Shown here: positions 1 through 64,000 of the stretch, in pieces
Position numbering within the stretch: position 1 is the first letter of the stretch
Layout: each line of letters starts with the position of its first letter
NCBI GenBank assembly: GCA_039636775.1
Contig: CP143429.1
Span: forward strand, 2,232,001-2,296,000
DNA from: Micrococcaceae bacterium Sec5.8
GTDB lineage: Bacteria; Actinomycetota; Actinomycetes; Actinomycetales; Micrococcaceae
Reading direction: 5' to 3'
Length of the DNA stretch: 64,000 nt
Translations under genes and position numbers: made by a program
Notes under the pieces: model-generated
Databases searched by the model: none
Seen by the model: only the letters and a program-made list of their open reading frames with translations
What the model was told of the DNA's origin: nothing

Positions 1-781
1 CGGCGGGGCCTGGATGAACTCCCTTGTGGAACAGTCCGGCCTGCTTAATACCCGTCCGGTGGTGATCAACAACCTGAACATCTCCAAACCGCCCGCCGGC
101 GACCCCACGTTGTTGACCCTCGATGAGCTCCGCACCACCTTCCACGAGTTTGGCCACGCCCTCCACGGGTTGTTCTCCTCCGTCACGTACCCGCGGTTCG
201 CCGGAACGTCAGTGCCGCGGGACTTCGTGGAATACCCCTCGCAGGTCAACGAAATGTGGATCATGTGGCCGGAAGTCCTGGCCAACTACGCCCGGCACCA
301 CGCCACCGGCGAGGCATTGCCGCAGGCGGTGGTGGACAAACTTGACGCCGCGCAGCTGTGGGGCGAAGGGTTCGGGACCACCGAGTACCTGGGCGCGGCC
401 CTGCTGGACCTTGCCTGGCACGTGCTGGACGGCTCCGGGGTCCCCGGGGATGTCCTTGAATTCGAGGCGAAGGCGCTGGCCGCCGCCGGGGTGGCCCACC
501 ACCTCATCCCGCCGCGCTACCGCACCGGTTACTTCCAGCACATCTTTGCCGGTTCCGGTTACGCCGCGGGCTACTACTCCTACATCTGGAGCGAAGTACT
601 CGACGCCGAGACGGTGGAGTGGTTCAAGGAGAACGGCGGACTCACCCGGGCCAACGGCGAGTTCTTCCGCGCCGAACTGCTCTCCCGGGGCAACAGCCGC
701 GACCCCCTGGATTCCTTCCGCGCGTTCCGCGGCCGCAACGCCGAGCTGGAACCGCTCCTCAAACGCCGCGGCCTTAACTGA
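1..781 (+). CDS. M3-family metallopeptidase (oligopeptidase A / peptidyl-dipeptidase), C-terminal part
   Basis: The frame is already open at the window edge (in-frame residues G-G-A-W precede the first Met at base 14), so this is the C-terminal part of a longer protein; intact M3 peptidases run about 650-700 residues. The zinc signature HEFGH lies near residue 44 of the visible part, in the context TFHEFGHALHGLFS, and the downstream NEMW segment supplies the usual further Glu. The conserved tail with GYAAGYYSY and the W-x-E-V-L-D segment is typical of the family. It should be a cytosolic zinc peptidase that degrades short peptides. It is convergent with pdxS and followed by a strong hairpin terminator. 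Family certain; Dcp versus PrlC-type specificity cannot be decided from this part. Confidence 0.93.
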   Translation, partial: GGAWMNSLVEQSGLLNTRPVVINNLNISKPPAGDPTLLTLDELRTTFHEFGHALHGLFSSVTYPRFAGTSVPRDFVEYPSQVNEMWIMWPEVLANYARHHATGEALPQAVVDKLDAAQLWGEGFGTTEYLGAALLDLAWHVLDGSGVPGDVLEFEAKALAAAGVAHHLIPPRYRTGYFQHIFAGSGYAAGYYSYIWSEVLDAETVEWFKENGGLTRANGEFFRAELLSRGNSRDPLDSFRAFRGRNAELEPLLKRRGLN

Positions 782-793
782 CTAAAAAGCGAA

Positions 794-836
794 CGACGAC
801 GGCGGGTCACCTCAGAAAGGTAACCCGCCGTCGTCG
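794..836. terminator. Hairpin terminator after the M3 peptidase gene
   Basis: Two 19-base arms (794-812 and 818-836) pair with a single mismatch around a 5-base loop. It lies 12 bases after the peptidase stop codon, between convergent genes, and so could serve both strands. The remaining stretch to base 950 holds only a weak 6-bp hairpin near 869-890 and no gene. Confidence 0.8.
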
Positions 837-950
837 GGATTAATACTCAGGCGACAATCACGCCCGACTCTCTCGGCTTAATAAGAGAGACTGCAGAGGC
901 TCCATGGACGAGGCGCCTTGGCGCCGAATCTGTGGAGAAGCAGTCGAACG

Positions 951-1877
951 TTACCAGCCGCGCTCGGCGAGGCGGTGCGGCTGCGGGATTTCGTCCACGT
1001 TGATGCCGACCATGGCCTCCCCCAGGCCGCGGGAGGCCTTGGCGATCTCTTCCGGATCATCGAAGAAGGTGGTGGCCTTCACGACGGCGGCCGCCCGCTG
1101 GGCCGGGTTACCGGACTTGAAGATACCGGAGCCGACGAAGACGCCGTCGGCGCCGAGCTGCATCATCATCGCGGCGTCGGCCGGGGTGGCGATGCCGCCG
1201 GCGGTGAACAGCACCACCGGGAGCTTGCCGGTGGCGGCAACTTCCTTGACCAGTTCGTACGGGGCCTGCAGTTCCTTGGCGGCGACGTAGAGTTCGTCCT
1301 CTGCCATTCCCGCCAGCCTTTTGATCTCGGAGCGGATCTGGCGCATGTGGGTGGTGGCGTTGGAGACATCGCCCGTGCCGGCCTCACCCTTGGAGCGGAT
1401 CATTGCCGCGCCCTCGTTGATGCGGCGCAGGGCCTCACCGAGGTTGGTGGCCCCGCAGACGAAGGGAATCGTGAAGTTCCACTTGTCGATGTGGTTGGCG
1501 TAGTCGGCCGGGGTCAGGACCTCGGACTCGTCAATGTAGTCCACCCCGAGGGTCTGGATGACCTGCGCTTCGACAAAGTGCCCGATCCGGACCTTGGCCA
1601 TGACCGGGATGGACACGGCGGCGATGATCGCCTCGATCATGTCCGGATCGGACATGCGGGACACGCCGCCCTGGGCGCGGATGTCGGCGGGGACGCGTTC
1701 GAGCGCCATGACTGCCACGGCACCGGCGTCCTCGGCGATGAGGGCCTGCTCGACGTTGACGACGTCCATGATGACGCCGCCCTTGAGCATCTCCGCCATG
1801 CCGCGTTTGACGCGGTTGCTGCCCGTAACGCTCTTCGCGGACGCGCCGGCTTCGCTGCTTACCTCAGGTGTAGACAC
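951..1877 (-). CDS. pdxS: Pyridoxal 5'-phosphate synthase lyase subunit PdxS
   Basis: PdxS makes PLP from ribose-5-phosphate, glyceraldehyde-3-phosphate and ammonia as the synthase subunit of the PdxS/PdxT complex. The TIM-barrel protein shows the family's landmarks: [15 protein letters not shown] near the N-terminus, the MAKVRIGH segment with the Schiff-base lysine, and the phosphate-binding [12 protein letters not shown] near the C-terminus. An ATG lies further upstream (1928), but family length (about 300 aa) and an AGGGG ribosome-binding site about 7 bases before a GTG at 1877 favour the GTG, giving 308 aa. The glutaminase pdxT, often adjacent, is not seen here: the next gene downstream is the convergent peptidase. 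Confidence 0.95.
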
Positions 1878-2048
1878 AAAAACCCCTATGGGTAGATAGA
1901 TGACCTCGCCGGGGCGCGGACGGCACACACAGGCCGCTTCGCACGCACCGGATTACCGGATCCATTGGCCGGTAGTGCTAATACTAGTCCCCCGATGTGC
2001 CCGGCAGAATTCCGGTTACACCCGTGCGGCCTGCCGCAAACTGCGCGT

Positions 2049-2687
2049 TCAGGCGGCCTGTTCCGTGGCGGAGCCTTCGGGCTCCTCGAGGGACTGGCGG
2101 TGCACCGCGATGATCCGCTGGATGACCGTCACGAGGCTCGCGGCGGCCAGGAGGCACAGCGTCACCAGCAGCACCACGGAGGGCAGGCCCAGACCGGTGA
2201 AGCCGGTGACCACCAGGACCGATACCAGCCGTTCGGCGCGCTCGGCGATGCCCACATTGGCGGAGAATCCCAGGGCCTCGGCTTTGGCGCGGGCGTAGGA
2301 GACCACCATGCCCAGCACCAGGCAGACGATGGCGGCGATCGCGATGGGAGTATTCGCTCCCCCGGTGAAGAACCAGACAGCGACGCCGGCGAACAGCGCG
2401 CCGTCGGCGACCCGGTCCAGGGTGGAGTCCAGGAAGTTTCCCCAGCGCCCGCCGGTCTTCTGCATCCGCGCCATGATGCCGTCGAGGACGTCGGAGAAGA
2501 TGAACGCGGTGATGAAGAGGGTGCCCCACCACAACTGGCCCAGAGGGTAGAACACCAGGGCGCCGACCACGACGCCGAGCGTTCCGACGATGGTTACGGC
2601 GTCCGGGGAGACCCCGATCCGAAGCAGCCACCGCGCCAGCGGCGAGAACAGCGCGGTGAAGAATCCACGTGCGTGCCTATTCAGCAT
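2049..2687 (-). CDS. pgsA: Phosphatidylinositol phosphate synthase (CDP-alcohol phosphatidyltransferase)
   Basis: A 212-aa integral membrane enzyme of the CDP-alcohol phosphotransferase family. The signature D-x2-D-G-x2-A-R-x8-G-x3-D-x3-D is complete (DVLDGIMAR, then GNFLDSTLD), and five or six hydrophobic segments surround it. In actinobacteria the member sitting next to the HIT gene joins CDP-diacylglycerol and inositol-1-phosphate to start phosphatidylinositol and PIM lipid synthesis. The ATG at 2687 lies inside the last codons of the HIT gene (11-bp overlap), implying translational coupling. The assignment to the inositol-phosphate enzyme rather than a PG-phosphate synthase rests on that neighbourhood. 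Confidence 0.88.
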   Translation of the reverse strand: MLNRHARGFFTALFSPLARWLLRIGVSPDAVTIVGTLGVVVGALVFYPLGQLWWGTLFITAFIFSDVLDGIMARMQKTGGRWGNFLDSTLDRVADGALFAGVAVWFFTGGANTPIAIAAIVCLVLGMVVSYARAKAEALGFSANVGIAERAERLVSVLVVTGFTGLGLPSVVLLVTLCLLAAASLVTVIQRIIAVHRQSLEEPEGSATEQAA

Positions 2688-3315
2688 CCGTCTCCCCGGC
2701 GGTCGCCTGCCCCGCGTCGTTGGCCTGCCCCGCGTCGTTGGCCTGCGGCCAGGCTTCCGCCACCTGCTGACGTACCTCGCCCAGCGTCTGGGTGATTGCC
2801 TTGGTCTGGGCGATGATCGGGAAGAAGTTCCCGTCGCCACCCCAGCGGGGCACCACGTGCTGGTGCAGGTGCCCCGCAATCCCGGCGCCGCCGGTCACCC
2901 CCTGGTTCATGCCAAGGTTGAAACCGGTGGGGTTGGCGACCTTGCGCAGCACGCGCATGGCTGTCTGGGTGAGCTCGGCGAACTCCGCTGTCTCGTCCAC
3001 TGTCAGGTCGGTGTAGTCAGGAATGTGCCGGTAGGGGCAGACCAGCAGGTGTCCCGGGTTGTACGGAAAGAGATTGAGCACCACGTAGCTGGTCCGCCCG
3101 CGGTAGACGATCAACGAATCGTCATCCCCGCGGTCCGGTGCCACGCAGAACGGGCAGTCCCCGGCGTCGAACTGGTTTTGCCCGCCCTTGATGTACGCCA
3201 TGCGGTGCGGAGTCCACAGCCGCTGAAAGGCGTCCGGCACCCCGGCCAGGCCAAAGTCGTCTCTCACGCCGTCGTCCCCCGGATACTCCGGAGCGGCTCC
3301 TGGGTTTTCTTGCAT
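2677..3315 (-). CDS. HIT-domain nucleotide hydrolase/phosphorylase (Ap4A phosphorylase-like)
   Basis: A 212-aa histidine-triad protein. The catalytic triad motif HLHQHVVP is present, as is a CPFC pair near residue 55 that probably binds zinc with a downstream His. It resembles the actinobacterial diadenosine polyphosphate phosphorylase/hydrolase that sits between thrS and pgsA. The gene lies 20 bases downstream of thrS and overlaps pgsA, so thrS-HIT-pgsA is likely one operon. The tail after the HIT fold carries a short tandem repeat (QANDAG twice) produced by an 18-bp DNA duplication at 2706-2741, probably a flexible extension without function. Confidence 0.92.
   Translation of the reverse strand: MQENPGAAPEYPGDDGVRDDFGLAGVPDAFQRLWTPHRMAYIKGGQNQFDAGDCPFCVAPDRGDDDSLIVYRGRTSYVVLNLFPYNPGHLLVCPYRHIPDYTDLTVDETAEFAELTQTAMRVLRKVANPTGFNLGMNQGVTGGAGIAGHLHQHVVPRWGGDGNFFPIIAQTKAITQTLGEVRQQVAEAWPQANDAGQANDAGQATAGETDAE
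2706..2746. repeat. 18-bp tandem duplication in the tail of the HIT gene
   Basis: The 18-base unit at 2706-2723 is repeated exactly at 2724-2741 and begins a third time (five bases). It is in frame and encodes a duplicated QANDAG segment near the end of the HIT protein. Confidence 0.85.
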
Positions 3316-3335
3316 GCCCGGTACTGTCCTGTCCG

Positions 3336-5342
3336 CTAGCTGGTCCGGTTGCGGACGGCGTCGACGATCCTCTGGACAGCCTCGGCCACCGGCACGCCGT
3401 TGTCCTGGCTGCCGTCACGAAAGCGGAACGACACGGCGCCGGCTTCTGCGTCGTCGCCGCCGGCGATCAGCACGAACGGGATCTTGTCCTTACTGGCCGT
3501 GCGGATCTTCTTCGGGAATCGGTCCGAGGACATGTCCACCTCGGCCCGGATACCCGCGGCCTTGAGCTGGTCGACGACGTCGAACATGTACTCGTTGAAC
3601 GCCTCGGCCACCGGGATGCCGACCACCTGCACGGGGGCCAGCCAGGCCGGGAAAGCCCCGGCGTAGTGCTCGGTCAAGACGCCCATGAACCGTTCGATGG
3701 AGCCAAACAGGGCACGGTGGATCATGACCGGGCGCTGGCGGGTCCCGTCGGCGGCCTGGAATTCGAGTTCAAAGCGTTCGGGCAGGTTGAAGTCCAGCTG
3801 AATGGTGGACATCTGCCAGGTCCGGCCGATCGCGTCACGGGCCTGCACCGAGATTTTCGGGCCGTAGAAGGCGGCTCCGCCCGGATCGGGAACCAGGTCC
3901 AGGCCGGATTCCGCGGCGACCTCGGCGAGGGTCTGGGTGGCTTCCGCCCAGATCTCGTCCGAGCCCACGGACTTTTCCGGGTCCTTGGTGGAGAGTTCGA
4001 GGTAGAAGTCGTTCAGGCCGTAGTCCTTGAGCAGCGCGAGGACGAAGGTGAGCGTCTTGGTGAGCTCGTCTTTCATCTGTTCGCGGGTGCAGTAGATGTG
4101 GGCGTCGTCCTGGGTCATGCCGCGCACCCGGGTGAGGCCGTGTACGACGCCGGACTTTTCGTACCGGTAGACCGAGCCGAACTCAAAGAGTCGCAGCGGC
4201 AGTTCGCGGTAGGACCGTCCGCGGGAGCGGAAGATCAGGTTGTGCATGGGGCAGTTCATCGGCTTCAGGTAGTAGTCCTGGCCGGGCTTGCGGATGGTGC
4301 CATCCTCGTTGAGTTCCGCGTCAATATGCATCGGGGGGAACATGCCGTCCCGGTACCAGTCCAGGTGGCCGGAGACCTCGTAGAGGTGGCCCTTGGTGAT
4401 GTGCGGGGTGTAGACGAACTCGTAGCCGGCGTCGACGTGGCGCTGGCGGGAGTAGTCCTCCATTGCCTTGCGGATGATGCCGCCCTTGGGGTGGAACACC
4501 GGCAGGCCGGAACCCAGCTCGTCCGGGAAGGAGAAGAGGTCCAGCTCGGCGCCGAGTTTGCGGTGGTCGCGGCGTTCGGCCTCGGCGATGCGCTCCTGGT
4601 AGGCCTTGAGCGCATCCTTCGTGGGCCAGGCGGTGCCGTAGATGCGCTGCAGCTGCTTGTTCTTTTCGCTGCCGCGCCAGTAAGCGGCGGAGGAACGGGT
4701 GAGCGCGAAGGCGTTGGAGATCAGCTTGGTGTTGGGCAGGTGCGGACCCCGGCACAAATCGCACCACACAACGGTGCCCTCCTTGCGCTCCACGTTGTCG
4801 TAGATGCTCAGCTCGCCGGCGCCCACTTCAACGGATGAGCCGTCGGCGTCGGAACCGGCGCCTTTGAGTCCGATCAATTCCAGCTTGTAGGGCTCATCCT
4901 TCATCGCCTCGCGGGCCTCGTCCTCGGAGACGACCCGGCGGACGAACTTCTGGTTCTGGTTGATGATCTTCTGCATCATCTTTTCGAGCGCCTTCAAGTC
5001 TTCCGGCGTGAACGGCTCCTCGACATCGAAGTCGAAGTAGAAACCGTCGGTGATGTACGGGCCGATGCCGAGCTTGGCGTCGGGACGCAGTTGCTGCACG
5101 GCCTGGGCCATGACGTGCGCGGTGGAGTGGCGCAAAACGTTCAGCCCGTCCGGGGAGTCGATGGTCACGCCCTCGACGGTGGCGTCCTCGGGAAGCAGTT
5201 GGTCCAGGTCCTTGAGCTCTCCGTTGACGCGGGCCACGACGACGTCCCGGCGCTCAAAAAAGAGCTCCGCGCCGGTGGTCCCGGTAGCCACCTTGGTCTC
5301 TTCGCCATCGACGAGAAGGGTGATCTGCTGGGCATCTGACAC
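3336..5342 (-). CDS. thrS: Threonyl-tRNA synthetase
   Basis: Full-length class II synthetase, 668 aa. Domain order is TGS (about 1-60), the N2 editing domain with its HxxxH-type centre (about 60-240), the catalytic core (about 270-540) and an anticodon-binding domain (about 560-668). Zinc ligands of the active site can be seen as Cys in MNCPMHNL, His in DDAHIYC and His in the [11 protein letters not shown] motif. The start is a GTG at 5342 with an AGGAG ribosome-binding site 7 bases upstream. It heads the apparent thrS-HIT-pgsA operon. Confidence 0.97.
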
Positions 5343-5449
5343 GGGTGTCTCCTATTCAACGTTTTAGGCTTCGTAGCTTGTGGCGTACGGGGACCACAGC
5401 CAGCCTCGTCCATGCTATCGGTTTCTGAAGTGGCCAACCAACGCGCCGC

Positions 5450-8400
5450 TCAGCCACCAAATCCGGTAATGGCGAGGTTTCGCCTGATCCCGTCCAACGC
5501 TCCGGGCGGCTGGGGTTCCAGGTGCGCCGGAGTTCCGGAGGACGGGACCGGGAACGGCAGGGTTTCGGTGCGGCTCAGATCCCAGGCCATGGTGGCGCTG
5601 ATGCTGATCCCCCGCGGGCCGGTCCGCCGGGTGGTGCCCCGGATCAGCAGCAACCGGGTGCTGAAGAGCAACGGACCGGCCTGTTCCTGGGCCTCATGGA
5701 AGAAGACCGAGTCAACACAGCCCGTGCCGTCGTCGATGCTGATGAACACCACACGGCGGCCTCCGCGCATAGGCGGCGTCTGGGTGGCCACCCTGACGCC
5801 TGCGACCAGCACTTCGGTGCCGTTGCGCAATTTCAACAACTTGTCCGCGGTGGTGACGCCGAGCCGGTCCAGCAAAGGCTTGTGACTGGCCATGAGGTGG
5901 TCGCTGACATCCACGGCCATCAAGTCCAGCTCTGCGCGGACAGTATCGACCAGCGTGGGTGCAGGCAGCCCGCCCTTGAGATTCTTGAGCTCCACGTCCC
6001 CCAGCGGCAGCGACAACTGCCCCTCGATCACCTCGATGCCCTTGCGCTGCGGGCGGCTCTGCAGGTGTTGGAGGTGATGGACCAGGTCGGCACGGTTGGC
6101 GGTTCCACCGGAGGCCCGGTGCAGGGAATCGAAGGCACCGAGCTGCGCCAGCCGCTGGATACTGGGTTTGCTCAGCCGGGACCTGGCCCGCAGGTCTGCG
6201 AGCGAGTCAAAGGGCTGTCCCGCCACAATCCGTGTCAGCTCCGCAGCGGAGAGCCCGTAGATGCCGTTCAGGCTTAACCGGATCCCCAGTTTTCCGCGGT
6301 CCGGGCCGGTGTCCACCCGTTCCACCCGGTATTCGCCATGGCTGCGGTTGATGTCCAGGGGCAGGATGGGGATGCCGAGCCGCCGGGCCTCAGCCACCAG
6401 GAGCCGTTTGGGATACATCCCGGGGTCGTGTTCCCACAGGCCGGCGAGGAAAGCCTCCGGATGGTGGGTCTTGAGCCACGCCGACTGGTAAGTGGGCACG
6501 GCAAAGGCGGCGCCGTGGGCTTTGCAGAATCCGAAGCTGCCGAAGGCCTTCAGCGTTCCCCAGACTTTATCCACCACTGCCGGGCTGTATCCCCGGGACC
6601 TGGCTTCCTTCCGGAAAAACTCCTCCACCTGGCCTTCGAGCTTGTCGTTGCCGAGGGCCCGGCGGAATTCATCGGCCCGCGCCAGCCCGCAATGGGTCAT
6701 CACGTGGAAGGTCTTGAGGATCTGCTCATGGAAGACCGTGACACCGTGCGTCTCCTCCAGCACGGGTTTGAGGTCCGGGTGCGGGTAGACCTCGGGGGCA
6801 AAGCCGTGCCGGTGTTCCAGGAAGGGCCGGACCATGTCTGACTTCATCGGGCCGGGCCGGAACAGCGAGATATCGATGATGAGGTCGTTGAATTCCCGGG
6901 GCGCCAGTTTGCCAATCAGCTCCCGCTGCCCGGGGGATTCGATCTGGAAGCAGCCCAGGGTGTGGGTGCTCCGGATCAGCTCATATGTGGGTTCGTCGTC
7001 GAGGGGCACGGCGTTGAGGTCGATCTGCCCGTCCTCGCCGATGTAGTCAGGTCCCGTGCCGTCCGGTCCTGCCGGGTGGGCTCCGGCAGCCACCACCCGG
7101 GCTTTGGAGGGATGCAGGCGGATCACCTCACGGACCGCGAAGGCCATGGCGCTTTGCATCCGGACACCCAGGACATCGAGTTTGAGCATGCCCATCGGGT
7201 CCATGTCGTGTTTGTCGAACTGGCTCATCGGCAGGCCCACGCCGCTGGGTTGGACGGGCGTGCGGTCCAGCAAGGTGGCATCCCCCAGGATCACTCCGCA
7301 GGGGTGCATCGAGATATGGCGCGGCAGCCGGTCCAGGCGTTCGGTGAGGTCCACCAGCAGATCCAGCTGCTGGTTTTCGGCGAAGTCCCGCTGCTCCACC
7401 CGGCCGGCGAATTCCTTCAGTTCGGGCTTCTCCTCGAGTGCTTCACGGAAGTTCCGGGCCGAGAAACGCCACAGCTGTTTGGCGATATCCCCGATCTCGC
7501 CTTCCTCCATGCCCAGGGCCAGGCCGGCGTCGCGCACGGCACCGCGAGCGCGGTAGCCGTTCTGCATGCTCATGAGCGAGACGCGCTCGGAGCCGAAGCG
7601 CTCAAAGATCTTCCGGTACACGTTGTGCCGTTCGGCGCTTTCGACGTCGATGTCGATGTCCGGCAGCGTGGCACGGTCACGGGAGAGGAACCGTTCAAAA
7701 ATGAGGTCGTGCTGCAGCGGGTTCACCTGGCTGACGTCGATCAGGTAATTGACCAGGCTCGAGGCCCCCGACCCCCGGGCCGCGGCGCGGACCCCCATGT
7801 CCTGGATCATCCGGGAGACTTCGGCCACGGTCAGGAAGTAGGCAGCGAAGCCCAGGCTGTCGATGATCCGCAGTTCGTGGTCCAGCCGCCCGCGCAGTTC
7901 CTCGGCAGGTTTGCCGGTGATCCCCGGGAACCGCCTGCTGATGCCGGCGTCGCAGCGCTGGGTGAGTTCGGCGAGGGGATCCCCGGTGATGCCGATGACG
8001 GAGGCTTCCGGGACCACCGGCTGTTTCCATCCCATGTCCGCTGCCGGGTCCATTCGGCAGCGGTCCGCGAGCGCCGCGGTTTGCGCCATGAGGTGTTTGA
8101 GATCCGCGGCGCCGTAACCGGCGGCGTGCATGACCTCCTTGCCCAGCTGGAGCATTAGCGCCGAGGATTTAAGCCAGCCCTGCCCGTTCGGCTGGAGCAG
8201 CGGGGCGGCGTTAAGTTCGGGGAGCGATTTCAGGGTGCGGGCGGAGTCCAGGACGTCAGCGGTTGCTGCCCCGTCCTCGGCGACATACCGCACGGCGTTG
8301 CTCAGAACAGCGGGAACATTGTGTTCGGCGGCGAGTTTAAGCATCCGTACCGCATGGGCGGTGCTGAGCGGCTCCCCCGGCGGGCTGAGCTGGCTGACCA

Positions 8401-8950
8401 CCTCCGCGGAAATCGTTCCCGGCGGCATGGCATCGAGCCAGCGTTTGAAAAGGGTGCGGGGGCGCAGGTAGCGCCTGCCGCCCATGGAGCGTCCGACGTC
8501 GGAGTCGGGGCCGATCAGCACCGTCAGCACCGGCTGCAGGGTTTCCGGGTGCAGGGTGCGGGAAGCCAGTTCGGCGCGTGTCACGGCCACGGGCACGGCT
8601 CCCCCGGCTTTACCCGTGGTGCGGGCATGGGCGTCGGAAATCAGCCGGCACAGTGCCCGGTAGCCGGCGCCGTTGTTGTGCCCATGGGCCAGCACCACGA
8701 CGCGGCCGCCCACCTGGGTGCGGTGGTCGCCGTCGTCGTCAAAGACTGCCAGGTCCACCCCGACAATCGGGGCCAGTCCCGCTGCCATGCAGGCCTTCAG
8801 GTGCTTGATGGTTCCGTAGAGACCGTCCCGGTCCGTGCAGGCGAGCGCTGTCGCCCCGTCCGCCGCGGCGGCGGCTGCCAGCTCCTCGGGCCACGACACT
8901 CCGTAGTGGGCGCTGAAGGCGGTGGAAACATGAAGATGGGTGAAGCTCAC
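5450..8950 (-). CDS. dnaE2: Error-prone DNA polymerase III alpha subunit (DnaE2/ImuC)
   Basis: A 1166-aa C-family polymerase: N-terminal PHP domain beginning HLHVSTAFSAHYG, polymerase core with the catalytic aspartates in LPDIDIDVES, and a C-terminal OB-type domain ending in VFISIDDGTG and beyond. Length and sequence type fit DnaE2/ImuC, the damage-inducible translesion polymerase of actinobacteria, rather than replicative DnaE1. The start ATG overlaps the stop of the upstream DUF6504 gene by 4 bases (ATGA), so the two are co-translated. The usual partners ImuA' and ImuB are not next to it, which is a departure from the common imuA'-imuB-dnaE2 cassette. Confidence 0.95.
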   Translation of the reverse strand: MSFTHLHVSTAFSAHYGVSWPEELAAAAAADGATALACTDRDGLYGTIKHLKACMAAGLAPIVGVDLAVFDDDGDHRTQVGGRVVVLAHGHNNGAGYRALCRLISDAHARTTGKAGGAVPVAVTRAELASRTLHPETLQPVLTVLIGPDSDVGRSMGGRRYLRPRTLFKRWLDAMPPGTISAEVVSQLSPPGEPLSTAHAVRMLKLAAEHNVPAVLSNAVRYVAEDGAATADVLDSARTLKSLPELNAAPLLQPNGQGWLKSSALMLQLGKEVMHAAGYGAADLKHLMAQTAALADRCRMDPAADMGWKQPVVPEASVIGITGDPLAELTQRCDAGISRRFPGITGKPAEELRGRLDHELRIIDSLGFAAYFLTVAEVSRMIQDMGVRAAARGSGASSLVNYLIDVSQVNPLQHDLIFERFLSRDRATLPDIDIDVESAERHNVYRKIFERFGSERVSLMSMQNGYRARGAVRDAGLALGMEEGEIGDIAKQLWRFSARNFREALEEKPELKEFAGRVEQRDFAENQQLDLLVDLTERLDRLPRHISMHPCGVILGDATLLDRTPVQPSGVGLPMSQFDKHDMDPMGMLKLDVLGVRMQSAMAFAVREVIRLHPSKARVVAAGAHPAGPDGTGPDYIGEDGQIDLNAVPLDDEPTYELIRSTHTLGCFQIESPGQRELIGKLAPREFNDLIIDISLFRPGPMKSDMVRPFLEHRHGFAPEVYPHPDLKPVLEETHGVTVFHEQILKTFHVMTHCGLARADEFRRALGNDKLEGQVEEFFRKEARSRGYSPAVVDKVWGTLKAFGSFGFCKAHGAAFAVPTYQSAWLKTHHPEAFLAGLWEHDPGMYPKRLLVAEARRLGIPILPLDINRSHGEYRVERVDTGPDRGKLGIRLSLNGIYGLSAAELTRIVAGQPFDSLADLRARSRLSKPSIQRLAQLGAFDSLHRASGGTANRADLVHHLQHLQSRPQRKGIEVIEGQLSLPLGDVELKNLKGGLPAPTLVDTVRAELDLMAVDVSDHLMASHKPLLDRLGVTTADKLLKLRNGTEVLVAGVRVATQTPPMRGGRRVVFISIDDGTGCVDSVFFHEAQEQAGPLLFSTRLLLIRGTTRRTGPRGISISATMAWDLSRTETLPFPVPSSGTPAHLEPQPPGALDGIRRNLAITGFGG

Positions 8951-9279
8951 GCCGATTCGGGCTTCCGGAAGGAAAGCAGGGCATCATGGATCCGCACCAG
9001 GCGCCAGCGTCCGCTGCCCACATGCCGGGACAGGTCAAGGGTGAGGCTTTCCGTGTCCGTTGCAGCGGCAGGGCGTACCTGCACCCGCCAGATCTCATGG
9101 TCAACCAGTCCCGGCCCGCTCCCCAGCGGTGCGCGCTGTTCTTCCGCCCACCATTGGCGGCGCTCGTACCAGCGGACCGGTTCGGCGCAGACGGTGTAGT
9201 CCCTGCCGTTCCAGGCGAGCCGCAGGGGCTGGCCTGCGGGGGTGCAGGCAACGTCCACCGGCTCACTGAACATGCCCAT
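8947..9279 (-). CDS. DUF6504 family protein, coupled to dnaE2
   Basis: A 110-aa protein of unknown function recognised by its W-rich centre (RLAWNGRDYTV, RWYERRQWW) and the RVQVRP...WRLVRIHD end; small proteins of this type accompany mutasome genes in actinobacteria. The ATG at 9279 is chosen because a GGGAGG site lies 4-5 bases before it; an ATG two codons in (9273) and an upstream frame start (9318) are alternatives. It overlaps dnaE2 by 4 bases. A role in damage-induced mutagenesis is inferred from context only. Confidence 0.85.
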   Translation of the reverse strand: MGMFSEPVDVACTPAGQPLRLAWNGRDYTVCAEPVRWYERRQWWAEEQRAPLGSGPGLVDHEIWRVQVRPAAATDTESLTLDLSRHVGSGRWRLVRIHDALLSFRKPESA

Positions 9280-9335
9280 CGCGCCTCCCGGACCACACCC
9301 TTGAAAAGCCGGCTGCATCTAAGTAAGCGGCAATA

Positions 9336-9353
9336 TTCGAATATATATTCGAA
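9336..9353. promoter_or_regulatory. LexA-box-like perfect palindrome upstream of DUF6504-dnaE2
   Basis: An 18-bp perfect palindrome, TTCGAA-TATATA-TTCGAA, lies 57 bases upstream of the DUF6504 start. The actinobacterial SOS box has the form TCGAAC-N4-GTTCGA; here the same spacing is kept but the inner C and G are T and A. It is an AT-rich island in a GC-rich genome. Best read as a degenerate SOS operator; it could also touch the promoter of the divergent gene at 9434. Confidence 0.55.
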
Positions 9354-9433
9354 CAATGTCAGTCTACGACGGTGCCGCCGCAAAACCTAGATCAGGGGTG
9401 GACGGACGCAAGGCCAGGTAGCAGGATTGAGCC

Positions 9434-9820
9434 ATGAGCTCCCACAACGCACTCTTGAAGCACGTAAGCATCGCCGCCGAGGACTCGTCCCTGGTGGCGA
9501 CGTTCGATATCGAGGGGAACATCCCGGGCCAGGGCGCCTACGTGGTGGGGCTGGTGGCAGCAACCCCTGACCATTCCCACCAGCGACGCATGGGAATCGA
9601 GTTCATGAACGGGGAGGCGGTGTCCTTCTACTGCTTCAGCCACGACGGGACGGAGGAGAACTTTGACCTCACAGGCGTGGAGCACTCCGGAAACACCATT
9701 ACCGGGCATTTTCCGCTCAGCACTGTCATGGGCCTGGCCAAGGGCCACCTCATGACCGCATTCAGCGACTGTGACGGCCGCGATTTCCAGGCAAACGTCC
9801 CGGTGAAGGAAGCTCTCTAG
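9434..9820 (+). CDS. Conserved hypothetical protein (128 aa)
   Basis: I do not recognise a family. The protein is soluble and acidic, without signal peptide or membrane segment. It has a beta-rich feel with alternating hydrophobics (LVATFDIEGNI, AYVVGLVAA, AVSFYCFSHDG) and ends in QANVPVKEAL. A plausible AGCAGG ribosome-binding site precedes the ATG. Its stop codon shares the bases CTAG with the stop of the convergent chorismate mutase gene, so the two mRNAs overlap at their 3' ends. Confidence 0.75.
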   Translation: MSSHNALLKHVSIAAEDSSLVATFDIEGNIPGQGAYVVGLVAATPDHSHQRRMGIEFMNGEAVSFYCFSHDGTEENFDLTGVEHSGNTITGHFPLSTVMGLAKGHLMTAFSDCDGRDFQANVPVKEAL

Positions 9821-10137
9821 GAACTTGCTTTGTACACTTCCAATTCAAGGGTGATGAAGGCATCGATCATGGCCCGGTAGGTCTTCTCCACGAGGTCGAC
9901 GTCGATGTCCTTCGTCTCCGCGGTGGAGCGGACATGCTCGATAACCCGCTCCACCCGGCCGGGGGCCCGAACCTCAGCACTGTCGGACTTGAGCGTTCCG
10001 GCGATCCTGATCAAGCGCTCGCGGCGGCCAATCAGGGACACAATCTGCTCGTCCACCTCGTCAACCGCCACACGCACGGCGGCGAGCTGCTCCCGGTCGG
10101 CCTTGGCAGCTTTATCGTCCTGGTCATTTGTGGGCAT
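9817..10137 (-). CDS. Chorismate mutase (AroQ/type II fold)
   Basis: About 106 aa, all helical, with the chorismate mutase II pattern: VDEVDEQIVSLIGRRERLIRIAG in helix 1, a later Arg-rich RVERVIEHVR, and a C-terminal YRAMIDAFITLE. It converts chorismate to prephenate for Phe/Tyr synthesis; Arg and Glu residues of the active site are present in the expected helices. No fused prephenate dehydratase or secretion signal is present, so it is a stand-alone cytosolic form. The ATG at 10137 is preferred, with an in-frame GTG and TTG (10155) as alternatives; none has a strong ribosome-binding site. Confidence 0.88.
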   Translation of the reverse strand: MPTNDQDDKAAKADREQLAAVRVAVDEVDEQIVSLIGRRERLIRIAGTLKSDSAEVRAPGRVERVIEHVRSTAETKDIDVDLVEKTYRAMIDAFITLELEVYKASS

Positions 10138-10252
10138 GTCCACGACAGTATCCAAAGACAGAGCTGCGAGTCGACTTATTTTCTTTGGATGTCTGCTGCA
10201 GCGTCGGGGCTTCTGCGGCGCGGTGCTTCGCAGGGACGAACGCAGTGCTCCG

Positions 10253-10999
10253 CTAGAAGAGGCTCCCTACCGGCCGGATCAGTTCCAGGGAATCATTTTT
10301 CACATTCCCGACGGCGGTGCCCACGGCGTCGATTCGCCAGCCCTCCGCGACGTCGTGGGCGCCGGCGCGGACCAGATCGACCAGACCGGCCGCGTCCTCG
10401 GCCTGGGGGTCCAGCCACGCCTGCAGGGTTTCCCGGTCCATCGGCAGCGGTACGCGGTCGTGCAGGGCGGTAAGCTCAGCCAGCATTCCGCCGGCGTAGC
10501 CCGCCGGCGGGGAGTCGGTGGTGATGATCGAGGTCGAGAGCAGCCAGCGCTCCGGGTCATCCCCGGTCCTGGAGGGGTCCTTCCACCATTCATAGAGCCC
10601 GGCGAAGGCAATCGGATGGCCGTCCTTCGGGTGCACATAGTAGGGCTGTTTGCCGCGGCCCTCGCCCTTCCATTCGTAGTACCCGTCAGCCGGAACGGCG
10701 CAGCGCCGGGCGCGGGTGGCTTTCCGGAACGCCGGCTTCTCCAGCAGGCTCTCGCTGCGCGCGTTGATCATTTTCGACCCGATCCTGGGGTCCTTGGCCC
10801 AGGAGGGCACGAGCCCCCAGCGCGCAACGTGCAGCTGCCGGACCGGTTCGCCGTCCACTAGGCGTTCGAGCAGAATCGGAACGTCCGCCGTCGGGGCTAC
10901 GTTCCACGACGGCGGAAGGGCCACCTCGTCCGCAACTCCGGCGTCGAACTCGGCCAGCAGGTCTCCGACGGCCCGGGCCATCACGTAGCGTCCACACAT
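10253..10999 (-). CDS. SOS response-associated peptidase family protein (SRAP; YedK/HMCES-like)
   Basis: A 248-aa SRAP protein that forms a thiazolidine DNA-protein crosslink with abasic sites in single-stranded DNA to protect them. The start is fixed by biology: Cys2 must become the N-terminus after Met removal, and the protein begins MCGRYV at 10999 although the frame continues upstream. The other active-site pieces are visible: Asn in WNVAPT, Glu in DGYYEW and His in LHDRVP. The name reflects its frequent linkage to SOS genes; dnaE2 lies 1.3 kb away but is not in the same operon. Confidence 0.95.
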   Translation of the reverse strand: MCGRYVMARAVGDLLAEFDAGVADEVALPPSWNVAPTADVPILLERLVDGEPVRQLHVARWGLVPSWAKDPRIGSKMINARSESLLEKPAFRKATRARRCAVPADGYYEWKGEGRGKQPYYVHPKDGHPIAFAGLYEWWKDPSRTGDDPERWLLSTSIITTDSPPAGYAGGMLAELTALHDRVPLPMDRETLQAWLDPQAEDAAGLVDLVRAGAHDVAEGWRIDAVGTAVGNVKNDSLELIRPVGSLF

Positions 11000-11134
11000 G
11001 GGACCAGCATGCCACCGTGCGACGCCGCCCGGGAATAGTGGACTGAGGGTTAAGGTTACTGAGAGTGGCGCCCGACTTACGTCGGCTACGGGCGCTGCCA
11101 CCCAGCGCCGTCAACCAGCTTTGAGGAGAACTTC

Positions 11135-11392
11135 GTGGACTTCACCCCCGAATCCGGCACCATCACCATGTTTTCGACCACGTGGTGCGGTTACTGCAAC
11201 CGCCTGAAGAAGCAATTGGACGCCCAGGGCATCGGCTACACCGAGATCAACATCGAAGAAGTCGAAGGCACCGCGGACCTCGTGGAAAAGCTCAACGGAG
11301 GCAACCGCACCGTCCCCACCGTGCTGTTCCCGGACGGCACCGCCGCCACGAACCCCTCTGTGGCCGACGTCAAGAGCCGCCTGGCGGCCTAA
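11135..11392 (+). CDS. Mycoredoxin (glutaredoxin-like)
   Basis: An 85-aa thioredoxin-fold protein with the redox motif CGYC at residues 18-21 and the cis-Pro segment TVPTVLF. The motif is that of mycoredoxin-1, which reduces mycothiol-mixed disulfides in actinobacteria. The start is a GTG at 11135 behind a GAGGAG site. A perfect hairpin terminator follows, so it is probably transcribed alone. The mycothiol-dependent formaldehyde dehydrogenase gene lies just downstream. Confidence 0.92.
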   Translation: MDFTPESGTITMFSTTWCGYCNRLKKQLDAQGIGYTEINIEEVEGTADLVEKLNGGNRTVPTVLFPDGTAATNPSVADVKSRLAA

Positions 11393-11428
11393 AGGCCGTC
11401 CCTTCCACCCAGATAAACCGGTAACAAC

Positions 11429-11457
11429 GACGGCGCGGCCTCCGAGGCCGCGCCGTC
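11429..11457 (+). terminator. Hairpin terminator after mycoredoxin
   Basis: A perfect 12-bp stem (11429-11440 with 11446-11457) closes a 5-base loop, 36 bases after the mycoredoxin stop. It has no U-tract, as is usual in high-GC actinobacteria. Confidence 0.75.
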
Positions 11458-11545
11458 TGCCGTTGCGCCACACTCGTTGCGCGGCCAAAGCCTTGCGACA
11501 ATGAGCTTGCGACTACACCCGCAGCACAAGCAGAGGAGCTATTCC

Positions 11546-12631
11546 ATGGTCCATAAAGTCAAAGGCGTCATCGCCCGCTCCAAGGGCGCCCCCGTCACTC
11601 TGGAGACCATCCTGGTCCCGGATCCCGGACCGGGCGAGGCCCTCGTCGACATCCTGACCTGCGGCGTTTGCCACACTGACCTGCATTACAAGCAGGGCGC
11701 CATCAACGACGACTTCCCGTTCCTGCTCGGCCACGAGGCCACCGGCGTCGTGGCCGCCGTGGGTCCCGACGTCACTGAGGTTGCCCCCGGCGACCGGGTG
11801 GTGCTCAACTGGCGCGCCGTCTGCGGCGAATGCCGGGCCTGCCGCCGCGGCGAGCCGCAGTATTGCTTCAACACCCACAACGCCACCCAGAAGATGACCC
11901 TGGAAGACGGCACTGAGCTCACCGCTGCGCTGGGTATCGGCGCGTTCGCCGAAAAGACCCTCGTCGCCGCCGGGCAGTGCACCAAGGTTGACCCCGAAGC
12001 CGACCCGGCCGCCATCGGGCTGCTCGGCTGCGGCGTCATGGCAGGAATCGGCGCGGCAATCAACACCGGAAACGTCCAGCGCGGGGATACCGTTGCCGTC
12101 ATCGGCTGCGGTGGTGTCGGCGTGGCCGCCGTTGCCGGTGCCGCGCTCGCCGGGGCCACCACCGTGATCGCCGTCGACATCGACCCCAAGAAGCTCGACC
12201 GTGCCAAAGAACTCGGCGCCACCCACACCGTGGATTCCTCCGGCATCGACCCCATCGAGGCGATCCGCGACCTGACCGGCGGTTTCGGCGCCGATGTGGT
12301 CATTGACGCCGTCGGACGTCCGGAGACCTACAAGCAGGCGTTCTACGCCCGCGACCTCGCCGGCACCGTGGTCCTCGTGGGCGTTCCCAGCCCCGAGATG
12401 ACCCTGGAACTGCCGCTGCTGGACATCTTTGGCCGCGGCGGTTCGCTGAAGTCCTCCTGGTACGGCGACTGCCTGCCCTCACGCGACTTCCCCATGCTGA
12501 TCGACCTGTACCAGCAGGGCAAGCTGAACCTGGATGCGTTCGTGACGGAACGGATCACCATCGACCAGATCGAGGAAGCGTTCGAGAAGATGCACTCCGG
12601 TTCGGTACTCCGCTCCGTGGTGGAACTGTGA
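11546..12631 (+). CDS. S-(hydroxymethyl)mycothiol dehydrogenase (zinc alcohol dehydrogenase family)
   Basis: A 361-aa zinc-dependent medium-chain dehydrogenase. Catalytic zinc ligands lie in [11 protein letters not shown] and GHEATG, the four structural-zinc cysteines in [15 protein letters not shown], and the NAD Rossmann motif in [10 protein letters not shown]. The sequence type and the coupled metallo-hydrolase gene match the mycothiol-dependent formaldehyde dehydrogenase, which oxidises S-hydroxymethyl-mycothiol to the formyl thioester. The ATG at 11546 has a GAGGAG site; the open frame upstream lacks support. The stop overlaps the GTG of the next gene, so the two are translationally coupled. 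Confidence 0.92.
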
Positions 12632-13275
12632 GCGCCGGCCCTGCCGGCGGGCTCCGGATCGACCGACTGGTCACCTCGGGCACCTTCTCGCTCGACGGCG
12701 GCACGTGGGACGTCGAGAACAACGTCTGGATCGTCGGCGACGATGCGGAGTGCATCGTGATCGACCCGGCGCACGACGCCGCCGCCGTCGAGACCGCCGT
12801 CTCGGGCCGAAAGGTCACCGCGATCCTGCTGACCCACGGCCACGATGACCACATTGCCGCCGTCGGCGGGTTCCGCGGCCGCGTCAACGCCCCGGTGTAC
12901 CTCAACCGGGCGGACTGGATGCTGTGGGAGGCCGTGTTCCCCGGAACCGAACCGGACCATGCAATCGGGGACGGAGACAGCTTCGACGTGGCCGGCGTGC
13001 GGCTCGTGGCTCTGCACACACCCGGCCATTCCCCCGGCTCCATGTGCTTCCTGCTGGAGAGCGAGGGCACCGTCTTTAGCGGCGACACCCTCTTCCAGGG
13101 CGGGCCGGGGGCCACCGGCAGGTCCTACAGCGACTTCCCCACCATCATCGGGTCCATCAAGGGCCGGCTGCTGACTCTGCCGGCGGACACCGTGGTGCGG
13201 ACCGGGCACGGGGATCCGACGACGGTAGGCGCCGAGGCGCCGCACCTCGAGGAATGGATCACCCGGGGCCACTAG
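12628..13275 (+). CDS. MBL-fold metallo-hydrolase, partner of mycothiol formaldehyde dehydrogenase
   Basis: A 215-aa metallo-beta-lactamase-fold hydrolase with the metal motif THGHDDH, followed by HTPGHSPGS, the bridging Asp in FSGDTLF and a final His in RTGHGDPT. Its GTG start overlaps the dehydrogenase stop by 4 bases. In this conserved pair the hydrolase is thought to split S-formyl-mycothiol to formate and mycothiol, completing formaldehyde detoxification; that specific reaction is inferred from the gene pairing. Confidence 0.9.
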
Positions 13276-13285
13276 GCCTCTGGAC

Positions 13286-13327
13286 GCAGCAGGGGCCGTG
13301 TTGAGCGACGACAACGGCCCCTGCTGC
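13286..13327. terminator. Terminator between the convergent MBL and lipoate-ligase-like genes
   Basis: A perfect 14-bp inverted repeat (13286-13299 and 13314-13327) with a 14-base loop begins 11 bases after the MBL stop, and probably works in both directions. Confidence 0.75.
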
Positions 13328-13365
13328 CAGGCCCGTTGCGTGCCGCGGTGAAGCGCGGGACGGGA

Positions 13366-14115
13366 TCAGCGCAGCAGTGCGCTGAACTCTCCCTCGTCCA
13401 GGGCCGCGTAACGGGCGTACGAATCGACCACGGCGGCCTCGATGGCGTCGACATCCAGATGCGGAACGAGGTCATTGACGGCGCCCGCTGTGGCCGGATC
13501 CCAGTCCAGTCCGAGGGCTGAGTAACTGGCCTCCAGCACCGCACGGATCGGGGCGGAGTTCTCCACCACGATGACTGAGCTGAACAGCCAGCCGCCGGCC
13601 ACCACCCGCTGGGCAGTGCCGATGAGTTTGAGCTGGTGCTGCGGGAACTGCGGATCCTGTCCGTGGACGCTGAATTCGCCCGGGCAGTACTCGCCGGGGA
13701 TCTCCCCCACCGCGGCGTCGACGCCGGCGCTCCGCAGCGCGGAGGCCAGCAGTTCCCCGAAGAACGAAAAGCGCCCCTTGGCCCCGGCGATCGCATCTGC
13801 CGCCGGCTCCAAATGATCAATCACCAGCGTCCCCTGATGGTAGGCAGCGGCGCGTCCCCCGGCTTTCCGGATCAGCGGCTCGAAGCCCAGCTCACGGCAG
13901 GCCTGCGCCGCGGCGTCGAAGCCGGGCAGGTGCGTATCCCGCTGCCCGAACGCCACGGTGGGCGCCGGCCGGTACAGGCGGAGCATGGGGCCCGCCGCGC
14001 CGGTCTTGACCCGGCCCAGCAGCTCCAGGGCGAGGTCCAGGTCGGCGGCTGCGCCAAGGGAGTGTTCCTGCCGGAAAATCGTCAGCGCCCGCGCTGCACC
14101 TGAGGCCTCCGGCAT
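13366..14115 (-). CDS. Lipoate-protein ligase A-like / biotin-lipoate transferase fold protein
   Basis: A protein of about 249 aa with a LplA/LipM-type fold. Landmarks are RLYRPAPTVAFGQRD (the family's R-x-W-x3-P-x3-G-x-x-Q position), RKAGGRAAAYHQGTLVID (compare R-R-x-S-G-G-G-x-V-x-H) and a lysine in HQLKLIGTAQRV that would contact the lipoyl-adenylate. It probably transfers or ligates a lipoyl or octanoyl group; substrate unknown. The ATG at 14115 is used because the frame further upstream runs into the divergent DUF2177 gene, whose start is only 16 bases away. Confidence 0.8.
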   Translation of the reverse strand: MPEASGAARALTIFRQEHSLGAAADLDLALELLGRVKTGAAGPMLRLYRPAPTVAFGQRDTHLPGFDAAAQACRELGFEPLIRKAGGRAAAYHQGTLVIDHLEPAADAIAGAKGRFSFFGELLASALRSAGVDAAVGEIPGEYCPGEFSVHGQDPQFPQHQLKLIGTAQRVVAGGWLFSSVIVVENSAPIRAVLEASYSALGLDWDPATAGAVNDLVPHLDVDAIEAAVVDSYARYAALDEGEFSALLR

Positions 14116-14131
14116 CTTGTTATGCTCCCTT

Positions 14132-14515
14132 ATGCTCATTTTGCAGTTCCTCGTCGTAGCCGCCGCGTTCGCCCTCATCGATTCCGTCTGGCTCAAGTCG
14201 ATGAGCAAGTTCTACCGGGGCCATCTGGGGCACCTCATGGCGGACAAACCCCATCTAGGGTACGCCGTTGTCTTCTACGTCCTGTACATCGCAGGGATCG
14301 TTTTCTTCGCACTTCAGCCCGCGCTCGACGGCGGCAGTTGGCTCTCGGCGCTGGGTTACGGTGCCGCACTGGGAACCTTCGCCTACGCCACCTATGACCT
14401 CACCAACGCCGCGACCCTGAAGAACTGGCCGCTCGTCATCGTGGTGGCTGACATTGCCTGGGGCGCCGTCCTGACCGGTCTGGCGACGGTGGTTGGCTGG
14501 CTGTTCTTCCACTGA
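14132..14515 (+). CDS. DUF2177 family membrane protein
   Basis: A 127-aa protein with four predicted membrane helices: residues about 1-18, 45-65, 70-90 and 105-127. The SVWLKSMSKFYRGHLGHLM segment after the first helix and the later YDLTNAATLKNW are typical of DUF2177. Function unknown. The ATG at 14132 lies 16 bases from the divergent start of the ligase-like gene, so its promoter must overlap that gene's coding region or the message is nearly leaderless. Confidence 0.88.
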   Translation: MLILQFLVVAAAFALIDSVWLKSMSKFYRGHLGHLMADKPHLGYAVVFYVLYIAGIVFFALQPALDGGSWLSALGYGAALGTFAYATYDLTNAATLKNWPLVIVVADIAWGAVLTGLATVVGWLFFH

Positions 14516-14571
14516 GGCTGTTCCTTGCCCAGGCAGCAGGCCCCGCCCCTCGCGTCTGCCGGACCGGCCGG

Positions 14572-14599
14572 CCTGCGGAAGTCCTAGGACTTCCGCAGG
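14572..14599. terminator. 28-bp perfect palindrome over the thioesterase stop codon
   Basis: Bases 14572-14585 are exactly the reverse complement of 14586-14599, with no spacer, and the stop codon of the minus-strand thioesterase gene lies at the centre (14584-14586). Because the DUF2177 gene converges from the other side, this is most likely a shared bidirectional terminator that has invaded coding sequence. Confidence 0.65.
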
Positions 14600-15387
14600 G
14601 TCAGGATCTGCTCGGCGCGGCCAAAGGGACCCTGAAGGTCATGGAGCACCGTGGAGGTCAGGCCGATGCCGTCCGTGCCGAACGTGACCTCGTTGTCCAG
14701 TCCCAGCCACTCACCTTCAGGCCGCCGGTACATATGGATCTGCAGGTCCAGGTTGGGGAAGGCGTAGCTGCCCTTGCCCGGGGGAACGCGGGCAGCAATC
14801 CCGTTGGCAGTATCCACCAGGCCGATCAGCCGGGCGAGGTCGCTGCTGTCCTTTTTGTCGGTGAGCGGGTGTTGGGTGCGGAGCCAGACGGTACCTGATC
14901 CGGCCCGGTGCCCGTCGGCAATCCGCATCTGCAGCGATGCGATGTAGCCGCCCGGCCAGACGGTGGCGGCATCGTACGGTGCGCAGTCCTCCGGCGCGGG
15001 GATCCTGGCATCTTCGAAGGCCGCGATCGCCGAGGTGTCGGACGTGATCATCCGCCAGGCAGTGGCGCGGATCGCGGTACGGCCGCCGGCGGTCAGCTCG
15101 GCCTGCAGCAGTTCAATGGTCCGGCCTGGCCGAAGCGTGGTGGTCACCACCTCGAACTCACCGCCGGGAATCAGGCCAAGGATTTCATAGCTCAGCCGGG
15201 CCATCCGCATGTCCTCGCGCGGCTCGTGCCGGTCCAGGCAATCGGCCATGATGCCGGAGGCGGGAGCCATGTGCTGTTCGTGCACATTCCAGGCCCCCTG
15301 GGCGTGGATGGTGGAGCGGTACCGCCCGCCACCCAGGGCCTCGTAGTAGAAATCGCCCTCGGCAAGCACCGGTAGTTCAACAGACAA
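14584..15387 (-). CDS. Acyl-CoA thioesterase-like (double hotdog) protein
   Basis: About 267 aa with the two-hotdog layout of TesB-like thioesterase-family proteins: an N-terminal half around AWNVHEQHMAPASGIMADCL and RMARLSYEILGLIPGGEFEV, and a C-terminal half with PNLDLQIHMYRRPEGEWLGLD. Probably hydrolyses acyl-CoA; chain preference unknown. The start is taken as TTG at 15387 with AAAGG upstream, which gives an N-terminus SVELPVLAEGDFYYEALG; an ATG at 15426 is the alternative. The last codons lie inside a perfect palindrome. Confidence 0.82.
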   Translation of the reverse strand: MSVELPVLAEGDFYYEALGGGRYRSTIHAQGAWNVHEQHMAPASGIMADCLDRHEPREDMRMARLSYEILGLIPGGEFEVVTTTLRPGRTIELLQAELTAGGRTAIRATAWRMITSDTSAIAAFEDARIPAPEDCAPYDAATVWPGGYIASLQMRIADGHRAGSGTVWLRTQHPLTDKKDSSDLARLIGLVDTANGIAARVPPGKGSYAFPNLDLQIHMYRRPEGEWLGLDNEVTFGTDGIGLTSTVLHDLQGPFGRAEQILTLRKS

Positions 15388-15524
15388 GGTGGAACCTTTC
15401 GTGTGGCTGGTAATCCCAGAACACACTATCGCCTGTCTGCCGGTGCCGTGGCGCGCGCAGAGCGCCGGGCGCTGGAGGTCTCAATGTACCAGCGCGCGTG
15501 TCACTAACCTCCCGGTCAGGACAT

Positions 15525-15809
15525 CTAGGCTTCTACGCGCACACCCCGCCAGAAGGCCACATGGTCTTTGACCTGCCGGGCGCCGGGCTTCGGGTCCCCG
15601 TAGTACCACGCGGCATCCTGGTTCTTCTGGCCGTCGACCACCAGGCTGTAATAGCTGGCCGTGCCTTTCCAGGGGCAAACGGTGCTGTAGTTGCTGTCTT
15701 CCAGGTATTCGGACTTCACGGCGGTCAGCGGGAAGTAGTGGTTTCCCTCCACCATGACCGTGTTGTCACTCTCTGCGATGACCGCGTCGTTCCAGATCGC
15801 CTTTGCCAT
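15525..15809 (-). CDS. DUF427 domain protein
   Basis: A 94-aa protein with the DUF427 pattern: MAKAIWNDAVIAESDNT, then EGNHYFP, a Cys in TVCPWKGTASYYSL, and AAWYYGDPKP near the end. These small beta-rich proteins are common in actinobacteria and have no settled function. The ATG at 15809 sits behind a GGAGAC site; the longer upstream frame has no ribosome-binding site. Confidence 0.93.
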   Translation of the reverse strand: MAKAIWNDAVIAESDNTVMVEGNHYFPLTAVKSEYLEDSNYSTVCPWKGTASYYSLVVDGQKNQDAAWYYGDPKPGARQVKDHVAFWRGVRVEA

Positions 15810-16007
15810 GATGGGGTCTCCTGCTCGTAGCCGTGAACTGCTCTGACCGGGACGTTCCACTGTCCGCCCGACACTCGCTCAACGACCGGCGCTACGGATT
15901 GATTCCGTCCGCACGCAGGATCGTTCCACCGAAAATCTGCCCCGGTCCGCTGGACTGGGTAGACTCGAAAGGAGATTTCCGGAACTATCCACCGAAGAGG
16001 TGCTCCC

Positions 16008-16715
16008 CTGATTCGAGTCATCAGCTACAACCTGCGTAAGCACCATGCGATCGGTGAGCTGGTTGATCTGGCCCGCACTTTTGAGATCGATGCCCTGTGC
16101 CTCCAGGAATGCGATACCAACGACCTCCCGGACACCATCGGTGACCTGCACTTGGCGGACTCCACCAAGGGCAACCGGCTGGGCCTGGCAATTTATTACC
16201 GCAGGGACCGGTTCAAGGCCTACGAAACCAAAGCTTTTGCCCTCAAGAAGTCGCTGCATGACCGCGTCCTGTCGCCCGCCCACGAACGGCTCATCGGCAC
16301 CCGGATGGTCGACAACGAAACGGACCACGACCTCGTCCTCGCCTCTTTCCACGCGGCTCCCCTCACGGCGTCGAACTCGCTGCGCCGGAACCAGATCCAC
16401 GCGGCGCACGCGGAATTGCTCAGCATGGGCGGCGGCCTCATGTCGCTGATGGTGGGGGACTTTAATTACCCGTTCTTCACGAAGTACCTCACAGAGGAAA
16501 TGAAGGGCGCCGGCTACGACCTGACCCTCAGCGACCGCCGCACTTATACGCGCTACAAGGTCTTTAAGGGCCACTTTGATTTCGCCACTTCACAGGGCCT
16601 TAACATCGAAAGCGTGGAAACACTCCCCCACGGGGCCTCCGACCATCTCCCCATCCTCATCTCGGCGGAGTACGGCCAGGACGCCCCCGACAGTGCCGCG
16701 TCACCAGCGGCATAG
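16008..16715 (+). CDS. Endonuclease/exonuclease/phosphatase family protein with a probable CTG start
   Basis: EEP-family hydrolase, about 235 aa. Active-site pieces occur in order: Asn in ISYNLRKH (residue about 8), Glu in LCLQECD, Asp/Asn in VGDFNYP and the terminal SDHLP. The frame opens after a stop at 15960 and contains no ATG, GTG or TTG before codon 49, yet the first catalytic residues lie upstream of that. A CTG at 16008, with GAAGAGG seven bases before it, is therefore the best start. Substrate unknown; it could cleave DNA, phosphoinositides or another phosphodiester. Confidence 0.87.
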
Positions 16716-16831
16716 TCCGGGATTACCGACCCGGACCGACGCAGCGCGGGCTGTCCTCGCGCCGGGGCATCCGCCCGGGAAAGCCACGGCATGAACCTCT
16801 GGGTCCGACGCCTGACCGGTCCGGCCACCCC

Positions 16832-17170
16832 ATGAACATCGCAAAGTCGGTATTGCTTTTTCTCCTGGCCGCCGCGGCCGAAATCGGCGGTGCCTGGCTG
16901 GTGTGGCAGGCGATCCGCGAGGGCCGCGAGTGGTGGTGGGCCGGTCTGGGCGTCGTCGCGCTGGGGATCTACGGGTTCATTGCAACCCTGCAGCCCGACG
17001 CCAACTTCGGGCGGATTCTCGCAGCCTACGGCGGAGTCTTCGTTGCGGGGTCCCTGGCCTGGGGCATGGTCTTTGACGGATTCCGCCCGGACCGCTGGGA
17101 CGTGGTTGGCTCCATCATTTGCCTTGTTGGCGTTTCCATCATCATGTTCGCCCCCCGCACTGCCGGCTAA
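16832..17170 (+). CDS. YnfA/UPF0060 family membrane protein
   Basis: A 112-aa protein with four membrane helices and the family landmarks [18 protein letters not shown] in helix 1 and [15 protein letters not shown] in helix 3, followed by [15 protein letters not shown]. It resembles small multidrug resistance transporters; family function is not established. Its stop codon lies in the first copy of a 17-bp tandem repeat. Confidence 0.93.
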
Positions 17171-17206
17171 AGCGCACTGCCGGCTAAAGCGCACTGCCGG
17201 CTAAAG
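17156..17206. repeat. 17-bp tandem repeat over the YnfA stop codon
   Basis: The unit TGCCGGCTAAAGCGCAC (17161-17177) is repeated exactly at 17178-17194 and again for 12 bases at 17195-17206. The repeat contains the last codons and the stop, so the gene end is present three times. Confidence 0.85.
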
Positions 17207-17242
17207 GGGGGACGGGCCGGGGTGCAGCCGATCTCCGGCATC

Positions 17243-17278
17243 GGCGGGGTCGCCTGACGTCAGGAAGGCGCCCCCGCC
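17243..17278. terminator. Hairpin between convergent YnfA and DoxX-like genes
   Basis: GGCGGGG at 17243-17249 pairs with CCCCGCC at 17272-17278; a 12-bp palindrome (17253-17264) lies in the loop and overlaps the end of the minus-strand gene. Likely bidirectional terminator. Confidence 0.5.
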
Positions 17279-17691
17279 GAACGTTTGACGGCACCCTTCC
17301 GGTCCAGGATGAGTGCGCCGGCGATGCCCAGCATCCAGACATCCTTGGCCAGGACCGTGCCTTGCTGGCTGGGCCGGATTCCGTCCGCCAAGGTCATTCC
17401 CGGTGTCTTCAAATATATGGTGAACAGCGACCCCGAGAAGACCGCGAGCCCTGCCCCGGCGAGGCGGCTGGGGACGAACGGCGCAAGAAGAGCGGCCCCC
17501 AGGGACAGTTCGGCATAGCTGAGCATCTTTCCAAACAGCTCCGGTTTCATGCGGCTGGCTGATGGATAAACCCTTGCCGCCATGGCTTGCAAACCGGCAG
17601 CACCCTCTGCGTCCAGGCGGCGCTTGTTCAGACCTGAATTCACAATGAACGCCCCGGTGGTCAAGCGCAGGGGGAGGTGACTGAGTCTCAT
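17260..17691 (-). CDS. DoxX-like small membrane protein
   Basis: About 143 aa with three or four predicted membrane segments: LRLTTGAFIVNSGLNK near the N-terminus, SLGAALLAPF, AGLAVFSGSLFTIYL, and DVWMLGIAGALIL near the C-terminus. Shape and the first helix suggest the DoxX superfamily, but the match is not strong. The ATG at 17691 with AAAGGG six bases upstream is preferred to an upstream TTG. Role unknown. Confidence 0.7.
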   Translation of the reverse strand: MRLSHLPLRLTTGAFIVNSGLNKRRLDAEGAAGLQAMAARVYPSASRMKPELFGKMLSYAELSLGAALLAPFVPSRLAGAGLAVFSGSLFTIYLKTPGMTLADGIRPSQQGTVLAKDVWMLGIAGALILDRKGAVKRSAGAPS

Positions 17692-17839
17692 GGGGAACCC
17701 TTTCAAGTGTTGGTTCTTCGATACAAAAAGCCTAAGTTCACCGGAGGGCCGCCGCCAGAGCGCCGGGCACCCGTTTAGTTCAGACGGCCGGGCCGCCGCT
17801 AAGATCGACGCCGCCGCTGGCAGGCACTACGCTCGGCAA

Positions 17840-19297
17840 ATGGGAATCGTGCGGAAAATCATGGGCGTCCTCGCTCTCGTTCTGATCGGGCTGACAAGTG
17901 CGGGCCCGGCTGCGTTGGCCGTCACACCGGTCGACGTCGTCGTGGCGGACCAGGCGGGGGTGCTGGACCAGAACACCCTGCTGCCGGCGGTGCGGGCGAT
18001 TGATTTCTACCAGCCCACCAAGGTGGCCATCTATACCTACAACGGATCCTCGTCGGAGAACTTGAACGAGGAAGTCCTGCGGTTCGCCCGGGCCGAGCAC
18101 CCGGAGTGGATCAGCGACGACGGGCAGAAGTGGGCGAACGGGCTATTCATCTTCGCCCTGGACCCGGTGGGCCGGCATGTTGGGACGTACATGGGCGAGG
18201 ACCGCAAAGTCTCGCTGGACCAGCGGGACGACATTCAGAACGCCTCCAAGGACCTCTTTCGCGATGCCCAGTGGACAGACGGCACCATCGCCGGGATCAC
18301 CCGCGGCGCGGAACTGATTAACCAGCCGTGGTACCGCTCCACTGCCTTCCTCGTCACCGCCTGGACCACCGTGGCGGCCGCCGTCGCCGGCGCGGGGACG
18401 TGGCTGATTGTGCGGTGGCGGACCAGGGTCGGCAGCCGGAAGGAACTGGCCCGCGGCGACGCCAGCTATGCCAACGTCAGCATGGACCTGCAGGTCACCG
18501 AACTTAACGCTGAAACCATTCCGGAAGCGTCCCGCTACGGGAGCACCGTTCTGGAAAAGCACAGGACCTTCCTCGCAAAGTACAACTCGGCCACCGGCCT
18601 CTCGAACCAGGTCCACGCCATGTCGTCCCGGGACCTGGGCAAACGCCCCAACTTGAAGCTGATCCGCAGCTATGCCGATGCCGCCGCTGAACTGGATGCC
18701 CTCGACGACGTCATTGCGGACACCAACGCCCTGCTCAACCGCGGGTCCGCATGGGCGCCGGCCTGGGACCGGCAACTGGCCCCTTTCCGCGCGGATCTGG
18801 CGGCGATCGAACAGATGCTCAGTAAGCGCCACGCCCAATCCGACTCTGCAACCGCGGCAGCACTGCGTTCCTTCCGGGATGAAAGCCACCGCGAGCTCGA
18901 ACGGTGGACCTCGGAACTCGCGGCGGGCATCATCACTCCGGAGACAGCCCTCGACCGGCTGCGCGATGCCCGCACCCACCTGTCCGAGCTGCTCAAAAAC
19001 CACGCCGACACCGTCATTGCAGCTTTTGCCAAGAACGAGAAGGAGGCCAGCCTCATGCGCAACGACATGGAGAGCGCACAGGCCGGCAGCAAGGCCAAAT
19101 ACGGGCGCACCTACGAGCCCAGCATTCTGGGCACCGTATACCCCGCCTACTACTTCTTCTCGGTGCCCACTTTCAACTCCGGTTTCACCACCGGTGTGAG
19201 CAGTGTCGGCAGTGCCCGCGGCGGCGGCGGCAGCACCACCGGCTACGGGGGAAGCGGCGGCAGCTTCTCCGGTTCGGGAAGTTCGTCGAGCTTCTAG
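17840..19297 (+). CDS. Exported TPM-like / DUF5129-type protein with Gly-Ser tail
   Basis: A 485-aa envelope protein. A signal peptide (about residues 1-30, ending around AALA) is followed by a TPM-like domain (about 35-150, with VADQAGVLDQNTLL and KWANGLFIFAL), a membrane helix (about 167-190), a cytoplasmic helical region to about residue 425, and a final glycine/serine-rich tail. I place it with DUF5129-type actinobacterial proteins. TPM domains occur in membrane-associated proteins of unclear function. The first Met with a signal peptide behind it, at 17840, is taken as the start. Confidence 0.8.
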   Translation: MGIVRKIMGVLALVLIGLTSAGPAALAVTPVDVVVADQAGVLDQNTLLPAVRAIDFYQPTKVAIYTYNGSSSENLNEEVLRFARAEHPEWISDDGQKWANGLFIFALDPVGRHVGTYMGEDRKVSLDQRDDIQNASKDLFRDAQWTDGTIAGITRGAELINQPWYRSTAFLVTAWTTVAAAVAGAGTWLIVRWRTRVGSRKELARGDASYANVSMDLQVTELNAETIPEASRYGSTVLEKHRTFLAKYNSATGLSNQVHAMSSRDLGKRPNLKLIRSYADAAAELDALDDVIADTNALLNRGSAWAPAWDRQLAPFRADLAAIEQMLSKRHAQSDSATAAALRSFRDESHRELERWTSELAAGIITPETALDRLRDARTHLSELLKNHADTVIAAFAKNEKEASLMRNDMESAQAGSKAKYGRTYEPSILGTVYPAYYFFSVPTFNSGFTTGVSSVGSARGGGGSTTGYGGSGGSFSGSGSSSSF

Positions 19298-19321
19298 CAC
19301 GCCTCCCCAGCGGTCGACGGC

Positions 19322-19352
19322 GGACCCGCCGCCAGGGAGCCACGGCGGGTCC
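19322..19352. terminator. Terminator between the TPM-like and serine hydrolase genes
   Basis: A perfect 10-bp stem (19322-19331 with 19343-19352) encloses an 11-base loop in the 72-bp gap between two convergent genes. Confidence 0.65.
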
Positions 19353-19369
19353 TGCAGGAGGATGGTCCG

Positions 19370-20377
19370 TCAGAAGAGGCCGGCGGTGACCGTGGTGGTG
19401 AGCTGGTGGATAACCCGCGTCCGGGCCGCCATGTCTGATAAGTCCCTGCCCTGGGTGTACACCACGAAGACGTAGGCCTTGTCCCCCTTCACGAGAATGC
19501 CCGCGTCGTGCAGGTATCCGTTCAGCAGCCCGTATTTGTGAAAGACGGTGACCCCGGGGGGCACGGCGGCCGGAATCAGGGTTTCGACGTTGGTTTTCTG
19601 CATGTAGGACAGCAGCTGCCGGGTGTTCTCTGCGTTGAGCAGCCTGCCGCTGTAGAGCTCCGTCAGAGTTTTCGCCATCTCCGCGGGCGTGAGGCTGTTG
19701 ACCGACCGGTCGTAGGGGATGTCCAGGCCGGCGGCATAGTTCGTCAGGGCGCGGGCACCAATCGCGGCCATGATCAAGGCCCACGAATCATTGTTGCTTT
19801 GCTGGACCATTTGCCGGATCTGCTGTCCGGAGGTGGAAGCCCCCATCCGCGCCCCCAGAGAGGCTTTGCCGGTTTCCACCAGGTGGTAATACGACGCCGC
19901 GGCCAGGATTTTAGCGGTGCTGGCAGCAACGAACTTGTTCTTCGCCCCATACTCGTGGACCGCTCCGTCCGCCACATCCACGAGGGCCACGCCCACCCGA
20001 TAGGCCCTGTTGGATTGGATGACGTCGTTGATCTCCTCATCCAGCGCCGGACCAATCGCGGGCGGGGGAGGAACGACGGCGGCGGCGGACGGCGCCGGGG
20101 CCGGGGCCGGGGGCGGGGGCGATGGCACGGTCGGGGCGCCGGCGGCAGTCGCTGACGTTGCGGCGGGAGCCGGCGGTTCGGCGAAGACGGGCTCCCGGGC
20201 CTGGATGGTGGCGTAGATGGTGGCGGCCGAGATCAAGGCGAGGACGGCCACCAGCACCACCAGGAGGTGCGGGCGGAACCGGTCAGGAGCTCCGGGCAGG
20301 CGCCGGCCGGCCCGTCGGGCTGACGTGGACGTGTGCCGGCCACTGCTGAAGTGCCGGCCGGGACCCCATGACTGCAT
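19370..20377 (-). CDS. Membrane-anchored serine hydrolase (class A beta-lactamase-like)
   Basis: A 335-aa protein: cytoplasmic basic N-terminus, one membrane helix (about residues 37-56), an Ala/Pro-rich linker (about 65-108) and an extracytoplasmic penicillin-recognising domain. The catalytic S-x-x-K is STAK at residues 153-156. An S-x-N-like SNND segment follows, and the K-T/S-G box is replaced by HKYG, which suggests a weak or altered activity compared with true beta-lactamases. Peptidoglycan-related or esterase activity is possible. Confidence 0.85.
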   Translation of the reverse strand: MQSWGPGRHFSSGRHTSTSARRAGRRLPGAPDRFRPHLLVVLVAVLALISAATIYATIQAREPVFAEPPAPAATSATAAGAPTVPSPPPPAPAPAPSAAAVVPPPPAIGPALDEEINDVIQSNRAYRVGVALVDVADGAVHEYGAKNKFVAASTAKILAAASYYHLVETGKASLGARMGASTSGQQIRQMVQQSNNDSWALIMAAIGARALTNYAAGLDIPYDRSVNSLTPAEMAKTLTELYSGRLLNAENTRQLLSYMQKTNVETLIPAAVPPGVTVFHKYGLLNGYLHDAGILVKGDKAYVFVVYTQGRDLSDMAARTRVIHQLTTTVTAGLF

Positions 20378-20664
20378 AGGTACTCATCCCCGGAACAGGG
20401 TCGGGTGTGAGCCGGTGACTCCTGCCACGGGCGGGCTCGCAGGCATGCTCTACCTCCGAAAACGTGGGTCCGTGGATGGGTTTAAACTTCCCCACATCTT
20501 TCTCCCAACCGTGCCTCAATGCAAGCCCGGACCTTGTAGAAACCTTGGACCCGTCCATCAGTGCTGAAAGCCGCACCATGCTTTCCCTGCCCCGGCAGGG
20601 GTTCCCGGAGTACGCTGAAACTCCCCGTCCGCCGAGAGTCCGCAGCGCCGCAAAGGAGAACGCA
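20378..20664. other. Intergenic region between divergent serine hydrolase and RibD-like genes
   Basis: This 287-bp stretch should hold both divergent promoters. I see no gene, no convincing palindrome and no RNA structure. Reading frames that cross it lack ribosome-binding sites. Confidence 0.5.
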
Positions 20665-21252
20665 ATGCGCAAGGTGGTATTTATGATGCAGGTATCCCTC
20701 GATGGCTTCATCGAGGGTCCGGAGCGGGACCTGGGCTGGCATCGGGTGGATGATGAGCTGCACCGGCACTTCAACAGCGAGCTCCGGACCATGGGCGCTT
20801 TCCTGGACGGGCGTGTCATGTATCAGCTGATGGCCGATTTCTGGCCGACGGCGGACCAGGACCCGCTGAGCACTCCCCCGGTGGTCGAGTTCGCACAGAT
20901 CTGGCGGGACATGCCCAAGATCGTCTACTCCAGGACCCTGGACAAAGCCGACTGGAACGCCCGGGTGGTGCGCGACGTCGTCGTGGATGAGGTGATGGAG
21001 CTCAAGGAGCAACCCGGCGGTGACCTCGCGTTAAGCGGTTCGGACCTCGCGGCGACTTTCCGTCACTTGGGCCTGATTGATGAGTACCGGGTCTACGTAC
21101 ATCCGGTTCTCGTGGGACGGGGCAAGCCGCTGTTCCAGGCCGCCGATGACACTACCTCGCTGCAGCTGCTGGACACCCGCGCCTTCGGCAACGGCGTGGT
21201 GCTGCTGCGCTACGGCGTCAACCCCGGCGCCGGGGACGCAGAAGGCCGGTGA
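20665..21252 (+). CDS. Dihydrofolate reductase family protein (RibD C-terminal fold)
   Basis: A 195-aa protein with the RibD_C/DHFR-like fold: VVFMMQVSLDGFIEG at the N-terminus, then TMGAFLDGRVMY, a central KIVYSRTLD, GGDLALSGSDLAATF for nucleotide binding, and DEYRVYVHPVLVGRG. Such stand-alone members are NADPH-dependent reductases of unknown substrate. AAGGAG precedes the ATG at 20665 by about 7 bases, which fixes the start although the frame is open upstream. Confidence 0.9.
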   Translation: MRKVVFMMQVSLDGFIEGPERDLGWHRVDDELHRHFNSELRTMGAFLDGRVMYQLMADFWPTADQDPLSTPPVVEFAQIWRDMPKIVYSRTLDKADWNARVVRDVVVDEVMELKEQPGGDLALSGSDLAATFRHLGLIDEYRVYVHPVLVGRGKPLFQAADDTTSLQLLDTRAFGNGVVLLRYGVNPGAGDAEGR

Positions 21253-21312
21253 TCAGCTGCCCCCAAGGCAACCGATCAACCGGCCCGCTGTACGCAGAGC
21301 TACAAGGTGGTG

Positions 21313-22086
21313 CTAGCCGGCGCGGACGAACGTTACGGGGCCGGTTGCGGTCAGCCAGGACAGCGGGTGGGCCATGGTGGCGTTGACGCCGTTCATGCCG
21401 CCGCTGATGGCCTGGCCGTTGCCGGCGTAGATGGCAACGTGGCCGGACTGGACAATGATGTCGCCGGGCTGAGGGGCGCCGACGACCGTGCCGTAGTTCA
21501 GGAAAGCCCGCGGTCCGATGTCACCGACCGGGATGCCGGCAGCGTTCAGGGCCTTCTCCACCATGGCGGTGCAGTCCTGGGTGATGCCGATCTGGCCGTA
21601 GGCGACGGCCAGCAGCGTGGCGTTGACGCCGCCTGCTGCCGCGGCCGGAGCCGGAGCCGCGGCCGGGGCCGGGGCGGGGGCAGCCTGAACCTTGACGGTG
21701 GCCTTGGCTGCGGCGGGTGCCGCGGCCGGGGCCACTGCCGCGGCACGGATCGGCGCCGCTGCTGCGACAGCGGCCTTCGGAGCGGCCACCGGCTGGGGCG
21801 CCTCGACGGGCTTGGGTGCCTCAACGACCGGAGCCGGGGTGGTCACTACGGCCGGACGCTCGAAGGTGATCTGTACGGCGGAGTCGGCCATAACCGGCGC
21901 GGACACGGCGCCCTGAACGTCGACGGACGACGCCGGTGCGGAGTCGCGCTGGGCGGGAGCCTCGGCTGCATTTGCGGCCAGGGCACCGCTGAGCACCATT
22001 CCTGATGTGGCGACGAGAACTGCGGCCTGGCGGCCGATGGTGCCGGCGGAAACGCGTTTGGGCGCACGGGTATTGCTAAAAGTCAT
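21313..22086 (-). CDS. Exported NlpC/P60-family cell wall protein under c-di-AMP riboswitch control
   Basis: A 257-aa exported protein: signal peptide (about 1-41), a long Ala/Pro/Val-rich linker (about 80-152) and a C-terminal NlpC/P60 domain. The catalytic pair is Cys172 in ITQDCTAMV and His216 in QSGHVAIYAG; the third polar residue is not obvious. It probably hydrolyses peptidoglycan stem peptides. The upstream leader carries a c-di-AMP riboswitch, a known arrangement for actinobacterial wall hydrolases. The ATG at 22086 begins the signal peptide; the longer frame runs into the riboswitch. Confidence 0.9.
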   Translation of the reverse strand: MTFSNTRAPKRVSAGTIGRQAAVLVATSGMVLSGALAANAAEAPAQRDSAPASSVDVQGAVSAPVMADSAVQITFERPAVVTTPAPVVEAPKPVEAPQPVAAPKAAVAAAAPIRAAAVAPAAAPAAAKATVKVQAAPAPAPAAAPAPAAAAGGVNATLLAVAYGQIGITQDCTAMVEKALNAAGIPVGDIGPRAFLNYGTVVGAPQPGDIIVQSGHVAIYAGNGQAISGGMNGVNATMAHPLSWLTATGPVTFVRAG

Positions 22087-22094
22087 TGAAGGAG

Positions 22095-22225
22095 CCTCTC
22101 CCAATGCCTGCGAGGTGAGCTGTCGGATTCGGATGGGAGTCACCCGGCCGCACGCGGGCCCGATCGTTACGGGCTGTGCGGCTTCACCCCAAGACCCCTG
22201 AAAAACAGCGGGTCAAAATGTGGTT
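22095..22225 (-). promoter_or_regulatory. Cyclic di-AMP riboswitch (ydaO-yuaA motif)
   Basis: Read on the minus strand, the leader contains the conserved blocks of the ydaO motif in order: GGGGTGAAGCCGCA (about 22174-22187), GGGTGACTCCCATCCGAAT and CCGACAGCTCACCTCGCAGGC, ending in GGGAGAGG just upstream of the NlpC/P60 start. In actinobacteria this class sits before cell-wall hydrolase and resuscitation-factor genes and switches them off when c-di-AMP is high. The 3' end overlaps the probable ribosome-binding site, suggesting control of translation; exact limits are approximate. Confidence 0.85.
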
Positions 22226-22459
22226 TCCCCGTCTCTGCCGGACGTTGCTGCGAGTTGTCCCCGGGCCGCGGCAGAGTTAGGCAATCGGCTGGGGAGAGCC
22301 CGTCTCGGAAACAACAGGCACCCATCAACGGTAACGGAACGATCACAGCCTGTCACATCGAGGTGACGGCGGGGACGGTGCGTCCGGCAGCGTGGCTCCC
22401 GTTTCAGCCCGGGGCGTAAGGTGATGCCATCACCGTATCCTCGACGCGGGAGGCCCACT

Positions 22460-22729
22460 ATGAACACCATCAACGTCCCACGGCACCGTGTGGCGATTTG
22501 CCAGCTCAGCACGCAGCCAGCTGAGGATTTCAACGTCAACACCGAGCTGCTGGTCCTGGATGACGGGGAGGTCCACGTCTCCACCTGGGACGCGGAACCA
22601 CGCGATGGGGGCTTCGACGTCCACGTGCTGAATGACCGCGTGGACGCCCTCGGATTCATGGTGGTCACCGATTGGGAGTTCCTGGACGAAAAGGCCTACG
22701 CGGTGGTGGAGCGCCGCCCGGCAGGCTAA
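22460..22729 (+). CDS. Small hypothetical protein (89 aa)
   Basis: Acidic soluble protein with no recognised family. It begins MNTINVPRHRVAICQLST and has a regular beta pattern (NTELLVLDDGEVHVSTWD). The ATG at 22460 has a strong GGGAGG site eight bases upstream, which makes it a believable gene despite its size. Confidence 0.75.
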   Translation: MNTINVPRHRVAICQLSTQPAEDFNVNTELLVLDDGEVHVSTWDAEPRDGGFDVHVLNDRVDALGFMVVTDWEFLDEKAYAVVERRPAG

Positions 22730-22753
22730 AAAACCCCGGGGCGGAGTTGACGC

Positions 22754-23395
22754 CTAGAAATTCAGCTCCGGCCGGTGCTTGGCCATCTCTGCGAGCACCA
22801 GGGTGACCGCCCCCGCGGCATCCGCATCCCCGTCCCGTCGTTCCGGTGGCTCCATCAGCACCGAGCGGGCGTGTCGGACGAACCGGGACCAGTCTCCCGC
22901 ACCGGCGCGCAACCCAGGCAACGGAGACAGCACGGCCGCGCGGCGAAGCCAGGCATCGGGGTCCCGCACCCAGCGGTCCAGGACGCTGTCGGCACGGACC
23001 CTCCCCGGGACGTCGAGTCCGCCGACCAGCGGCCCGACGACGTCGAGCGCCAGCGGATCCACCAGCGCGCCCAGCCGGGCGGTGCGCACGAAGCCCTCGA
23101 TCCGGGTCAGGTCAGTATTGGTCAGCATGCGGACCTTTGACTGCAGGAGCACGACGGCGGCGAGGCGGCGTTCGAAGACGGGCACCTCCCACAACTCAGA
23201 GCTCAACGCGGTGATTTCATCGTGCGTCAGGTCCTGATGCCGGCGCAGGGTGTCGCGGACCGTCCCACGCACAGCTCCGACGGACGAGCCGTAGTATCGG
23301 TGACCGCTGCCGAACCGTCCTTCCGCTTCCTCAGCACGGCTCCACGATGACTCGCGTTGAAGCGCTATGTCAATGAAATCGCCGGCTTCGCTCAT
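22754..23395 (-). CDS. AlkD-like DNA alkylation repair protein
   Basis: A 213-aa helical (HEAT-like repeat) protein related to the DNA glycosylase AlkD. Seen are the helix pairs typical of the family, such as HDEITALSSELWEVPVFERRLAAVVLL and the WVRDPDAWLRRAAVL segment, which in AlkD carries Trp, Asp and Arg residues of the DNA-binding cleft. It would excise positively charged alkylated bases. The ATG at 23395 is used since the open frame beyond it runs antisense into the universal stress protein gene. Confidence 0.83.
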   Translation of the reverse strand: MSEAGDFIDIALQRESSWSRAEEAEGRFGSGHRYYGSSVGAVRGTVRDTLRRHQDLTHDEITALSSELWEVPVFERRLAAVVLLQSKVRMLTNTDLTRIEGFVRTARLGALVDPLALDVVGPLVGGLDVPGRVRADSVLDRWVRDPDAWLRRAAVLSPLPGLRAGAGDWSRFVRHARSVLMEPPERRDGDADAAGAVTLVLAEMAKHRPELNF

Positions 23396-23447
23396 GCGGC
23401 CATTCTTCCGCACCCCGGATCCGGTTCCGGTGCACCGGCGGCCGCCC

Positions 23448-23906
23448 TCAGGAAGTCCTGGGCCGGACCACCAGGACAGGGCACGGTGCATGATTGATGA
23501 TTTGCGTTGCCACCGACCCCACATGCAGGCCGGAAAAGCCGCCGTGCCCCCGGGAGCCAACCACCACCAGATCAGCATCCTGGGCGGCTTCCAGGAGGGC
23601 AGAGGCCGCCGAATCATTCTGGACGACCAGGCCGGTGGCGGACACCCCCGCCTTCTCAACGAATGTCAGGGCAGCAGCCTGCATGGTCTCCGCTGCTCGT
23701 TGGGGGGAATCTTGCGTTACGACCTCGCCCGCGGCCGTTTCCAGCAGCGCCGGGTACCAGGAGAGCGGGGACTTCGCCCAGGCTGTGAGAAGACGGATTT
23801 CGCCGTTCCGCTGTGTGGCTTCGTCAACGGCCCACCTGAGGGCGTTGTGGGAATTCTCGGAACCGTCAAACCCGACAACAATCACGAACGAACCTGTACT
23901 GGTCAT
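23448..23906 (-). CDS. Universal stress protein (UspA family)
   Basis: A single-domain, 152-aa Usp with FVIVVGFDGSENSHNALRWA at the N-terminus and the ATP-binding motif G-2x-G-9x-G-(S/T) seen as GSRGHGGFSGLHVGS near residues 117-131. It should bind ATP and help in stress or dormancy responses. It lies 52 bases upstream of the AlkD-like gene on the same strand, so they may be co-transcribed. Confidence 0.95.
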   Translation of the reverse strand: MTSTGSFVIVVGFDGSENSHNALRWAVDEATQRNGEIRLLTAWAKSPLSWYPALLETAAGEVVTQDSPQRAAETMQAAALTFVEKAGVSATGLVVQNDSAASALLEAAQDADLVVVGSRGHGGFSGLHVGSVATQIINHAPCPVLVVRPRTS

Positions 23907-24034
23907 GTCTCTTCCGTTCCCTTGCCTCTCGTGAGCAGCGTGGACTCTTCAGTGTCTGCGGGCGCGAAAGTCAGTGTCAAGGTGCGCACGACCCGATTTT
24001 CACCGCTCCCACCGGGCGGCGCAGCCGACGCCTT

Positions 24035-24547
24035 CTAGAGGGTGCGGGCCGGATCCAAGCCCTTCGCGTACGCTGCCTGCCCCGCGTGCTGGAGGCAGTC
24101 GGCGATTGTGCTGACCAGCCGCACTGCGAGGGTGACGGGCGGGTTCCAGCGCGTATCGATGACACGATCCATGTCCTCGTCGCCAAGGGATTGAAGGAAC
24201 GCCACGCTCTGGCGGTGCACGGCGTCGTAGTATTCCAGCAGGAGCTCCGCCGGGACCTTGACGGCGTCCACCTTCTCGGACGAATGGCCGTAGCCGGTGT
24301 CGCCCTCGGGCAGGGGCAGATCGAACCGGCCGACGAACCCCTGCGCGGTCCACACCTGTTCAAGGCCGGAGGCGCCGGCGAGCTGTGCGTCCTCGACCCG
24401 GCTGAGATGCCAGACCAGCCACGCCACGGAGTTGCCGTTGCCGGCGGGCCGGCGGAGCAGGGCGTCCCCGTCCACCCCGTCGAGGGTGGCGGCCACTGCT
24501 TCGCGGATCCGGCCGAAGGCGTCCAACAGCAGTTCCTTGGATTTCAT
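24035..24547 (-). CDS. DinB-family / mycothiol transferase-like protein
   Basis: A 170-aa four-helix protein of the DinB/DUF664 superfamily. Metal-binding histidines are suggested by WLVWHLSRVEDAQ (first His), DAVHRQS (second) and CLQHAGQAAY (third). Actinobacterial members use mycothiol as thiol cofactor in conjugation or isomerisation reactions; the substrate of this one is unknown. It fits a genome that also carries mycoredoxin and mycothiol-dependent formaldehyde oxidation. Confidence 0.85.
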   Translation of the reverse strand: MKSKELLLDAFGRIREAVAATLDGVDGDALLRRPAGNGNSVAWLVWHLSRVEDAQLAGASGLEQVWTAQGFVGRFDLPLPEGDTGYGHSSEKVDAVKVPAELLLEYYDAVHRQSVAFLQSLGDEDMDRVIDTRWNPPVTLAVRLVSTIADCLQHAGQAAYAKGLDPARTL

Positions 24548-24580
24548 CGTGTCCCCTCATCGTGCGTCGTCGCTGAATCC

Positions 24581-25451
24581 TCATGCTTGCACGGAGAGCG
24601 CACCGCCGGATAGGGCACTTCCCGACGACGGGCAGAGGACCATCGCGGATCCGCCCCCGCGCCGCACAGGCCCGGCGGCCGCCACCATGGCGCCCTCGGG
24701 CCTGAACTCGGTGGCCGTCGCGGCGCCGCGATGGCCCCAGAGACGGTCATGCCGAGGTCCACGCGGTTCAGGATCGTTTGCAGGACGGTGGTGATGATCG
24801 TCGAACCGCCGGGGAAACCGGGCGCGAGGAACGGCGTGCCTTCCTCGAGGATGATGGTCGGCGCCATGGACGAGCGCGGGCGCTTGCCCGGTTCGATCCG
24901 GTTCGGGTCTGCCTCCTCGTACACGGCGGAGAAATCTGTGAGCTCGTTGTAGAGCAGGAAACCGCAGCCGGGGACCACTATGCCGGATCCGCCGGTCTGT
25001 TCGATCGTCAGCGTGTACTCGACAACGTTTCCCCACTTATCCGCGACGGTCAGGTTGGTCGTCGAAATGTTCTCGGTATCCAGCTCACTGGCGGCCACGG
25101 CCACGGCGCGGCCGCCGGGCACACGCCGTCGTACGCTGACAGCTCCCCCGGGGCGACGGGCTCCACGGCGGCCTGCCGCGGATCGATCCGGCAGGCGCGC
25201 TCCTTGCCGAACAGCGGATCGGTGAACGCGGCGGTGGGGACGTCGCCGAACGCCGGATCGCCCACGTACTTACCGCGGTCCGCGAAGGCGAGCGCGCTCG
25301 CCTCAAGGTATTGGTGCAAGGCACCGGCCGCTGCCTGCTCCGCGGGGTTGGCCTGGGACGCCGCAGGTGACCAGCGCGTGAAGCGGTACGGCTGGCCCGT
25401 GGCGGAATCAACGAACGCATCGCGCGGCATGCCCGGCGGTGACTCGTACAA
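24581..25451 (-). pseudogene. Broken gamma-glutamyltransferase gene
   Basis: Remains of a gamma-glutamyltranspeptidase. The piece at about 25110-25451 encodes part of the large subunit (ASALAFADRGKYVGDPAF, then ELSAYDG). After a frameshift near 25105-25125, the small subunit appears with the nucleophile region STTNLTVADKWGNVVEYTL, the IEQTGGSGIVVPG loop and the APGFPGGS segment. After VSGAIAAPR near 24725 the frame is lost again, and the next frame shows a typical C-terminus (AAAGPVRRGGGSAMVLCP), so an internal stretch of small subunit is missing. The N-terminal half of the large subunit is also gone. About 290 codons remain of a normal 550-620. Confidence 0.88.
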
Positions 25452-25534
25452 ACCTCCGTGTGGCTGGCGGGCCGATTCAGCCGGGCCGATTCACTTGGGT
25501 AGTGCGCGGGCCGTGCCCCCGCTACAGTCAGCAC

Positions 25535-27688
25535 ATGGCACGGACTGGCTCCCAGTTTGCCGCTGGCCTCTGGCGGATCTTCGGATACTTCGTCGTGAGC
25601 GCGATGTGCGGTGTGCTTGCCGCCAGCCTGCTGGTGCCCGCCGTCGCGAGTGTCGGTATCGCTGCGAGGCAATCGATCATCTTTTTCAACAATTTGCCGT
25701 CGGAATTGACGGTGGATACGCCATCGCAGTCCACCAAAGTCCTCACCGCGGACGGAAAGACGATCGCCACCTTCTATGCGGAGAACCGGGTACGCGTCGG
25801 TTTAGACCAAATATCGCCGTTCATGAAGGACGCTATTGTCGCCATCGAGGACCGGCGCTTCTATGAGCACGGCGGTGTTGACGGACAAGGCATTTTGCGG
25901 GCGTTGGCCTCCAACCTGACCATGGGCGGCCGGCAAGGCGCCTCCACCCTCACCCAGCAGTACGTTACCAACGTCCTCAACGAGTCTTTAATATCGGCGG
26001 ACAAGGGAGATCGGATTGTCCTGAACGGGCAAAAGTCCATCGGCGACAAAGTTCGTGAAATGCGGCTCGCGATTGAATTGGAGAAGAAATACACCAAGGA
26101 CCAGATCCTGGCGGGTTACCTGAACATTGTGTTCTTCAGCCGGGATGCCTACGGCATCGAAGCGGCATCGCGCCATTTCTTCAGCACCGGCGCCAAAGAT
26201 CTGACCCTGCCGCAGGCCGCCCTCCTCGCCGGCCTGGTGAAGAGCCCCAGCTTCTACAATCCCGAGGTTTACCCCGACAACGCCATGCAGCGGCGCAACC
26301 AGGTCCTCGACGCCATGCTCACCCTCGGCAGGATTTCCCAGGCCGACTACGACGCCGCCGTCGCCACCGGGGTGGAACTGCACATCACTGAGGGGAAGCA
26401 GGGCTGCGCAGGCGCGGAGATGGCGCCGTACTTCTGTGACTACGTCTCGCACCTCATCCTCAACAACCCTGCCTATGGCGTCGACCTCCCCGCTCGCGTG
26501 AAGAAGCTGTACCGCGGCGGGCTGACCATCACCACCACGCTGGACAGCCGGCTGCAGGCGGCGGCCCAGCAACAGGTCGATGCCACGGCCGGGGCAAACC
26601 CGGATAAGTGGGGCGCTTCGCTGGTCTCAATCGGACCAGGAACGGGGAAGATCCTGGCCATGGCCCAGAACACCGTGTTCCTGCCCGAGCCGGGCAAGTT
26701 CGATACCCAGCTGAACTTCAACGTCGATTCCAGGGACACCGAGGGCAACGACCTCAATGGCGCCGGCGGGTTCCAGCCCGGGTCCACGATGAAGCCTTTT
26801 ACCTTCGCGGAATGGCTCAAGGAGGGTAAGTCGATGGCGGCGGAGGTGGATGCCTCCCGGCGGACATATCCGCTCGACTTCAAGTGGAAATCCAGCTGCG
26901 GGAAGGTTCTCGGCGCCTACAACACGAAGGAGCGGAACCGCGGCGCGGCGGATGACCTGCAGAACAACGACGCCGGGTATTACCGTTCCATGCGCGTCGA
27001 CTACGGACTGTACAACTCGATCAACACGGCCACGTTCGCGGAGGCCGTCCAGCTGGACTTCTGCGGGATCCAGAAGACAGTGGACGCGGTGGGGATCCAC
27101 AGCGGCCTGGATAACGCGCAAGTGAATATGCATCAGCTGGGGAACCTGCTCGGGGCGATTGGCGTTGCGCCTCTGGTGCTGGCCAACGCCTTTGCAACGT
27201 TCGCCAATGACGGTAGGTATTGCGCGCCGGTGGCCATTACGGAGGTGAGCGATGCGGCAGGAAAGAAATTCCCGGCCGAGACGGTGTCCTGCCACGACGC
27301 CATCAAGCCCACCGTTGCCCGCGGGGTGAACTCCGTCCTGCAGGACGTTCTCAAGAAGGGCTCCGGCGTTTATATCAAGCCCAAAGTTCAGGGCAATTTC
27401 CCTGTCGCAGCCAAGACCGGAACGTCGAACACCAATGGCGCCACCTGGGTGGTGGGGTACACCTCCGGGGTCTCCACGGCCTCGTTCTTTGGGGACGCTT
27501 TGGAGGGTCAAAAGCGTCCCGGCCAGAACGTCACCGTCAACGGCAAGTTTTACAAAGCCATCGACGGTTACATGCTCGCCGGGCCTCAATGGGCAAACTA
27601 CATGCTCGAGGTTGCCGGGCTTTATCCCACCAATGAATTTCCGCCGCCGCCCGAGTCCATGACCAAGAAGCCGGATCGCGGTGATTGA
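25535..27688 (+). CDS. Bifunctional penicillin-binding protein (class A, transglycosylase/transpeptidase)
   Basis: A 717-aa class A PBP. Residues about 15-40 form the membrane anchor. The GT51 transglycosylase domain (about 65-250) has the catalytic Glu in EDRRF (105-109) and STLTQQ (137-142). The transpeptidase domain (about 325-690) has the serine in GSTMKPF (Ser417, Lys420), S-x-N as SIN (495-497) and KTGT (627-630). It polymerises and crosslinks peptidoglycan outside the membrane. The tail has a short proline stretch but no PASTA domain. The start at 25535 gives the expected short cytoplasmic N-terminus. Confidence 0.96.
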   Translation: MARTGSQFAAGLWRIFGYFVVSAMCGVLAASLLVPAVASVGIAARQSIIFFNNLPSELTVDTPSQSTKVLTADGKTIATFYAENRVRVGLDQISPFMKDAIVAIEDRRFYEHGGVDGQGILRALASNLTMGGRQGASTLTQQYVTNVLNESLISADKGDRIVLNGQKSIGDKVREMRLAIELEKKYTKDQILAGYLNIVFFSRDAYGIEAASRHFFSTGAKDLTLPQAALLAGLVKSPSFYNPEVYPDNAMQRRNQVLDAMLTLGRISQADYDAAVATGVELHITEGKQGCAGAEMAPYFCDYVSHLILNNPAYGVDLPARVKKLYRGGLTITTTLDSRLQAAAQQQVDATAGANPDKWGASLVSIGPGTGKILAMAQNTVFLPEPGKFDTQLNFNVDSRDTEGNDLNGAGGFQPGSTMKPFTFAEWLKEGKSMAAEVDASRRTYPLDFKWKSSCGKVLGAYNTKERNRGAADDLQNNDAGYYRSMRVDYGLYNSINTATFAEAVQLDFCGIQKTVDAVGIHSGLDNAQVNMHQLGNLLGAIGVAPLVLANAFATFANDGRYCAPVAITEVSDAAGKKFPAETVSCHDAIKPTVARGVNSVLQDVLKKGSGVYIKPKVQGNFPVAAKTGTSNTNGATWVVGYTSGVSTASFFGDALEGQKRPGQNVTVNGKFYKAIDGYMLAGPQWANYMLEVAGLYPTNEFPPPPESMTKKPDRGD

Positions 27689-27735
27689 CGGCCCGGCTTC
27701 TCGGGAGAGAGGAACTACGGATATATTCCGTCCGG

Positions 27736-28077
27736 TTAGGCGGCTGTTCTGCCCGAGTCCGGGAGGTTCCCAATCAGGGTGATGATCAAGGCCACATAAA
27801 TGATGGCGAACACCACCCACAGGATGAACAAACCGATCCCCACCCAGCCGAGCACTTTCCCCTCCTGTGCGGGCACCCCGAAAGTCTCGGCCTTCTTGGC
27901 CTGGGCGATGGCCAGCGGCCCAAAGAGGATGCCCAGGCTAAAGATCGACAGCAGGCCGAACACTGTGGCCAGCCGTGCGTGCCGCATGCCCTCCATGAAC
28001 CAGCCGAGCTGCCCCCTCGTGACTGGCTGCAGATCCTGATCTTGGAAGGCGTCCGGCTCGTACGGGCTGCTCGACAT
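27736..28077 (-). CDS. DUF4190-like membrane protein
   Basis: A 113-aa protein with an acidic N-terminus and two membrane helices (about 35-58 and 76-103) joined by a short cytoplasmic loop. The pattern ATVFGLLSIFSLGILFGPLAIAQAKKA is that of DUF4190-type proteins, in which two helices frame a loop ending in small basic residues. Function unknown. Confidence 0.75.
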   Translation of the reverse strand: MSSSPYEPDAFQDQDLQPVTRGQLGWFMEGMRHARLATVFGLLSIFSLGILFGPLAIAQAKKAETFGVPAQEGKVLGWVGIGLFILWVVFAIIYVALIITLIGNLPDSGRTAA

Positions 28078-28210
28078 GGGTCCCCCTGTTTTAGGTGATG
28101 TTTGTGGTGGTTGCCGTCACAGCCTACGGCGGCCAAGGCACCGAACCGCGCTTTTCGAGCGTGTGTGCCTGCGGGCTAGGATGAAGCCAGCTTCGAGGCG
28201 GGGGTAGGGA

Positions 28211-29212
28211 ATGCTTATGGCACACGAACCGCTGCTGTCCGCAGCACCCGGGTGGCGTCGTTGGGGTCGGGCTTATTACGCCTTACAGGCCGTCGGGGGA
28301 TTTTTATGGTGGGTGGCGGTTTTCGTATCGCCGGAGACGCGCGCAGCGACCCTCGGCACTCTCGACCCGGCCACGGTGGCCGTCTTTGACATTCCCCTGT
28401 TCGTCCTGGCATCAGCCGCGGCAGCCTCTGGCGTCAGGGCGGCCGCGGTAGCGACCACCGGATGGACCGGCGGGGTCGCCGTCGCGCTCGCCGTCTACGC
28501 CACCTTCACTGCCGAGGCGGGCTGGGGTGTCCTGAGTATGGCCGCGGCCACGGCAGGATCGCTGATCGCGCTGTGCCTGGTCCTGCTGGGGCGGGTGCCG
28601 ACCGGGTGGCTCATTCGCGGTCCGTTCGCCTTCCGCCCCGCCGGCAACCGCCGGACTGCCGCGACCAACGTGGCTTCGACCTTGGGGCAGATTGTCCTGT
28701 TCTGGGGGTTCTTCCTGGTGGTCCTGCCCGCCGTCATAGCGGTCCTGGAACAGCGCTGGGCGGTGGAGCTTCCCTTTCCATCATGGGCGGGCCCCACCGG
28801 GGGCGCGGTTCTGGTACTCGCCAGCGCTCTCGGCATCTGGTCGGCAGTTGTGATGTCAACGCTGGGAGCTGGCACTCCCCTGCCGTCGGCAATGCCCAAC
28901 CACCTGGTCATCGCAGGTCCGTATCACTGGATCCGCAATCCGATGGCGGTCGCAGGCATCGCCCAGGGCGCCGCCGTTGGCCTTATCCTGCAGTCGTGGC
29001 TGGTCGTTGCCTATGCGGTGGCAGGTTCGCTGGTGTGGAACTACGCCGTCAGGCCGCTGGAGGAAACCGACCTTGAGCATCGGTTCGGCGCGGAATTCGA
29101 GCACTACCGCGGCACGGTGCGCTGCTGGCTGCCGGGGCTGCCGGCGTCCCGGCGGACCACCCGGACAATGTCCGGCAACTGTGCGGTGGCAGGCGAACGC
29201 GTTGAGCCGTAG
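28211..29212 (+). CDS. Isoprenylcysteine carboxyl methyltransferase-like integral membrane protein
   Basis: A 333-aa polytopic protein with about seven membrane helices. The C-terminal third carries the ICMT/PEMT-type signature: HLVIAGPYHWIRNPM, then AVRPLEETDLEHRFGAEF and EHYRGTVRCWLP, which bind S-adenosylmethionine and the lipid substrate in the family. Bacterial members are predicted methyltransferases of unknown substrate. A GGGTAGGGA site precedes the ATG. It is followed with overlap by two more membrane protein genes. Confidence 0.87.
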   Translation: MLMAHEPLLSAAPGWRRWGRAYYALQAVGGFLWWVAVFVSPETRAATLGTLDPATVAVFDIPLFVLASAAAASGVRAAAVATTGWTGGVAVALAVYATFTAEAGWGVLSMAAATAGSLIALCLVLLGRVPTGWLIRGPFAFRPAGNRRTAATNVASTLGQIVLFWGFFLVVLPAVIAVLEQRWAVELPFPSWAGPTGGAVLVLASALGIWSAVVMSTLGAGTPLPSAMPNHLVIAGPYHWIRNPMAVAGIAQGAAVGLILQSWLVVAYAVAGSLVWNYAVRPLEETDLEHRFGAEFEHYRGTVRCWLPGLPASRRTTRTMSGNCAVAGERVEP

Positions 29213-29711
29213 AACCTCGTTGCTGATCACGGCCGCACTTGTCGCGTTGCTGCTCGCCGGCGCCCTCACGCAGGTGTGGGTTCTTCCCGCCGCGGTTGAG
29301 CGCGTGGTTGCCGTCTTTCCGGAAGTCAAACCGCTGGCGCTGCCCGCAATCGTCTGGGGAATCCTGGCGATCGCGTGCTGGCAGGCACCCGCCGGCATCG
29401 GCGTGTGGCTTGTCCTCCGTGCCCGCCACCACGGATTCGATACGTTGTCCTACGACTGGCTCCGGGTGGCCCTTGGTTGCCTGCTCGCTTTTATTGCATT
29501 GGTCGTGTCCGCAGTTGCTGCGTTGAGTGGCTTGGGGTACGCGACCCCGGGTGTGATGTTTGGCCTCATCGCTGGAGGGCTTGTGGCGCTGATCGCGGCC
29601 GGCGGCCTTGTTCTCGTCCTTGGGGACCGGCCCGCAGTCCTGCGGAGGCCGCACCACGAACCGGGAGCCCGGCGCCTATGCAGCCGCACTGCGTCGGCGT
29701 ACCGTAAATGA
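29202..29711 (+). CDS. DUF2975-like four-helix membrane protein
   Basis: About 169 aa, with four predicted membrane helices and the spacing of DUF2975 proteins: an N-terminal helix then VWVLPAAVERVVAVFPEV, an AIVWGILAIACWQAPAG helix, a cytoplasmic loop, and two C-terminal helices. DUF2975 genes are usually followed by a small HTH regulator; here they are not. The start is a TTG at 29202 overlapping the previous stop; a GTG a few codons upstream is possible. Its stop overlaps the next ATG. Confidence 0.7.
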   Translation: MSRRTSLLITAALVALLLAGALTQVWVLPAAVERVVAVFPEVKPLALPAIVWGILAIACWQAPAGIGVWLVLRARHHGFDTLSYDWLRVALGCLLAFIALVVSAVAALSGLGYATPGVMFGLIAGGLVALIAAGGLVLVLGDRPAVLRRPHHEPGARRLCSRTASAYRK

Positions 29712-30253
29712 ACGTGAGCAACATGCCTCTTCCGCAGCGATGTGCGCAGATCGTAGCCGGGAGTTCCTTCGCGGACCGGGTGGCCGCCGCCCAGGAACTT
29801 GTGTATGGGCCGATCCTCGGCTGGGCCGGGCGCAGCCCGTTCCACACCGCTGTCCTTGGCCACTCCGTGCATCCGGTCCTCACCGACCTAACGCTCGGAT
29901 GCTGGATCAGCGCGACCATCCTGGATGTGGCGGGAGGATCCCAGGCGCGCCGCAGTGCCGCACTCCTGGTCGGAGCCGGGCTGGCGGCGGCCGGGCCAAC
30001 GGCGCTCGCAGGCGCCAGTGACTGGGCCGGAATGACGGGCGCCGAGCGCCGGATCGGCGCCGTTCACGCGCTGGGAACCGATGCCGCCGTGTTTCTTTTC
30101 CTCGGCTCCCTGATTGCACGCCGACGGGGCAGACATTCCCTGGGCACGGGGCTGGGCCTCGCTGGAAACGCCGTCGCGGCAGGGGCGGGCTTCCTGGGCG
30201 GGCATTTGGCACTTAACCGCGGAACCGCCAGGAGAGCCGTTTCTCCTGGTTAG
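29708..30253 (+). CDS. DUF2231-type membrane protein
   Basis: A 181-aa protein with a soluble N-terminus and four membrane helices. The GHSVHPVLTDLTLGCWISATILD segment and the later DWAGMTGAERRIGAVHALG, with their conserved histidines, are the DUF2231 hallmarks, a family suspected of binding haem or acting in redox. Its ATG overlaps the TGA of the upstream gene (ATGA), making a three-gene membrane protein operon from 28211. Confidence 0.88.
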   Translation: MNVSNMPLPQRCAQIVAGSSFADRVAAAQELVYGPILGWAGRSPFHTAVLGHSVHPVLTDLTLGCWISATILDVAGGSQARRSAALLVGAGLAAAGPTALAGASDWAGMTGAERRIGAVHALGTDAAVFLFLGSLIARRRGRHSLGTGLGLAGNAVAAGAGFLGGHLALNRGTARRAVSPG

Positions 30254-30287
30254 CTCCCCGGCTTAGCTCCCCGGCGATCATGGTGCC

Positions 30288-30371
30288 ATGCCCAGCAATC
30301 TGGCCACGCTTAGTCTCGATTCTGTCCAGCCACAGGTGCTGGCTGACTTCTGGTGCGCCGTCCTCGGTTAG
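30288..30371 (+). pseudogene. N-terminal remnant of a VOC/glyoxalase-family gene
   Basis: A 27-codon frame reads MPSNLATLSLDSVQPQVLAD then FWCAVLG and stops. This is the standard opening of VOC (glyoxalase/bleomycin-resistance-type) proteins, whose first strand and helix end in 'FW..vLG'. Nothing resembling the rest of a VOC domain follows up to 30550, so it looks like a truncated fossil rather than a small gene. Confidence 0.6.
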
Positions 30372-30550
30372 CGTGGTGTCGAAGCTCTCCCGTTCCGTCC
30401 AGGATGTGGAAGGGCACGAGAACGCCGGCGCTCAACGGAGGCCGCCGTCACGGTCACCTACTCACCTACTCACCTGCTCCCCTGCTCCCCGGCTCACCGC
30501 CTTCCCCTCCGGCTCTTGCTCAATGTGGCTGCGGCGCGTATGAGAGAAGG
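30372..30550. other. Gene-free stretch with pyrimidine-rich repeats
   Basis: Contains an irregular run of CACCTACT/CACCTGCTCCCC-type repeats (about 30456-30500) and the promoter region of the SDR gene. No gene is visible. Confidence 0.45.
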
Positions 30551-31459
30551 ATGACTGCGCACGATGGCGTCCTCCGCGGGCGTGTGGCTGTGGTGACCGG
30601 CTCCAGCCGGGGCCTGGGGTTCGCCATGGCCCGGCTGCTGGGGCACGCGGGAGCGACGGTGGTGGTGGCGTCCAGGTCCGACGACGACGTCGCGGCCGCC
30701 GTCGAACGGCTGCGCGCGGACGGGATCACGGCGTCCGGACGGCGGTGTGACACCGGTGAGCTGGCCGACGTCGAAGTTCTGCGCGACGAGGCCCTGCGCC
30801 TTGGGACGCTCGACATCTGGGTCAACAACGCCGGAACCTCCGGTGTTTTCGGGCCTACGGCGTCAACACCGGTGGACGACTTCACCCGGGTGGTCCGCAC
30901 GAACATTCTCGGCACGTTCCATGGGTCCAGGGTTGCGCTGCCGGTGTTCCTCGATCAAGGCCATGGCGATCTCGTCAACGTTTACGGCCAGGGCGATCAG
31001 GGTCCGGTCGCGTTGCAAAATGCGTATGCGTCGAGCAAGCGGTGGGTCCGCCAGTTCACGGAGACGCTGCGGCTGGAAACCCGGAGCACCGGTGTCCGGG
31101 TGCATGGCATGAACCCGGGCCTGGTGACGACCGACATGCTGGGGCACATCACGTCCCAGCCCGGATACGAGCACGGACTGGGCGCACTGCAGGTTGTCGT
31201 TGGACTGTGGGGGCAGGGCCCTGATGCTGCCGCGCGCCCCTTGCTGGACCTCGTCACTTCCGACACCGCTGCATTCCGGTACCTGACCAAGAGGACCATG
31301 GTGACGCGGGGGGTCCGCAACGTGCTGGCCGGACGCCTCCGCCGCGCCAACCGCATGCCTCTGGACGTCACGGTCCTGGCAGATCACAGCCCGGAAGATC
31401 ACAGCATAAAAGATCACGGCCCGGGAGATCGCGGCATAAAAGATCACCACGTGGAGTGA
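30551..31459 (+). CDS. Short-chain dehydrogenase/reductase with an unusual active site
   Basis: A 302-aa classical-type SDR. The NAD(P)-binding TGSSRGLGFA motif lies at residues about 17-26 and WVNNAG near 94. The catalytic Y-x3-K is YASSK, but the Ser expected 13 residues before the Tyr is a Gly in NVYGQGDQG, so the standard triad is incomplete. The tail (about 280-302) is charged, rich in Asp-His pairs and encoded by a 30-bp tandem duplication. GAAGG precedes the ATG at 30551; the frame upstream has no support. Substrate unknown. Confidence 0.87.
   Translation: MTAHDGVLRGRVAVVTGSSRGLGFAMARLLGHAGATVVVASRSDDDVAAAVERLRADGITASGRRCDTGELADVEVLRDEALRLGTLDIWVNNAGTSGVFGPTASTPVDDFTRVVRTNILGTFHGSRVALPVFLDQGHGDLVNVYGQGDQGPVALQNAYASSKRWVRQFTETLRLETRSTGVRVHGMNPGLVTTDMLGHITSQPGYEHGLGALQVVVGLWGQGPDAAARPLLDLVTSDTAAFRYLTKRTMVTRGVRNVLAGRLRRANRMPLDVTVLADHSPEDHSIKDHGPGDRGIKDHHVE
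31381..31440. repeat. 30-bp tandem duplication in the SDR tail
   Basis: Bases 31381-31410 and 31411-31440 are two copies differing at four positions, all A/G. They encode the DH-rich C-terminal extension of the SDR protein. Confidence 0.85.
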
Positions 31460-31548
31460 CTGCGCTTCCCCTTCGTTACCCCGCAGTGCAGCCCAGGCGG
31501 CAGCAGGCTGTTCGTCTTATTGTCGGTGCCTGCCCCTAGTCTTTTGGT

Positions 31549-33132
31549 ATGACAAGCAGAGCAGCTTTGAGTGCGGAGAGCAGGGAGTCTTTGGCAGCGC
31601 TGGCCGAGGCCGCGGCTGCGTTTGCTGTCTCCATGGCCGCCGCACCGGAGCAGGGCAATCCGCTTGGTCCCGATCCTTCGGGTAGCACCGATCCGTTGTT
31701 TGATGTGGCCGATGCGTGCCTGGACGCCCTGACGGACGTGGCCCGGTTTGAGGCCCGGGCCGCGGCGTTGAAGGTCCTGCTGACCGCTGAGTTCGTGCAG
31801 GCGGCCGGGGCCTTGGTACTCCCGGCGCGGTCCGCTCAGGAGGGCAGCGCGCAGGCGATGGCCGTTATTGCCGAGGTCGCGTGCGCCCTGACGGTCAGTG
31901 AAGGGACCGCCGCAGCCCTGGTCTCCGAATCCCGCGCGTTAACGACGGCGCTGCCGCGGACCCTGGCCGCGCTGCAGGCCGGCACGATCTCCTGGCAGCA
32001 CGCCCGGATCGTTGTGGACGAAACCGCGCACTTGGACGCGGCCGGTGCCGCCGGGCTGGAGGAGCATTTCCTGGACCCCGAGGCCGCGAAACCGGCCCGC
32101 GGCTGCCCGGCCGGGGAGCTTGTCCCGGGACGGTTCCGGGCGAAAGTGCGCGCCTGGCGGGAACGCCACCACCCGGTCAGCATCGAAAAACGCCACGCCA
32201 AAAGCGCAGAAGACCGGCGGGTCGAGTTCGTCCCGGACCGGGACGGCATGGCCTGGCTCTCCACCTACCTGCCGGCAGCAACGGCCGCGGGGATCTGGGA
32301 CCGGACCACCACCGCCGCCCGGGCCCTTCAAGGACCCTCCGAGGCCCGCACCCTGACCCAGCTCCGCGCCGACGTCGCCGCGGCGTGGCTGCTGACCAGC
32401 GGGACAAATCGAACGGATGCCACAGGTGGAACGGGTGGAACGGGTGGGACGGGTGGGACGGGTGCCGGGGATGTTCCGTCGCCCCGGGCGCAGGTTCTGA
32501 TCACCGTCCCCGTCCTGTCCCTGCTGGGCGCCGCCGAAGAGCCCGCCACCTTGGACGGCTACGGTCCCATCCCGCCCTCCATGGCCCGCCGCCTGATCGC
32601 AGAAGGAGCCGGGTCCTTCCACCGGGTCCTGATCGATCCCCGCGACGGTGCACCGTTGGAGATCGGCCGGAGCAGTTACCGGCTCACCGGAGCCCAGCGG
32701 CGCTGGCTTCGGCTCCGGGACGGCAAGTGCCCCTTTCCAGGGTGTAACAATGCTTCCCTGGATAACGAAGCAGACCACCTGCTGGCCTGGGCCGACGGCG
32801 GCACCACCGGGATCACGAACCTGGGCCAGCCCTGCCGCAAACACCACCGCCTCAAACACACCTCAGCCTGGACACCCACCGGGGCCAGCAAAAACCACCC
32901 GCCAGGATGGACCTCACCAATGGGACGGCGGTACCCCAGCGAATCCCAGGACTGGGAACCACCACCCTGGCCCGGGCCCGTCCTGACCCAGGACCTGATA
33001 TTCGACGTCGAACCTCCCCCGGACCAAGAACCTGAGTTCGATCCGGATCTACCTCCTGACGACGCCACCGGCCAAGATTTCGATCTTGACCTGCCCGAAG
33101 ACCCTTTCCCGGACTTGTTTTCGGCTGCGTAG
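31549..33132 (+). CDS. DUF222 / HNH endonuclease domain protein (13E12-repeat type)
   Basis: A 527-aa protein with an N-terminal DUF222 helical domain (about 45-340) and a C-terminal HNH nuclease: CPFPGCNN, then DNEADHLLAWADGGTT, NLGQPC and KHHRLKH carry the zinc cysteines and HNH residues (about 395-440). The final segment is acidic and Pro-rich. These genes are abundant and multicopy in actinobacteria and behave as mobile or selfish nucleases of unknown target. A Gly-Thr run near residues 292-305 is encoded by a 9-bp repeat. A strong terminator follows. Confidence 0.93.
   Translation: MTSRAALSAESRESLAALAEAAAAFAVSMAAAPEQGNPLGPDPSGSTDPLFDVADACLDALTDVARFEARAAALKVLLTAEFVQAAGALVLPARSAQEGSAQAMAVIAEVACALTVSEGTAAALVSESRALTTALPRTLAALQAGTISWQHARIVVDETAHLDAAGAAGLEEHFLDPEAAKPARGCPAGELVPGRFRAKVRAWRERHHPVSIEKRHAKSAEDRRVEFVPDRDGMAWLSTYLPAATAAGIWDRTTTAARALQGPSEARTLTQLRADVAAAWLLTSGTNRTDATGGTGGTGGTGGTGAGDVPSPRAQVLITVPVLSLLGAAEEPATLDGYGPIPPSMARRLIAEGAGSFHRVLIDPRDGAPLEIGRSSYRLTGAQRRWLRLRDGKCPFPGCNNASLDNEADHLLAWADGGTTGITNLGQPCRKHHRLKHTSAWTPTGASKNHPPGWTSPMGRRYPSESQDWEPPPWPGPVLTQDLIFDVEPPPDQEPEFDPDLPPDDATGQDFDLDLPEDPFPDLFSAA
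32425..32460. repeat. 9-bp minisatellite in the DUF222/HNH gene
   Basis: Four consecutive in-frame copies of GGTGGAACG/GGTGGGACG encode repeated Gly-Gly-Thr in a linker of the nuclease. Copy number is expected to vary between strains. Confidence 0.85.
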
Positions 33133-33137
33133 ACGCG

Positions 33138-33183
33138 CCGCTCAGTTCCCGGCCCCTCCCGCCCGTTGGCGGGGACTGAGCGG
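33138..33183. terminator. Bidirectional terminator between HNH and hydroxyacyl-CoA dehydrogenase genes
   Basis: A 13-bp stem (33138-33150 with 33171-33183, one wobble) with a 20-base GC-rich loop lies in the 57-bp gap between convergent genes. Confidence 0.7.
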
Positions 33184-33189
33184 GCGGGC

Positions 33190-34044
33190 TCAGTATTTGT
33201 AAAAGCCCTCGCCCGTGGTGACGCCAAGCTTGCCCTGGTCGATGTAGTTGTCCTTCAGGTACGCGGCGAACGCTTGGGACCCGGCGTCCCGGGAGGATGC
33301 GGCGATGTTGTAGGCGGTACCGAGCCCTACGACGTCGTAAATCTGGAACGGTCCGCTCGGCGCCCCCGTGGCGATGCGCCACGTCTTGTCGATCGTCTCC
33401 GGGCTGGCAATGCCCTGCAGCAGCAGGCCGGCGGCCGCGTTCAGGAGCGGGACCAGGAGTGAGTTCAGCACGTAGCCGGCTTTCTCCTTTTTGATCTCGA
33501 TGGGCTCCAGTCCGCTGTTCCGGGCGAACTCGACGACGGCGTCGAACACCGCCGGATCGGTGTCGGCGGTGCCCATAACTTCGGCAATGTTCTGCGCCCA
33601 GATGTTGTTGGCGTAGTGGATGGCGAGGAAGCGATCGGGCCGGCCGGTGGAGTCCTTCAGGTCGCTGGGCAGCAGGGTTGAGGAGTTCGTGGCGAAGATG
33701 GTCTTGGCGGGGGCCAGGTCCGCGAGCTTGCGGTACGTGTCCTGCTTGAGCGCCAGCAGTTCGGGCACGGCTTCGATCACGAGGTCGGCGTCGGCGACGG
33801 CGGCGCCCAGGTCCGCGGTGAGGTGCAGGTTGGCAAGGGCTGCTTCCGTCGTGCCTTCGTCGGCGCCGGCAACTTGAGTCCGGTAGATACCGGCAAGCTG
33901 GGCAAAACGGGCCCTGGCCTTGTCCAGGGCTGCGTCGTCAATGTCATAGGCGGTGACGGCAAAACCGTGGAACGCTGCCTGGTAGGCGATTTGGGATCCA
34001 AGCACTCCGGTTCCGAGCACAGTCAGCGTTTTGATGTCGGTCAT
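33190..34044 (-). CDS. 3-hydroxyacyl-CoA (3-hydroxybutyryl-CoA) dehydrogenase
   Basis: A 284-aa single-function enzyme. The NAD-binding GTGVLGSQIAYQAAFHG is near the N-terminus with the acidic AYDID that selects NAD, followed by VIEAVPE and TNSSTLLPS. The catalytic His is in LAIHYANNIW, with Glu in the AEVMG segment; the C-terminal helical domain begins at EKAGYVLNSLLVPLLNAA. It interconverts 3-hydroxyacyl-CoA and 3-oxoacyl-CoA. GAAAGGAAA precedes the ATG at 34044. It is 26 bases downstream of the TetR gene and probably co-transcribed with it. Confidence 0.93.
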   Translation of the reverse strand: MTDIKTLTVLGTGVLGSQIAYQAAFHGFAVTAYDIDDAALDKARARFAQLAGIYRTQVAGADEGTTEAALANLHLTADLGAAVADADLVIEAVPELLALKQDTYRKLADLAPAKTIFATNSSTLLPSDLKDSTGRPDRFLAIHYANNIWAQNIAEVMGTADTDPAVFDAVVEFARNSGLEPIEIKKEKAGYVLNSLLVPLLNAAAGLLLQGIASPETIDKTWRIATGAPSGPFQIYDVVGLGTAYNIAASSRDAGSQAFAAYLKDNYIDQGKLGVTTGEGFYKY

Positions 34045-34070
34045 CTGCGTATTTCCTTTCGACGCGGGCG

Positions 34071-34703
34071 CTAGGGGCGGCCGGGGTTGACGGACCCGTA
34101 AATACTTCGGATCCAAATGGTTGATAACACGTCCAATGCGCGGGATTCCGCGATGGCGGGACTTTCCTGGTTCAGGACCGCGGTGATCACCCGCTCATTC
34201 ATCAGGTTCAGGCTCACTGCGAGGTCGTGCGGGTCGATGCCGGCGGGGGCGGCACCCCGGGCCTGTTCGGCCCGGATGACGTCGGTGGAGAAGTCGGCCC
34301 AGGATTGCATGGATTTGGACCAAAGCGCCCGCACCTCATCGTTGCGGGCGCGTGCTGCGATAGCCGCGGTGGCGACGCCGCGGTGGGCCACGAACACGTC
34401 GACGAACATGCCGATGGACCGTGTCCAGGCGCCGGCAGGGTCACTGCCGAAGTCGCGCGGCAGATCACCCACCCCGTGTTCCACCTCGGTGATCACCCGG
34501 TCCAGAAGCGCCAGCAGCACCTCGTCCTTGGAGGCGAAATAGAAGTAGAAGGTGGGGCGGGAGATGCCGGCGCCCCGGGCCAGGTCCTCGATGGATATGT
34601 CGTCAAAGCCACGCTCGCCTAGCAGCGCCTCGGCCGTGACAAGGATGGCGTCCTGGCGCTCGTCCCCTGAGACCCGTGCTGTGCGTCTACCTCGTTGAGC
34701 CAT
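34071..34703 (-). CDS. TetR-family transcriptional regulator (EthR-like)
   Basis: A 210-aa repressor-type protein. The N-terminal HTH (about 18-65) reads ILVTAEALLGERGFDDISIEDLARGAGISRPTFYFYFASKDE when spread over its helices; the C-terminal helical part (about 75-205) resembles EthR. It is transcribed divergently from an EthA-like monooxygenase gene with a 69-bp gap holding two overlapping palindromes. By analogy with ethR-ethA it probably represses that gene and its own operon until a ligand binds; the ligand is unknown. Confidence 0.92.
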   Translation of the reverse strand: MAQRGRRTARVSGDERQDAILVTAEALLGERGFDDISIEDLARGAGISRPTFYFYFASKDEVLLALLDRVITEVEHGVGDLPRDFGSDPAGAWTRSIGMFVDVFVAHRGVATAAIAARARNDEVRALWSKSMQSWADFSTDVIRAEQARGAAPAGIDPHDLAVSLNLMNERVITAVLNQESPAIAESRALDVLSTIWIRSIYGSVNPGRP

Positions 34704-34725
34704 GCGCCCATCCTAGCGCGCACTT

Positions 34726-34750
34726 TCAACGCGGTGTTGACTCCGTCAAC
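34726..34750. promoter_or_regulatory. Overlapping inverted repeats in the TetR/monooxygenase gap: probable operator
   Basis: TCAAC-N5-GTTGA (34726-34740) shares its right arm with GTTGAC-TCC-GTCAAC (34736-34750), giving three alternating half-sites in 25 bp. The site lies 22-47 bases upstream of both genes' starts, an ideal place for a TetR dimer or pair of dimers. Confidence 0.7.
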
Positions 34751-34772
34751 TCCATGTCGATAACTTGGCTAC

Positions 34773-37178
34773 ATGAGCGAACACGTAGATGTGTTAATTG
34801 TCGGCGCAGGGCTGAGCGGGATTGGTTTCGCCAGCCGGCTTAAACGCGACCTGCCCGAAAAGAGCTTCGCGATTCTTGAATCCCGCGGCGCGGTGGGAGG
34901 CACCTGGGATCTGTTCCGGTACCCGGGCATCCGCTCGGATAGCGACATGTACACCCTCGGCTACTCGTTCCGGCCCTGGGCCGGCGCCAAGGCCATCGCC
35001 GACGGCGACTCAATCCGCGATTACATCGAGGCAACGGTTGCGGACGAAGGCCTGGAAGCCCGAATCCGGCTCAATCACCGGGTGATATCAGCCGAATGGT
35101 CCAGCGGCACCGCCCTGTGGACGGTCACGGCCCTCCGCACGTCCGGCGGCGAATACCGGCAGGACGATCCGGCGTCGACCGCCGAGACGGTCACCTTCAC
35201 CTGCTCCTTCCTGTCCGTCTGCTCCGGTTATTACCGCTACGACGAAGGCTTCACCCCGGTCATCGAAGGTGCTGACAGCTTCGCGGGAACCATCGTGCAC
35301 CCGCAGCACTGGCCCGCCGATCTGGACTACGAGGGCAAGCAGGTGGTGATCATCGGCAGCGGAGCCACTGCAGTGACGCTGGTGCCGTCAATGGCGAAGA
35401 CCGCTGCCAAGGTCACCATGCTGCAGCGCTCCCCCACCTACATCGCGCCCGTGCCGTCCCGGGACCACCTCGCCGACCGGCTCCGCGGCAAACTGCCCGC
35501 GCAACTGGCGTACGACGTCGTACGGGCCAAGAACATCCTCTTCTCCATGTTCACGTACCAGCTCAGCCGACGCCGGCCCGAGACGATGAAGGCAATCCTC
35601 CGTAAATCGGCCATCGCCAAGCTTCCGGCGGGCTTTGCGGTCGATACACACCTGACGCCCTCGTACGAGCCGTGGGACCAGCGGCTGTGCGCGATCCCCA
35701 ACGGGGACCTTTACCGCGCCATCAGTGCGGGCACCGCCGACATCGTGACCGACGGCATCTCGCGGATCACCCCGGGTGGGATTGACCTTCTCTCGGGCGA
35801 ATCCATTCCGGCCGACGTGATCGTCACGGCGACAGGGCTGAATCTGCTGGTGATTGGCGGAATGACGCTGACAGTCGACGGCGAACCCGTGGACGTAGGC
35901 AAGACCCTGACCTACAAGGGCATGATGTTGGAGGGCGTTCCCAATTTTGCGCTCACCATCGGCTACACCAACGCGTCCTGGACCCTGAAGGCGGATCTGG
36001 TGGCGGGATACATCTGCCGGGTGCTGAAGTACCTGGACCGCAGGAACCTGCAATGGCTGGCACCCAAGGCACCCGCCGGTGTCGAGGACGCCGGGCTGAC
36101 GTCGCTGATCGATCTAAAAGCCGGCTACATCCTGCGCGACGCCGACCGCCTGCCCCGGCAGGGCGCAGGCTCGCCGTGGCGGCTGCACCAGAACTATGTG
36201 CGTGACTTCGCCCTGCTCAGGGCCGGCAGGCTGACCGACCACGTCCGGTTCGGACGGCGGGGCCAGCGCGTGCAGGCATCCGGGCAACGTGCGACGGCGG
36301 CCTTGGATCCACTCGATCTCCCCGGCACCGGATTCATCAACGCCGCGGGCACTCGCCTGCGCTACCGGAAGACCGGCTCAGGGGACCCTGTGCTGCTTCT
36401 GCACGGCATCGGACAGAGCCTTGAGGACTGGAACGAACAGCACGACCGGCTCTCAGCACAGCACACGGTCTACAGCGTGGACCTTCCCGGGTTTGCGTAC
36501 TCCGGCCGGGTCCCCGGGCCGGCCACATTGACGAAACTCGCGGACGCCCTGCCTGCGTTCCTCGACGCGGTGGGAGTGCAGGGGCCGCTCCCGGTGATGG
36601 GCAACTCGCTGGGCGGCGCGGTGGCCATGAAGCTCGCGGCCCGCCATCCCGGCCGCGTGTCCGCCCTGGTGCTGGCGAACAGCGCCGGCTTCGGCAAGGA
36701 GGTGGCCCTGGTGCTGCGCCTGATCGCGGTCCGGCCGCTAGCGGCAGTGCTGATGCGCCCCGGGGCGTCAGCTTCGCGCCGCACCGTCCAGTCGATCTTC
36801 TACACCAAGGAGCTGGTGACCGAAGCCCGGGTGGACCAGGCACTCGCGCTCTCGCTTCGGGCTGCGCACCGTCAGACGGTCGTCGACATCGCCCACGATC
36901 TGGGCACCATCTCCGGCATCAGGGCGGAATGGCGGACGGAACTCATGGAGGCCCTCGCGGCGCTGGACGTTCCAACCCTCGTGGTGTGGGGCGACCACGA
37001 CCACGTCCTCCCGTTCGGCCACCTGGCGGCGGCGACCGCGGCGCTGCCGGGCGCCGAGTCGCATGTTTTCCCGAGAACGGGACACATGCCGCAGATCGAA
37101 CGGCCCGACGATTTCGCCGACGTCGTGGAGGACTTCCTCTCGCGCCGCGTCGCGGGCCGCGAGGCGGCCCGAGTCTGA
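34773..37178 (+). CDS. EthA-like FAD monooxygenase fused to an alpha/beta-hydrolase
   Basis: An 801-aa two-enzyme fusion. Residues 1-505 form a flavin monooxygenase: FAD motif GAGLSG (11-16), the Baeyer-Villiger fingerprint in FAGTIVHPQHWP (170-181) and the NADPH motif GSGATA (195-200). This half has the whole length of EthA-type enzymes. Residues about 518-790 form an alpha/beta-hydrolase: oxyanion loop HGIGQS (544-549), nucleophile elbow GNSLGG with Ser612, Asp743 in WGDHDH and His771. A Baeyer-Villiger oxygenase turns a ketone into an ester, which the hydrolase half could then cleave. The combination and the reaction order are inferred. Confidence 0.93.
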   Translation: MSEHVDVLIVGAGLSGIGFASRLKRDLPEKSFAILESRGAVGGTWDLFRYPGIRSDSDMYTLGYSFRPWAGAKAIADGDSIRDYIEATVADEGLEARIRLNHRVISAEWSSGTALWTVTALRTSGGEYRQDDPASTAETVTFTCSFLSVCSGYYRYDEGFTPVIEGADSFAGTIVHPQHWPADLDYEGKQVVIIGSGATAVTLVPSMAKTAAKVTMLQRSPTYIAPVPSRDHLADRLRGKLPAQLAYDVVRAKNILFSMFTYQLSRRRPETMKAILRKSAIAKLPAGFAVDTHLTPSYEPWDQRLCAIPNGDLYRAISAGTADIVTDGISRITPGGIDLLSGESIPADVIVTATGLNLLVIGGMTLTVDGEPVDVGKTLTYKGMMLEGVPNFALTIGYTNASWTLKADLVAGYICRVLKYLDRRNLQWLAPKAPAGVEDAGLTSLIDLKAGYILRDADRLPRQGAGSPWRLHQNYVRDFALLRAGRLTDHVRFGRRGQRVQASGQRATAALDPLDLPGTGFINAAGTRLRYRKTGSGDPVLLLHGIGQSLEDWNEQHDRLSAQHTVYSVDLPGFAYSGRVPGPATLTKLADALPAFLDAVGVQGPLPVMGNSLGGAVAMKLAARHPGRVSALVLANSAGFGKEVALVLRLIAVRPLAAVLMRPGASASRRTVQSIFYTKELVTEARVDQALALSLRAAHRQTVVDIAHDLGTISGIRAEWRTELMEALAALDVPTLVVWGDHDHVLPFGHLAAATAALPGAESHVFPRTGHMPQIERPDDFADVVEDFLSRRVAGREAARV

Positions 37179-37204
37179 GGCGGGCCGCGTCTGAGGCGGG
37201 CCGT
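37173..37204. repeat. 16-bp tandem duplication over the monooxygenase-hydrolase stop codon
   Basis: GTCTGAGGCGGGCCGC (37173-37188), which contains the TGA stop, is repeated at 37189-37204 with one mismatch at the last base. Confidence 0.8.
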
Positions 37205-37340
37205 CGAGAGGATCAAAAACGCCTTCAAGAGGTATTGCGCCGGCGCAGACGAGGGCGCATCTCTGCTGGAGAAGTGCGCCCCCGCCCGGAGGGTCAAGGC
37301 GTCGGACTGCCGGCGTCAGAGGTAGGTGCTCTTTGCCGAA

Positions 37341-37556
37341 TCAGGCGGGCGAGACCGCTGTCACCTTCGAACGGATGAACTCGTGGTCATCCTGGGACAG
37401 AACCGTCTCGCCGTGCTGCCCGCTGCCAAAATCCTCACCGGCCGACTTTGAGATAACTGCGGTGATGGTTCTCGGGAGGATCTGGCAGCCGGGGTTCTCC
37501 ATCAACCACTTCCGCGTCACCGGGTCCAGGCTGTCCCAATAGTCTCTAATATGCAT
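37341..37556 (-). CDS. Small hypothetical protein (71 aa)
   Basis: Starts MHIRDYWDSLDPVTRKWLME and ends HEFIRSKVTAVSPA. No family recognised; the composition (Trp/Asp-rich helix, then a beta stretch CQILPRTITAVIS) looks like a folded small domain rather than noise. The ATG at 37556 with AAGGCGG upstream is preferred over a longer frame to 37643. Confidence 0.6.
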   Translation of the reverse strand: MHIRDYWDSLDPVTRKWLMENPGCQILPRTITAVISKSAGEDFGSGQHGETVLSQDDHEFIRSKVTAVSPA

Positions 37557-37851
37557 CTGGCGATGCCGCCTTCCTAATTGATCTGCGGTTCCGGGTGGAA
37601 CATCGGCTTGCAGAGAAAGGACGTAGTGCTCGCCCCAGCTCACAGGCTAAGGCCTGCCCGTGCGGAACATTAGGGTCAAAATCCCCTAAGCTCGCCGGTG
37701 CCCGGCAGGTCGTGGATACCGGCAAGCTGGATGAATCCAAGAACCTGGCTGTGGCGGCCGCCGTCGGGTGCGCTGACCAGGCCTCCAAAATAACGTCGGT
37801 GCCTCCGGATAGGTTCAGGAAAACTGGACGCCCGGAAAGGAACGCATTTAC

Positions 37852-38910
37852 ATGTCATCACCTGCGTCATTTGAATCAACGCCGGCGAAGTCGAGCATGC
37901 CGGAATGGTATCCGGAGCTGCTGGCGTCTGTCGCCCACCAGATCGGCGGCGGCCGGTTCCGTGCGGTCGCAGCGGCCAATCAGGAACTCGTCCGGGCGTA
38001 CTGGTCCATTGGGCAGGAACTTTTGGCGCGCGAGTCCCGGGAGGGCTGGGGATCAAAGGTTGTCACGCGGCTGTCCGCTGATCTCCGCGACCAGTTTCCG
38101 GAGTCACGGGGTTTCTCGCCCAGAAACTTGCGCTACATGAAGTCCTTTGCTGCCGCATGGCCTGACAGGGCAATGTTGCAGACGGCGTCTGCAACATTGC
38201 CCTGGAGCCACCACGTGTTGCTGCTGGAGAAGCTCGCAACCACGGACGAACGTCTCTGGTACATGGCTGCGGCTGTTGAGGAGGGGTGGTCCCGCAACGT
38301 CCTCTCCCACCAGATCGAAACACGGCTGCACGAACGCTCCGGCTACGCCATCAACAACTTCAAGGCGACCCTCCCGCCGTCGGCCTCGGAACTGGCCCGG
38401 CAGTCTTTCAAAGACCCGTACGTCTTCGACTTTGTGGCTATGACAGGAAAACGGAGTGAGCGCGAACTCGAGGGACAACTCGTGGATCACGTCGAGAAGT
38501 TCCTCCTGGAACTGGGGCAGGGTTTCGCCTTCGTAGGGCGGCAGTTTCGGTTGACGATCCGTGGGGACGAATTCTTCGCGGACCTGCTGTTCTTCAACTT
38601 CAGGCTGCGTTGCTTCGTGGTGGTGGAACTCAAGGCCACCGCCTTCAAGCCCGAGTATCTGGGCCAGATCAACATGTACATGTCAGCCGTCGACGATCTG
38701 CTGGCCCATCCGGACGACCATCCGACCATCGGACTGCTGCTGTGCAAGACTAAGAACAACGTGGTGGCTGAATACTCCCTGCGGGGGTTTTCGAAACCGA
38801 TTGGGATTGCCGAATGGGAATCCGAAATCGTGGCCTCGCTCCCCAAGGAATTTGCCGCCACGTTACCCAGCATCAGCGAACTCGAAGCGGAACTTTCGCA
38901 GGGCACGTAA
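37852..38910 (+). CDS. PDDEXK nuclease domain protein (YhcG/DUF1016 family)
   Basis: A 352-aa protein with the family's N-terminal DUF1016 domain (about 18-175: LVRAYWSIGQELL, FSPRNLRYMKSFA, LPWSHHVLLLEKL, GWSRNVLSHQIE) and C-terminal PD-(D/E)xK nuclease. In the latter, FFADLLFFNFRLRCFVVVELKATAF (spread over about 241-265) supplies the catalytic Asp, Glu and Lys. Such genes often accompany type I restriction loci; this copy stands alone 15 kb away from one. A 39-bp palindrome lies inside its coding sequence. GAAAGG precedes the ATG. Confidence 0.93.
   Translation: MSSPASFESTPAKSSMPEWYPELLASVAHQIGGGRFRAVAAANQELVRAYWSIGQELLARESREGWGSKVVTRLSADLRDQFPESRGFSPRNLRYMKSFAAAWPDRAMLQTASATLPWSHHVLLLEKLATTDERLWYMAAAVEEGWSRNVLSHQIETRLHERSGYAINNFKATLPPSASELARQSFKDPYVFDFVAMTGKRSERELEGQLVDHVEKFLLELGQGFAFVGRQFRLTIRGDEFFADLLFFNFRLRCFVVVELKATAFKPEYLGQINMYMSAVDDLLAHPDDHPTIGLLLCKTKNNVVAEYSLRGFSKPIGIAEWESEIVASLPKEFAATLPSISELEAELSQGT
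38166..38204. repeat. 39-bp perfect palindrome (19-bp arms, 1-base centre) inside the DUF1016 gene
   Basis: Bases 38166-38184 are exactly the reverse complement of 38186-38204, with a single G between. It encodes D-R-A-M-L-Q-T-A-S-A-T-L-P-W, a place where the family is normally conserved, so the palindrome is compatible with function. In RNA it would form a very stable hairpin about 300 bases into the message. Confidence 0.9.
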
Positions 38911-39017
38911 CGGAATCGAAGCCACCCGCTTCATGGGCCGCCAGCCCACCATGCCCGTCTTTTGTTGAGCAGTCCAGTGCCGATGCTTGCCGGGGACGTT
39001 TAGGGCAGACTGGTGGC

Positions 39018-40091
39018 GTGAGCGCAATCCCATGGGTGTTGCATGTCGATCTGGACCAGTTCATCGCGGCTGTCGAAGTGCTGCGGCAGCCGGAGCTTGC
39101 GGGCAGGCCGATCATTGTCGGCGGCCGGGGCGACCCCACGGAACGGGCTGTGGTGTCCACCGCATCCTACGAAGCCAGGGCGTTTGGCGTCGGGTCCGGA
39201 ATGCCCCTGCGCATCGCGGCCCGGAAAGTGCCCGACGCGGTAATCCTGCCCGTCGATCAGGAAGCGTACCTCGCGGCGTCTGAAACGGTGATGGCCACCC
39301 TGCGCGCGCAGCCCGGCGCCACGGTGCAGGTACTCGGCTGGGATGAAGCCTTTATCGGCATTGAGACAGAGGATCCGGAAGCCTACGCCCGGCAGGTGCA
39401 GGCCGCCGTCCTGGCGCAAACGCAGCTGCATTGCAGCGTGGGCATCGGCGATACCTTGGTCCGGGCCAAGGTCGCCACGGGTTTCGGCAAGCCGGCTGGC
39501 GTGTTCCGACTCACTGCCGGGAACTGGCTCGACGTCATGGGCAGCCGGCCCACGAAGGAGCTGTGGGGCGTCGGCACCAAAGTGTCCGGCCGGCTCGCCA
39601 AACTCGGCATCGACACCGTCGCCGAGCTCGCAGGCTCCGACCCCCACGACCTCATCCCGGAGTTCGGCCCCAAAATGGGTCCCTGGTACGCGGAGCTGGG
39701 ACGCGGGGACGGCGCCAGCGCCGTGGACGACACGCCATGGGTTGCCCGCGGACACAGCCGGGAAACCACCTTCCAGCGGGACCTGACGGAGCCCGCCCAA
39801 GTGGACGACGCCCTGAGGGAACTAACAGCGCATGTCCTTGCGGATGTCATGGCGGAGGGACGGCCCGTCGTCGGGCTAACCCTCAAGGTTCGGTACGCGC
39901 CGTTCGTCACCAAGACCCACGCGCGGAAGATTCCCGAGACATTCGACCGGGACGAAATACTGGACCGGGCCCTGGATCTCGCAGCCGGACTGGAAGCGGG
40001 CCGTCCCATCCGGCTCCTTGGCCTGCGGGCCGAAATGGCCATGCCCGAGGACGCCCGACAAGGACACACGCCGACGCGCGGCGGTTGGTGA
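39018..40091 (+). CDS. Y-family DNA polymerase IV, DinB2-like
   Basis: A 357-aa translesion polymerase. Catalytic acids are Asp11 in HVDLDQF and Asp109-Glu110 in LGWDEAF. The overall sequence, including VATGFGKPAG, ELWGVGTK and the ending RPIRLLGLRAEMAMP, is close to mycobacterial DinB2. The steric-gate position, normally Phe or Tyr after DxDxF, is Ile16. There is no beta-clamp-binding Q-L-x-L-F tail. The start is a GTG at 39018; the frame runs back into the DUF1016 gene without support. It probably synthesises past damaged or oxidised bases. Confidence 0.92.
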   Translation: MSAIPWVLHVDLDQFIAAVEVLRQPELAGRPIIVGGRGDPTERAVVSTASYEARAFGVGSGMPLRIAARKVPDAVILPVDQEAYLAASETVMATLRAQPGATVQVLGWDEAFIGIETEDPEAYARQVQAAVLAQTQLHCSVGIGDTLVRAKVATGFGKPAGVFRLTAGNWLDVMGSRPTKELWGVGTKVSGRLAKLGIDTVAELAGSDPHDLIPEFGPKMGPWYAELGRGDGASAVDDTPWVARGHSRETTFQRDLTEPAQVDDALRELTAHVLADVMAEGRPVVGLTLKVRYAPFVTKTHARKIPETFDRDEILDRALDLAAGLEAGRPIRLLGLRAEMAMPEDARQGHTPTRGGW

Positions 40092-40147
40092 CGGCGTTGC
40101 CCGTCAACGGCATGTCCCCCAGTGCGGCGGACTCCGGCCTCACGTTG

Positions 40148-40525
40148 CTAATCAGCCCGGACGAAGCCTGTTAACCAGGACATCGCGGCCGTCCTGGACG
40201 TAAAAAACTCGTGCGGATAACGCGTGTGCCGGCTCGTGGCGGCAGCAATGACCCGATCGACAGCACTGGATCCGAGCACTGCGATGGCCGGCACAGCTGT
40301 GCTTTTTGCGAACTCAAACCTGGCTGCGGCGCTGAACTCGACGTCGGTCATTTCAGAAAGCATCGGCATTGGGCGCCCGCCGGTGATGCGGTCCACAGCA
40401 CGCATGGCGTCCTTGGCGTCGTCTACATCCACAAAGGAACCGGGACGCCAGAAGCTTTCGAGTATCCCTCCCCGGACAGTCAGGGAGTTCTTCCCATCAG
40501 CAGCGTCAATCCGTTCCGGCATCAT
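40148..40525 (-). CDS. SpoIIAA/STAS-like small protein
   Basis: A 125-aa protein with the alternating pattern of SpoIIAA/STAS-like domains: an N-terminal strand pair, VDVDDAKDAMRAVDRITG, PMLSEMTDVEFS, a central VPAIAVLGSSAVDRVIAA and a C-terminal FTSRTAAMSWL helix. Bacterial proteins of this form bind lipids or small anti-sigma partners; the role here is unknown. The first two codons are both ATG, so the start is 40525 or 40522. Confidence 0.7.
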   Translation of the reverse strand: MMPERIDAADGKNSLTVRGGILESFWRPGSFVDVDDAKDAMRAVDRITGGRPMPMLSEMTDVEFSAAARFEFAKSTAVPAIAVLGSSAVDRVIAAATSRHTRYPHEFFTSRTAAMSWLTGFVRAD

Positions 40526-40658
40526 TTGCCTGATCCTAGGCCGGAAGAGCGACGCTGCTGGACATCAATCCCGGCGTGGCCGTCACAGAATCGTTGAGTC
40601 CACGCTCCGGTGGCTTCGTCCCCGGTTTGCGAGCCGCTCTCAACGGTGGTTATGGACC

Positions 40659-41015
40659 TCACTGAGGCAAAGACTCATCGGAGACATCGCCGGGCAGCTC
40701 GGGCGACCAGCCGGCGTTGTAATCCGGGTGGTCCCGGTGGGAGCCGGCAAGAATGGTCAACATGGCCCGGCGGGCGACGGCAACCGTCCCCTCCGCCTCG
40801 CCGGGATCACTGATTCCTTCGGCGTCGGCCGCTTCCTTCCAGCTGTCGATGATGGCCCGTTTACGGGCGCACTCCTCGAGCATGAGCGCACGGAGGGAGG
40901 ATTGGTCCATGTTTTCGTTTTCAGGGCCAACGGATCCTCCGGGTCTGAAGGACCCTTCCTGAAGGGCTGATTCCTGCTCGGCGATGCGCGCTTCGAGAAA
41001 CTCAACAATGTCCAT
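40659..41015 (-). CDS. DUF6221-type protein
   Basis: A 118-aa acidic helical protein starting MDIVEFLEARIAEQESAL, the typical opening of DUF6221 proteins, with CARKRAIIDSW in the middle and a C-terminal Tyr/Trp/Pro-rich end (HPDYNAGWSPE). These are widespread in actinobacteria and their phages; function unknown. In-frame ATGs lie up to 33 bases upstream; 41015 fits the family start. Confidence 0.75.
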   Translation of the reverse strand: MDIVEFLEARIAEQESALQEGSFRPGGSVGPENENMDQSSLRALMLEECARKRAIIDSWKEAADAEGISDPGEAEGTVAVARRAMLTILAGSHRDHPDYNAGWSPELPGDVSDESLPQ

Positions 41016-41210
41016 GGCCACCATCATGACATCTGCCGTTCTGTTCACCCGGGAGGCGTCCGTGCCCGGTCAGGATCGTTGCCGGTCGCACCGACGGCAT
41101 CCAGGAAATGCTGTCCAACCTGCGTTGGCCCCGGGTATCGGCCTTCGATGCGCGGGTGACAGGCCAGGAATCCATCTGGAGTCCTCAGACGGGTCGGGAT
41201 CCTGAACAGC

Positions 41211-41244
41211 AGAAGGGCGGCCGGACGAATCCGGCCGCCCTTCT
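41211..41244. terminator. 15-bp stem with CGAA tetraloop: terminator for the TM2 gene
   Basis: A perfect 15-bp stem (41211-41225 with 41230-41244) closes a 4-base loop, 82 bases past the TM2 stop on the minus strand. The rest of 41016-41325 contains no gene that I can support. Confidence 0.75.
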
Positions 41245-41325
41245 GGATGGTGGGTGCTACTTGGTGTTCACCACATGCCAAAGAATGAGATCGTGCGCGT
41301 GGTCGGGGATGCAGTTTGGCGGGGA

Positions 41326-41841
41326 TTAGTCGCGCAACGGAATACCGTGTGCGTCGGCGCGGAAGTAGGCTGAGCCGGCAATGATCATGATGCCTTCGAC
41401 AACGCCCCACAGCCCGACAAGGCCGAAGGTGAAGACACCCAGAACGATCGTCAGGACGAGCTGAATAACCGCGATCTTGGTGAAGCCCAGATAGAAGCGG
41501 TGAATTCCGAGCCCGCCAAGAAAGATGCCCAGGAGCCCCGCGGCGATCTTCGATTTCGGCTGTGGATACCCGTAGGCCGGGTTTGGCATCGGCTGCCCCG
41601 GCTGATACTGCTGGGGCGACGGCGGATACCCCTGATACGGCTGCTGCCCACCGTACGGGTAGCCCGGCTGCTGCCCACCGTAGGGCTGCTGCGGGCCGGC
41701 CGGGTAGCCCGGCTGCTGCCCACCGTACGGCTGCTGCGGGCCAGCCGGTTGGCTGTACTGCTGACCTTGCTTCGGCGGTTCCGCGGGTGAATAGTAGCCT
41801 TCCGGAGGAAGGGCGTTGGGGTCGTGGGCGGGCTGGGTCAT
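41326..41841 (-). CDS. TM2 domain membrane protein with Gln/Pro/Gly/Tyr-repeat N-terminus
   Basis: A 171-aa protein. Residues about 20-92 are a repetitive, disordered region built from GPQQPYGGQQPGYP units. Residues about 98-165 form a TM2 domain: SKIAAGLLGIFLGGLGIHRFYLG, then a second hydrophobic hairpin with GLVGLWGVVEGIMII. TM2 proteins are small membrane proteins of unclear role, often with low-complexity tails in actinobacteria. GAAAGG precedes the ATG at 41841. Confidence 0.92.
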   Translation of the reverse strand: MTQPAHDPNALPPEGYYSPAEPPKQGQQYSQPAGPQQPYGGQQPGYPAGPQQPYGGQQPGYPYGGQQPYQGYPPSPQQYQPGQPMPNPAYGYPQPKSKIAAGLLGIFLGGLGIHRFYLGFTKIAVIQLVLTIVLGVFTFGLVGLWGVVEGIMIIAGSAYFRADAHGIPLRD

Positions 41842-42283
41842 GATGGGGCCTTTCGATGGAGTGATGATGCAGCCCACGGCGTCCGGGCGGCAACACCATC
41901 AACGACGGCTTCCCCCAAGAATCCACGTGCCGCCATCATTCTGGCGGAAAAGGAACTGTTTAGTACGCAGAAACGCGACGCGGGTCCAAGTCGACGTGCG
42001 GCGCTTGTCGAGGTCATCGTCGCAGGCGGCTATTCCCGGGCGTCATCTGGCAATGGAATGGTTCGGGCCCTACAAGTAAAGTCACGACGGCCGTCTTGAA
42101 CACTGTCGCCCCAGGTATCCGCAGTACGCGGATCGACCAGCAGACCGGACTGTTAACACGGACCGGGGATCCGCCGGTATCGGGCGTTTGTGACCCGGCA
42201 GACGCCATAAGCCAGCACGGTCGTAGGCTACTTTGGAGACCGGACACTAACGGCCTGTCCTCGGGCCCCGAAAGTAGGATTCA
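41842..42283. other. Gene-poor 442-bp region
   Basis: Frames of 70-90 codons occur on both strands but none has a ribosome-binding site or recognisable sequence. It must contain the promoters of the divergent TM2 and phospholipase D-like genes. I see no convincing operator or RNA structure. Confidence 0.5.
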
Positions 42284-43900
42284 GTGGACACTGGCGCTGG
42301 TACGTGGTTTCTAAGTCGCACTGAGCGGGGAAATCCGGCCACGAACGTGCAACCCGGCGGCGCCGGGGCCCCGCCGTGGTCGGAGGGCAACCTTGTGCGG
42401 CCCCTGATTCACGGCGCTGCGTATTTCGCCCGGCTGCATGAGGAGCTGACGGCTCTGAAGGCCGGCGACCGTGTGTGGTTTACCGACTGGCGCGGAGATG
42501 CCGACGAGCTGCTGCGGCCGAATGGCCCGTCGATCGGCGACTTGCTCGCGGGAGTGGCCCGTGCGGGAGTGGAAGTGCGGGGCCTGGTCTGGCGATCCCA
42601 TGGAGAACGCGTATCCGCCCCGATCAGCGGCCGATCCAACGAGCTCCTCAGCCGGCAGATCAACGACGCCGGCGGAGAGGTGCTGCTGGATCAGCGTGTA
42701 CGCCTGTTCGGTTCCCACCACCAGAAACTCTTTGTCATCCGCCGTCGTGACGACCCCGCGCGGGACGTCGCTTTCGTTGGCGGGCTCGATCTGAGCCACA
42801 GCCGTCGGGACGACGCCGGGCACGCGGGAGACCCGCAAGCGGTGACGATGGATCCCCGGTACGGAAAACGTCCCCCGTGGCACGATGCCGCCCTCGAACT
42901 CCGCGGACCCGTGGTGGCGGATGTGCTGGCGGTGTTCGCCGAGCGGTGGAACGACCCCCATCCCCTGGACCGACGTACTCCGTACCGGATGCTGCTGCAA
43001 CGTCTCGCCCGAATGCCCCGGCACCCCGAACCGCTCCCGGCCACCGCGCCCCCACCACCACCGGCCGGCCCTCATGCCGTGCAGCTGCTGCGCACCTACG
43101 GGGTAAAACATCCCCCGTTCCCGTTCGCGCCCCAGGGCGAGCGCAGCGTCGCCCGCGGATACGCCAAAGCCTTCGCCCGCGCCCGTTCGCTGATCTACAT
43201 CGAAGACCAGTACCTGTGGTCAACCGAGGTTGCGGCCGGCATCGCTGAAGCCCTTGAGCGGAATCCCACACTGAAGGTTATCGCCGTTGTCCCCCGCTAT
43301 CCCGACTCTGATGGGCCTCTCGCCGGGCCGCCCAGCCGCATCGGGCAACTGCGTGCCATCAGCATGCTGCAGCGGGCCGCACCCGGCAGGGTCGGCGTCT
43401 TCGATCTGGAGAACCGCTCCGGAACTCCGATCTACGTCCACGCCAAGGTCTGCATCATCGACGACAGGTGGTTTACCTGCGGCTCAGACAATTTCAACCG
43501 CCGGTCCTGGACCACCGACAGCGAGCTCACCTGCGCTGTCTTCGACACCGCTGCCGGCAGCCAGGAACCACCCGGCCCGGCGGACACCGGCCCCGGCGCC
43601 TCCCAGCCGTTGGCCCACGGGCTCCGGCTCCAGCTATGGGCAGAACACCTGGGTCTGGACGAGGACGATCCGCGGCTCCAGGACCCGGCGGAGGGGCTTG
43701 GACTCTGGAACGCCACCGCCGACGCTCTCGACCGATGGCATGCCACCGGCCGCAGCTCGCCCCGCCCCGCTGGACACGCCCGGCACCACATCCCGGAGCC
43801 GGTGTCAGCCCGCCAACGCCTGTGGGCGGTTCCCATCAGCCGCTTCATTGTTGACCCGGACGGACGGCCCCGCCGGCTGCGTGGCACTACTGAGTTTTAG
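42284..43900 (+). CDS. Phospholipase D-like (HKD) protein
   Basis: A 538-aa PLD-superfamily protein with two HKD halves. The second is canonical (HAKVCIID followed by CGSDNFNRRS, about 385-405). The first reads HQKLFVIR with an insertion before VAFVGGLDLS (about 146-170), a variant seen in actinobacterial members. It could hydrolyse or transfer phosphatidyl groups; cardiolipin synthase or phospholipase D are both possible. No signal peptide is evident. The start is a GTG at 42284 with AGGAT upstream; the first 30 residues are poorly supported. A hairpin terminator follows about 95 bases downstream. Confidence 0.88.
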   Translation: MDTGAGTWFLSRTERGNPATNVQPGGAGAPPWSEGNLVRPLIHGAAYFARLHEELTALKAGDRVWFTDWRGDADELLRPNGPSIGDLLAGVARAGVEVRGLVWRSHGERVSAPISGRSNELLSRQINDAGGEVLLDQRVRLFGSHHQKLFVIRRRDDPARDVAFVGGLDLSHSRRDDAGHAGDPQAVTMDPRYGKRPPWHDAALELRGPVVADVLAVFAERWNDPHPLDRRTPYRMLLQRLARMPRHPEPLPATAPPPPPAGPHAVQLLRTYGVKHPPFPFAPQGERSVARGYAKAFARARSLIYIEDQYLWSTEVAAGIAEALERNPTLKVIAVVPRYPDSDGPLAGPPSRIGQLRAISMLQRAAPGRVGVFDLENRSGTPIYVHAKVCIIDDRWFTCGSDNFNRRSWTTDSELTCAVFDTAAGSQEPPGPADTGPGASQPLAHGLRLQLWAEHLGLDEDDPRLQDPAEGLGLWNATADALDRWHATGRSSPRPAGHARHHIPEPVSARQRLWAVPISRFIVDPDGRPRRLRGTTEF

Positions 43901-43995
43901 GCAGGGAGTCCCTCTGCAATCAGAGTTGCTCGTTCTTTGCGGTGCAGCACGGAGGCCAGCAGGAGCGATTGCCGCTCTGATCCGGCGGCCAAGAC

Positions 43996-44028
43996 GAAGG
44001 GCCCGGCAGTTCAGTTGCCGGGCCCTTC
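43996..44028 (+). terminator. Terminator downstream of the PLD-like gene
   Basis: A perfect 13-bp stem (43996-44008 with 44016-44028) with a 7-base loop. The surrounding gap (43901-44322) otherwise holds only the XRE operon control region. Confidence 0.78.
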
Positions 44029-44210
44029 TTGGTAGCTGATAGCCGCGCCGGACCGCCCCCAATGGCTGTCCGGAGAACGGCGTCAGCTGGCTAGACCCAC
44101 CCACGCTGTGAGGCGGTTTCCGCAGAGCTCCCGTGGTTCCTCAGTGCAAGCACCGGCGGCTGGTGTGACGTCGTCGGCGCAGTGTGACCCGGCCCAACCG
44201 GGAGAATTTT

Positions 44211-44266
44211 TGGACATGTCCAAGTTCTGTCATTCGAACAGTAGGCAAGAAAGTTAGACATGTCCA
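44211..44266 (+). promoter_or_regulatory. Twin operator palindromes of the XRE/ImmA operon
   Basis: TGGACATGTCCA (44211-44222, a perfect 12-bp palindrome) and TAGACATGTCCA (44255-44266) lie 44 bp apart, about four helical turns. The second overlaps a TTAGAC -35-like element followed after 16 bases by TAGAGT, so a repressor bound there would block the promoter. The obvious candidate is the XRE protein encoded directly downstream. Confidence 0.7.
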
Positions 44267-44322
44267 ATCAAGTGATAGAGTCAGCTTCCATCCGCAGCCC
44301 AGCAAGCCTGAAAGGGGCCGAC

Positions 44323-44763
44323 GTGAGCACCACACCGTCGAATGACTCCCCTCCCGGCGCTGACCTCGCTCGTAAACTGAACCTCCTGCTCGACTCGGCC
44401 GAGGCCGAAGGCCACAGGATCGCCTTCAATGACGTGCGCGATGCGATGGCCGACGCCGGCACTCCCATTTCGCGGGCGCGTTGGCATTACATGCGCGCCG
44501 GGACGGGCCCCGCAGTCAAGAAGGCGGATCTCCTGCGGAACCTCGCCGCCTTCTTCGGCGTCAACAGTGATTACCTGCTCACCGATCAGGAAGAACTCCC
44601 CGAACGGGTCGAAGCTCAGCTCGAGCTCCTGGCCAGCATGAAAGCGGCCAAAGTCCGCAACTACGCGGCACGTCAGCTCGACGGACTTTCCCCGGAAACC
44701 CTGCTTCAGATCAGGGACCTCATCGACGAACATCTAGCGAATCCCCCCTCAACGGACGCTTGA
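44323..44763 (+). CDS. XRE-type HTH regulator of an ImmA/IrrE module
   Basis: About 146 aa. An HTH-like region (about 14-85) reads DLARKLNLLLDSAEAEG through FNDVRDAMADAG, KKADLLRNLAAFF and FGVNSDYLL, the pattern of Cro/C1 proteins that pair with ImmA/IrrE peptidases. A helical C-terminal part follows. The GTG at 44323 with AAAGGGG upstream is chosen; an ATG at 44260 lies inside an operator palindrome and upstream of the likely transcription start. It is followed by the peptidase gene 88 bases later. Confidence 0.82.
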   Translation: MSTTPSNDSPPGADLARKLNLLLDSAEAEGHRIAFNDVRDAMADAGTPISRARWHYMRAGTGPAVKKADLLRNLAAFFGVNSDYLLTDQEELPERVEAQLELLASMKAAKVRNYAARQLDGLSPETLLQIRDLIDEHLANPPSTDA

Positions 44764-44851
44764 CAGCACGTTCAGCCGCCGGGCTGATACGATCCAGCTC
44801 TGAAGGCCGGGGGACCTTCAAAGACCACCCAACCACCCAAGGATTTCTCGC

Positions 44852-45337
44852 ATGGATTACAGTGCCGCGCGCGCCCGCGCCCGGGCCGCGGAGGAGCTTC
44901 TCGCTCTCCAGGAGCCGGTCTCGGTGGGCTCGATCAAGGCGCACCTCGAGGATTCCCGCGGCCGCCGGATCCTGATCGAACCGATCAAGAACACGCCGAC
45001 GGATAAAGTGTGCGGGCTGTGGTTTGGCCTGGACGACGTCGACCTCATCCTCCACGCACAGGGGGCCTCGGAAATCCACCGCCAACAGATCATCCTGCAC
45101 GAATTCGCCCACATGATCCTCCGTCACCACCAGGAGGAAGTTCCCCACGACAACGCCCGAATTTTCTTTCCCGACCTCGATCCGGAACGCGTCGTGACGG
45201 CCCTAAAACGGACGGACTTCTTCGACGAGTTTGAAGTCACCGCCGAAATCCTCGCCGACCGGCTGGCTGCCAGGATCCGGAGCTCCCGGATAGGGCTCAG
45301 CGTCCAGCCGGGCAACTTCGGTGCGGTCTTCGGATGA
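44852..45337 (+). CDS. ImmA/IrrE-type metallopeptidase
   Basis: A 161-aa zinc peptidase with HEFAH (residues about 83-87) and a downstream acidic EVTAEILADRLA helix that supplies the third ligand. In known pairs (ImmA-ImmR, IrrE-DdrO) the peptidase cleaves the XRE repressor after a stress signal. Here the XRE gene is immediately upstream, so the same logic is likely. The stop overlaps the next ATG (ATGA). Confidence 0.92.
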   Translation: MDYSAARARARAAEELLALQEPVSVGSIKAHLEDSRGRRILIEPIKNTPTDKVCGLWFGLDDVDLILHAQGASEIHRQQIILHEFAHMILRHHQEEVPHDNARIFFPDLDPERVVTALKRTDFFDEFEVTAEILADRLAARIRSSRIGLSVQPGNFGAVFG

Positions 45338-46296
45338 TTCAGCTGCTCATGGCTGCAGCGCTGTTCATCCTTGCAGCTGCCCGCATCCCGGCACTCCGCC
45401 GCAATGGTCACGACACTGTCTTCCTGGCCGCCGTTTTTGCCGGGGTCTCCTCCGTGTTGATCCATCCGGCCGTCTACCTTGTCGTGGACTTCGCGGTCGG
45501 CGGCATCAATCTGACCAAGCTGGCGCTGAACTCGTTCATGATCGTCGGCCTCTGGTATCTGCGCACCGCCGTCCTGAACGCTGTTAGCCCGGCCTCCGGC
45601 TCCCGCTCCCCCTGGCTGACCCGGATGCCGCTCATCGCCGCGCTGGTCCTCCAGGCCATCTTCTTCGTCCTCACCGGACCGACGACGTCGACCACCGAGT
45701 GGGGCTACCAATACCACGACCGCTTTGCCGGGGCGCTGTTCTCCATGACGATGATCGTCTTCATCGCGTGGTCCTGCGCCGAGATCGCCGGGACGTGCTT
45801 CCGATACATTCCGAGGATGCGCCGATCCTTTAAGATCGGCTTCATCATGGTCGGCGTGGGCAGCCTCATCAGTACCCTCGTCATGCTGAAGATGACCCAG
45901 GAAGTGCTCGCGCTCTTCGTCACCCCGCTGGCCATCTTTGGGACCCAGAACTTCCCGTTCGCCCCGGCAGAGATGCTCGCCATCGTTCTCGTTGGGCTTG
46001 GTCTCACGATCCCCGCCCTGGCAGGACGCACGGAACGCGCACAGCGCGCCCTGCGTCTCCAGGAAACCGTCGCCAGGGTCTCTGCCATCCGGGAACGGTC
46101 CCTGCAGAGTGCCGACATGGACCGCATCCTCAAAATCCCGGCACTCGCTACCCCGCAGGAGCGGCTGCACCGCATGATCGTGGAAATATGGGATGCAGAA
46201 CTCGCGGCCGGGTCAGGCAAAACCATGCTGACTCCCGAAGACCGGGAGTACGTGCTGCTGGTCGAATCCGACTTTGCGCTTGAAGGAACCCCGTGA
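45334..46296 (+). CDS. MAB_1171c-type polytopic membrane protein
   Basis: A 320-aa protein with seven predicted membrane helices in the first 240 residues and a cytoplasmic tail (about 245-320). The sequence type (MIQLLMAAALFILAAARIPAL start, WGYQYHD loop, LRLQETVARVSAIRERSL tail) is that of actinobacterial membrane proteins annotated as MAB_1171c-family putative transporters, which recur next to XRE and ImmA/IrrE genes. Transport has not been shown; a sensor role that triggers the peptidase is equally possible. Confidence 0.78.
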   Translation: MIQLLMAAALFILAAARIPALRRNGHDTVFLAAVFAGVSSVLIHPAVYLVVDFAVGGINLTKLALNSFMIVGLWYLRTAVLNAVSPASGSRSPWLTRMPLIAALVLQAIFFVLTGPTTSTTEWGYQYHDRFAGALFSMTMIVFIAWSCAEIAGTCFRYIPRMRRSFKIGFIMVGVGSLISTLVMLKMTQEVLALFVTPLAIFGTQNFPFAPAEMLAIVLVGLGLTIPALAGRTERAQRALRLQETVARVSAIRERSLQSADMDRILKIPALATPQERLHRMIVEIWDAELAAGSGKTMLTPEDREYVLLVESDFALEGTP

Positions 46297-47135
46297 ACAC
46301 TGCGCTGCATCCCACCCGGCTGGCCCGACCGTCCGGGGATGACCTGTACGGCATTTACCGCACCATGGTCCTGTACGACTTCCAGAAAGAAATCCACGCA
46401 GGTTTCTTTGTCTCGTATTACCGCAACTTCGCGATCCCTTCCATCGCACGGACCCTGGCATCCCGCGGTGAGCTGAAGGCCCGGCCGCTGAAGCGCTCCT
46501 ACGACACAGGCATCGTCATCCACGAGATCATCACCAACGGTTTCGACAGCGAACGCGGCCAGGCCATGACGGAGCTGCTGCGCCGGGTCCACGCCGGCGT
46601 TCCGGGCTCCGGAGAGGACTTCCTCTACGTCCTCATGACGCTCCTGGTTCTGCCGTTACGCTGGGTGGACCAGCATGGATGGCGCAAGCTCACCCCTCTG
46701 GAGGAAGAAGCCGCGGTCGCGTTCTACGCCGAACTCGGCCGGCGCATGGGCCTGGACCCCGCACCGGCCTCCCTCGCCGCAGCCGGTGCTTTCCTGGACA
46801 ACTACGAGGAGCGCCATCTGGGGCCAAGTCCGGAAGGAACCGAGCTGCTCGGCGCCACCGTTGCTGCGCTCGAGAACCGCATCGCCAAACCCCTCCAGCG
46901 GCTGACCCCGGTCATTCTGGCCCTGATGATGGATAAGCCCAGGGTGGCGGTGGCGCTGGGCCTTAAACCCTCGCCGGCGTGGTTGAAGGCCACCTTCAAT
47001 GCTGTCCTGCGGATCAAGGCGCTTCGGGCACGGCGCGCGCCGTTGCCCACCGAACCATCCTTCACCCCCGGCGGCCGGATGTCTGCCTACCCCAATGGCT
47101 ACACCCTGGATCAGATCGGGCCGGCGGCAAAGTAG
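46293..47135 (+). CDS. Oxygenase MpaB-like (DUF2236-related) protein
   Basis: A 280-aa helical protein with a GTG start overlapping the previous stop by 4 bases. The RSYDTGIVIHEIITNGFDSERG segment followed by GEDFLYVLMTLLVLP and DQHGWRKLTPLEEEAAVAFY matches the MpaB/latex-clearing oxygenase superfamily, in which His residues of such helices bind haem b. It closes the XRE-peptidase-membrane protein-oxygenase operon. Substrate unknown. Confidence 0.75.
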   Translation: MNTALHPTRLARPSGDDLYGIYRTMVLYDFQKEIHAGFFVSYYRNFAIPSIARTLASRGELKARPLKRSYDTGIVIHEIITNGFDSERGQAMTELLRRVHAGVPGSGEDFLYVLMTLLVLPLRWVDQHGWRKLTPLEEEAAVAFYAELGRRMGLDPAPASLAAAGAFLDNYEERHLGPSPEGTELLGATVAALENRIAKPLQRLTPVILALMMDKPRVAVALGLKPSPAWLKATFNAVLRIKALRARRAPLPTEPSFTPGGRMSAYPNGYTLDQIGPAAK

Positions 47136-47260
47136 CGTCCGCAGTGACGTCGGGATCGGCCGGAACCCCGTGTGTGCGCTCACCGGTGGCCAATCCTCAC
47201 ATAACGTGGGGTGAGGGCCGCAGCCGGGTCCGGGACCGTAACTTCTGACGGAGGACGAAC

Positions 47261-48235
47261 GTGGATTACATCAAACTCGGAAATACCGGCATGGACATCT
47301 CGCCGCTGGCCCTGGGGTGCATGACGTACGGGGACCCGGACCGGGGCCCGCATCCCTGGACGCTGCCGGAGGACCAGAGCCGGCCGCTGATCCGCCAGGC
47401 CGTGGAGGCGGGCATCAATTTCTTTGACACCGCCAACGTGTACTCCAACGGCTCGAGCGAGGAAATCATGGGCCGGGCCCTGGCCGATTTCACCCGCCGG
47501 GACGAAACCGTCATCGCCACGAAGGTGCACGGCGCCATGCGGCCGGGCCCCAACGGGCGGGGCCTCTCACGCAAGGCCATCTTCGCCGAACTTGATGCCA
47601 GCCTCACCCGGCTGGCCACGGACTACGTGGATCTGTACCAGATTCACCGCTGGGACCCCGCGACGCCGATCGAGGAGACTCTGGAAGCCCTTCACGACGT
47701 CGTTAAGGCCGGCAAGGTCCGCTACATCGGCGCATCCTCGATGGCCGCCTGGCAGTTCAGCAAAGCGCTGTACCTGCAGCAATTAAACGGCTGGACCCGT
47801 TTCGTCACCATGCAGGACCACTACAACCTGGTCTACCGGGAGGAGGAACGCGAAATGTTCCCTCTCTGCGCGGACCAGAAAATCGGGGTGCTGCCTTGGA
47901 GTCCGCTGGCCCGCGGGAAGCTCACCCGGGACTGGGACGAGAAAACCAACCGCTCGGAGAAGGATGAGTTCGGTAAGACGCTCTACACCACTGAGGAAAG
48001 CGACAGGGCGGTCGCCGAAGCCGTGCGCGTCATCGCCGGGCGCCGCAGAGTGTCCCGCGCCCAGGTCGCCCTGGCCTGGGTCCGCTCCAACAGCGTGGTC
48101 AGCGCGCCGATTGTCGGTGCGAGCAAGCCGGGGCATCTCCAGGACGCCGTCGCCTCGCTGGACCTGACGCTCACCCCTGAGGAGAAGACTGAGTTGGAAA
48201 GTCCCTACGTCCCGCACGCGGTCGCCGGATACTGA
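47261..48235 (+). CDS. Aldo/keto reductase
   Basis: A 324-aa NADPH-dependent reductase of the YajO/Tas-like AKR group. The catalytic Tyr and Asp are in FFDTANVYSNGSSEE (about 54-68), Lys in VIATKVHG and His in YQIHRWD. The C-terminal part SNSVVSAPIVGASKPG holds the cofactor phosphate-binding segment. GGAGGAC precedes the GTG start at 47261. It is not obviously part of the preceding operon (125-bp gap). Confidence 0.94.
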   Translation: MDYIKLGNTGMDISPLALGCMTYGDPDRGPHPWTLPEDQSRPLIRQAVEAGINFFDTANVYSNGSSEEIMGRALADFTRRDETVIATKVHGAMRPGPNGRGLSRKAIFAELDASLTRLATDYVDLYQIHRWDPATPIEETLEALHDVVKAGKVRYIGASSMAAWQFSKALYLQQLNGWTRFVTMQDHYNLVYREEEREMFPLCADQKIGVLPWSPLARGKLTRDWDEKTNRSEKDEFGKTLYTTEESDRAVAEAVRVIAGRRRVSRAQVALAWVRSNSVVSAPIVGASKPGHLQDAVASLDLTLTPEEKTELESPYVPHAVAGY

Positions 48236-48367
48236 GGCGGTTGACGAGGGTGACCACCCCCGCCAGGTCAGCATCGAGCAGGCGCTGATCAAGGAGGAGA
48301 AGGGCCACCTTTGGCGTCCCCGGATGCAAGACTATGGGGACACGACACCCATGACCCAGGAGTGAAC

Positions 48368-49138
48368 ATGGCCAGGAAATCCGCGAGCCGGGGCCACGCC
48401 CCGGACATGGACCGGCACAACGTAGACCTTAGCGAAGCCAGCGTCGCCGCAGGCGGATCGCCCCGGCTCCGCGGGTATTTGGCGGAGCCGGAAGGGGAGG
48501 GACCATTCCCGGCGCTGCTGATGGTCCATGAGGTCTTCGGCCTCGACGACATAACAGTCCGTCACGCCGGGCGGATGGCAGCTGCGGGGTATCTGACTTT
48601 GGCCGTGGATCTGTTCAGCGACGGAGGGGCGCGCCGCTGCCTCGTGTCGACCATGCGGTCCCTGTCGGCCGGAGAGGGGCGCGCCTTCACCGACCTGGCG
48701 ACGGCCCGGCAGTGGCTGTTGGATTCGGGCCGCAGCACGGGAAAAGTCGGCGTCATCGGCTTTTGCATGGGCGGCGGGTTTGCCCTGCTGCTGGCCAATG
48801 ACGGCTTCGACGCCGCAGCTGTGAACTACGGCCGTCTGCCCAAGGACCCTGAATCCGCTTTGGCCGGCGCCTGCCCGATTGTTGCCAACTACGGTGCCAA
48901 GGACCGCGGCCTTCGCGGTGCAGCGGCACAGCTTTCTTCGGTACTCGAAGAACTGGGTATTGAGCACGACGTCCGGGAATTCGAGACCGCAGGGCACGCT
49001 TTCCTGAACGACGAGGAAGCCGGGCCCAGGCCGCTGCGCCCGTTGCTTCGCGTCCTCGGCGTCGGGCCGGATCCGCAGTCCTCCCCTGAGGCCTGGCGCC
49101 GTATCGAGGACCATTTTGACCGGCATCTGAAGGAATAG
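48368..49138 (+). CDS. Dienelactone hydrolase family protein
   Basis: A 256-aa alpha/beta-hydrolase with the DLH signature: MVHEVFGLDD for the Glu/oxyanion region, the cysteine nucleophile in GFCMGGGF (about residue 137), Asp in GAKDRG and His in TAGHAFLND. The family hydrolyses cyclic or activated esters; the natural substrate here is unknown. CAGGAG precedes the ATG at 48368. Confidence 0.93.
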   Translation: MARKSASRGHAPDMDRHNVDLSEASVAAGGSPRLRGYLAEPEGEGPFPALLMVHEVFGLDDITVRHAGRMAAAGYLTLAVDLFSDGGARRCLVSTMRSLSAGEGRAFTDLATARQWLLDSGRSTGKVGVIGFCMGGGFALLLANDGFDAAAVNYGRLPKDPESALAGACPIVANYGAKDRGLRGAAAQLSSVLEELGIEHDVREFETAGHAFLNDEEAGPRPLRPLLRVLGVGPDPQSSPEAWRRIEDHFDRHLKE

Positions 49139-49155
49139 TTTTATCGAGCTCCGGT

Positions 49156-49195
49156 GTGACGCCGCTTTGGCGGGGGCCCGTCAACGCGGCGTCAC
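49156..49195. terminator. Hairpin between the convergent DLH and SDR genes
   Basis: A 10-bp perfect stem (49156-49165 with 49186-49195) with a 20-base GC-rich loop in the 84-bp gap between convergent stops. Confidence 0.55.
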
Positions 49196-49222
49196 CCGGG
49201 CACGGGGCCGGCTGCCTTTTCG

Positions 49223-49981
49223 TCAGACGGCAGTGTAGCCCCCGTCGATCAGGTAGTAACTTCCGGTGACGAATGACGCCTCTTCGGAGAGCAGGAAACA
49301 GACGACGTGGGACACCTCCTCGGACGTCCCGAGCCGTCCGAGGGCGTGCTTGTCTGCGAGGGCATCCATCACCTCCGGGGTCAGGTTGTTCTCCAGAAGC
49401 GGTGTCCTGATGTACCCGGGGCCCACGGAGTTAATCCGCAGGCCCTGGAGGCCGTATTCAGCAGCGGCGTTCTTTGTGATGCCGACGACACCGTGTTTGG
49501 CGGCGGTGTACGCTCCGTTGCCCGGGGCAGCTACAGTGCCGTGGATCGAGGCCATGTTCACAATGGCGCAGTTCCGGGCGCCGGCCTTGAGCATCTGCGG
49601 GATTTGGTAGCGCATTCCGTAGAGTACGCCGTTGAGGTTTATGCCGATGACCTTGTCCCACTCGTCCAAGTCTGTTTCGCCGGCCGGGGCGGGCTTGCCC
49701 CCGATTCCGGCATTGTTGACCGCGAGGTGCAAGCCACCGTAGGTATCGACGGCGTAACGTACCACCATCTCGGAATCCTCTTTCTTAGCGGTGTCCTGCT
49801 GAACCGCTGAAGCAATCCCGCCTGCGTCGGTGATTTCTTTGACGACGCGCTGCGCGGCATCGAGATTGATGTCTGTGACGACCACGCTCGCGCCTTTGCC
49901 AGCGAGCTCCTTACTGATCGCTTCGCCGAGGCCTGAGCCTCCCCCGGTAATGAGCGCCACTTTGTCCGTGAACTGAGCCAT
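49223..49981 (-). CDS. Short-chain dehydrogenase/reductase
   Basis: A 252-aa classical SDR with a full active site: cofactor motif TGGGSGLG (about 13-20), NNAG, Ser in NMASIHG, and YTAAK with the Ser exactly 13 residues before the Tyr. The acidic VVVTDINLD after strand 2 indicates NAD preference. The C-terminal YYLIDGGYTAV is typical. GAGGGGAA precedes the ATG at 49981. Substrate unknown. Confidence 0.95.
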   Translation of the reverse strand: MAQFTDKVALITGGGSGLGEAISKELAGKGASVVVTDINLDAAQRVVKEITDAGGIASAVQQDTAKKEDSEMVVRYAVDTYGGLHLAVNNAGIGGKPAPAGETDLDEWDKVIGINLNGVLYGMRYQIPQMLKAGARNCAIVNMASIHGTVAAPGNGAYTAAKHGVVGITKNAAAEYGLQGLRINSVGPGYIRTPLLENNLTPEVMDALADKHALGRLGTSEEVSHVVCFLLSEEASFVTGSYYLIDGGYTAV

Positions 49982-50379
49982 CTTGTTCCCCTCGGGTCCA
50001 CACCGTAGAGAGTCTGCGGTGACCACGGTTCACGCTACCGTTCCGCCCTTGCCCGGGGAAGCCCGGGCGCGGCAAAGCCAACCGGCAGCCAAGCGATTCA
50101 GGACGGCGTCACCGGCTCTCGCTCGCCCGCTGGACTGGGCACTTCCCTTGAAACCTTCACCACCAACACCCCCGGACGCGCTAACTTTTCGGTTAGGCCG
50201 ACGTTTGAGCCGGCGTCTAGGCCGTAAGACCACGTCGCGCTGAGGTGCCCCCGGGATTCGCGCGGGGTGCCCGCCCAAAGGAGGGATGCAGGACGATTCG
50301 CCGAGTTCAGTCCTGGATCTGCGGTAGGCCGGTGTACCGCGCCGACAGCAAAGAGGCCCCGCACCCCGAATGGTGCAAG
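49982..50379. other. Gene-free region upstream of the hsdR fossil
   Basis: Besides the promoter region of the minus-strand SDR gene, I see no supportable gene in this 398-bp stretch. A frame from 50245 runs into the hsdR fossil, but its first 45 codons resemble nothing I recognise. Confidence 0.5.
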
Positions 50380-50658
50380 GTCATTGCGGAGCTGGTGGAG
50401 CTCGCGCGGGAGATTGCTTTGGACGGCAACTGCGGCGCGGGCTTCACTCCGCCGCTGCACGCCGACGAACTGGCCTTCGACGACGCTGTGGCTTCGAATG
50501 CATCAGCCGTGGAGGTCCCTGGCAAAGGCGTACTGCCTGACATTGCCCGCGAGTCGGTGTCGGTGATGCGCCGCAGCGTCCGGACTGACTGGACTGTCCG
50601 CGATGACGTCCGCGCCAGGCTCCGGACCTCGATCGAGCAGCTCCTCGTGCGCTTCGGG
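50380..50658 (+). pseudogene. Isolated C-terminal fragment of an hsdR (type I restriction) gene
   Basis: Codons from VIAELVELAREIAL to IEQLLVRFG match, with roughly 75% identity by eye, the stretch VIAELVELAREVAL to IKRLLVRFG near the end of the intact HsdR encoded at 58063-61269. Shared blocks include FTPPL-x-x-DELAF-x-DAVASN, DIARE, VMRR-x-VRTDWTVRDDVRA. Nothing of the first about 950 HsdR residues is present, and downstream of G138 of the frame the similarity ends. This is a fossil of another hsdR, 8 kb upstream of the intact one. Confidence 0.88.
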
Positions 50659-50796
50659 CCAGGTCCCCTCTCCCCACGGATAGGCAAGATGGTCCTATTC
50701 TGATTTCCGAAGGGCAAGCACCGCGCCCATCGGTAAAACTGGGTTGGGCAGAAGGGGGCTGTTTCCACGGTCGAAATATTCCCAGTGCCTGTGCCA

Positions 50797-50829
50797 TCAA
50801 AAAGCCCTGCACCCCCAGGGGTGCAGGGC
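50797..50829 (-). terminator. Intrinsic terminator of the DUF898-type gene
   Basis: Read on the minus strand: a GC-rich stem (50804-50815 with 50818-50829; the innermost pairs must open for the loop) followed directly by five T. It starts 10 bases after the stop at 50839. One of the few hairpins here with a true U-tract. Confidence 0.85.
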
Positions 50830-50838
50830 CGTTACTGA

Positions 50839-51237
50839 CTAAGCGAAGACGGTCTTTTCGACCTTCCACTGCATCAGTCGCGGGTAGACCCAGAAGGTGT
50901 AGATGCCCAGCGTGATGATGCTCAGGAGCGCCCATTTGATCCACAGTCCGAAGATGCCCCACCCGGTGCCGACGAAGAGGAGCTGCCGGCCGTGAAGATA
51001 GGTGTTCTTGGCCCGCCATCGCTCCACGAGGACAAGGGCGAACGGGTAGCAGATTCCAATGGTGCAGATCGTAATCAGCACGCCGAGAATCTGGGTGCCG
51101 AACCAGGATGCGGCCCCGCCACGGAACTGATAGATCTGGGCCACAGGGACGGCCCCGGCGCCGCTGGCCACTATGGTTCCGGCGTCTGCGGCGGGCATCT
51201 GCCCAGATGGCGACACGTGCTCTTTGTTGATGCTCAA
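50839..51237 (-). CDS. DUF898-like membrane protein
   Basis: About 132 aa with two or three membrane segments (about 50-72 and 95-118). YQFRGGAASWFGTQILGVLIT, GICYPFALVLVERW and GIYTFWVYPRLMQW are the repeated motifs of DUF898 (YjgN-like) proteins. A TTG at 51237 with a GGGGG site 6 bases upstream is the most likely start; an ATG at 51198 is the alternative. Function unknown; possibly an envelope protein. Confidence 0.8.
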   Translation of the reverse strand: MSINKEHVSPSGQMPAADAGTIVASGAGAVPVAQIYQFRGGAASWFGTQILGVLITICTIGICYPFALVLVERWRAKNTYLHGRQLLFVGTGWGIFGLWIKWALLSIITLGIYTFWVYPRLMQWKVEKTVFA

Positions 51238-51330
51238 GGAATCCCCCAATTGATAACGCGAAAGTGAACAGTTGAACAGTAAGGGTCGAGAGGGAGCCGG
51301 GCGCCCCCCGGACACGGCTCCTCAGTCGCA

Positions 51331-51993
51331 CTACCCCGGGATCTGGATCCGTGCGGCTTCCTGCATCAGCGGGGTGGAGATCATCACGGTCGAAGCACCG
51401 GCCGCGGTGTCGAAGGCAATGAACCCCCGGGTCTTGTCACCCGGCAGAACGTCGCCGGAGCCAAGCTGGTTGTCCGCAAAGAGGTTCAGATCGGCTTTTC
51501 GCCCGTTGGAGTCCTTGGCCGAGAAGTAGAACGGGTTGGAGCTGGTTTTGCCCGTCTCCGTTTCCCACAGGACGTCCAGGAGCAGGTAGCTTCCACTCTT
51601 GGGTGCCGCCGCGAAGGCAGTAGTCGTCACAGCGTCCGTGCGGACGGCAGAGACAATCGTGATCTTCGCGACGTTGCCGTTGCCCATCTTGACGCTGAAC
51701 GGAGCGCCGACGGCGGGTCCGGCAGGCGCCGCCGGTGGAGCAACCGGGGCAGCCGGCGTTGCGGCCGGCGCAGCAGCTGCCGAAGAAGCAGGTGCCTCTG
51801 CCGCAGGAGCTGAGGTCGCGGCCGCCGGCGAGGCATCGCTGGCCTGCTTGGAGCCCCCGGAACACGAGCCCAGGGCCATGCCCAGCACCAGGACTCCGGC
51901 CGGGATAAGGAAACGCTTCTTTTTGAAGAACGGCCGCGGCTGAGGCGCTGCAAGCGCAGTGGTCAAGGGCTGTTCCGAAAGTTCGTGGGACAT
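51331..51993 (-). CDS. DUF4352-like membrane-anchored or lipoprotein
   Basis: A 220-aa protein: short cytoplasmic N-terminus, a membrane helix (about 27-43) ending in a lipobox-like LGSC, an Ala/Pro-rich linker (about 50-98) and a beta-sandwich domain (about 100-220) of DUF4352/telomeric-repeat-factor-like type (KITIVSAVRT, YLLLDVLWE, FYFSAKDSNGRKADL). Probably exposed on the outer face of the membrane. GGAAAGG precedes the ATG at 51993. Confidence 0.78.
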   Translation of the reverse strand: MSHELSEQPLTTALAAPQPRPFFKKKRFLIPAGVLVLGMALGSCSGGSKQASDASPAAATSAPAAEAPASSAAAAPAATPAAPVAPPAAPAGPAVGAPFSVKMGNGNVAKITIVSAVRTDAVTTTAFAAAPKSGSYLLLDVLWETETGKTSSNPFYFSAKDSNGRKADLNLFADNQLGSGDVLPGDKTRGFIAFDTAAGASTVMISTPLMQEAARIQIPG

Positions 51994-52038
51994 GTGGTGC
52001 CTTTCCAAGGTGAATGAATGATGCGAGGCGTGGAACTG

Positions 52039-52671
52039 TTACTGCTTTTCCCACTTGCCGCAGCGGCTGGACTTGAAGTCCTGCCCGCCGGAGAGCGCCA
52101 CTGAGGGCCGGCCGCCGCCGGGGAGATCGTTGTCAATAATGGTGCTGCCGTTGCTTCCGGTCGCGTAGATGCCCCAGTAGCAGGAGGATTCGACGTCGGC
52201 AGTGGCCCGGTAGGTGCCGGCCTCAAGGTCCTTGCCGACCGTCCAGGTGCCGTCGGCGATGGTGTTGGCCGCCTTGGTCTTCTCGGCGCCGGTCACCGCC
52301 TCTTCGCGTTTTTTGACGGCCGCATCGGCGGTCTTGACGGCCGCATCTACCTTGCCAACCTCAGATTCCCTGGCCGTGAGCTTCGCTTCGCGGGCAGCAT
52401 TGCCGTTCTGAAGGGTGTCGTACTTCGACTTCACCGACTGGTAGTTGGACTGAGCCGAGTCGCGCTCAGACTTCGCAGCGGCTTCCTCCCCCGCCAGCGC
52501 CACGTAGGCGTCGCTGGACCTCGGGTCAGGCAGCGTCGTGCCGAGCACCGTTCCACCGGCCAGGAGCGCGATGGCGGCGACAGCCAGCAGGGCCCGCTTC
52601 TTGCGCGCCGGCTCTAACTTCTCCAGCAACGGCGTCTCGTCCGTTCCGTGGCCCGTGACGGAGTTCAACAT
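52039..52671 (-). CDS. Membrane-anchored coiled-coil protein of unknown function
   Basis: A 210-aa protein: basic cytoplasmic start, one membrane helix (about 27-45), a coiled coil (about 58-125, Ala/Lys/Glu-rich with VKTADAAVKKREEAV) and a C-terminal beta domain (about 135-210). That domain contains GTWTVGKDLEAGTYRATA and Cys residues (CYWGIY, SRCGKW), a pattern seen in actinobacterial secreted proteins. It is 45 bases upstream of the DUF4352 gene on the same strand, so the two are probably co-transcribed. Confidence 0.75.
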   Translation of the reverse strand: MLNSVTGHGTDETPLLEKLEPARKKRALLAVAAIALLAGGTVLGTTLPDPRSSDAYVALAGEEAAAKSERDSAQSNYQSVKSKYDTLQNGNAAREAKLTARESEVGKVDAAVKTADAAVKKREEAVTGAEKTKAANTIADGTWTVGKDLEAGTYRATADVESSCYWGIYATGSNGSTIIDNDLPGGGRPSVALSGGQDFKSSRCGKWEKQ

Positions 52672-52822
52672 GATCTCGTCCTCTCTTTGCTGTAGCTACT
52701 GAGCGGCGGCGGGATACCGGTCCCCCAATGCGTGGTTCCCCGCCGCCGTCGCAGCATCGGAGGATTCCCTCGGCGCTGCAGAACCGAAGCTACGGGGGCC
52801 CTGCACCAGCACGACAAATAGA

Positions 52823-52846
52823 CACTGATAACCCCCCTTATCAGTG
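52823..52846. promoter_or_regulatory. Inverted repeat upstream of the restriction-modification operon
   Basis: CACTGATAA and TTATCAGTG (9-bp perfect arms) are separated by six C residues. It lies 60 bases upstream of the first operon gene and has no adjacent T-run, so it is more likely an operator than a terminator. The HTH-bearing first gene product is a candidate ligand. Confidence 0.6.
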
Positions 52847-52906
52847 CTTCAGCAGGAATGTCACCACATCCCGTTAGGCTTGGGGCGACGTCGTAAGGAG
52901 ACGCAC

Positions 52907-54970
52907 ATGACCAAAGCAGAAGCCCTGCGTATGACCCTTTCCGACGTCGCCGCACTGGCGCAGGTCCAGCGGCCCGTCGTCTCCATGTGGCGCAAACGCA
53001 GTGCCGGGTCAGCTCACCCGTTTCCCGAGCCCGGCGCGCTGGATAGCGGCCGTGAACTGTTCGACGCCGATCAGGTCGCCGGCTGGCTGGATGCAACCGG
53101 ACGCGGCAACAACCCTGATGCCGTGAACGACGCCGCCGCTTTCGCCCGCATACCCGTAACGGCGGCCGGCGGCGTCGAAGGGAACACCCTGGCTGCCCTC
53201 ACCGCCCTCCTGACTCTCAAGGCCATGACAGGAGCCGGGATTGGAACCCTGACCACAGCTGAGCTGCTGGACGCCGCGGACGAGTGCGACCCCGATGATG
53301 TGTTTCTTTACTCGGAACTGGAGGCCCAGGGCGCGTCGCTCGCTGCTACGGCAGCGTTCGCGGACCGGCTGGTGGACAGCGCCTACAACGCACCTGCCGC
53401 CTTTGAACAGCTTTTGGCCGCCCGGTTCCGGGCGGGGCTGCGGGAGCACGCGGATACGGCCCTTACGGAATCTGCCGTGGAGCTTATCGCCGCCGCGGCG
53501 GTCGAACTCTCCGCGGTGCTGGGCGGGAGTCCCGTCTTTGCCGACTCCACCCGCGGCGGCAGCGACCTCCTGATGGGCGTCGTGCACGCTTCCGGCGAGG
53601 GTGCCCCCGTCACCTTTCTGACAGCGGACGACGACGGCGGCGCCGGCCGGCTAGTGCGTCGCCGCCTGCGCGTCCATGGTGTGGACTCCGGACAGATCCT
53701 TGTCGAGACCAGCGGCGAATTCGCCATGCATGGAGCCGTGGTCCATGTGGCGCAGTACCCATCCCCCGGCCAACCAGGCATGGACGCCACCCAGATTCTT
53801 TCCGCGGTGGAACACCTTGTCCTCCAGATGGACGACCAGCAGCGGGCGGTCATCATTGCCCCGGCACGTGTTCTCTGCGATATTCCGCTGGCCGCCGGGG
53901 CCGCGGGCTTGCGTTCGGGGCTGCTGCGCACCGGCCGGGTACGTGCCATTGTCCGGCTGCCCCAGGGCCTACTGCGGTCCAAGCCCCGCGAAGCGCAGGC
54001 GCTGTGGGTGCTGGGACCGTCGTTCGCAAAAGTACCGATTGCGGAACGCTGGACCATGGCGGCGGACCTCAGCGCCTGTGCCCTCACCGACGACGTGAGG
54101 CAGGACCTGGTGAGCGACATGGTCGCCTCTATGGGTAACCGCGCCACCGTGCGCGCCCACTCCTTCAGGTTTGCCCGACTGGTCCAGACCCGTCTGCTGC
54201 TGGCCGCCCGGACATCCCTCGTGGCAGCTCATCACCCCGGGCCGGCTCCGAGTTCCGGCGGCGCGGAGGCTGTCCTTCGCGTCGAGGAACTGGTGCGTCT
54301 GGTCGGAGCCGGAGGACCGAAGCCATCAGCTGACATGGCCGTTCTCCCGGGAGGTCCAGCCACGAAGGCCCAGCCCGCTGCAGTCCAGGGACTTCTGGCC
54401 GCCGGCACCCTGAAATACATCAAGGGGAACCGGATTGTCGATGCGGACCTGGCGCCGGGCGGCACCACACGGGTCCTGGGGCCGGCCGAGCTGCTCCACC
54501 CGCACACCGCACCTACCCGGTACATCAGTTTGCTGAAGTTCGCCGCCAGCAACCCCGGGGGCAGGCTCACCGAGCCCGGCGACGTCGTGTTCTGCACCAG
54601 CCCGCGGCCGGCGGCCACGGTCGACGCTGACGGCGGCTCCGCCGTCGTGTTCCCCGCGAGGGTGCTGCGGATCGACGCAGGGGACCCCGGCGGGCTGCTG
54701 CCCGACGTCGTCGCCGCGGACATCAACGCACTGTCCGGCAGGGACAAGGTCTGGCGGCACTGGCAGCTGCGCCGCGTGCCGGACGCCCAGCGGAAGAAGC
54801 TTGCCGAAACGCTCGCCCGGCTGCAACACGGGCAGCATCTGGCCCGCGAACGCCTCAAACGGCTGGAGGAACTCGCTACCCTGATTACGGACGGCGTAGC
54901 GGGCGGAAGCCTCACCATGACAGACCCCAGCACTAAGCTCGCCGAACCACAGACCGAAGGAACCCAGTAA
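52907..54970 (+). CDS. HTH + degenerate N6-adenine methyltransferase + HsdS-like protein, first gene of the type I R-M operon
   Basis: A 687-aa protein. Residues about 10-62 look like a MerR/XRE-type HTH (LSDVAALAQVQRPVVSMWRK, then FDADQVAGWL). Residues about 140-420 keep the HsdM scaffold, but the SAM motif I is FADSTRGGSD (211-220) instead of D-P-x-x-G-x-G, and the catalytic N-P-P-F is replaced by AQYPSP (282-287); the later RAIVRLPQGLL matches HsdM. Residues about 480-680 resemble an HsdS half with GDVVFCTSPRP and a coiled coil (about 620-665). Its stop overlaps the hsdM ATG. It is probably a catalytically dead accessory or regulatory subunit. CGTAAGGAGA precedes the ATG. Confidence 0.8.
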   Translation: MTKAEALRMTLSDVAALAQVQRPVVSMWRKRSAGSAHPFPEPGALDSGRELFDADQVAGWLDATGRGNNPDAVNDAAAFARIPVTAAGGVEGNTLAALTALLTLKAMTGAGIGTLTTAELLDAADECDPDDVFLYSELEAQGASLAATAAFADRLVDSAYNAPAAFEQLLAARFRAGLREHADTALTESAVELIAAAAVELSAVLGGSPVFADSTRGGSDLLMGVVHASGEGAPVTFLTADDDGGAGRLVRRRLRVHGVDSGQILVETSGEFAMHGAVVHVAQYPSPGQPGMDATQILSAVEHLVLQMDDQQRAVIIAPARVLCDIPLAAGAAGLRSGLLRTGRVRAIVRLPQGLLRSKPREAQALWVLGPSFAKVPIAERWTMAADLSACALTDDVRQDLVSDMVASMGNRATVRAHSFRFARLVQTRLLLAARTSLVAAHHPGPAPSSGGAEAVLRVEELVRLVGAGGPKPSADMAVLPGGPATKAQPAAVQGLLAAGTLKYIKGNRIVDADLAPGGTTRVLGPAELLHPHTAPTRYISLLKFAASNPGGRLTEPGDVVFCTSPRPAATVDADGGSAVVFPARVLRIDAGDPGGLLPDVVAADINALSGRDKVWRHWQLRRVPDAQRKKLAETLARLQHGQHLARERLKRLEELATLITDGVAGGSLTMTDPSTKLAEPQTEGTQ

Positions 54971-56598
54971 TGCCCCCGAAATTAAAGGTGGACCTCGCCC
55001 CGTCCACCATGAAGGAACTCAAGGACACCCTCTGGAAGGCCGCGGACAAGCTGCGCGGCTCCATGGACGCCTCCCAGTACAAGGACGTCATCCTTGGCCT
55101 GGTGTTCCTGAAGTACGTCTCGGATGCCTTCGAGGAGCGGCGCACCCAGATCGTCACGGAGCTGGAAGCCGACGGCCTCAACGAGGACCAGATCGCCCAG
55201 CTGATCGACGACGTCGACGAATACACCGGCCGCGGCGTCTTCTGGGTCCCGGCCCGGGCCCGCTGGGACTACCTCGCGGAGAACGGCAAGGGCCTCGCCG
55301 CCGCCATGGGCGAAGCGCCGAAGAGCATCGGCCAGCTGATCGACGAGGCCATGGACCTCATCATGGGCGCCAACCCCACGCTGGCCGCCACGCTCCCCCG
55401 CATCTTCAACCGCGACAACGTGGACCAGCGCCGCCTCGGCGAGCTCCTGGACCTGCTGAACTCGGCCCGGTTCACCGGCCAGGGCGTCAGCAAGGCCCGC
55501 GACCTGCTCGGCGAGGTCTACGAGTACTTCCTGGAAAAGTTCGCCCGGGCCGAGGGCAAGCGCGGCGGCGAGTTCTACACCCCCGCAGGCGTGGTCCGGG
55601 TCCTCGTGGAGGTACTGGAACCCAACCGTGGGAGGGTTTACGATCCCTGCTGCGGCTCGGGTGGCATGTTTGTCCAGACCGAGAAGTTCCTGGAGCACCA
55701 CCAGAAGGAAGGCTCGGACATCTCGGTCTATGGCCAGGAGCTCAACGAGCGCACCTGGCGGATGGCCAAAATGAACCTCGCCATCCACGGCCTCAACGCC
55801 AACCTCGCCTCCCGCTGGGGCGATACCTTTGCCCGGGATCAGCACCCCGAGCTGACCGGCACCAACGGCGCGGACTTCATCATGGCCAACCCGCCCTTCA
55901 ACATCAAGGACTGGGCCCGCTCCGAATCCGATCCTCGTTGGAAGTACGGTGTCCCCCCGGCCGGCAACGCCAACTACGCCTGGATCCAGCACATCATCTC
56001 CAAGCTCGCTCCCGGCGGCAGCGCCGGCGTGGTCATGGCCAACGGCTCCATGTCCTCCAACTCCGGCGGCGAGGGTGAGATCCGCGCCCAGCTCGTCGAA
56101 GCAGACCTCGTCTCCTGCATGGTGGCGCTGCCCACCCAGCTCTTCCGTTCCACCGGAATTCCGGTGTGCACCTGGTTCTTCGCCAAGGACAAATCGGCAG
56201 GTTCGAAGGGCTCCGCCGACCGCACCGGCCAGGTACTGTTCATCGACGCCCGCAACTTGGGCTACATGGTGGACCGCGCCGAGCGCGCCCTGTCGGACGA
56301 GGACATCGCCAAGATCGCCGGCACCTACCACGCCTGGCGCGGCACGTCCTCCGCCGTTGAAGAAGATCTGACGTACGACGACGAGCCCGGCTTCTGCTAT
56401 TCGGCCACGCTTGCGGAGATCAAGGCCGCCGACTACGCACTGACGCCCGGACGGTACGTCGGGGCGGCGGACGTCGAGGACGACGGCGAGCCCATTGAGG
56501 AGAAGATCGCCCGGTTGTCGAAAGAGCTGTTCGAGCAGTTCGACGAGTCCGAGCGGCTGGCGGCTGTTGTGCGCGAGCAGTTGGGGAGGGTTTCGTGA
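54970..56598 (+). CDS. hsdM: Type I restriction-modification DNA methyltransferase (HsdM)
   Basis: A 542-aa N6-adenine methyltransferase. The N-terminal helical domain (about 10-150) begins LKDTLWKAADKLRGSMDASQYKD. SAM motif I is DPCCGSGGM (225-233), catalytic motif IV NPPF (307-310), and the C-terminal part ends with coiled-coil-like helices that contact HsdS. The ATG shares one base with the stop of the upstream gene, and the stop overlaps the GTG of hsdS by 4 bases, so three genes are translationally coupled. Confidence 0.97.
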   Translation: MPPKLKVDLAPSTMKELKDTLWKAADKLRGSMDASQYKDVILGLVFLKYVSDAFEERRTQIVTELEADGLNEDQIAQLIDDVDEYTGRGVFWVPARARWDYLAENGKGLAAAMGEAPKSIGQLIDEAMDLIMGANPTLAATLPRIFNRDNVDQRRLGELLDLLNSARFTGQGVSKARDLLGEVYEYFLEKFARAEGKRGGEFYTPAGVVRVLVEVLEPNRGRVYDPCCGSGGMFVQTEKFLEHHQKEGSDISVYGQELNERTWRMAKMNLAIHGLNANLASRWGDTFARDQHPELTGTNGADFIMANPPFNIKDWARSESDPRWKYGVPPAGNANYAWIQHIISKLAPGGSAGVVMANGSMSSNSGGEGEIRAQLVEADLVSCMVALPTQLFRSTGIPVCTWFFAKDKSAGSKGSADRTGQVLFIDARNLGYMVDRAERALSDEDIAKIAGTYHAWRGTSSAVEEDLTYDDEPGFCYSATLAEIKAADYALTPGRYVGAADVEDDGEPIEEKIARLSKELFEQFDESERLAAVVREQLGRVS

Positions 56599-57815
56599 GC
56601 GAGCGGCGTGTCACGACGCTTGGCGCCCTCTGCTCAGAAGGCGGCGGAGGGATACAGACTGGACCTTTTGGGAGCCAGCTTCACGCATCCGACTATGTAC
56701 TTTCGGGTGTACCGAGTGTGATGCCGCAAAATATTGGTGACAACGTCATCAGCCAGAGCGGCATCGCCCGAATCCAAGAGTCTGATGCTCTCCGACTGGC
56801 TAAATACCGTTTGAGAGACGGCGATATCGTCTACTCGCGTCGTGGTGACGTTGAGAAGCGCGCACTGGTTCGACGGGAGAATGACGGTTGGCTGTGCGGT
56901 ACCGGTTGTCTTCGAGTGAGGCTCGGGGACCAATCCCCCCACGATCCTGCTTTTCTTTCGTATCTCCTCGGAACGGAGGACTCTCGGGAATGGATAGTGC
57001 GCCACGCAGTCGGTGCCACCATGCCCAATCTCAATACGTCGATTCTCTCGGCTGTCCCCCTCACGGTGCCCGAACCTCGTGTGCAGCGGGCGATTGCGGA
57101 GGTGCTGGGCGCCCTCGACGATAAGATCGCCGCCAACACCAAGCTCGTTCAGACCTCCGCAGCCCTGACTCAAGCGATGTTCTCCTCGGCTGTCGCCACA
57201 TCCTCAGAGGAATCCGTTCTCTCGGAAATCACCGAACTTCTCAGCCGCGGCATTACGCCCAAGTATTCTGACGACAACGACGCAACCGTCATCCTGAACC
57301 AGAAGTGCGTCCGCGGGCAGCGTGTAGATCTGGACCCGGCTCGGCGGACACTTTCCGTCAAAGTCCGTGAAGACAAACTCCTGAAATTGGATGACGTCCT
57401 TGTGAACTCGACGGGACAAGGAACGCTCGGCCGGGTTGCACGATGGACTCACCATGAGAATGTCACGGTCGATTCGCACATCACCATCGTCAGGTTCGAC
57501 CGAAACAAAGTTGATCCTGTATGTGCGGGAGTGGGTCTCCTCGGCTTGCAGCAGACCATCATCGAAATGGGTGAAGGCAGCACTGGACAAACAGAACTGT
57601 CGCGAGTCGAACTCGGAAAACTTCGTATAAGGCTTCCGGATTTCGAAACTCAACGGGCCCTCGGCCGTCGGTTCGCTTCGATGGCGAATATGGAGCGAAT
57701 AAACCTTGAGGAGAACCGTCGCCTGGCAGCCACCCGTGATGCCCTTCTCCCCCAACTCATGTCCGGCAAGCTCCGGGTCCGGGAAGGAGAAACGCTGGTG
57801 GCAGCGGCGGTCTGA
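56595..57815 (+). CDS. hsdS: Type I restriction-modification specificity subunit (HsdS)
   Basis: A 406-aa subunit with two target-recognition domains (about 1-145 and 200-350), each followed by a conserved helical spacer (RAIAEVLGALDDKIAAN at about 176-192; RLAATRDALLPQLMSGKL near the end). It sets the DNA sequence recognised by HsdM and HsdR. Base composition is visibly lower in GC than hsdM, as usual for specificity genes that are exchanged between strains. The GTG start overlaps hsdM. Confidence 0.95.
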   Translation: MSERRVTTLGALCSEGGGGIQTGPFGSQLHASDYVLSGVPSVMPQNIGDNVISQSGIARIQESDALRLAKYRLRDGDIVYSRRGDVEKRALVRRENDGWLCGTGCLRVRLGDQSPHDPAFLSYLLGTEDSREWIVRHAVGATMPNLNTSILSAVPLTVPEPRVQRAIAEVLGALDDKIAANTKLVQTSAALTQAMFSSAVATSSEESVLSEITELLSRGITPKYSDDNDATVILNQKCVRGQRVDLDPARRTLSVKVREDKLLKLDDVLVNSTGQGTLGRVARWTHHENVTVDSHITIVRFDRNKVDPVCAGVGLLGLQQTIIEMGEGSTGQTELSRVELGKLRIRLPDFETQRALGRRFASMANMERINLEENRRLAATRDALLPQLMSGKLRVREGETLVAAAV

Positions 57816-57884
57816 GGGTCCGCTCACCGTCGGTGCCCGCCGATACATTCGTAGTGAAATGACCGCTCAGAGGAGATGGCCCGG

Positions 57885-57971
57885 TCAAATCGCTGCCCGA
57901 AGAATTCGCTTCAACGCTGCCCCAGTATCACCGACCTCGAAGCCGAGCTTTCAGACGATGCCTCGAAGTGA
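57885..57971 (+). pseudogene. C-terminal fossil of a DUF1016/YhcG nuclease gene
   Basis: Between hsdS and hsdR the DNA can be read as PEEFASTLP and, after a +1 shift in a run of four C at 57920-57923, PSITDLEAELSDDASK-stop. This matches the end of the intact DUF1016 protein encoded at 37852-38910 (PKEFAATLPSISELEAELSQGT). About 25 codons survive. DUF1016 genes commonly sit between hsdS and hsdR, so this looks like the scar of a deleted one. The remaining 57972-58062 is the hsdR leader. Confidence 0.82.
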
Positions 57972-58062
57972 TCCCTCGCGGAATTACTTAGCGTGGCTAA
58001 TGGCAGGGATCAACCGGCCGGTTGGATAGGCTGATCAATAAATCGACTTTGGGGGAACAACC

Positions 58063-61000
58063 GTGAGCACCGCACCCGTCAAGATACCGGCCATCGGCTT
58101 TTCCGAGGCTGACTGGGAAGGCGTCGCACTGGACCGGCTGGCCGAGCCGCTCGGCTGGCAGCCCAAAGCCGGCCAGGACATCGCGCCCGGCACGGACCAG
58201 CGCCATTCCTGGGACGAGCTGCTCATCCGGCCGCGCCTGCTCGCTGCCCTGCAGCGGTTCAACCCGGCAGTCCCGGTGCAGTACCTCCAGCAGGCACTCG
58301 CGGAGATCGCCTCACCTAAATCCAACGACGCCCTCGCCGAAAGCCACCGCATCCACGGCTACCTGGTGGACGGCTTCCGGCTCAGCTATATCGACTCCGA
58401 CGGCACTGAGGCCAACCCCACCATCCGGCTGCTCAGCACCGACCCGGACGAGAACGACTGGCTCGCCGTCAACCAGGTCACCCTTCTCCAGGGCGACTAC
58501 AAACGCCGCTTCGACCTCGTGCTCTACTGCAACGGAATGCCCGTCAGCATCATCGAGCTGAAAAAAGCCGGCAGCGCCTCCGCCGACGTCGCCTCCGCGC
58601 ACGCCCAGCTGCAGACCTACCTCCGCGAATTCCCCATGGCGTTCCGCTTCTGTGTCTTCACCCTCGCCTCCGACGGCATCGAGGCCAAGTACGGGACGCC
58701 GTTCACGCCCCTGAACCATTTCTCCCCCTGGAACGTGGACGACGACGGCGTGCCCGTGGCGCCCGGTTACATGGAAGACGGCGAGGCCGTCACCGCCCTG
58801 GAAACCGCCCTGCACGGGCTGTACAACCAGACCCGCTTCCTGCAGGTGCTGCAGAGTTTCACGGCGTTTGACGGCGGCCCGGAGGGACTGACCAAGCGGA
58901 TCGCCAAGCCGCACCAGTACTTCGCCGTGACCAAGGCCGTGGGCAGCACCGTCCAGGCCGTGGAGAGCAACGGCAAGGCCGGCGTCGTCTGGCACACTCA
59001 GGGCTCGGGCAAGTCGATGGAGATGGAGCTCTACACCAACTTGGTGGCCCGGCACCCCCGGCTGAAGAACCCCACCGTCGTCGTCATCACGGACCGCAAC
59101 GAACTCGACGGGCAGCTGTTCGAGGGTTTCGCCCGCAGCCTGCTGCTGGCCGAATCCCCCAAGCAGATCAAGAAGCGCTCCGAGCTGCGCGAGGAACTCT
59201 CCAACCGCACCACCGGTGGGATCTACTTCACCACACTGCAGAAGTTCGGCCGCAGCAAGGCCGAGAAGGACGCCGGCACCGACCACCCGCTGCTGTCCGA
59301 CCGGCGGAACATCATCGTGGTGGTGGACGAGGCGCACCGTTCCCATTACGACGACCTCGACGGCTACGCCCGGCACCTGCGCGATGCCCTCCCGCACGCC
59401 ACGCTGATCGCCTTCACCGGCACCCCGATCTCGTTCGACGACCGCAACACCCAGGACGTCTTCGGCGACTACATCGACGTCTACGACCTCTCCCGCGCCG
59501 TGGAGGACGGCGCCACCGTGCCGGTCTACTTCGAGCCGCGGCTGATCAAGGTGGGCTTGGCCTCCGAGGTCACCGAGGAAATCCTGGACCGGGCCGCCGA
59601 TGAGGCGACCTTGGGCCTGGACGACACCGAGCGGGCGCGGATCGAGGCGAGCGTCGCCGTCGTGAACGCCGTCTATGGTGCGCCGCAGCGGATCGCGGCG
59701 CTGGCCGCAGATCTGGTGGCGCACTGGGAGAACCGCAGCGCCCGGATGCACAAGTTCATCGAGGCGCCGGGCAAGGCCATGATCGTCGGCGGCACGCGGG
59801 AAATCTGCGCGAAGCTGTACACGGCGATCGTGGAACTGCGGCCGGACTGGCACTCCGACGACCTGGGCAAGGGCAGGATCAAGGTGGTCTACTCGGGGAA
59901 CGCAACCGATGTTCCCCCGGTCTCCGACCATGTGCGCCGCGATTCCGCGAATGCGCTGATCAAGGAACGCCTCAAGGACGTGGACGACGAGCTGGAGCTG
60001 GTGATCGTCAAGGACATGATGCTCACCGGCTACGACTCCCCGCCCCTGCACACCCTGTACCTGGACCGGCCGCTGAAGGGCGCGCTGCTCATGCAGACCC
60101 TGGCCCGGGTGAACCGCACCTTCCGCGGCAAGGAGGACGGGCTGCTGGTGGCGTACGCCCCACTGGCGGAGAACTTGGCGAAGGCGCTGAGCGAGTACAC
60201 GAAGGACGACCGGGCGAACAAGCCGGTGGGGAAGAACATTGATGAGGCGGTCGCACTGGTCCGTGACCGAGTGCAGGCTTGCCGTGTCTTGCTGGCTGGC
60301 TACGACTGGAAGGCCGTCTGGCACAAGGGCGGACCGAGGGCCTTCCTCAATGCGACTTGGGGCTCGGTGAACTACCTTCGAGATGTTCACACTCCCGGAA
60401 ATTCACCCGCAGACGGCGAAGAAACGCTGTCTGCACGCTATCGCAGCACTTCCGGTCAGCTTGCACGGGCATGGGCGCTTTGTTCGGGCAAGGCCGATCT
60501 CGAACCACTCCGTCCGGAAATTGCCGTCTATGAAGAGATTCGCGTGTGGATGGCCAAGATGGATGCGCAGGAGCGGCAGGCAAACGGCCAGCCGGTCCCC
60601 GCACAAATTCAGCGGCTTCTTGGAGAGTTGATCGCTGGCGCGACCGCTTCGGGCGAGGTGCTGGACATCTATGAGGCCGCCGGCATGCCAAAGCCCTCTC
60701 TGGATGATCTGACGCCGGAGTTCATTGCCAAGACCCAGCAGGCGCGGAACCCGCAGCTGGCCATCGAGGCACTGCGGAAGCTCATCGCTGACGAGACCGT
60801 TACGGCCACACGGAACAACGTGATCCGGCAGCGGGCATTCTCCGAACGCATTACCGAGCTGATGAAGAAGTACACCAACCAGCAGCTGACCTCGGCCGAG
60901 GTCATCGCCGAGCTGGTGGAGCTGGCGCGGGAGGTGGCGTTGGAGAGTAACCGGGGTTCCCGTTTTACTCCCCCGCTGAACTCCGACGAGCTCGCCTTCT

Positions 61001-61269
61001 ACGACGCTGTGGCTTCAAATGAATCGGCCGTGGAGGTCCAGGGAGAAGGCATCCTGGCGGACATCGCCCGGGAGCTGGTGGCCGTGATGCGCCGCGATGT
61101 CCGTACCGACTGGACGGTCCGCGACGACGTTCGGGCCAAGCTCCGCTCCTCGATCAAACGGCTCCTGGTCCGCTTCGGATACCCGCCGGACAATCAGCCC
61201 CAAGCCATCAAGCTGGTCATGGAGCAGATGGAGTCCATGGCGCCAAGGTTTGCTGAGGCACGGGGCTAA
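58063..61269 (+). CDS. hsdR: Type I restriction endonuclease subunit (HsdR)
   Basis: A 1068-aa restriction subunit. The PD-(D/E)xK nuclease is at about 140-170 (Asp151 in RFDLVLY, Glu165 and Lys167 in IIELKK). The SF2 translocase has Walker A TQGSGKS (312-318), DEAH (422-425), TGTPI near 455 and later helicase motifs; the C-terminal helical region docks onto HsdM. The start is a GTG at 58063 with GGGGGAAC upstream. About 60280-60660 looks less GC-rich than the rest, suggesting a recombined segment. Its last 100 residues have a fossil paralogue at 50380-50658. Confidence 0.97.
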   Translation: MSTAPVKIPAIGFSEADWEGVALDRLAEPLGWQPKAGQDIAPGTDQRHSWDELLIRPRLLAALQRFNPAVPVQYLQQALAEIASPKSNDALAESHRIHGYLVDGFRLSYIDSDGTEANPTIRLLSTDPDENDWLAVNQVTLLQGDYKRRFDLVLYCNGMPVSIIELKKAGSASADVASAHAQLQTYLREFPMAFRFCVFTLASDGIEAKYGTPFTPLNHFSPWNVDDDGVPVAPGYMEDGEAVTALETALHGLYNQTRFLQVLQSFTAFDGGPEGLTKRIAKPHQYFAVTKAVGSTVQAVESNGKAGVVWHTQGSGKSMEMELYTNLVARHPRLKNPTVVVITDRNELDGQLFEGFARSLLLAESPKQIKKRSELREELSNRTTGGIYFTTLQKFGRSKAEKDAGTDHPLLSDRRNIIVVVDEAHRSHYDDLDGYARHLRDALPHATLIAFTGTPISFDDRNTQDVFGDYIDVYDLSRAVEDGATVPVYFEPRLIKVGLASEVTEEILDRAADEATLGLDDTERARIEASVAVVNAVYGAPQRIAALAADLVAHWENRSARMHKFIEAPGKAMIVGGTREICAKLYTAIVELRPDWHSDDLGKGRIKVVYSGNATDVPPVSDHVRRDSANALIKERLKDVDDELELVIVKDMMLTGYDSPPLHTLYLDRPLKGALLMQTLARVNRTFRGKEDGLLVAYAPLAENLAKALSEYTKDDRANKPVGKNIDEAVALVRDRVQACRVLLAGYDWKAVWHKGGPRAFLNATWGSVNYLRDVHTPGNSPADGEETLSARYRSTSGQLARAWALCSGKADLEPLRPEIAVYEEIRVWMAKMDAQERQANGQPVPAQIQRLLGELIAGATASGEVLDIYEAAGMPKPSLDDLTPEFIAKTQQARNPQLAIEALRKLIADETVTATRNNVIRQRAFSERITELMKKYTNQQLTSAEVIAELVELAREVALESNRGSRFTPPLNSDELAFYDAVASNESAVEVQGEGILADIARELVAVMRRDVRTDWTVRDDVRAKLRSSIKRLLVRFGYPPDNQPQAIKLVMEQMESMAPRFAEARG

Positions 61270-61313
61270 ATTGCCAACCCTCCAGAATTTGTCCTACTCA
61301 ATAGGAGATTAAT

Positions 61314-63023
61314 TTGCAATTGTCACATGTCAAAATATCAAGATACCGAAGCATCTCTCGTGATGCTGCATTTAAAATCGAAAACATGACTGTTTTAGTC
61401 GGCCCCAACAATCAGGGAAAGTCGAATCTCCTGCATGGCATCAGCCTGGGCATGAAAGTCATCGATCAACTCGCCAATGGTGTGAATCCACCCAAGACGA
61501 GCCCTCGTCGCAGTCCGGTACCATTCTTCTATCCGCGGAGAGCGGAGCTTGTAAATGACTTCGATTGGGAACGCGATTATCCTCTCAACCTCACAACGCG
61601 AAGCTACACATCCATTCGCTTCGAATTTAGGCTTGACGCAAAGGAGGTAACTGATTTCCAGCGCATCATCGGTTCACGCGTTAACGGGACACTTCCGATC
61701 GAGATAAAGTTTTACCCCAATAAACCTCCATCTTTATCCATACCTAAGCCCGGCAAGGGAAGCAAGAGTTATGCAGCGAAGTCGCCCGAAATAGCCGACT
61801 TTATAAAAAAGCGCATAAAGTTCATTTTCGTTCCTGCAGTTCGCACTGTCGATCAAGCTATGCAAGTGATCAACCAACTAGCGTCGGAACGCATGAGCTC
61901 CCTTGAGGCGGATCTTGAATATCAGAGTTTACTGCGAAAAATTGAAGATAAGCGGAGTGACCATTTTCGAGCAATTGAATCTAGTGTCTCTACCCGACTT
62001 GGCAGTTACCTGCCGGGATTCGACGCGATAGAAATCGTAGGCGAACCGGTTAGTGATTTTGCCGCCGTACGCGACATCCTCATCGATGATGGAGCACGAA
62101 CATCCCTTCTGCAGAAGGGTGACGGTGTGAAGAGCATAGTTTCGCTGGCGCTTATGCACGACGTCGCAGAACACGCCAACAAGGATCGGCAGGTGATTCT
62201 GGCTGTCGAGGAGCCTGAGGCGCACCTGCATTCCGATGCAATTCACGAGATCCGAAAGGTGCTAGCTCAAGTAGCGTCAAAGCAGCAAGTGATTCTCACC
62301 ACTCACAGCCCACTGCTCCTTAATCGCTCTCATGTAGCAAGCAACATCCTTGTCCAAGGGAATCGTGCGCGCCCCACAAAGAGGCTGGAGGAGTTGCGCG
62401 ACTGCCTCGGAGTTCGGCCTGGGGATAATCTGTCGTCTGCGACTGTAAGCATCTTGGTCGAGGGGCAAACCGATGAGCGGTTTCTCCGGAAGATCCTCTC
62501 GGAAAAGTCATCTCGCATTGAGGGAGCCTTAGTTGACGGCTCCATCAAGATCCGGCCTTCGGGTGGTGGCAGTGGATTAACGGCTGCCGCAAAACATTTG
62601 CTCATAGAGCCCACGACAATGTTTGCGTTGATCGACAATGACAACGACGGTAAAAACACCCTCAAGAAGTTGGGTGACGACACGTTGGTGCCCGTGGAGA
62701 ACGTCTTCCTGGTTTCGCCGGGCGGACTCTTCAATAAAGAGCTTGAAGATTTTTATTCCGAGGAACTTCATCGCAAAGTTCTAAACCAAATGTTTGCCGC
62801 GGACGTCTCATCGTTTGAACCGTGGGACGATGAAAAGAAATGGAGTAATCAGGTCAAACCGTTTCTAAGGACGATCGGAAAGCCTGACGATACGTACACG
62901 GTCGATACTGTCAAGATTCGTCTTGTGGAAGAAATAGAACGAGTCGGGACCCAGGGACTGAATCCGAAGGCTGATCCAATTCTCGATAGCTTAGTGGCCC
63001 GGCTCGAAAAAGTCGTGATTTAG
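61314..63023 (+). CDS. OLD-family ATP-dependent nuclease (AAA ATPase with TOPRIM domain)
   Basis: A 569-aa protein. The ABC-like ATPase (about 1-350) has Walker A GPNNQGKS (30-37), Walker B EEPEAHLH (299-306) and TTHSP (329-333). The C-terminal TOPRIM nuclease (about 378-500) has Glu383 in LVEGQTDE and the Asp pair in LIDNDND (441-443). Such OLD nucleases act in phage defence alone or with a helicase (Gabija). No helicase partner follows. A TTG start at 61314 has AGGAG 7 bases upstream. The gene is clearly lower in GC and richer in AT-ending codons than its neighbours, so it is a recent arrival, 44 bases behind hsdR. Confidence 0.9.
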   Translation: MQLSHVKISRYRSISRDAAFKIENMTVLVGPNNQGKSNLLHGISLGMKVIDQLANGVNPPKTSPRRSPVPFFYPRRAELVNDFDWERDYPLNLTTRSYTSIRFEFRLDAKEVTDFQRIIGSRVNGTLPIEIKFYPNKPPSLSIPKPGKGSKSYAAKSPEIADFIKKRIKFIFVPAVRTVDQAMQVINQLASERMSSLEADLEYQSLLRKIEDKRSDHFRAIESSVSTRLGSYLPGFDAIEIVGEPVSDFAAVRDILIDDGARTSLLQKGDGVKSIVSLALMHDVAEHANKDRQVILAVEEPEAHLHSDAIHEIRKVLAQVASKQQVILTTHSPLLLNRSHVASNILVQGNRARPTKRLEELRDCLGVRPGDNLSSATVSILVEGQTDERFLRKILSEKSSRIEGALVDGSIKIRPSGGGSGLTAAAKHLLIEPTTMFALIDNDNDGKNTLKKLGDDTLVPVENVFLVSPGGLFNKELEDFYSEELHRKVLNQMFAADVSSFEPWDDEKKWSNQVKPFLRTIGKPDDTYTVDTVKIRLVEEIERVGTQGLNPKADPILDSLVARLEKVVI

Positions 63024-63135
63024 GCGCCCACAGATAGTCAGAGATGCGAGGTCATTTTGGTTTTAAGTCTTCGCTACAACACTGCGCGGGCGCATCCAGC
63101 AAGCTCGCTCGCTAAGTAGCGAACGAAGAACAGAA

Positions 63136-63166
63136 CGGCCCCGCACATAATTGCTGTACGGGGCCG
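63136..63166. terminator. Terminator between the OLD nuclease and nrdF genes
   Basis: A 12-bp stem with one mismatch (63136-63147 with 63155-63166) and a 7-base loop lies between convergent genes, about 29 bases past the nrdF stop. Confidence 0.72.
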
Positions 63167-63194
63167 CTCCGGACCTTTCGATTCACAAGAATAA

Positions 63195-64000
<806 letters not shown>

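Follow-up and report, generated by a model that had tools for sequence, protein, structure and literature searches.

Why should a type I restriction-modification operon begin with a gene for what looks like a disabled relative of its own methyltransferase? In the 64,000-nucleotide stretch of Micrococcaceae bacterium Sec5.8 DNA analysed here (the window), hsdM, hsdS and hsdR are preceded by such an open reading frame, for which reg is our working name (Table 1). As read from the sequence, reg is very probably a dedicated autoregulatory transcription factor of the reg-hsdM-hsdS-hsdR operon, probably an activator, with a dead HsdM/HsdS-like body.

Table 1. Features of the reg locus (window coordinates)
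Feature	Position	Strand	Remarks
DUF4352 protein gene	51331-52008	-	relatives in 28/77 reg loci (best 80 of 114 stretches)
Membrane-anchored protein gene	52039-52671	-	relatives in 47/77 reg loci (best 80 of 114 stretches)
Operator CTGATAACCCCCCTTATCAG	52825..52844	.	core GATAA-N6-TTATC at 52827-52842
Predicted -10 box TAGGCT	52875..52880	+	starts 32 nt after operator core
Likely RBS of reg, AAGGAG	52895..52900	+	sequence
reg: HTH, pseudo-HsdM, TRD-like/coiled-coil tail, 687 aa	52907..54970	+	
MerR-like winged helix, residues 7-70	52925..53116	+	recognition helix VQRPVVSMWRKR, residues 20-31
Pseudo-HsdM fold, residues 69-444	53111..54238	+	
Degenerate SAM motif I SPVFADSTRGGSDLL, residues 208-222	53528..53572	+	
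QYPS in place of lost motif IV (NPPF), residues 283-286	53753..53764	+	
TRD-like domain, residues 491-615	54377..54751	+	structure model; borders by eye
Long helix / coiled coil, residues 626-665	54782..54901	+	structure model
hsdM: N6_Mtase, DPCCGSGG and NPPF intact	54970..56598	+	Pfam
hsdS	56595..57815	+	Pfam
hsdR	58063..61269	+	Pfam

The reg protein and its degenerate body

The earlier note described the reg product as a dead methyltransferase of HsdM-like fold that had gained an HTH and an HsdS-like half-specificity tail with a coiled coil, and this description holds up. Comparison of the predicted structure with known structures finds the HsdM fold, and the structure model suggests the HsdS-like tail. 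The catalytic motifs are gone: motif IV in the form [ND]PP[FYWL] occurs in none of the 77 open reading frames of reg relatives (loci from the best 80 of 114 stretches), and SAM motif I reads GGSD in the window, a GxG-like spelling being found in 6 of 65 aligned rows. The HTH is a MerR-like winged helix, in which V20, R22, V24, V25, S26, W28, R29 and R31 are invariant across the 65 rows. HTH_3 matched one of 34 reg members (E 0.049), and a sequence search of the PDB with the HTH profile returned two weak ribosomal-protein matches and nothing else. Pfam and NCBIfam gave no match to the window protein up to E 1, Pfam Methylase_S included, and PF02384 (N6_Mtase) found nothing above cut-off in this protein or six relatives (best E 0.4).

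The TRD-like domain is spanned loosely, at high rmsd, by 7eew_A and other methyltransferase chains in whole-model superpositions. Could it be a second recognition module, as had also been proposed? This is now less plausible, as the tail (residues 491-615) is conserved, with a mean pairwise identity of 41.8% vs 38.0% for the pseudo-methyltransferase part (65 rows), whereas HsdS varies: at loci L032-L058 it is 25-61% identical to that of the window and HsdM 82-94% (L045 lacks both).

Low dN/dS ratios indicate that the dead body is maintained. Against six relatives the overall values for reg are 0.18-0.28, which rules out a decaying pseudogene; by part they are 0.13-0.21 in the pseudo-methyltransferase, 0.21-0.39 in the TRD-like domain and 0.38-0.65 in the linker, and for hsdM they are 0.08-0.13 (four pairs). 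Relatives of reg are called 'hypothetical protein' in the databases in all five plasmid matches and in most other named matches; a few carry the names 'helix-turn-helix transcriptional regulator' or 'DNA-binding protein'. Among the titles and abstract openings listed by literature searches, mostly of papers outside subscription journals, none describes the family.

Linkage to hsdM and absence together with hsdR

The last base of reg lies within the hsdM start codon, so the one-base overlap reported earlier is confirmed. The coupling extends well beyond the window. The gene is found in 44 of 198 genus genomes, and hsdM is directly downstream in all 30 genus loci inspected (L001, L003-L031). A scan of genome contigs gave 114 stretches, and the best 80, taken for analysis, represent 77 different loci spread over many families of actinobacteria; in 71 of these 77, hsdM starts no more than 400 nt past the end of reg. 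The remaining six comprise three at a contig edge (L075, L086, L088), two with a truncated reg (L045, L068) and an orphan reg in Mumia with no hsdM (L076). Such a neighbourhood survey, as the earlier note had suggested, thus speaks against random association with type I loci. A chance neighbour of a core gene is likewise ruled out, since reg is accessory and hsdM adjoins it in 71 of the 77 loci. Across the same 77 loci (best 80 of 114 stretches) identity of reg falls to 29% while that of the adjoining HsdM is 64-94%. A phylum-wide profile search, with two candidates scored per genome, found reg in at least 6 of 396 genomes. A Streptomyces plasmid stretch (L146) has the same gene order, a one-base operator variant and TAATGT at 33.

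How regular is the association when viewed from hsdM? Of 16 loci that encode a nearly full-length HsdM of at least 62% identity, reg lies upstream in 12, is present as a fragment in two and is absent from two; among less similar or partly matched HsdMs (L132-L144), reg accompanies 2 of 13. The reg label changes 7 times on a quick tree built from 50 HsdM rows, vs 13.2 in shuffles, and the tree suggests several losses of reg, including one within a five-member clade of family f6. The members of that HsdM clade (L148-L152) have neither reg nor an intact hsdR; hsdS stands before hsdM in L148 and behind it in L149-L152.

Ten genomes with hsdM and no intact reg, two of them with a fragment, contain no intact hsdR in the 13-20 kb around, and a full-length relative of the window hsdR is present in none of the ten genome-wide. 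Partial matches are fragments of 45-65% identity in G898 and matches of 29-38% in G844, G704 and G862; six genomes gave nothing. The check covered reg-less HsdMs other than L132, L136, L139, L141 and L143. The absences are partly non-independent, as a single clade holds five of the ten HsdMs and six of the ten genomes share one genus code. Among reg loci, hsdR is visible in the stretch at 62 of 77 (best 80 of 114 stretches). Ten of the other 15, that is, all except L075, L076, L086, L088 and L092, were searched genome-wide, and hsdR was full length in seven, in pieces in two and cut by a contig end in one. The joint absence of the two genes suggests that reg is required wherever restriction can take place, and that it is retained only alongside the nuclease subunit.

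A gene for an OLD/GajA-like AAA ATPase (61314-63023, plus strand; PADLOC Old, E 8e-34) begins 44 bp past hsdR and possibly belongs to the same operon. Upstream, two divergent genes (51331-52671, minus strand) border the intergenic region that carries the operator; relatives of the membrane-anchored protein are also encoded on two plasmid stretches, L146 (a weak match) and L147. A non-coding block with inverted repeats (52705-52795), situated between the operator and the divergent gene, is conserved in an alignment of 18 sequences that includes the window. An RNA leader element was considered and rejected, as Rfam has no match at E<=1 in 52400-53100, and no tRNA that might serve as an integration site is present in 50000-64000. 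A 3'-end remnant of hsdR at 50374-50697 (plus strand), which matches residues 945-1053 of the window hsdR at 70% identity, is perhaps the scar of another restriction-modification copy.

A palindrome and a predicted promoter at near-constant spacing

The intergenic region holds a motif that went unseen in the earlier note. The palindrome GATAA-N6-TTATC stands upstream of reg in 77 of 78 loci (the window and the 77 from the best 80 of 114 stretches; L106 is the sole miss), vs two occurrences elsewhere in these loci (1.52 Mb). When spacers of 0-15 bases were tried, six alone emerged, in 76 of 77 loci (best 80 of 114 stretches). Genus loci carry the operator in 28 of 29 cases, the exception (L020, genome G140) having a seven-base spacer. 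In the 3.87-Mb genome from which the window comes, the core is a single copy. Genus-wide, a match is present in 43 of 44 genomes with reg (the miss being G140) vs 41 of 154 without, so that the 16-mer alone is no proof of reg; the pattern read backwards, as a control, matches in 28 of 198 genus genomes. None of the sites in reg-less genus genomes has a G/C-only spacer, among the matches listed.

A further 22 reg loci, including a few near-copies of earlier ones and two short frames (L197, L200), show 15 exact operators, four one-base variants, two GTTAA forms and one without (L170). L160 has a second perfect operator past hsdR (15205-15220), with TAnnnT 35 nt on, upstream of a frame for an LmuB/mad3-like AAA ATPase (15270-17750); a small regulon is possible there.

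Does the palindrome belong to reg or to hsdM? The orphan reg of L076 keeps the operator in the absence of hsdM, and none of the ten stretches around an hsdM without intact reg has it; the operator therefore goes with reg. The two GTTAA loci are those of G780 and G754, whose reg proteins are 50% identical; in both, the recognition helix reads V-S-R-Q-A-V-S-M-W and the operator is GTTAA-N6-TTAAC, with TAnnnT at 36 and 26, outside 32-35. As the two share one genus code, the change is perhaps a single event, and no further GTTAA locus was found among relatives of G780 at family and order level (22 genomes) or in the family of G728 (35 genomes). In L195 the helix is R-Q-V-V (P to Q) and the operator is still GATAA, so that Q alone does not alter it.

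Proteins with a related HTH that are not reg (L179-L194) provide a control, the operator being found at 0 of 16 loci. N6_Mtase (PF02384) is matched at 82-126 bits by 14 of the 16 proteins; L193 is a short frame, and L179 is a true miss of the operator, as it has no N6_Mtase match and likeness to reg in three stretches. L180-L192 and L194 form a Streptomycetaceae family of HTH and N6_Mtase proteins of about 585-690 aa, with the helix VTRATVSNWRRRH or VGRAAVSNW, that stands outside the operator rule.

The distance from the operator to a candidate -10 box is nearly constant. TAnnnT begins 32 nt past the operator in 39 promoters, 33 nt in 18 and 34 nt in 13, which amounts to 70 of 75 promoters of sufficient length, none counted twice; any other single offset accounts for 0-3. 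The further loci have TAnnnT at 32-35 in 18 of 22, and in L175 the operator is present with no TAnnnT nearby. A profile of 74 non-redundant promoters was aligned on TAnnnT, so that the letters of the box are given. It has no conserved -35: the information content does not exceed 0.11 bit at -37 to -30, it reaches 0.32 bit at -29 to -25, and TTGACA-like hexamers number 16 vs a shuffled mean of 10.3 and maximum of 17, not clearly above shuffles. With TAnnnT read as the -10 box and the start site thus predicted, the operator is centred at about -53.

Mode of action and alternative readings

Among the four roles offered in the earlier note (regulatory subunit, anti-restriction safeguard, second recognition module, sensor of unmethylated DNA), a putative dedicated operator at the promoter favours regulation. 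How might reg act? Two copies would dimerize, probably through the C-terminal helices, and place their MerR-like winged helices on GATAA-N6-TTATC, about 53 bp upstream of the predicted start. Bound reg would then govern transcription of its own gene and of the hsd genes from the promoter they share, in a positive loop like that of the C proteins of type II systems. Activation is the likelier direction because of the fixed distance from operator to -10, the missing -35 and a centre near -53. The dead HsdM/HsdS-like body would be the dimerizing or sensing part, and free HsdM, HsdS, HsdR or DNA may feed back on the promoter through it.

Regulatory methyltransferases of the SsoII/Ecl18kI type are active cytosine enzymes of type II systems, and C proteins are small cI-like HTH proteins. 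Unlike the former, reg has a dead HsdM/S-like body and heads a type I operon; unlike the latter, it has 687 aa, a MerR-like HTH and a pseudo-enzyme body. Both groups, with HsdC and RptR, are nevertheless precedents, as far as the accessible text of the sources goes (PMC5282649, PMC12255303, PMC3874152, PMC12707154, PMC12839542). SsoII/Ecl18kI-type proteins share with reg an N-terminal HTH before a methyltransferase body and an operator at their own promoter; in the parts of the papers at hand that operator overlaps the promoter and mediates self-repression, whereas the reg operator would lie upstream of the predicted promoter (PMC3874152, PMC12707154). C proteins, HsdC included, are likewise described in the available portions as dedicated autogenous regulators, encoded by the first gene of the restriction-modification operon and with a conserved operator (PMC5282649, PMC12707154). 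RptR of Gammaproteobacteria, too, is encoded at the head of a type I defence operon, with protein and site conserved; according to the accessible text it is a 9-kDa four-helix repressor that binds 6-bp palindromes over the -10, and reg differs in size, fold and geometry (PMC12255303). Closer in composition are the actinobacterial HTH and N6_Mtase proteins (L113 and 14 of L179-L194), with the reg type of HTH before the methyltransferase domain. L113 matches the reg profile in both HTH and body. Unlike reg, these proteins score with PF02384 at 82-126 bits and have no GATAA operator; L113 keeps motif I (DPACGMGS), and its motif IV reads YPPT.

Could reg instead be a repressor on the same site, keeping the operon low until infection or entry into a new cell brings relief? 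We regard this as rather unlikely. HsdC of Mollicutes and RptR, the known regulators of type I loci, both repress, but in the accessible text their sites cover the -10 (PMC5282649, PMC12255303), whereas the reg operator ends 32-34 nt before TAnnnT; moreover, the reg promoters show no -35 of their own. Somewhat less probable still is that the main role of reg is that of a physical subunit, in which a dead M-S half joins HsdM/HsdS/HsdR as an assembly part or anti-restriction safeguard, with the HTH secondary. A complete HsdM fold with an S-like tail under purifying selection would fit this, as would the absence of reg where hsdR is missing, and PacII M1M2S (7vs4) is by its title a solved methyltransferase with two M subunits. 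However, the operator, the promoter geometry and the covariation of helix and operator would be left unexplained, and the orphan reg of L076 retains the operator without hsdM. A second, physical role beside regulation is possible, because DNA binding would require a much smaller body. It is very improbable that the palindrome serves a different host regulator or is recognized by the restriction-modification enzyme itself: host regulators commonly bind palindromes of this size, but this one is present in one copy in its own genome, follows reg and not hsdM, stays constant though HsdS varies, and differs where the reg helix differs. That reg is still a methyltransferase with an unusual active site is hardly credible, for the few GxG-like rows and a YPPF at the motif IV position of L160 are set against the loss of [ND]PP[FYWL] from all 77 (best 80 of 114 stretches) and of even the DPxxG remnant in distant rows, e.g. 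L104 and L107.

What would an autoregulatory reg sense with so large a body? We tentatively suggest, as one possible reading, a sensor of stoichiometry or DNA state, which would make transcription of the operon depend directly on the assembly state of the restriction complex. The pseudo-HsdM/HsdS body may compete with HsdM for HsdS or HsdR, or dock on unmodified DNA, and in some hosts its reach may include neighbouring defence genes, as with the operator before the AAA-ATPase gene in L160.

With reg as a transcription factor, a widespread actinobacterial family could be assigned a function, a predicted binding site and a rule for its promoters, and a type I methyltransferase body could become a transcription factor. 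Should the sensor reading also be true, a dead enzyme complex would be the thermostat of the living one.
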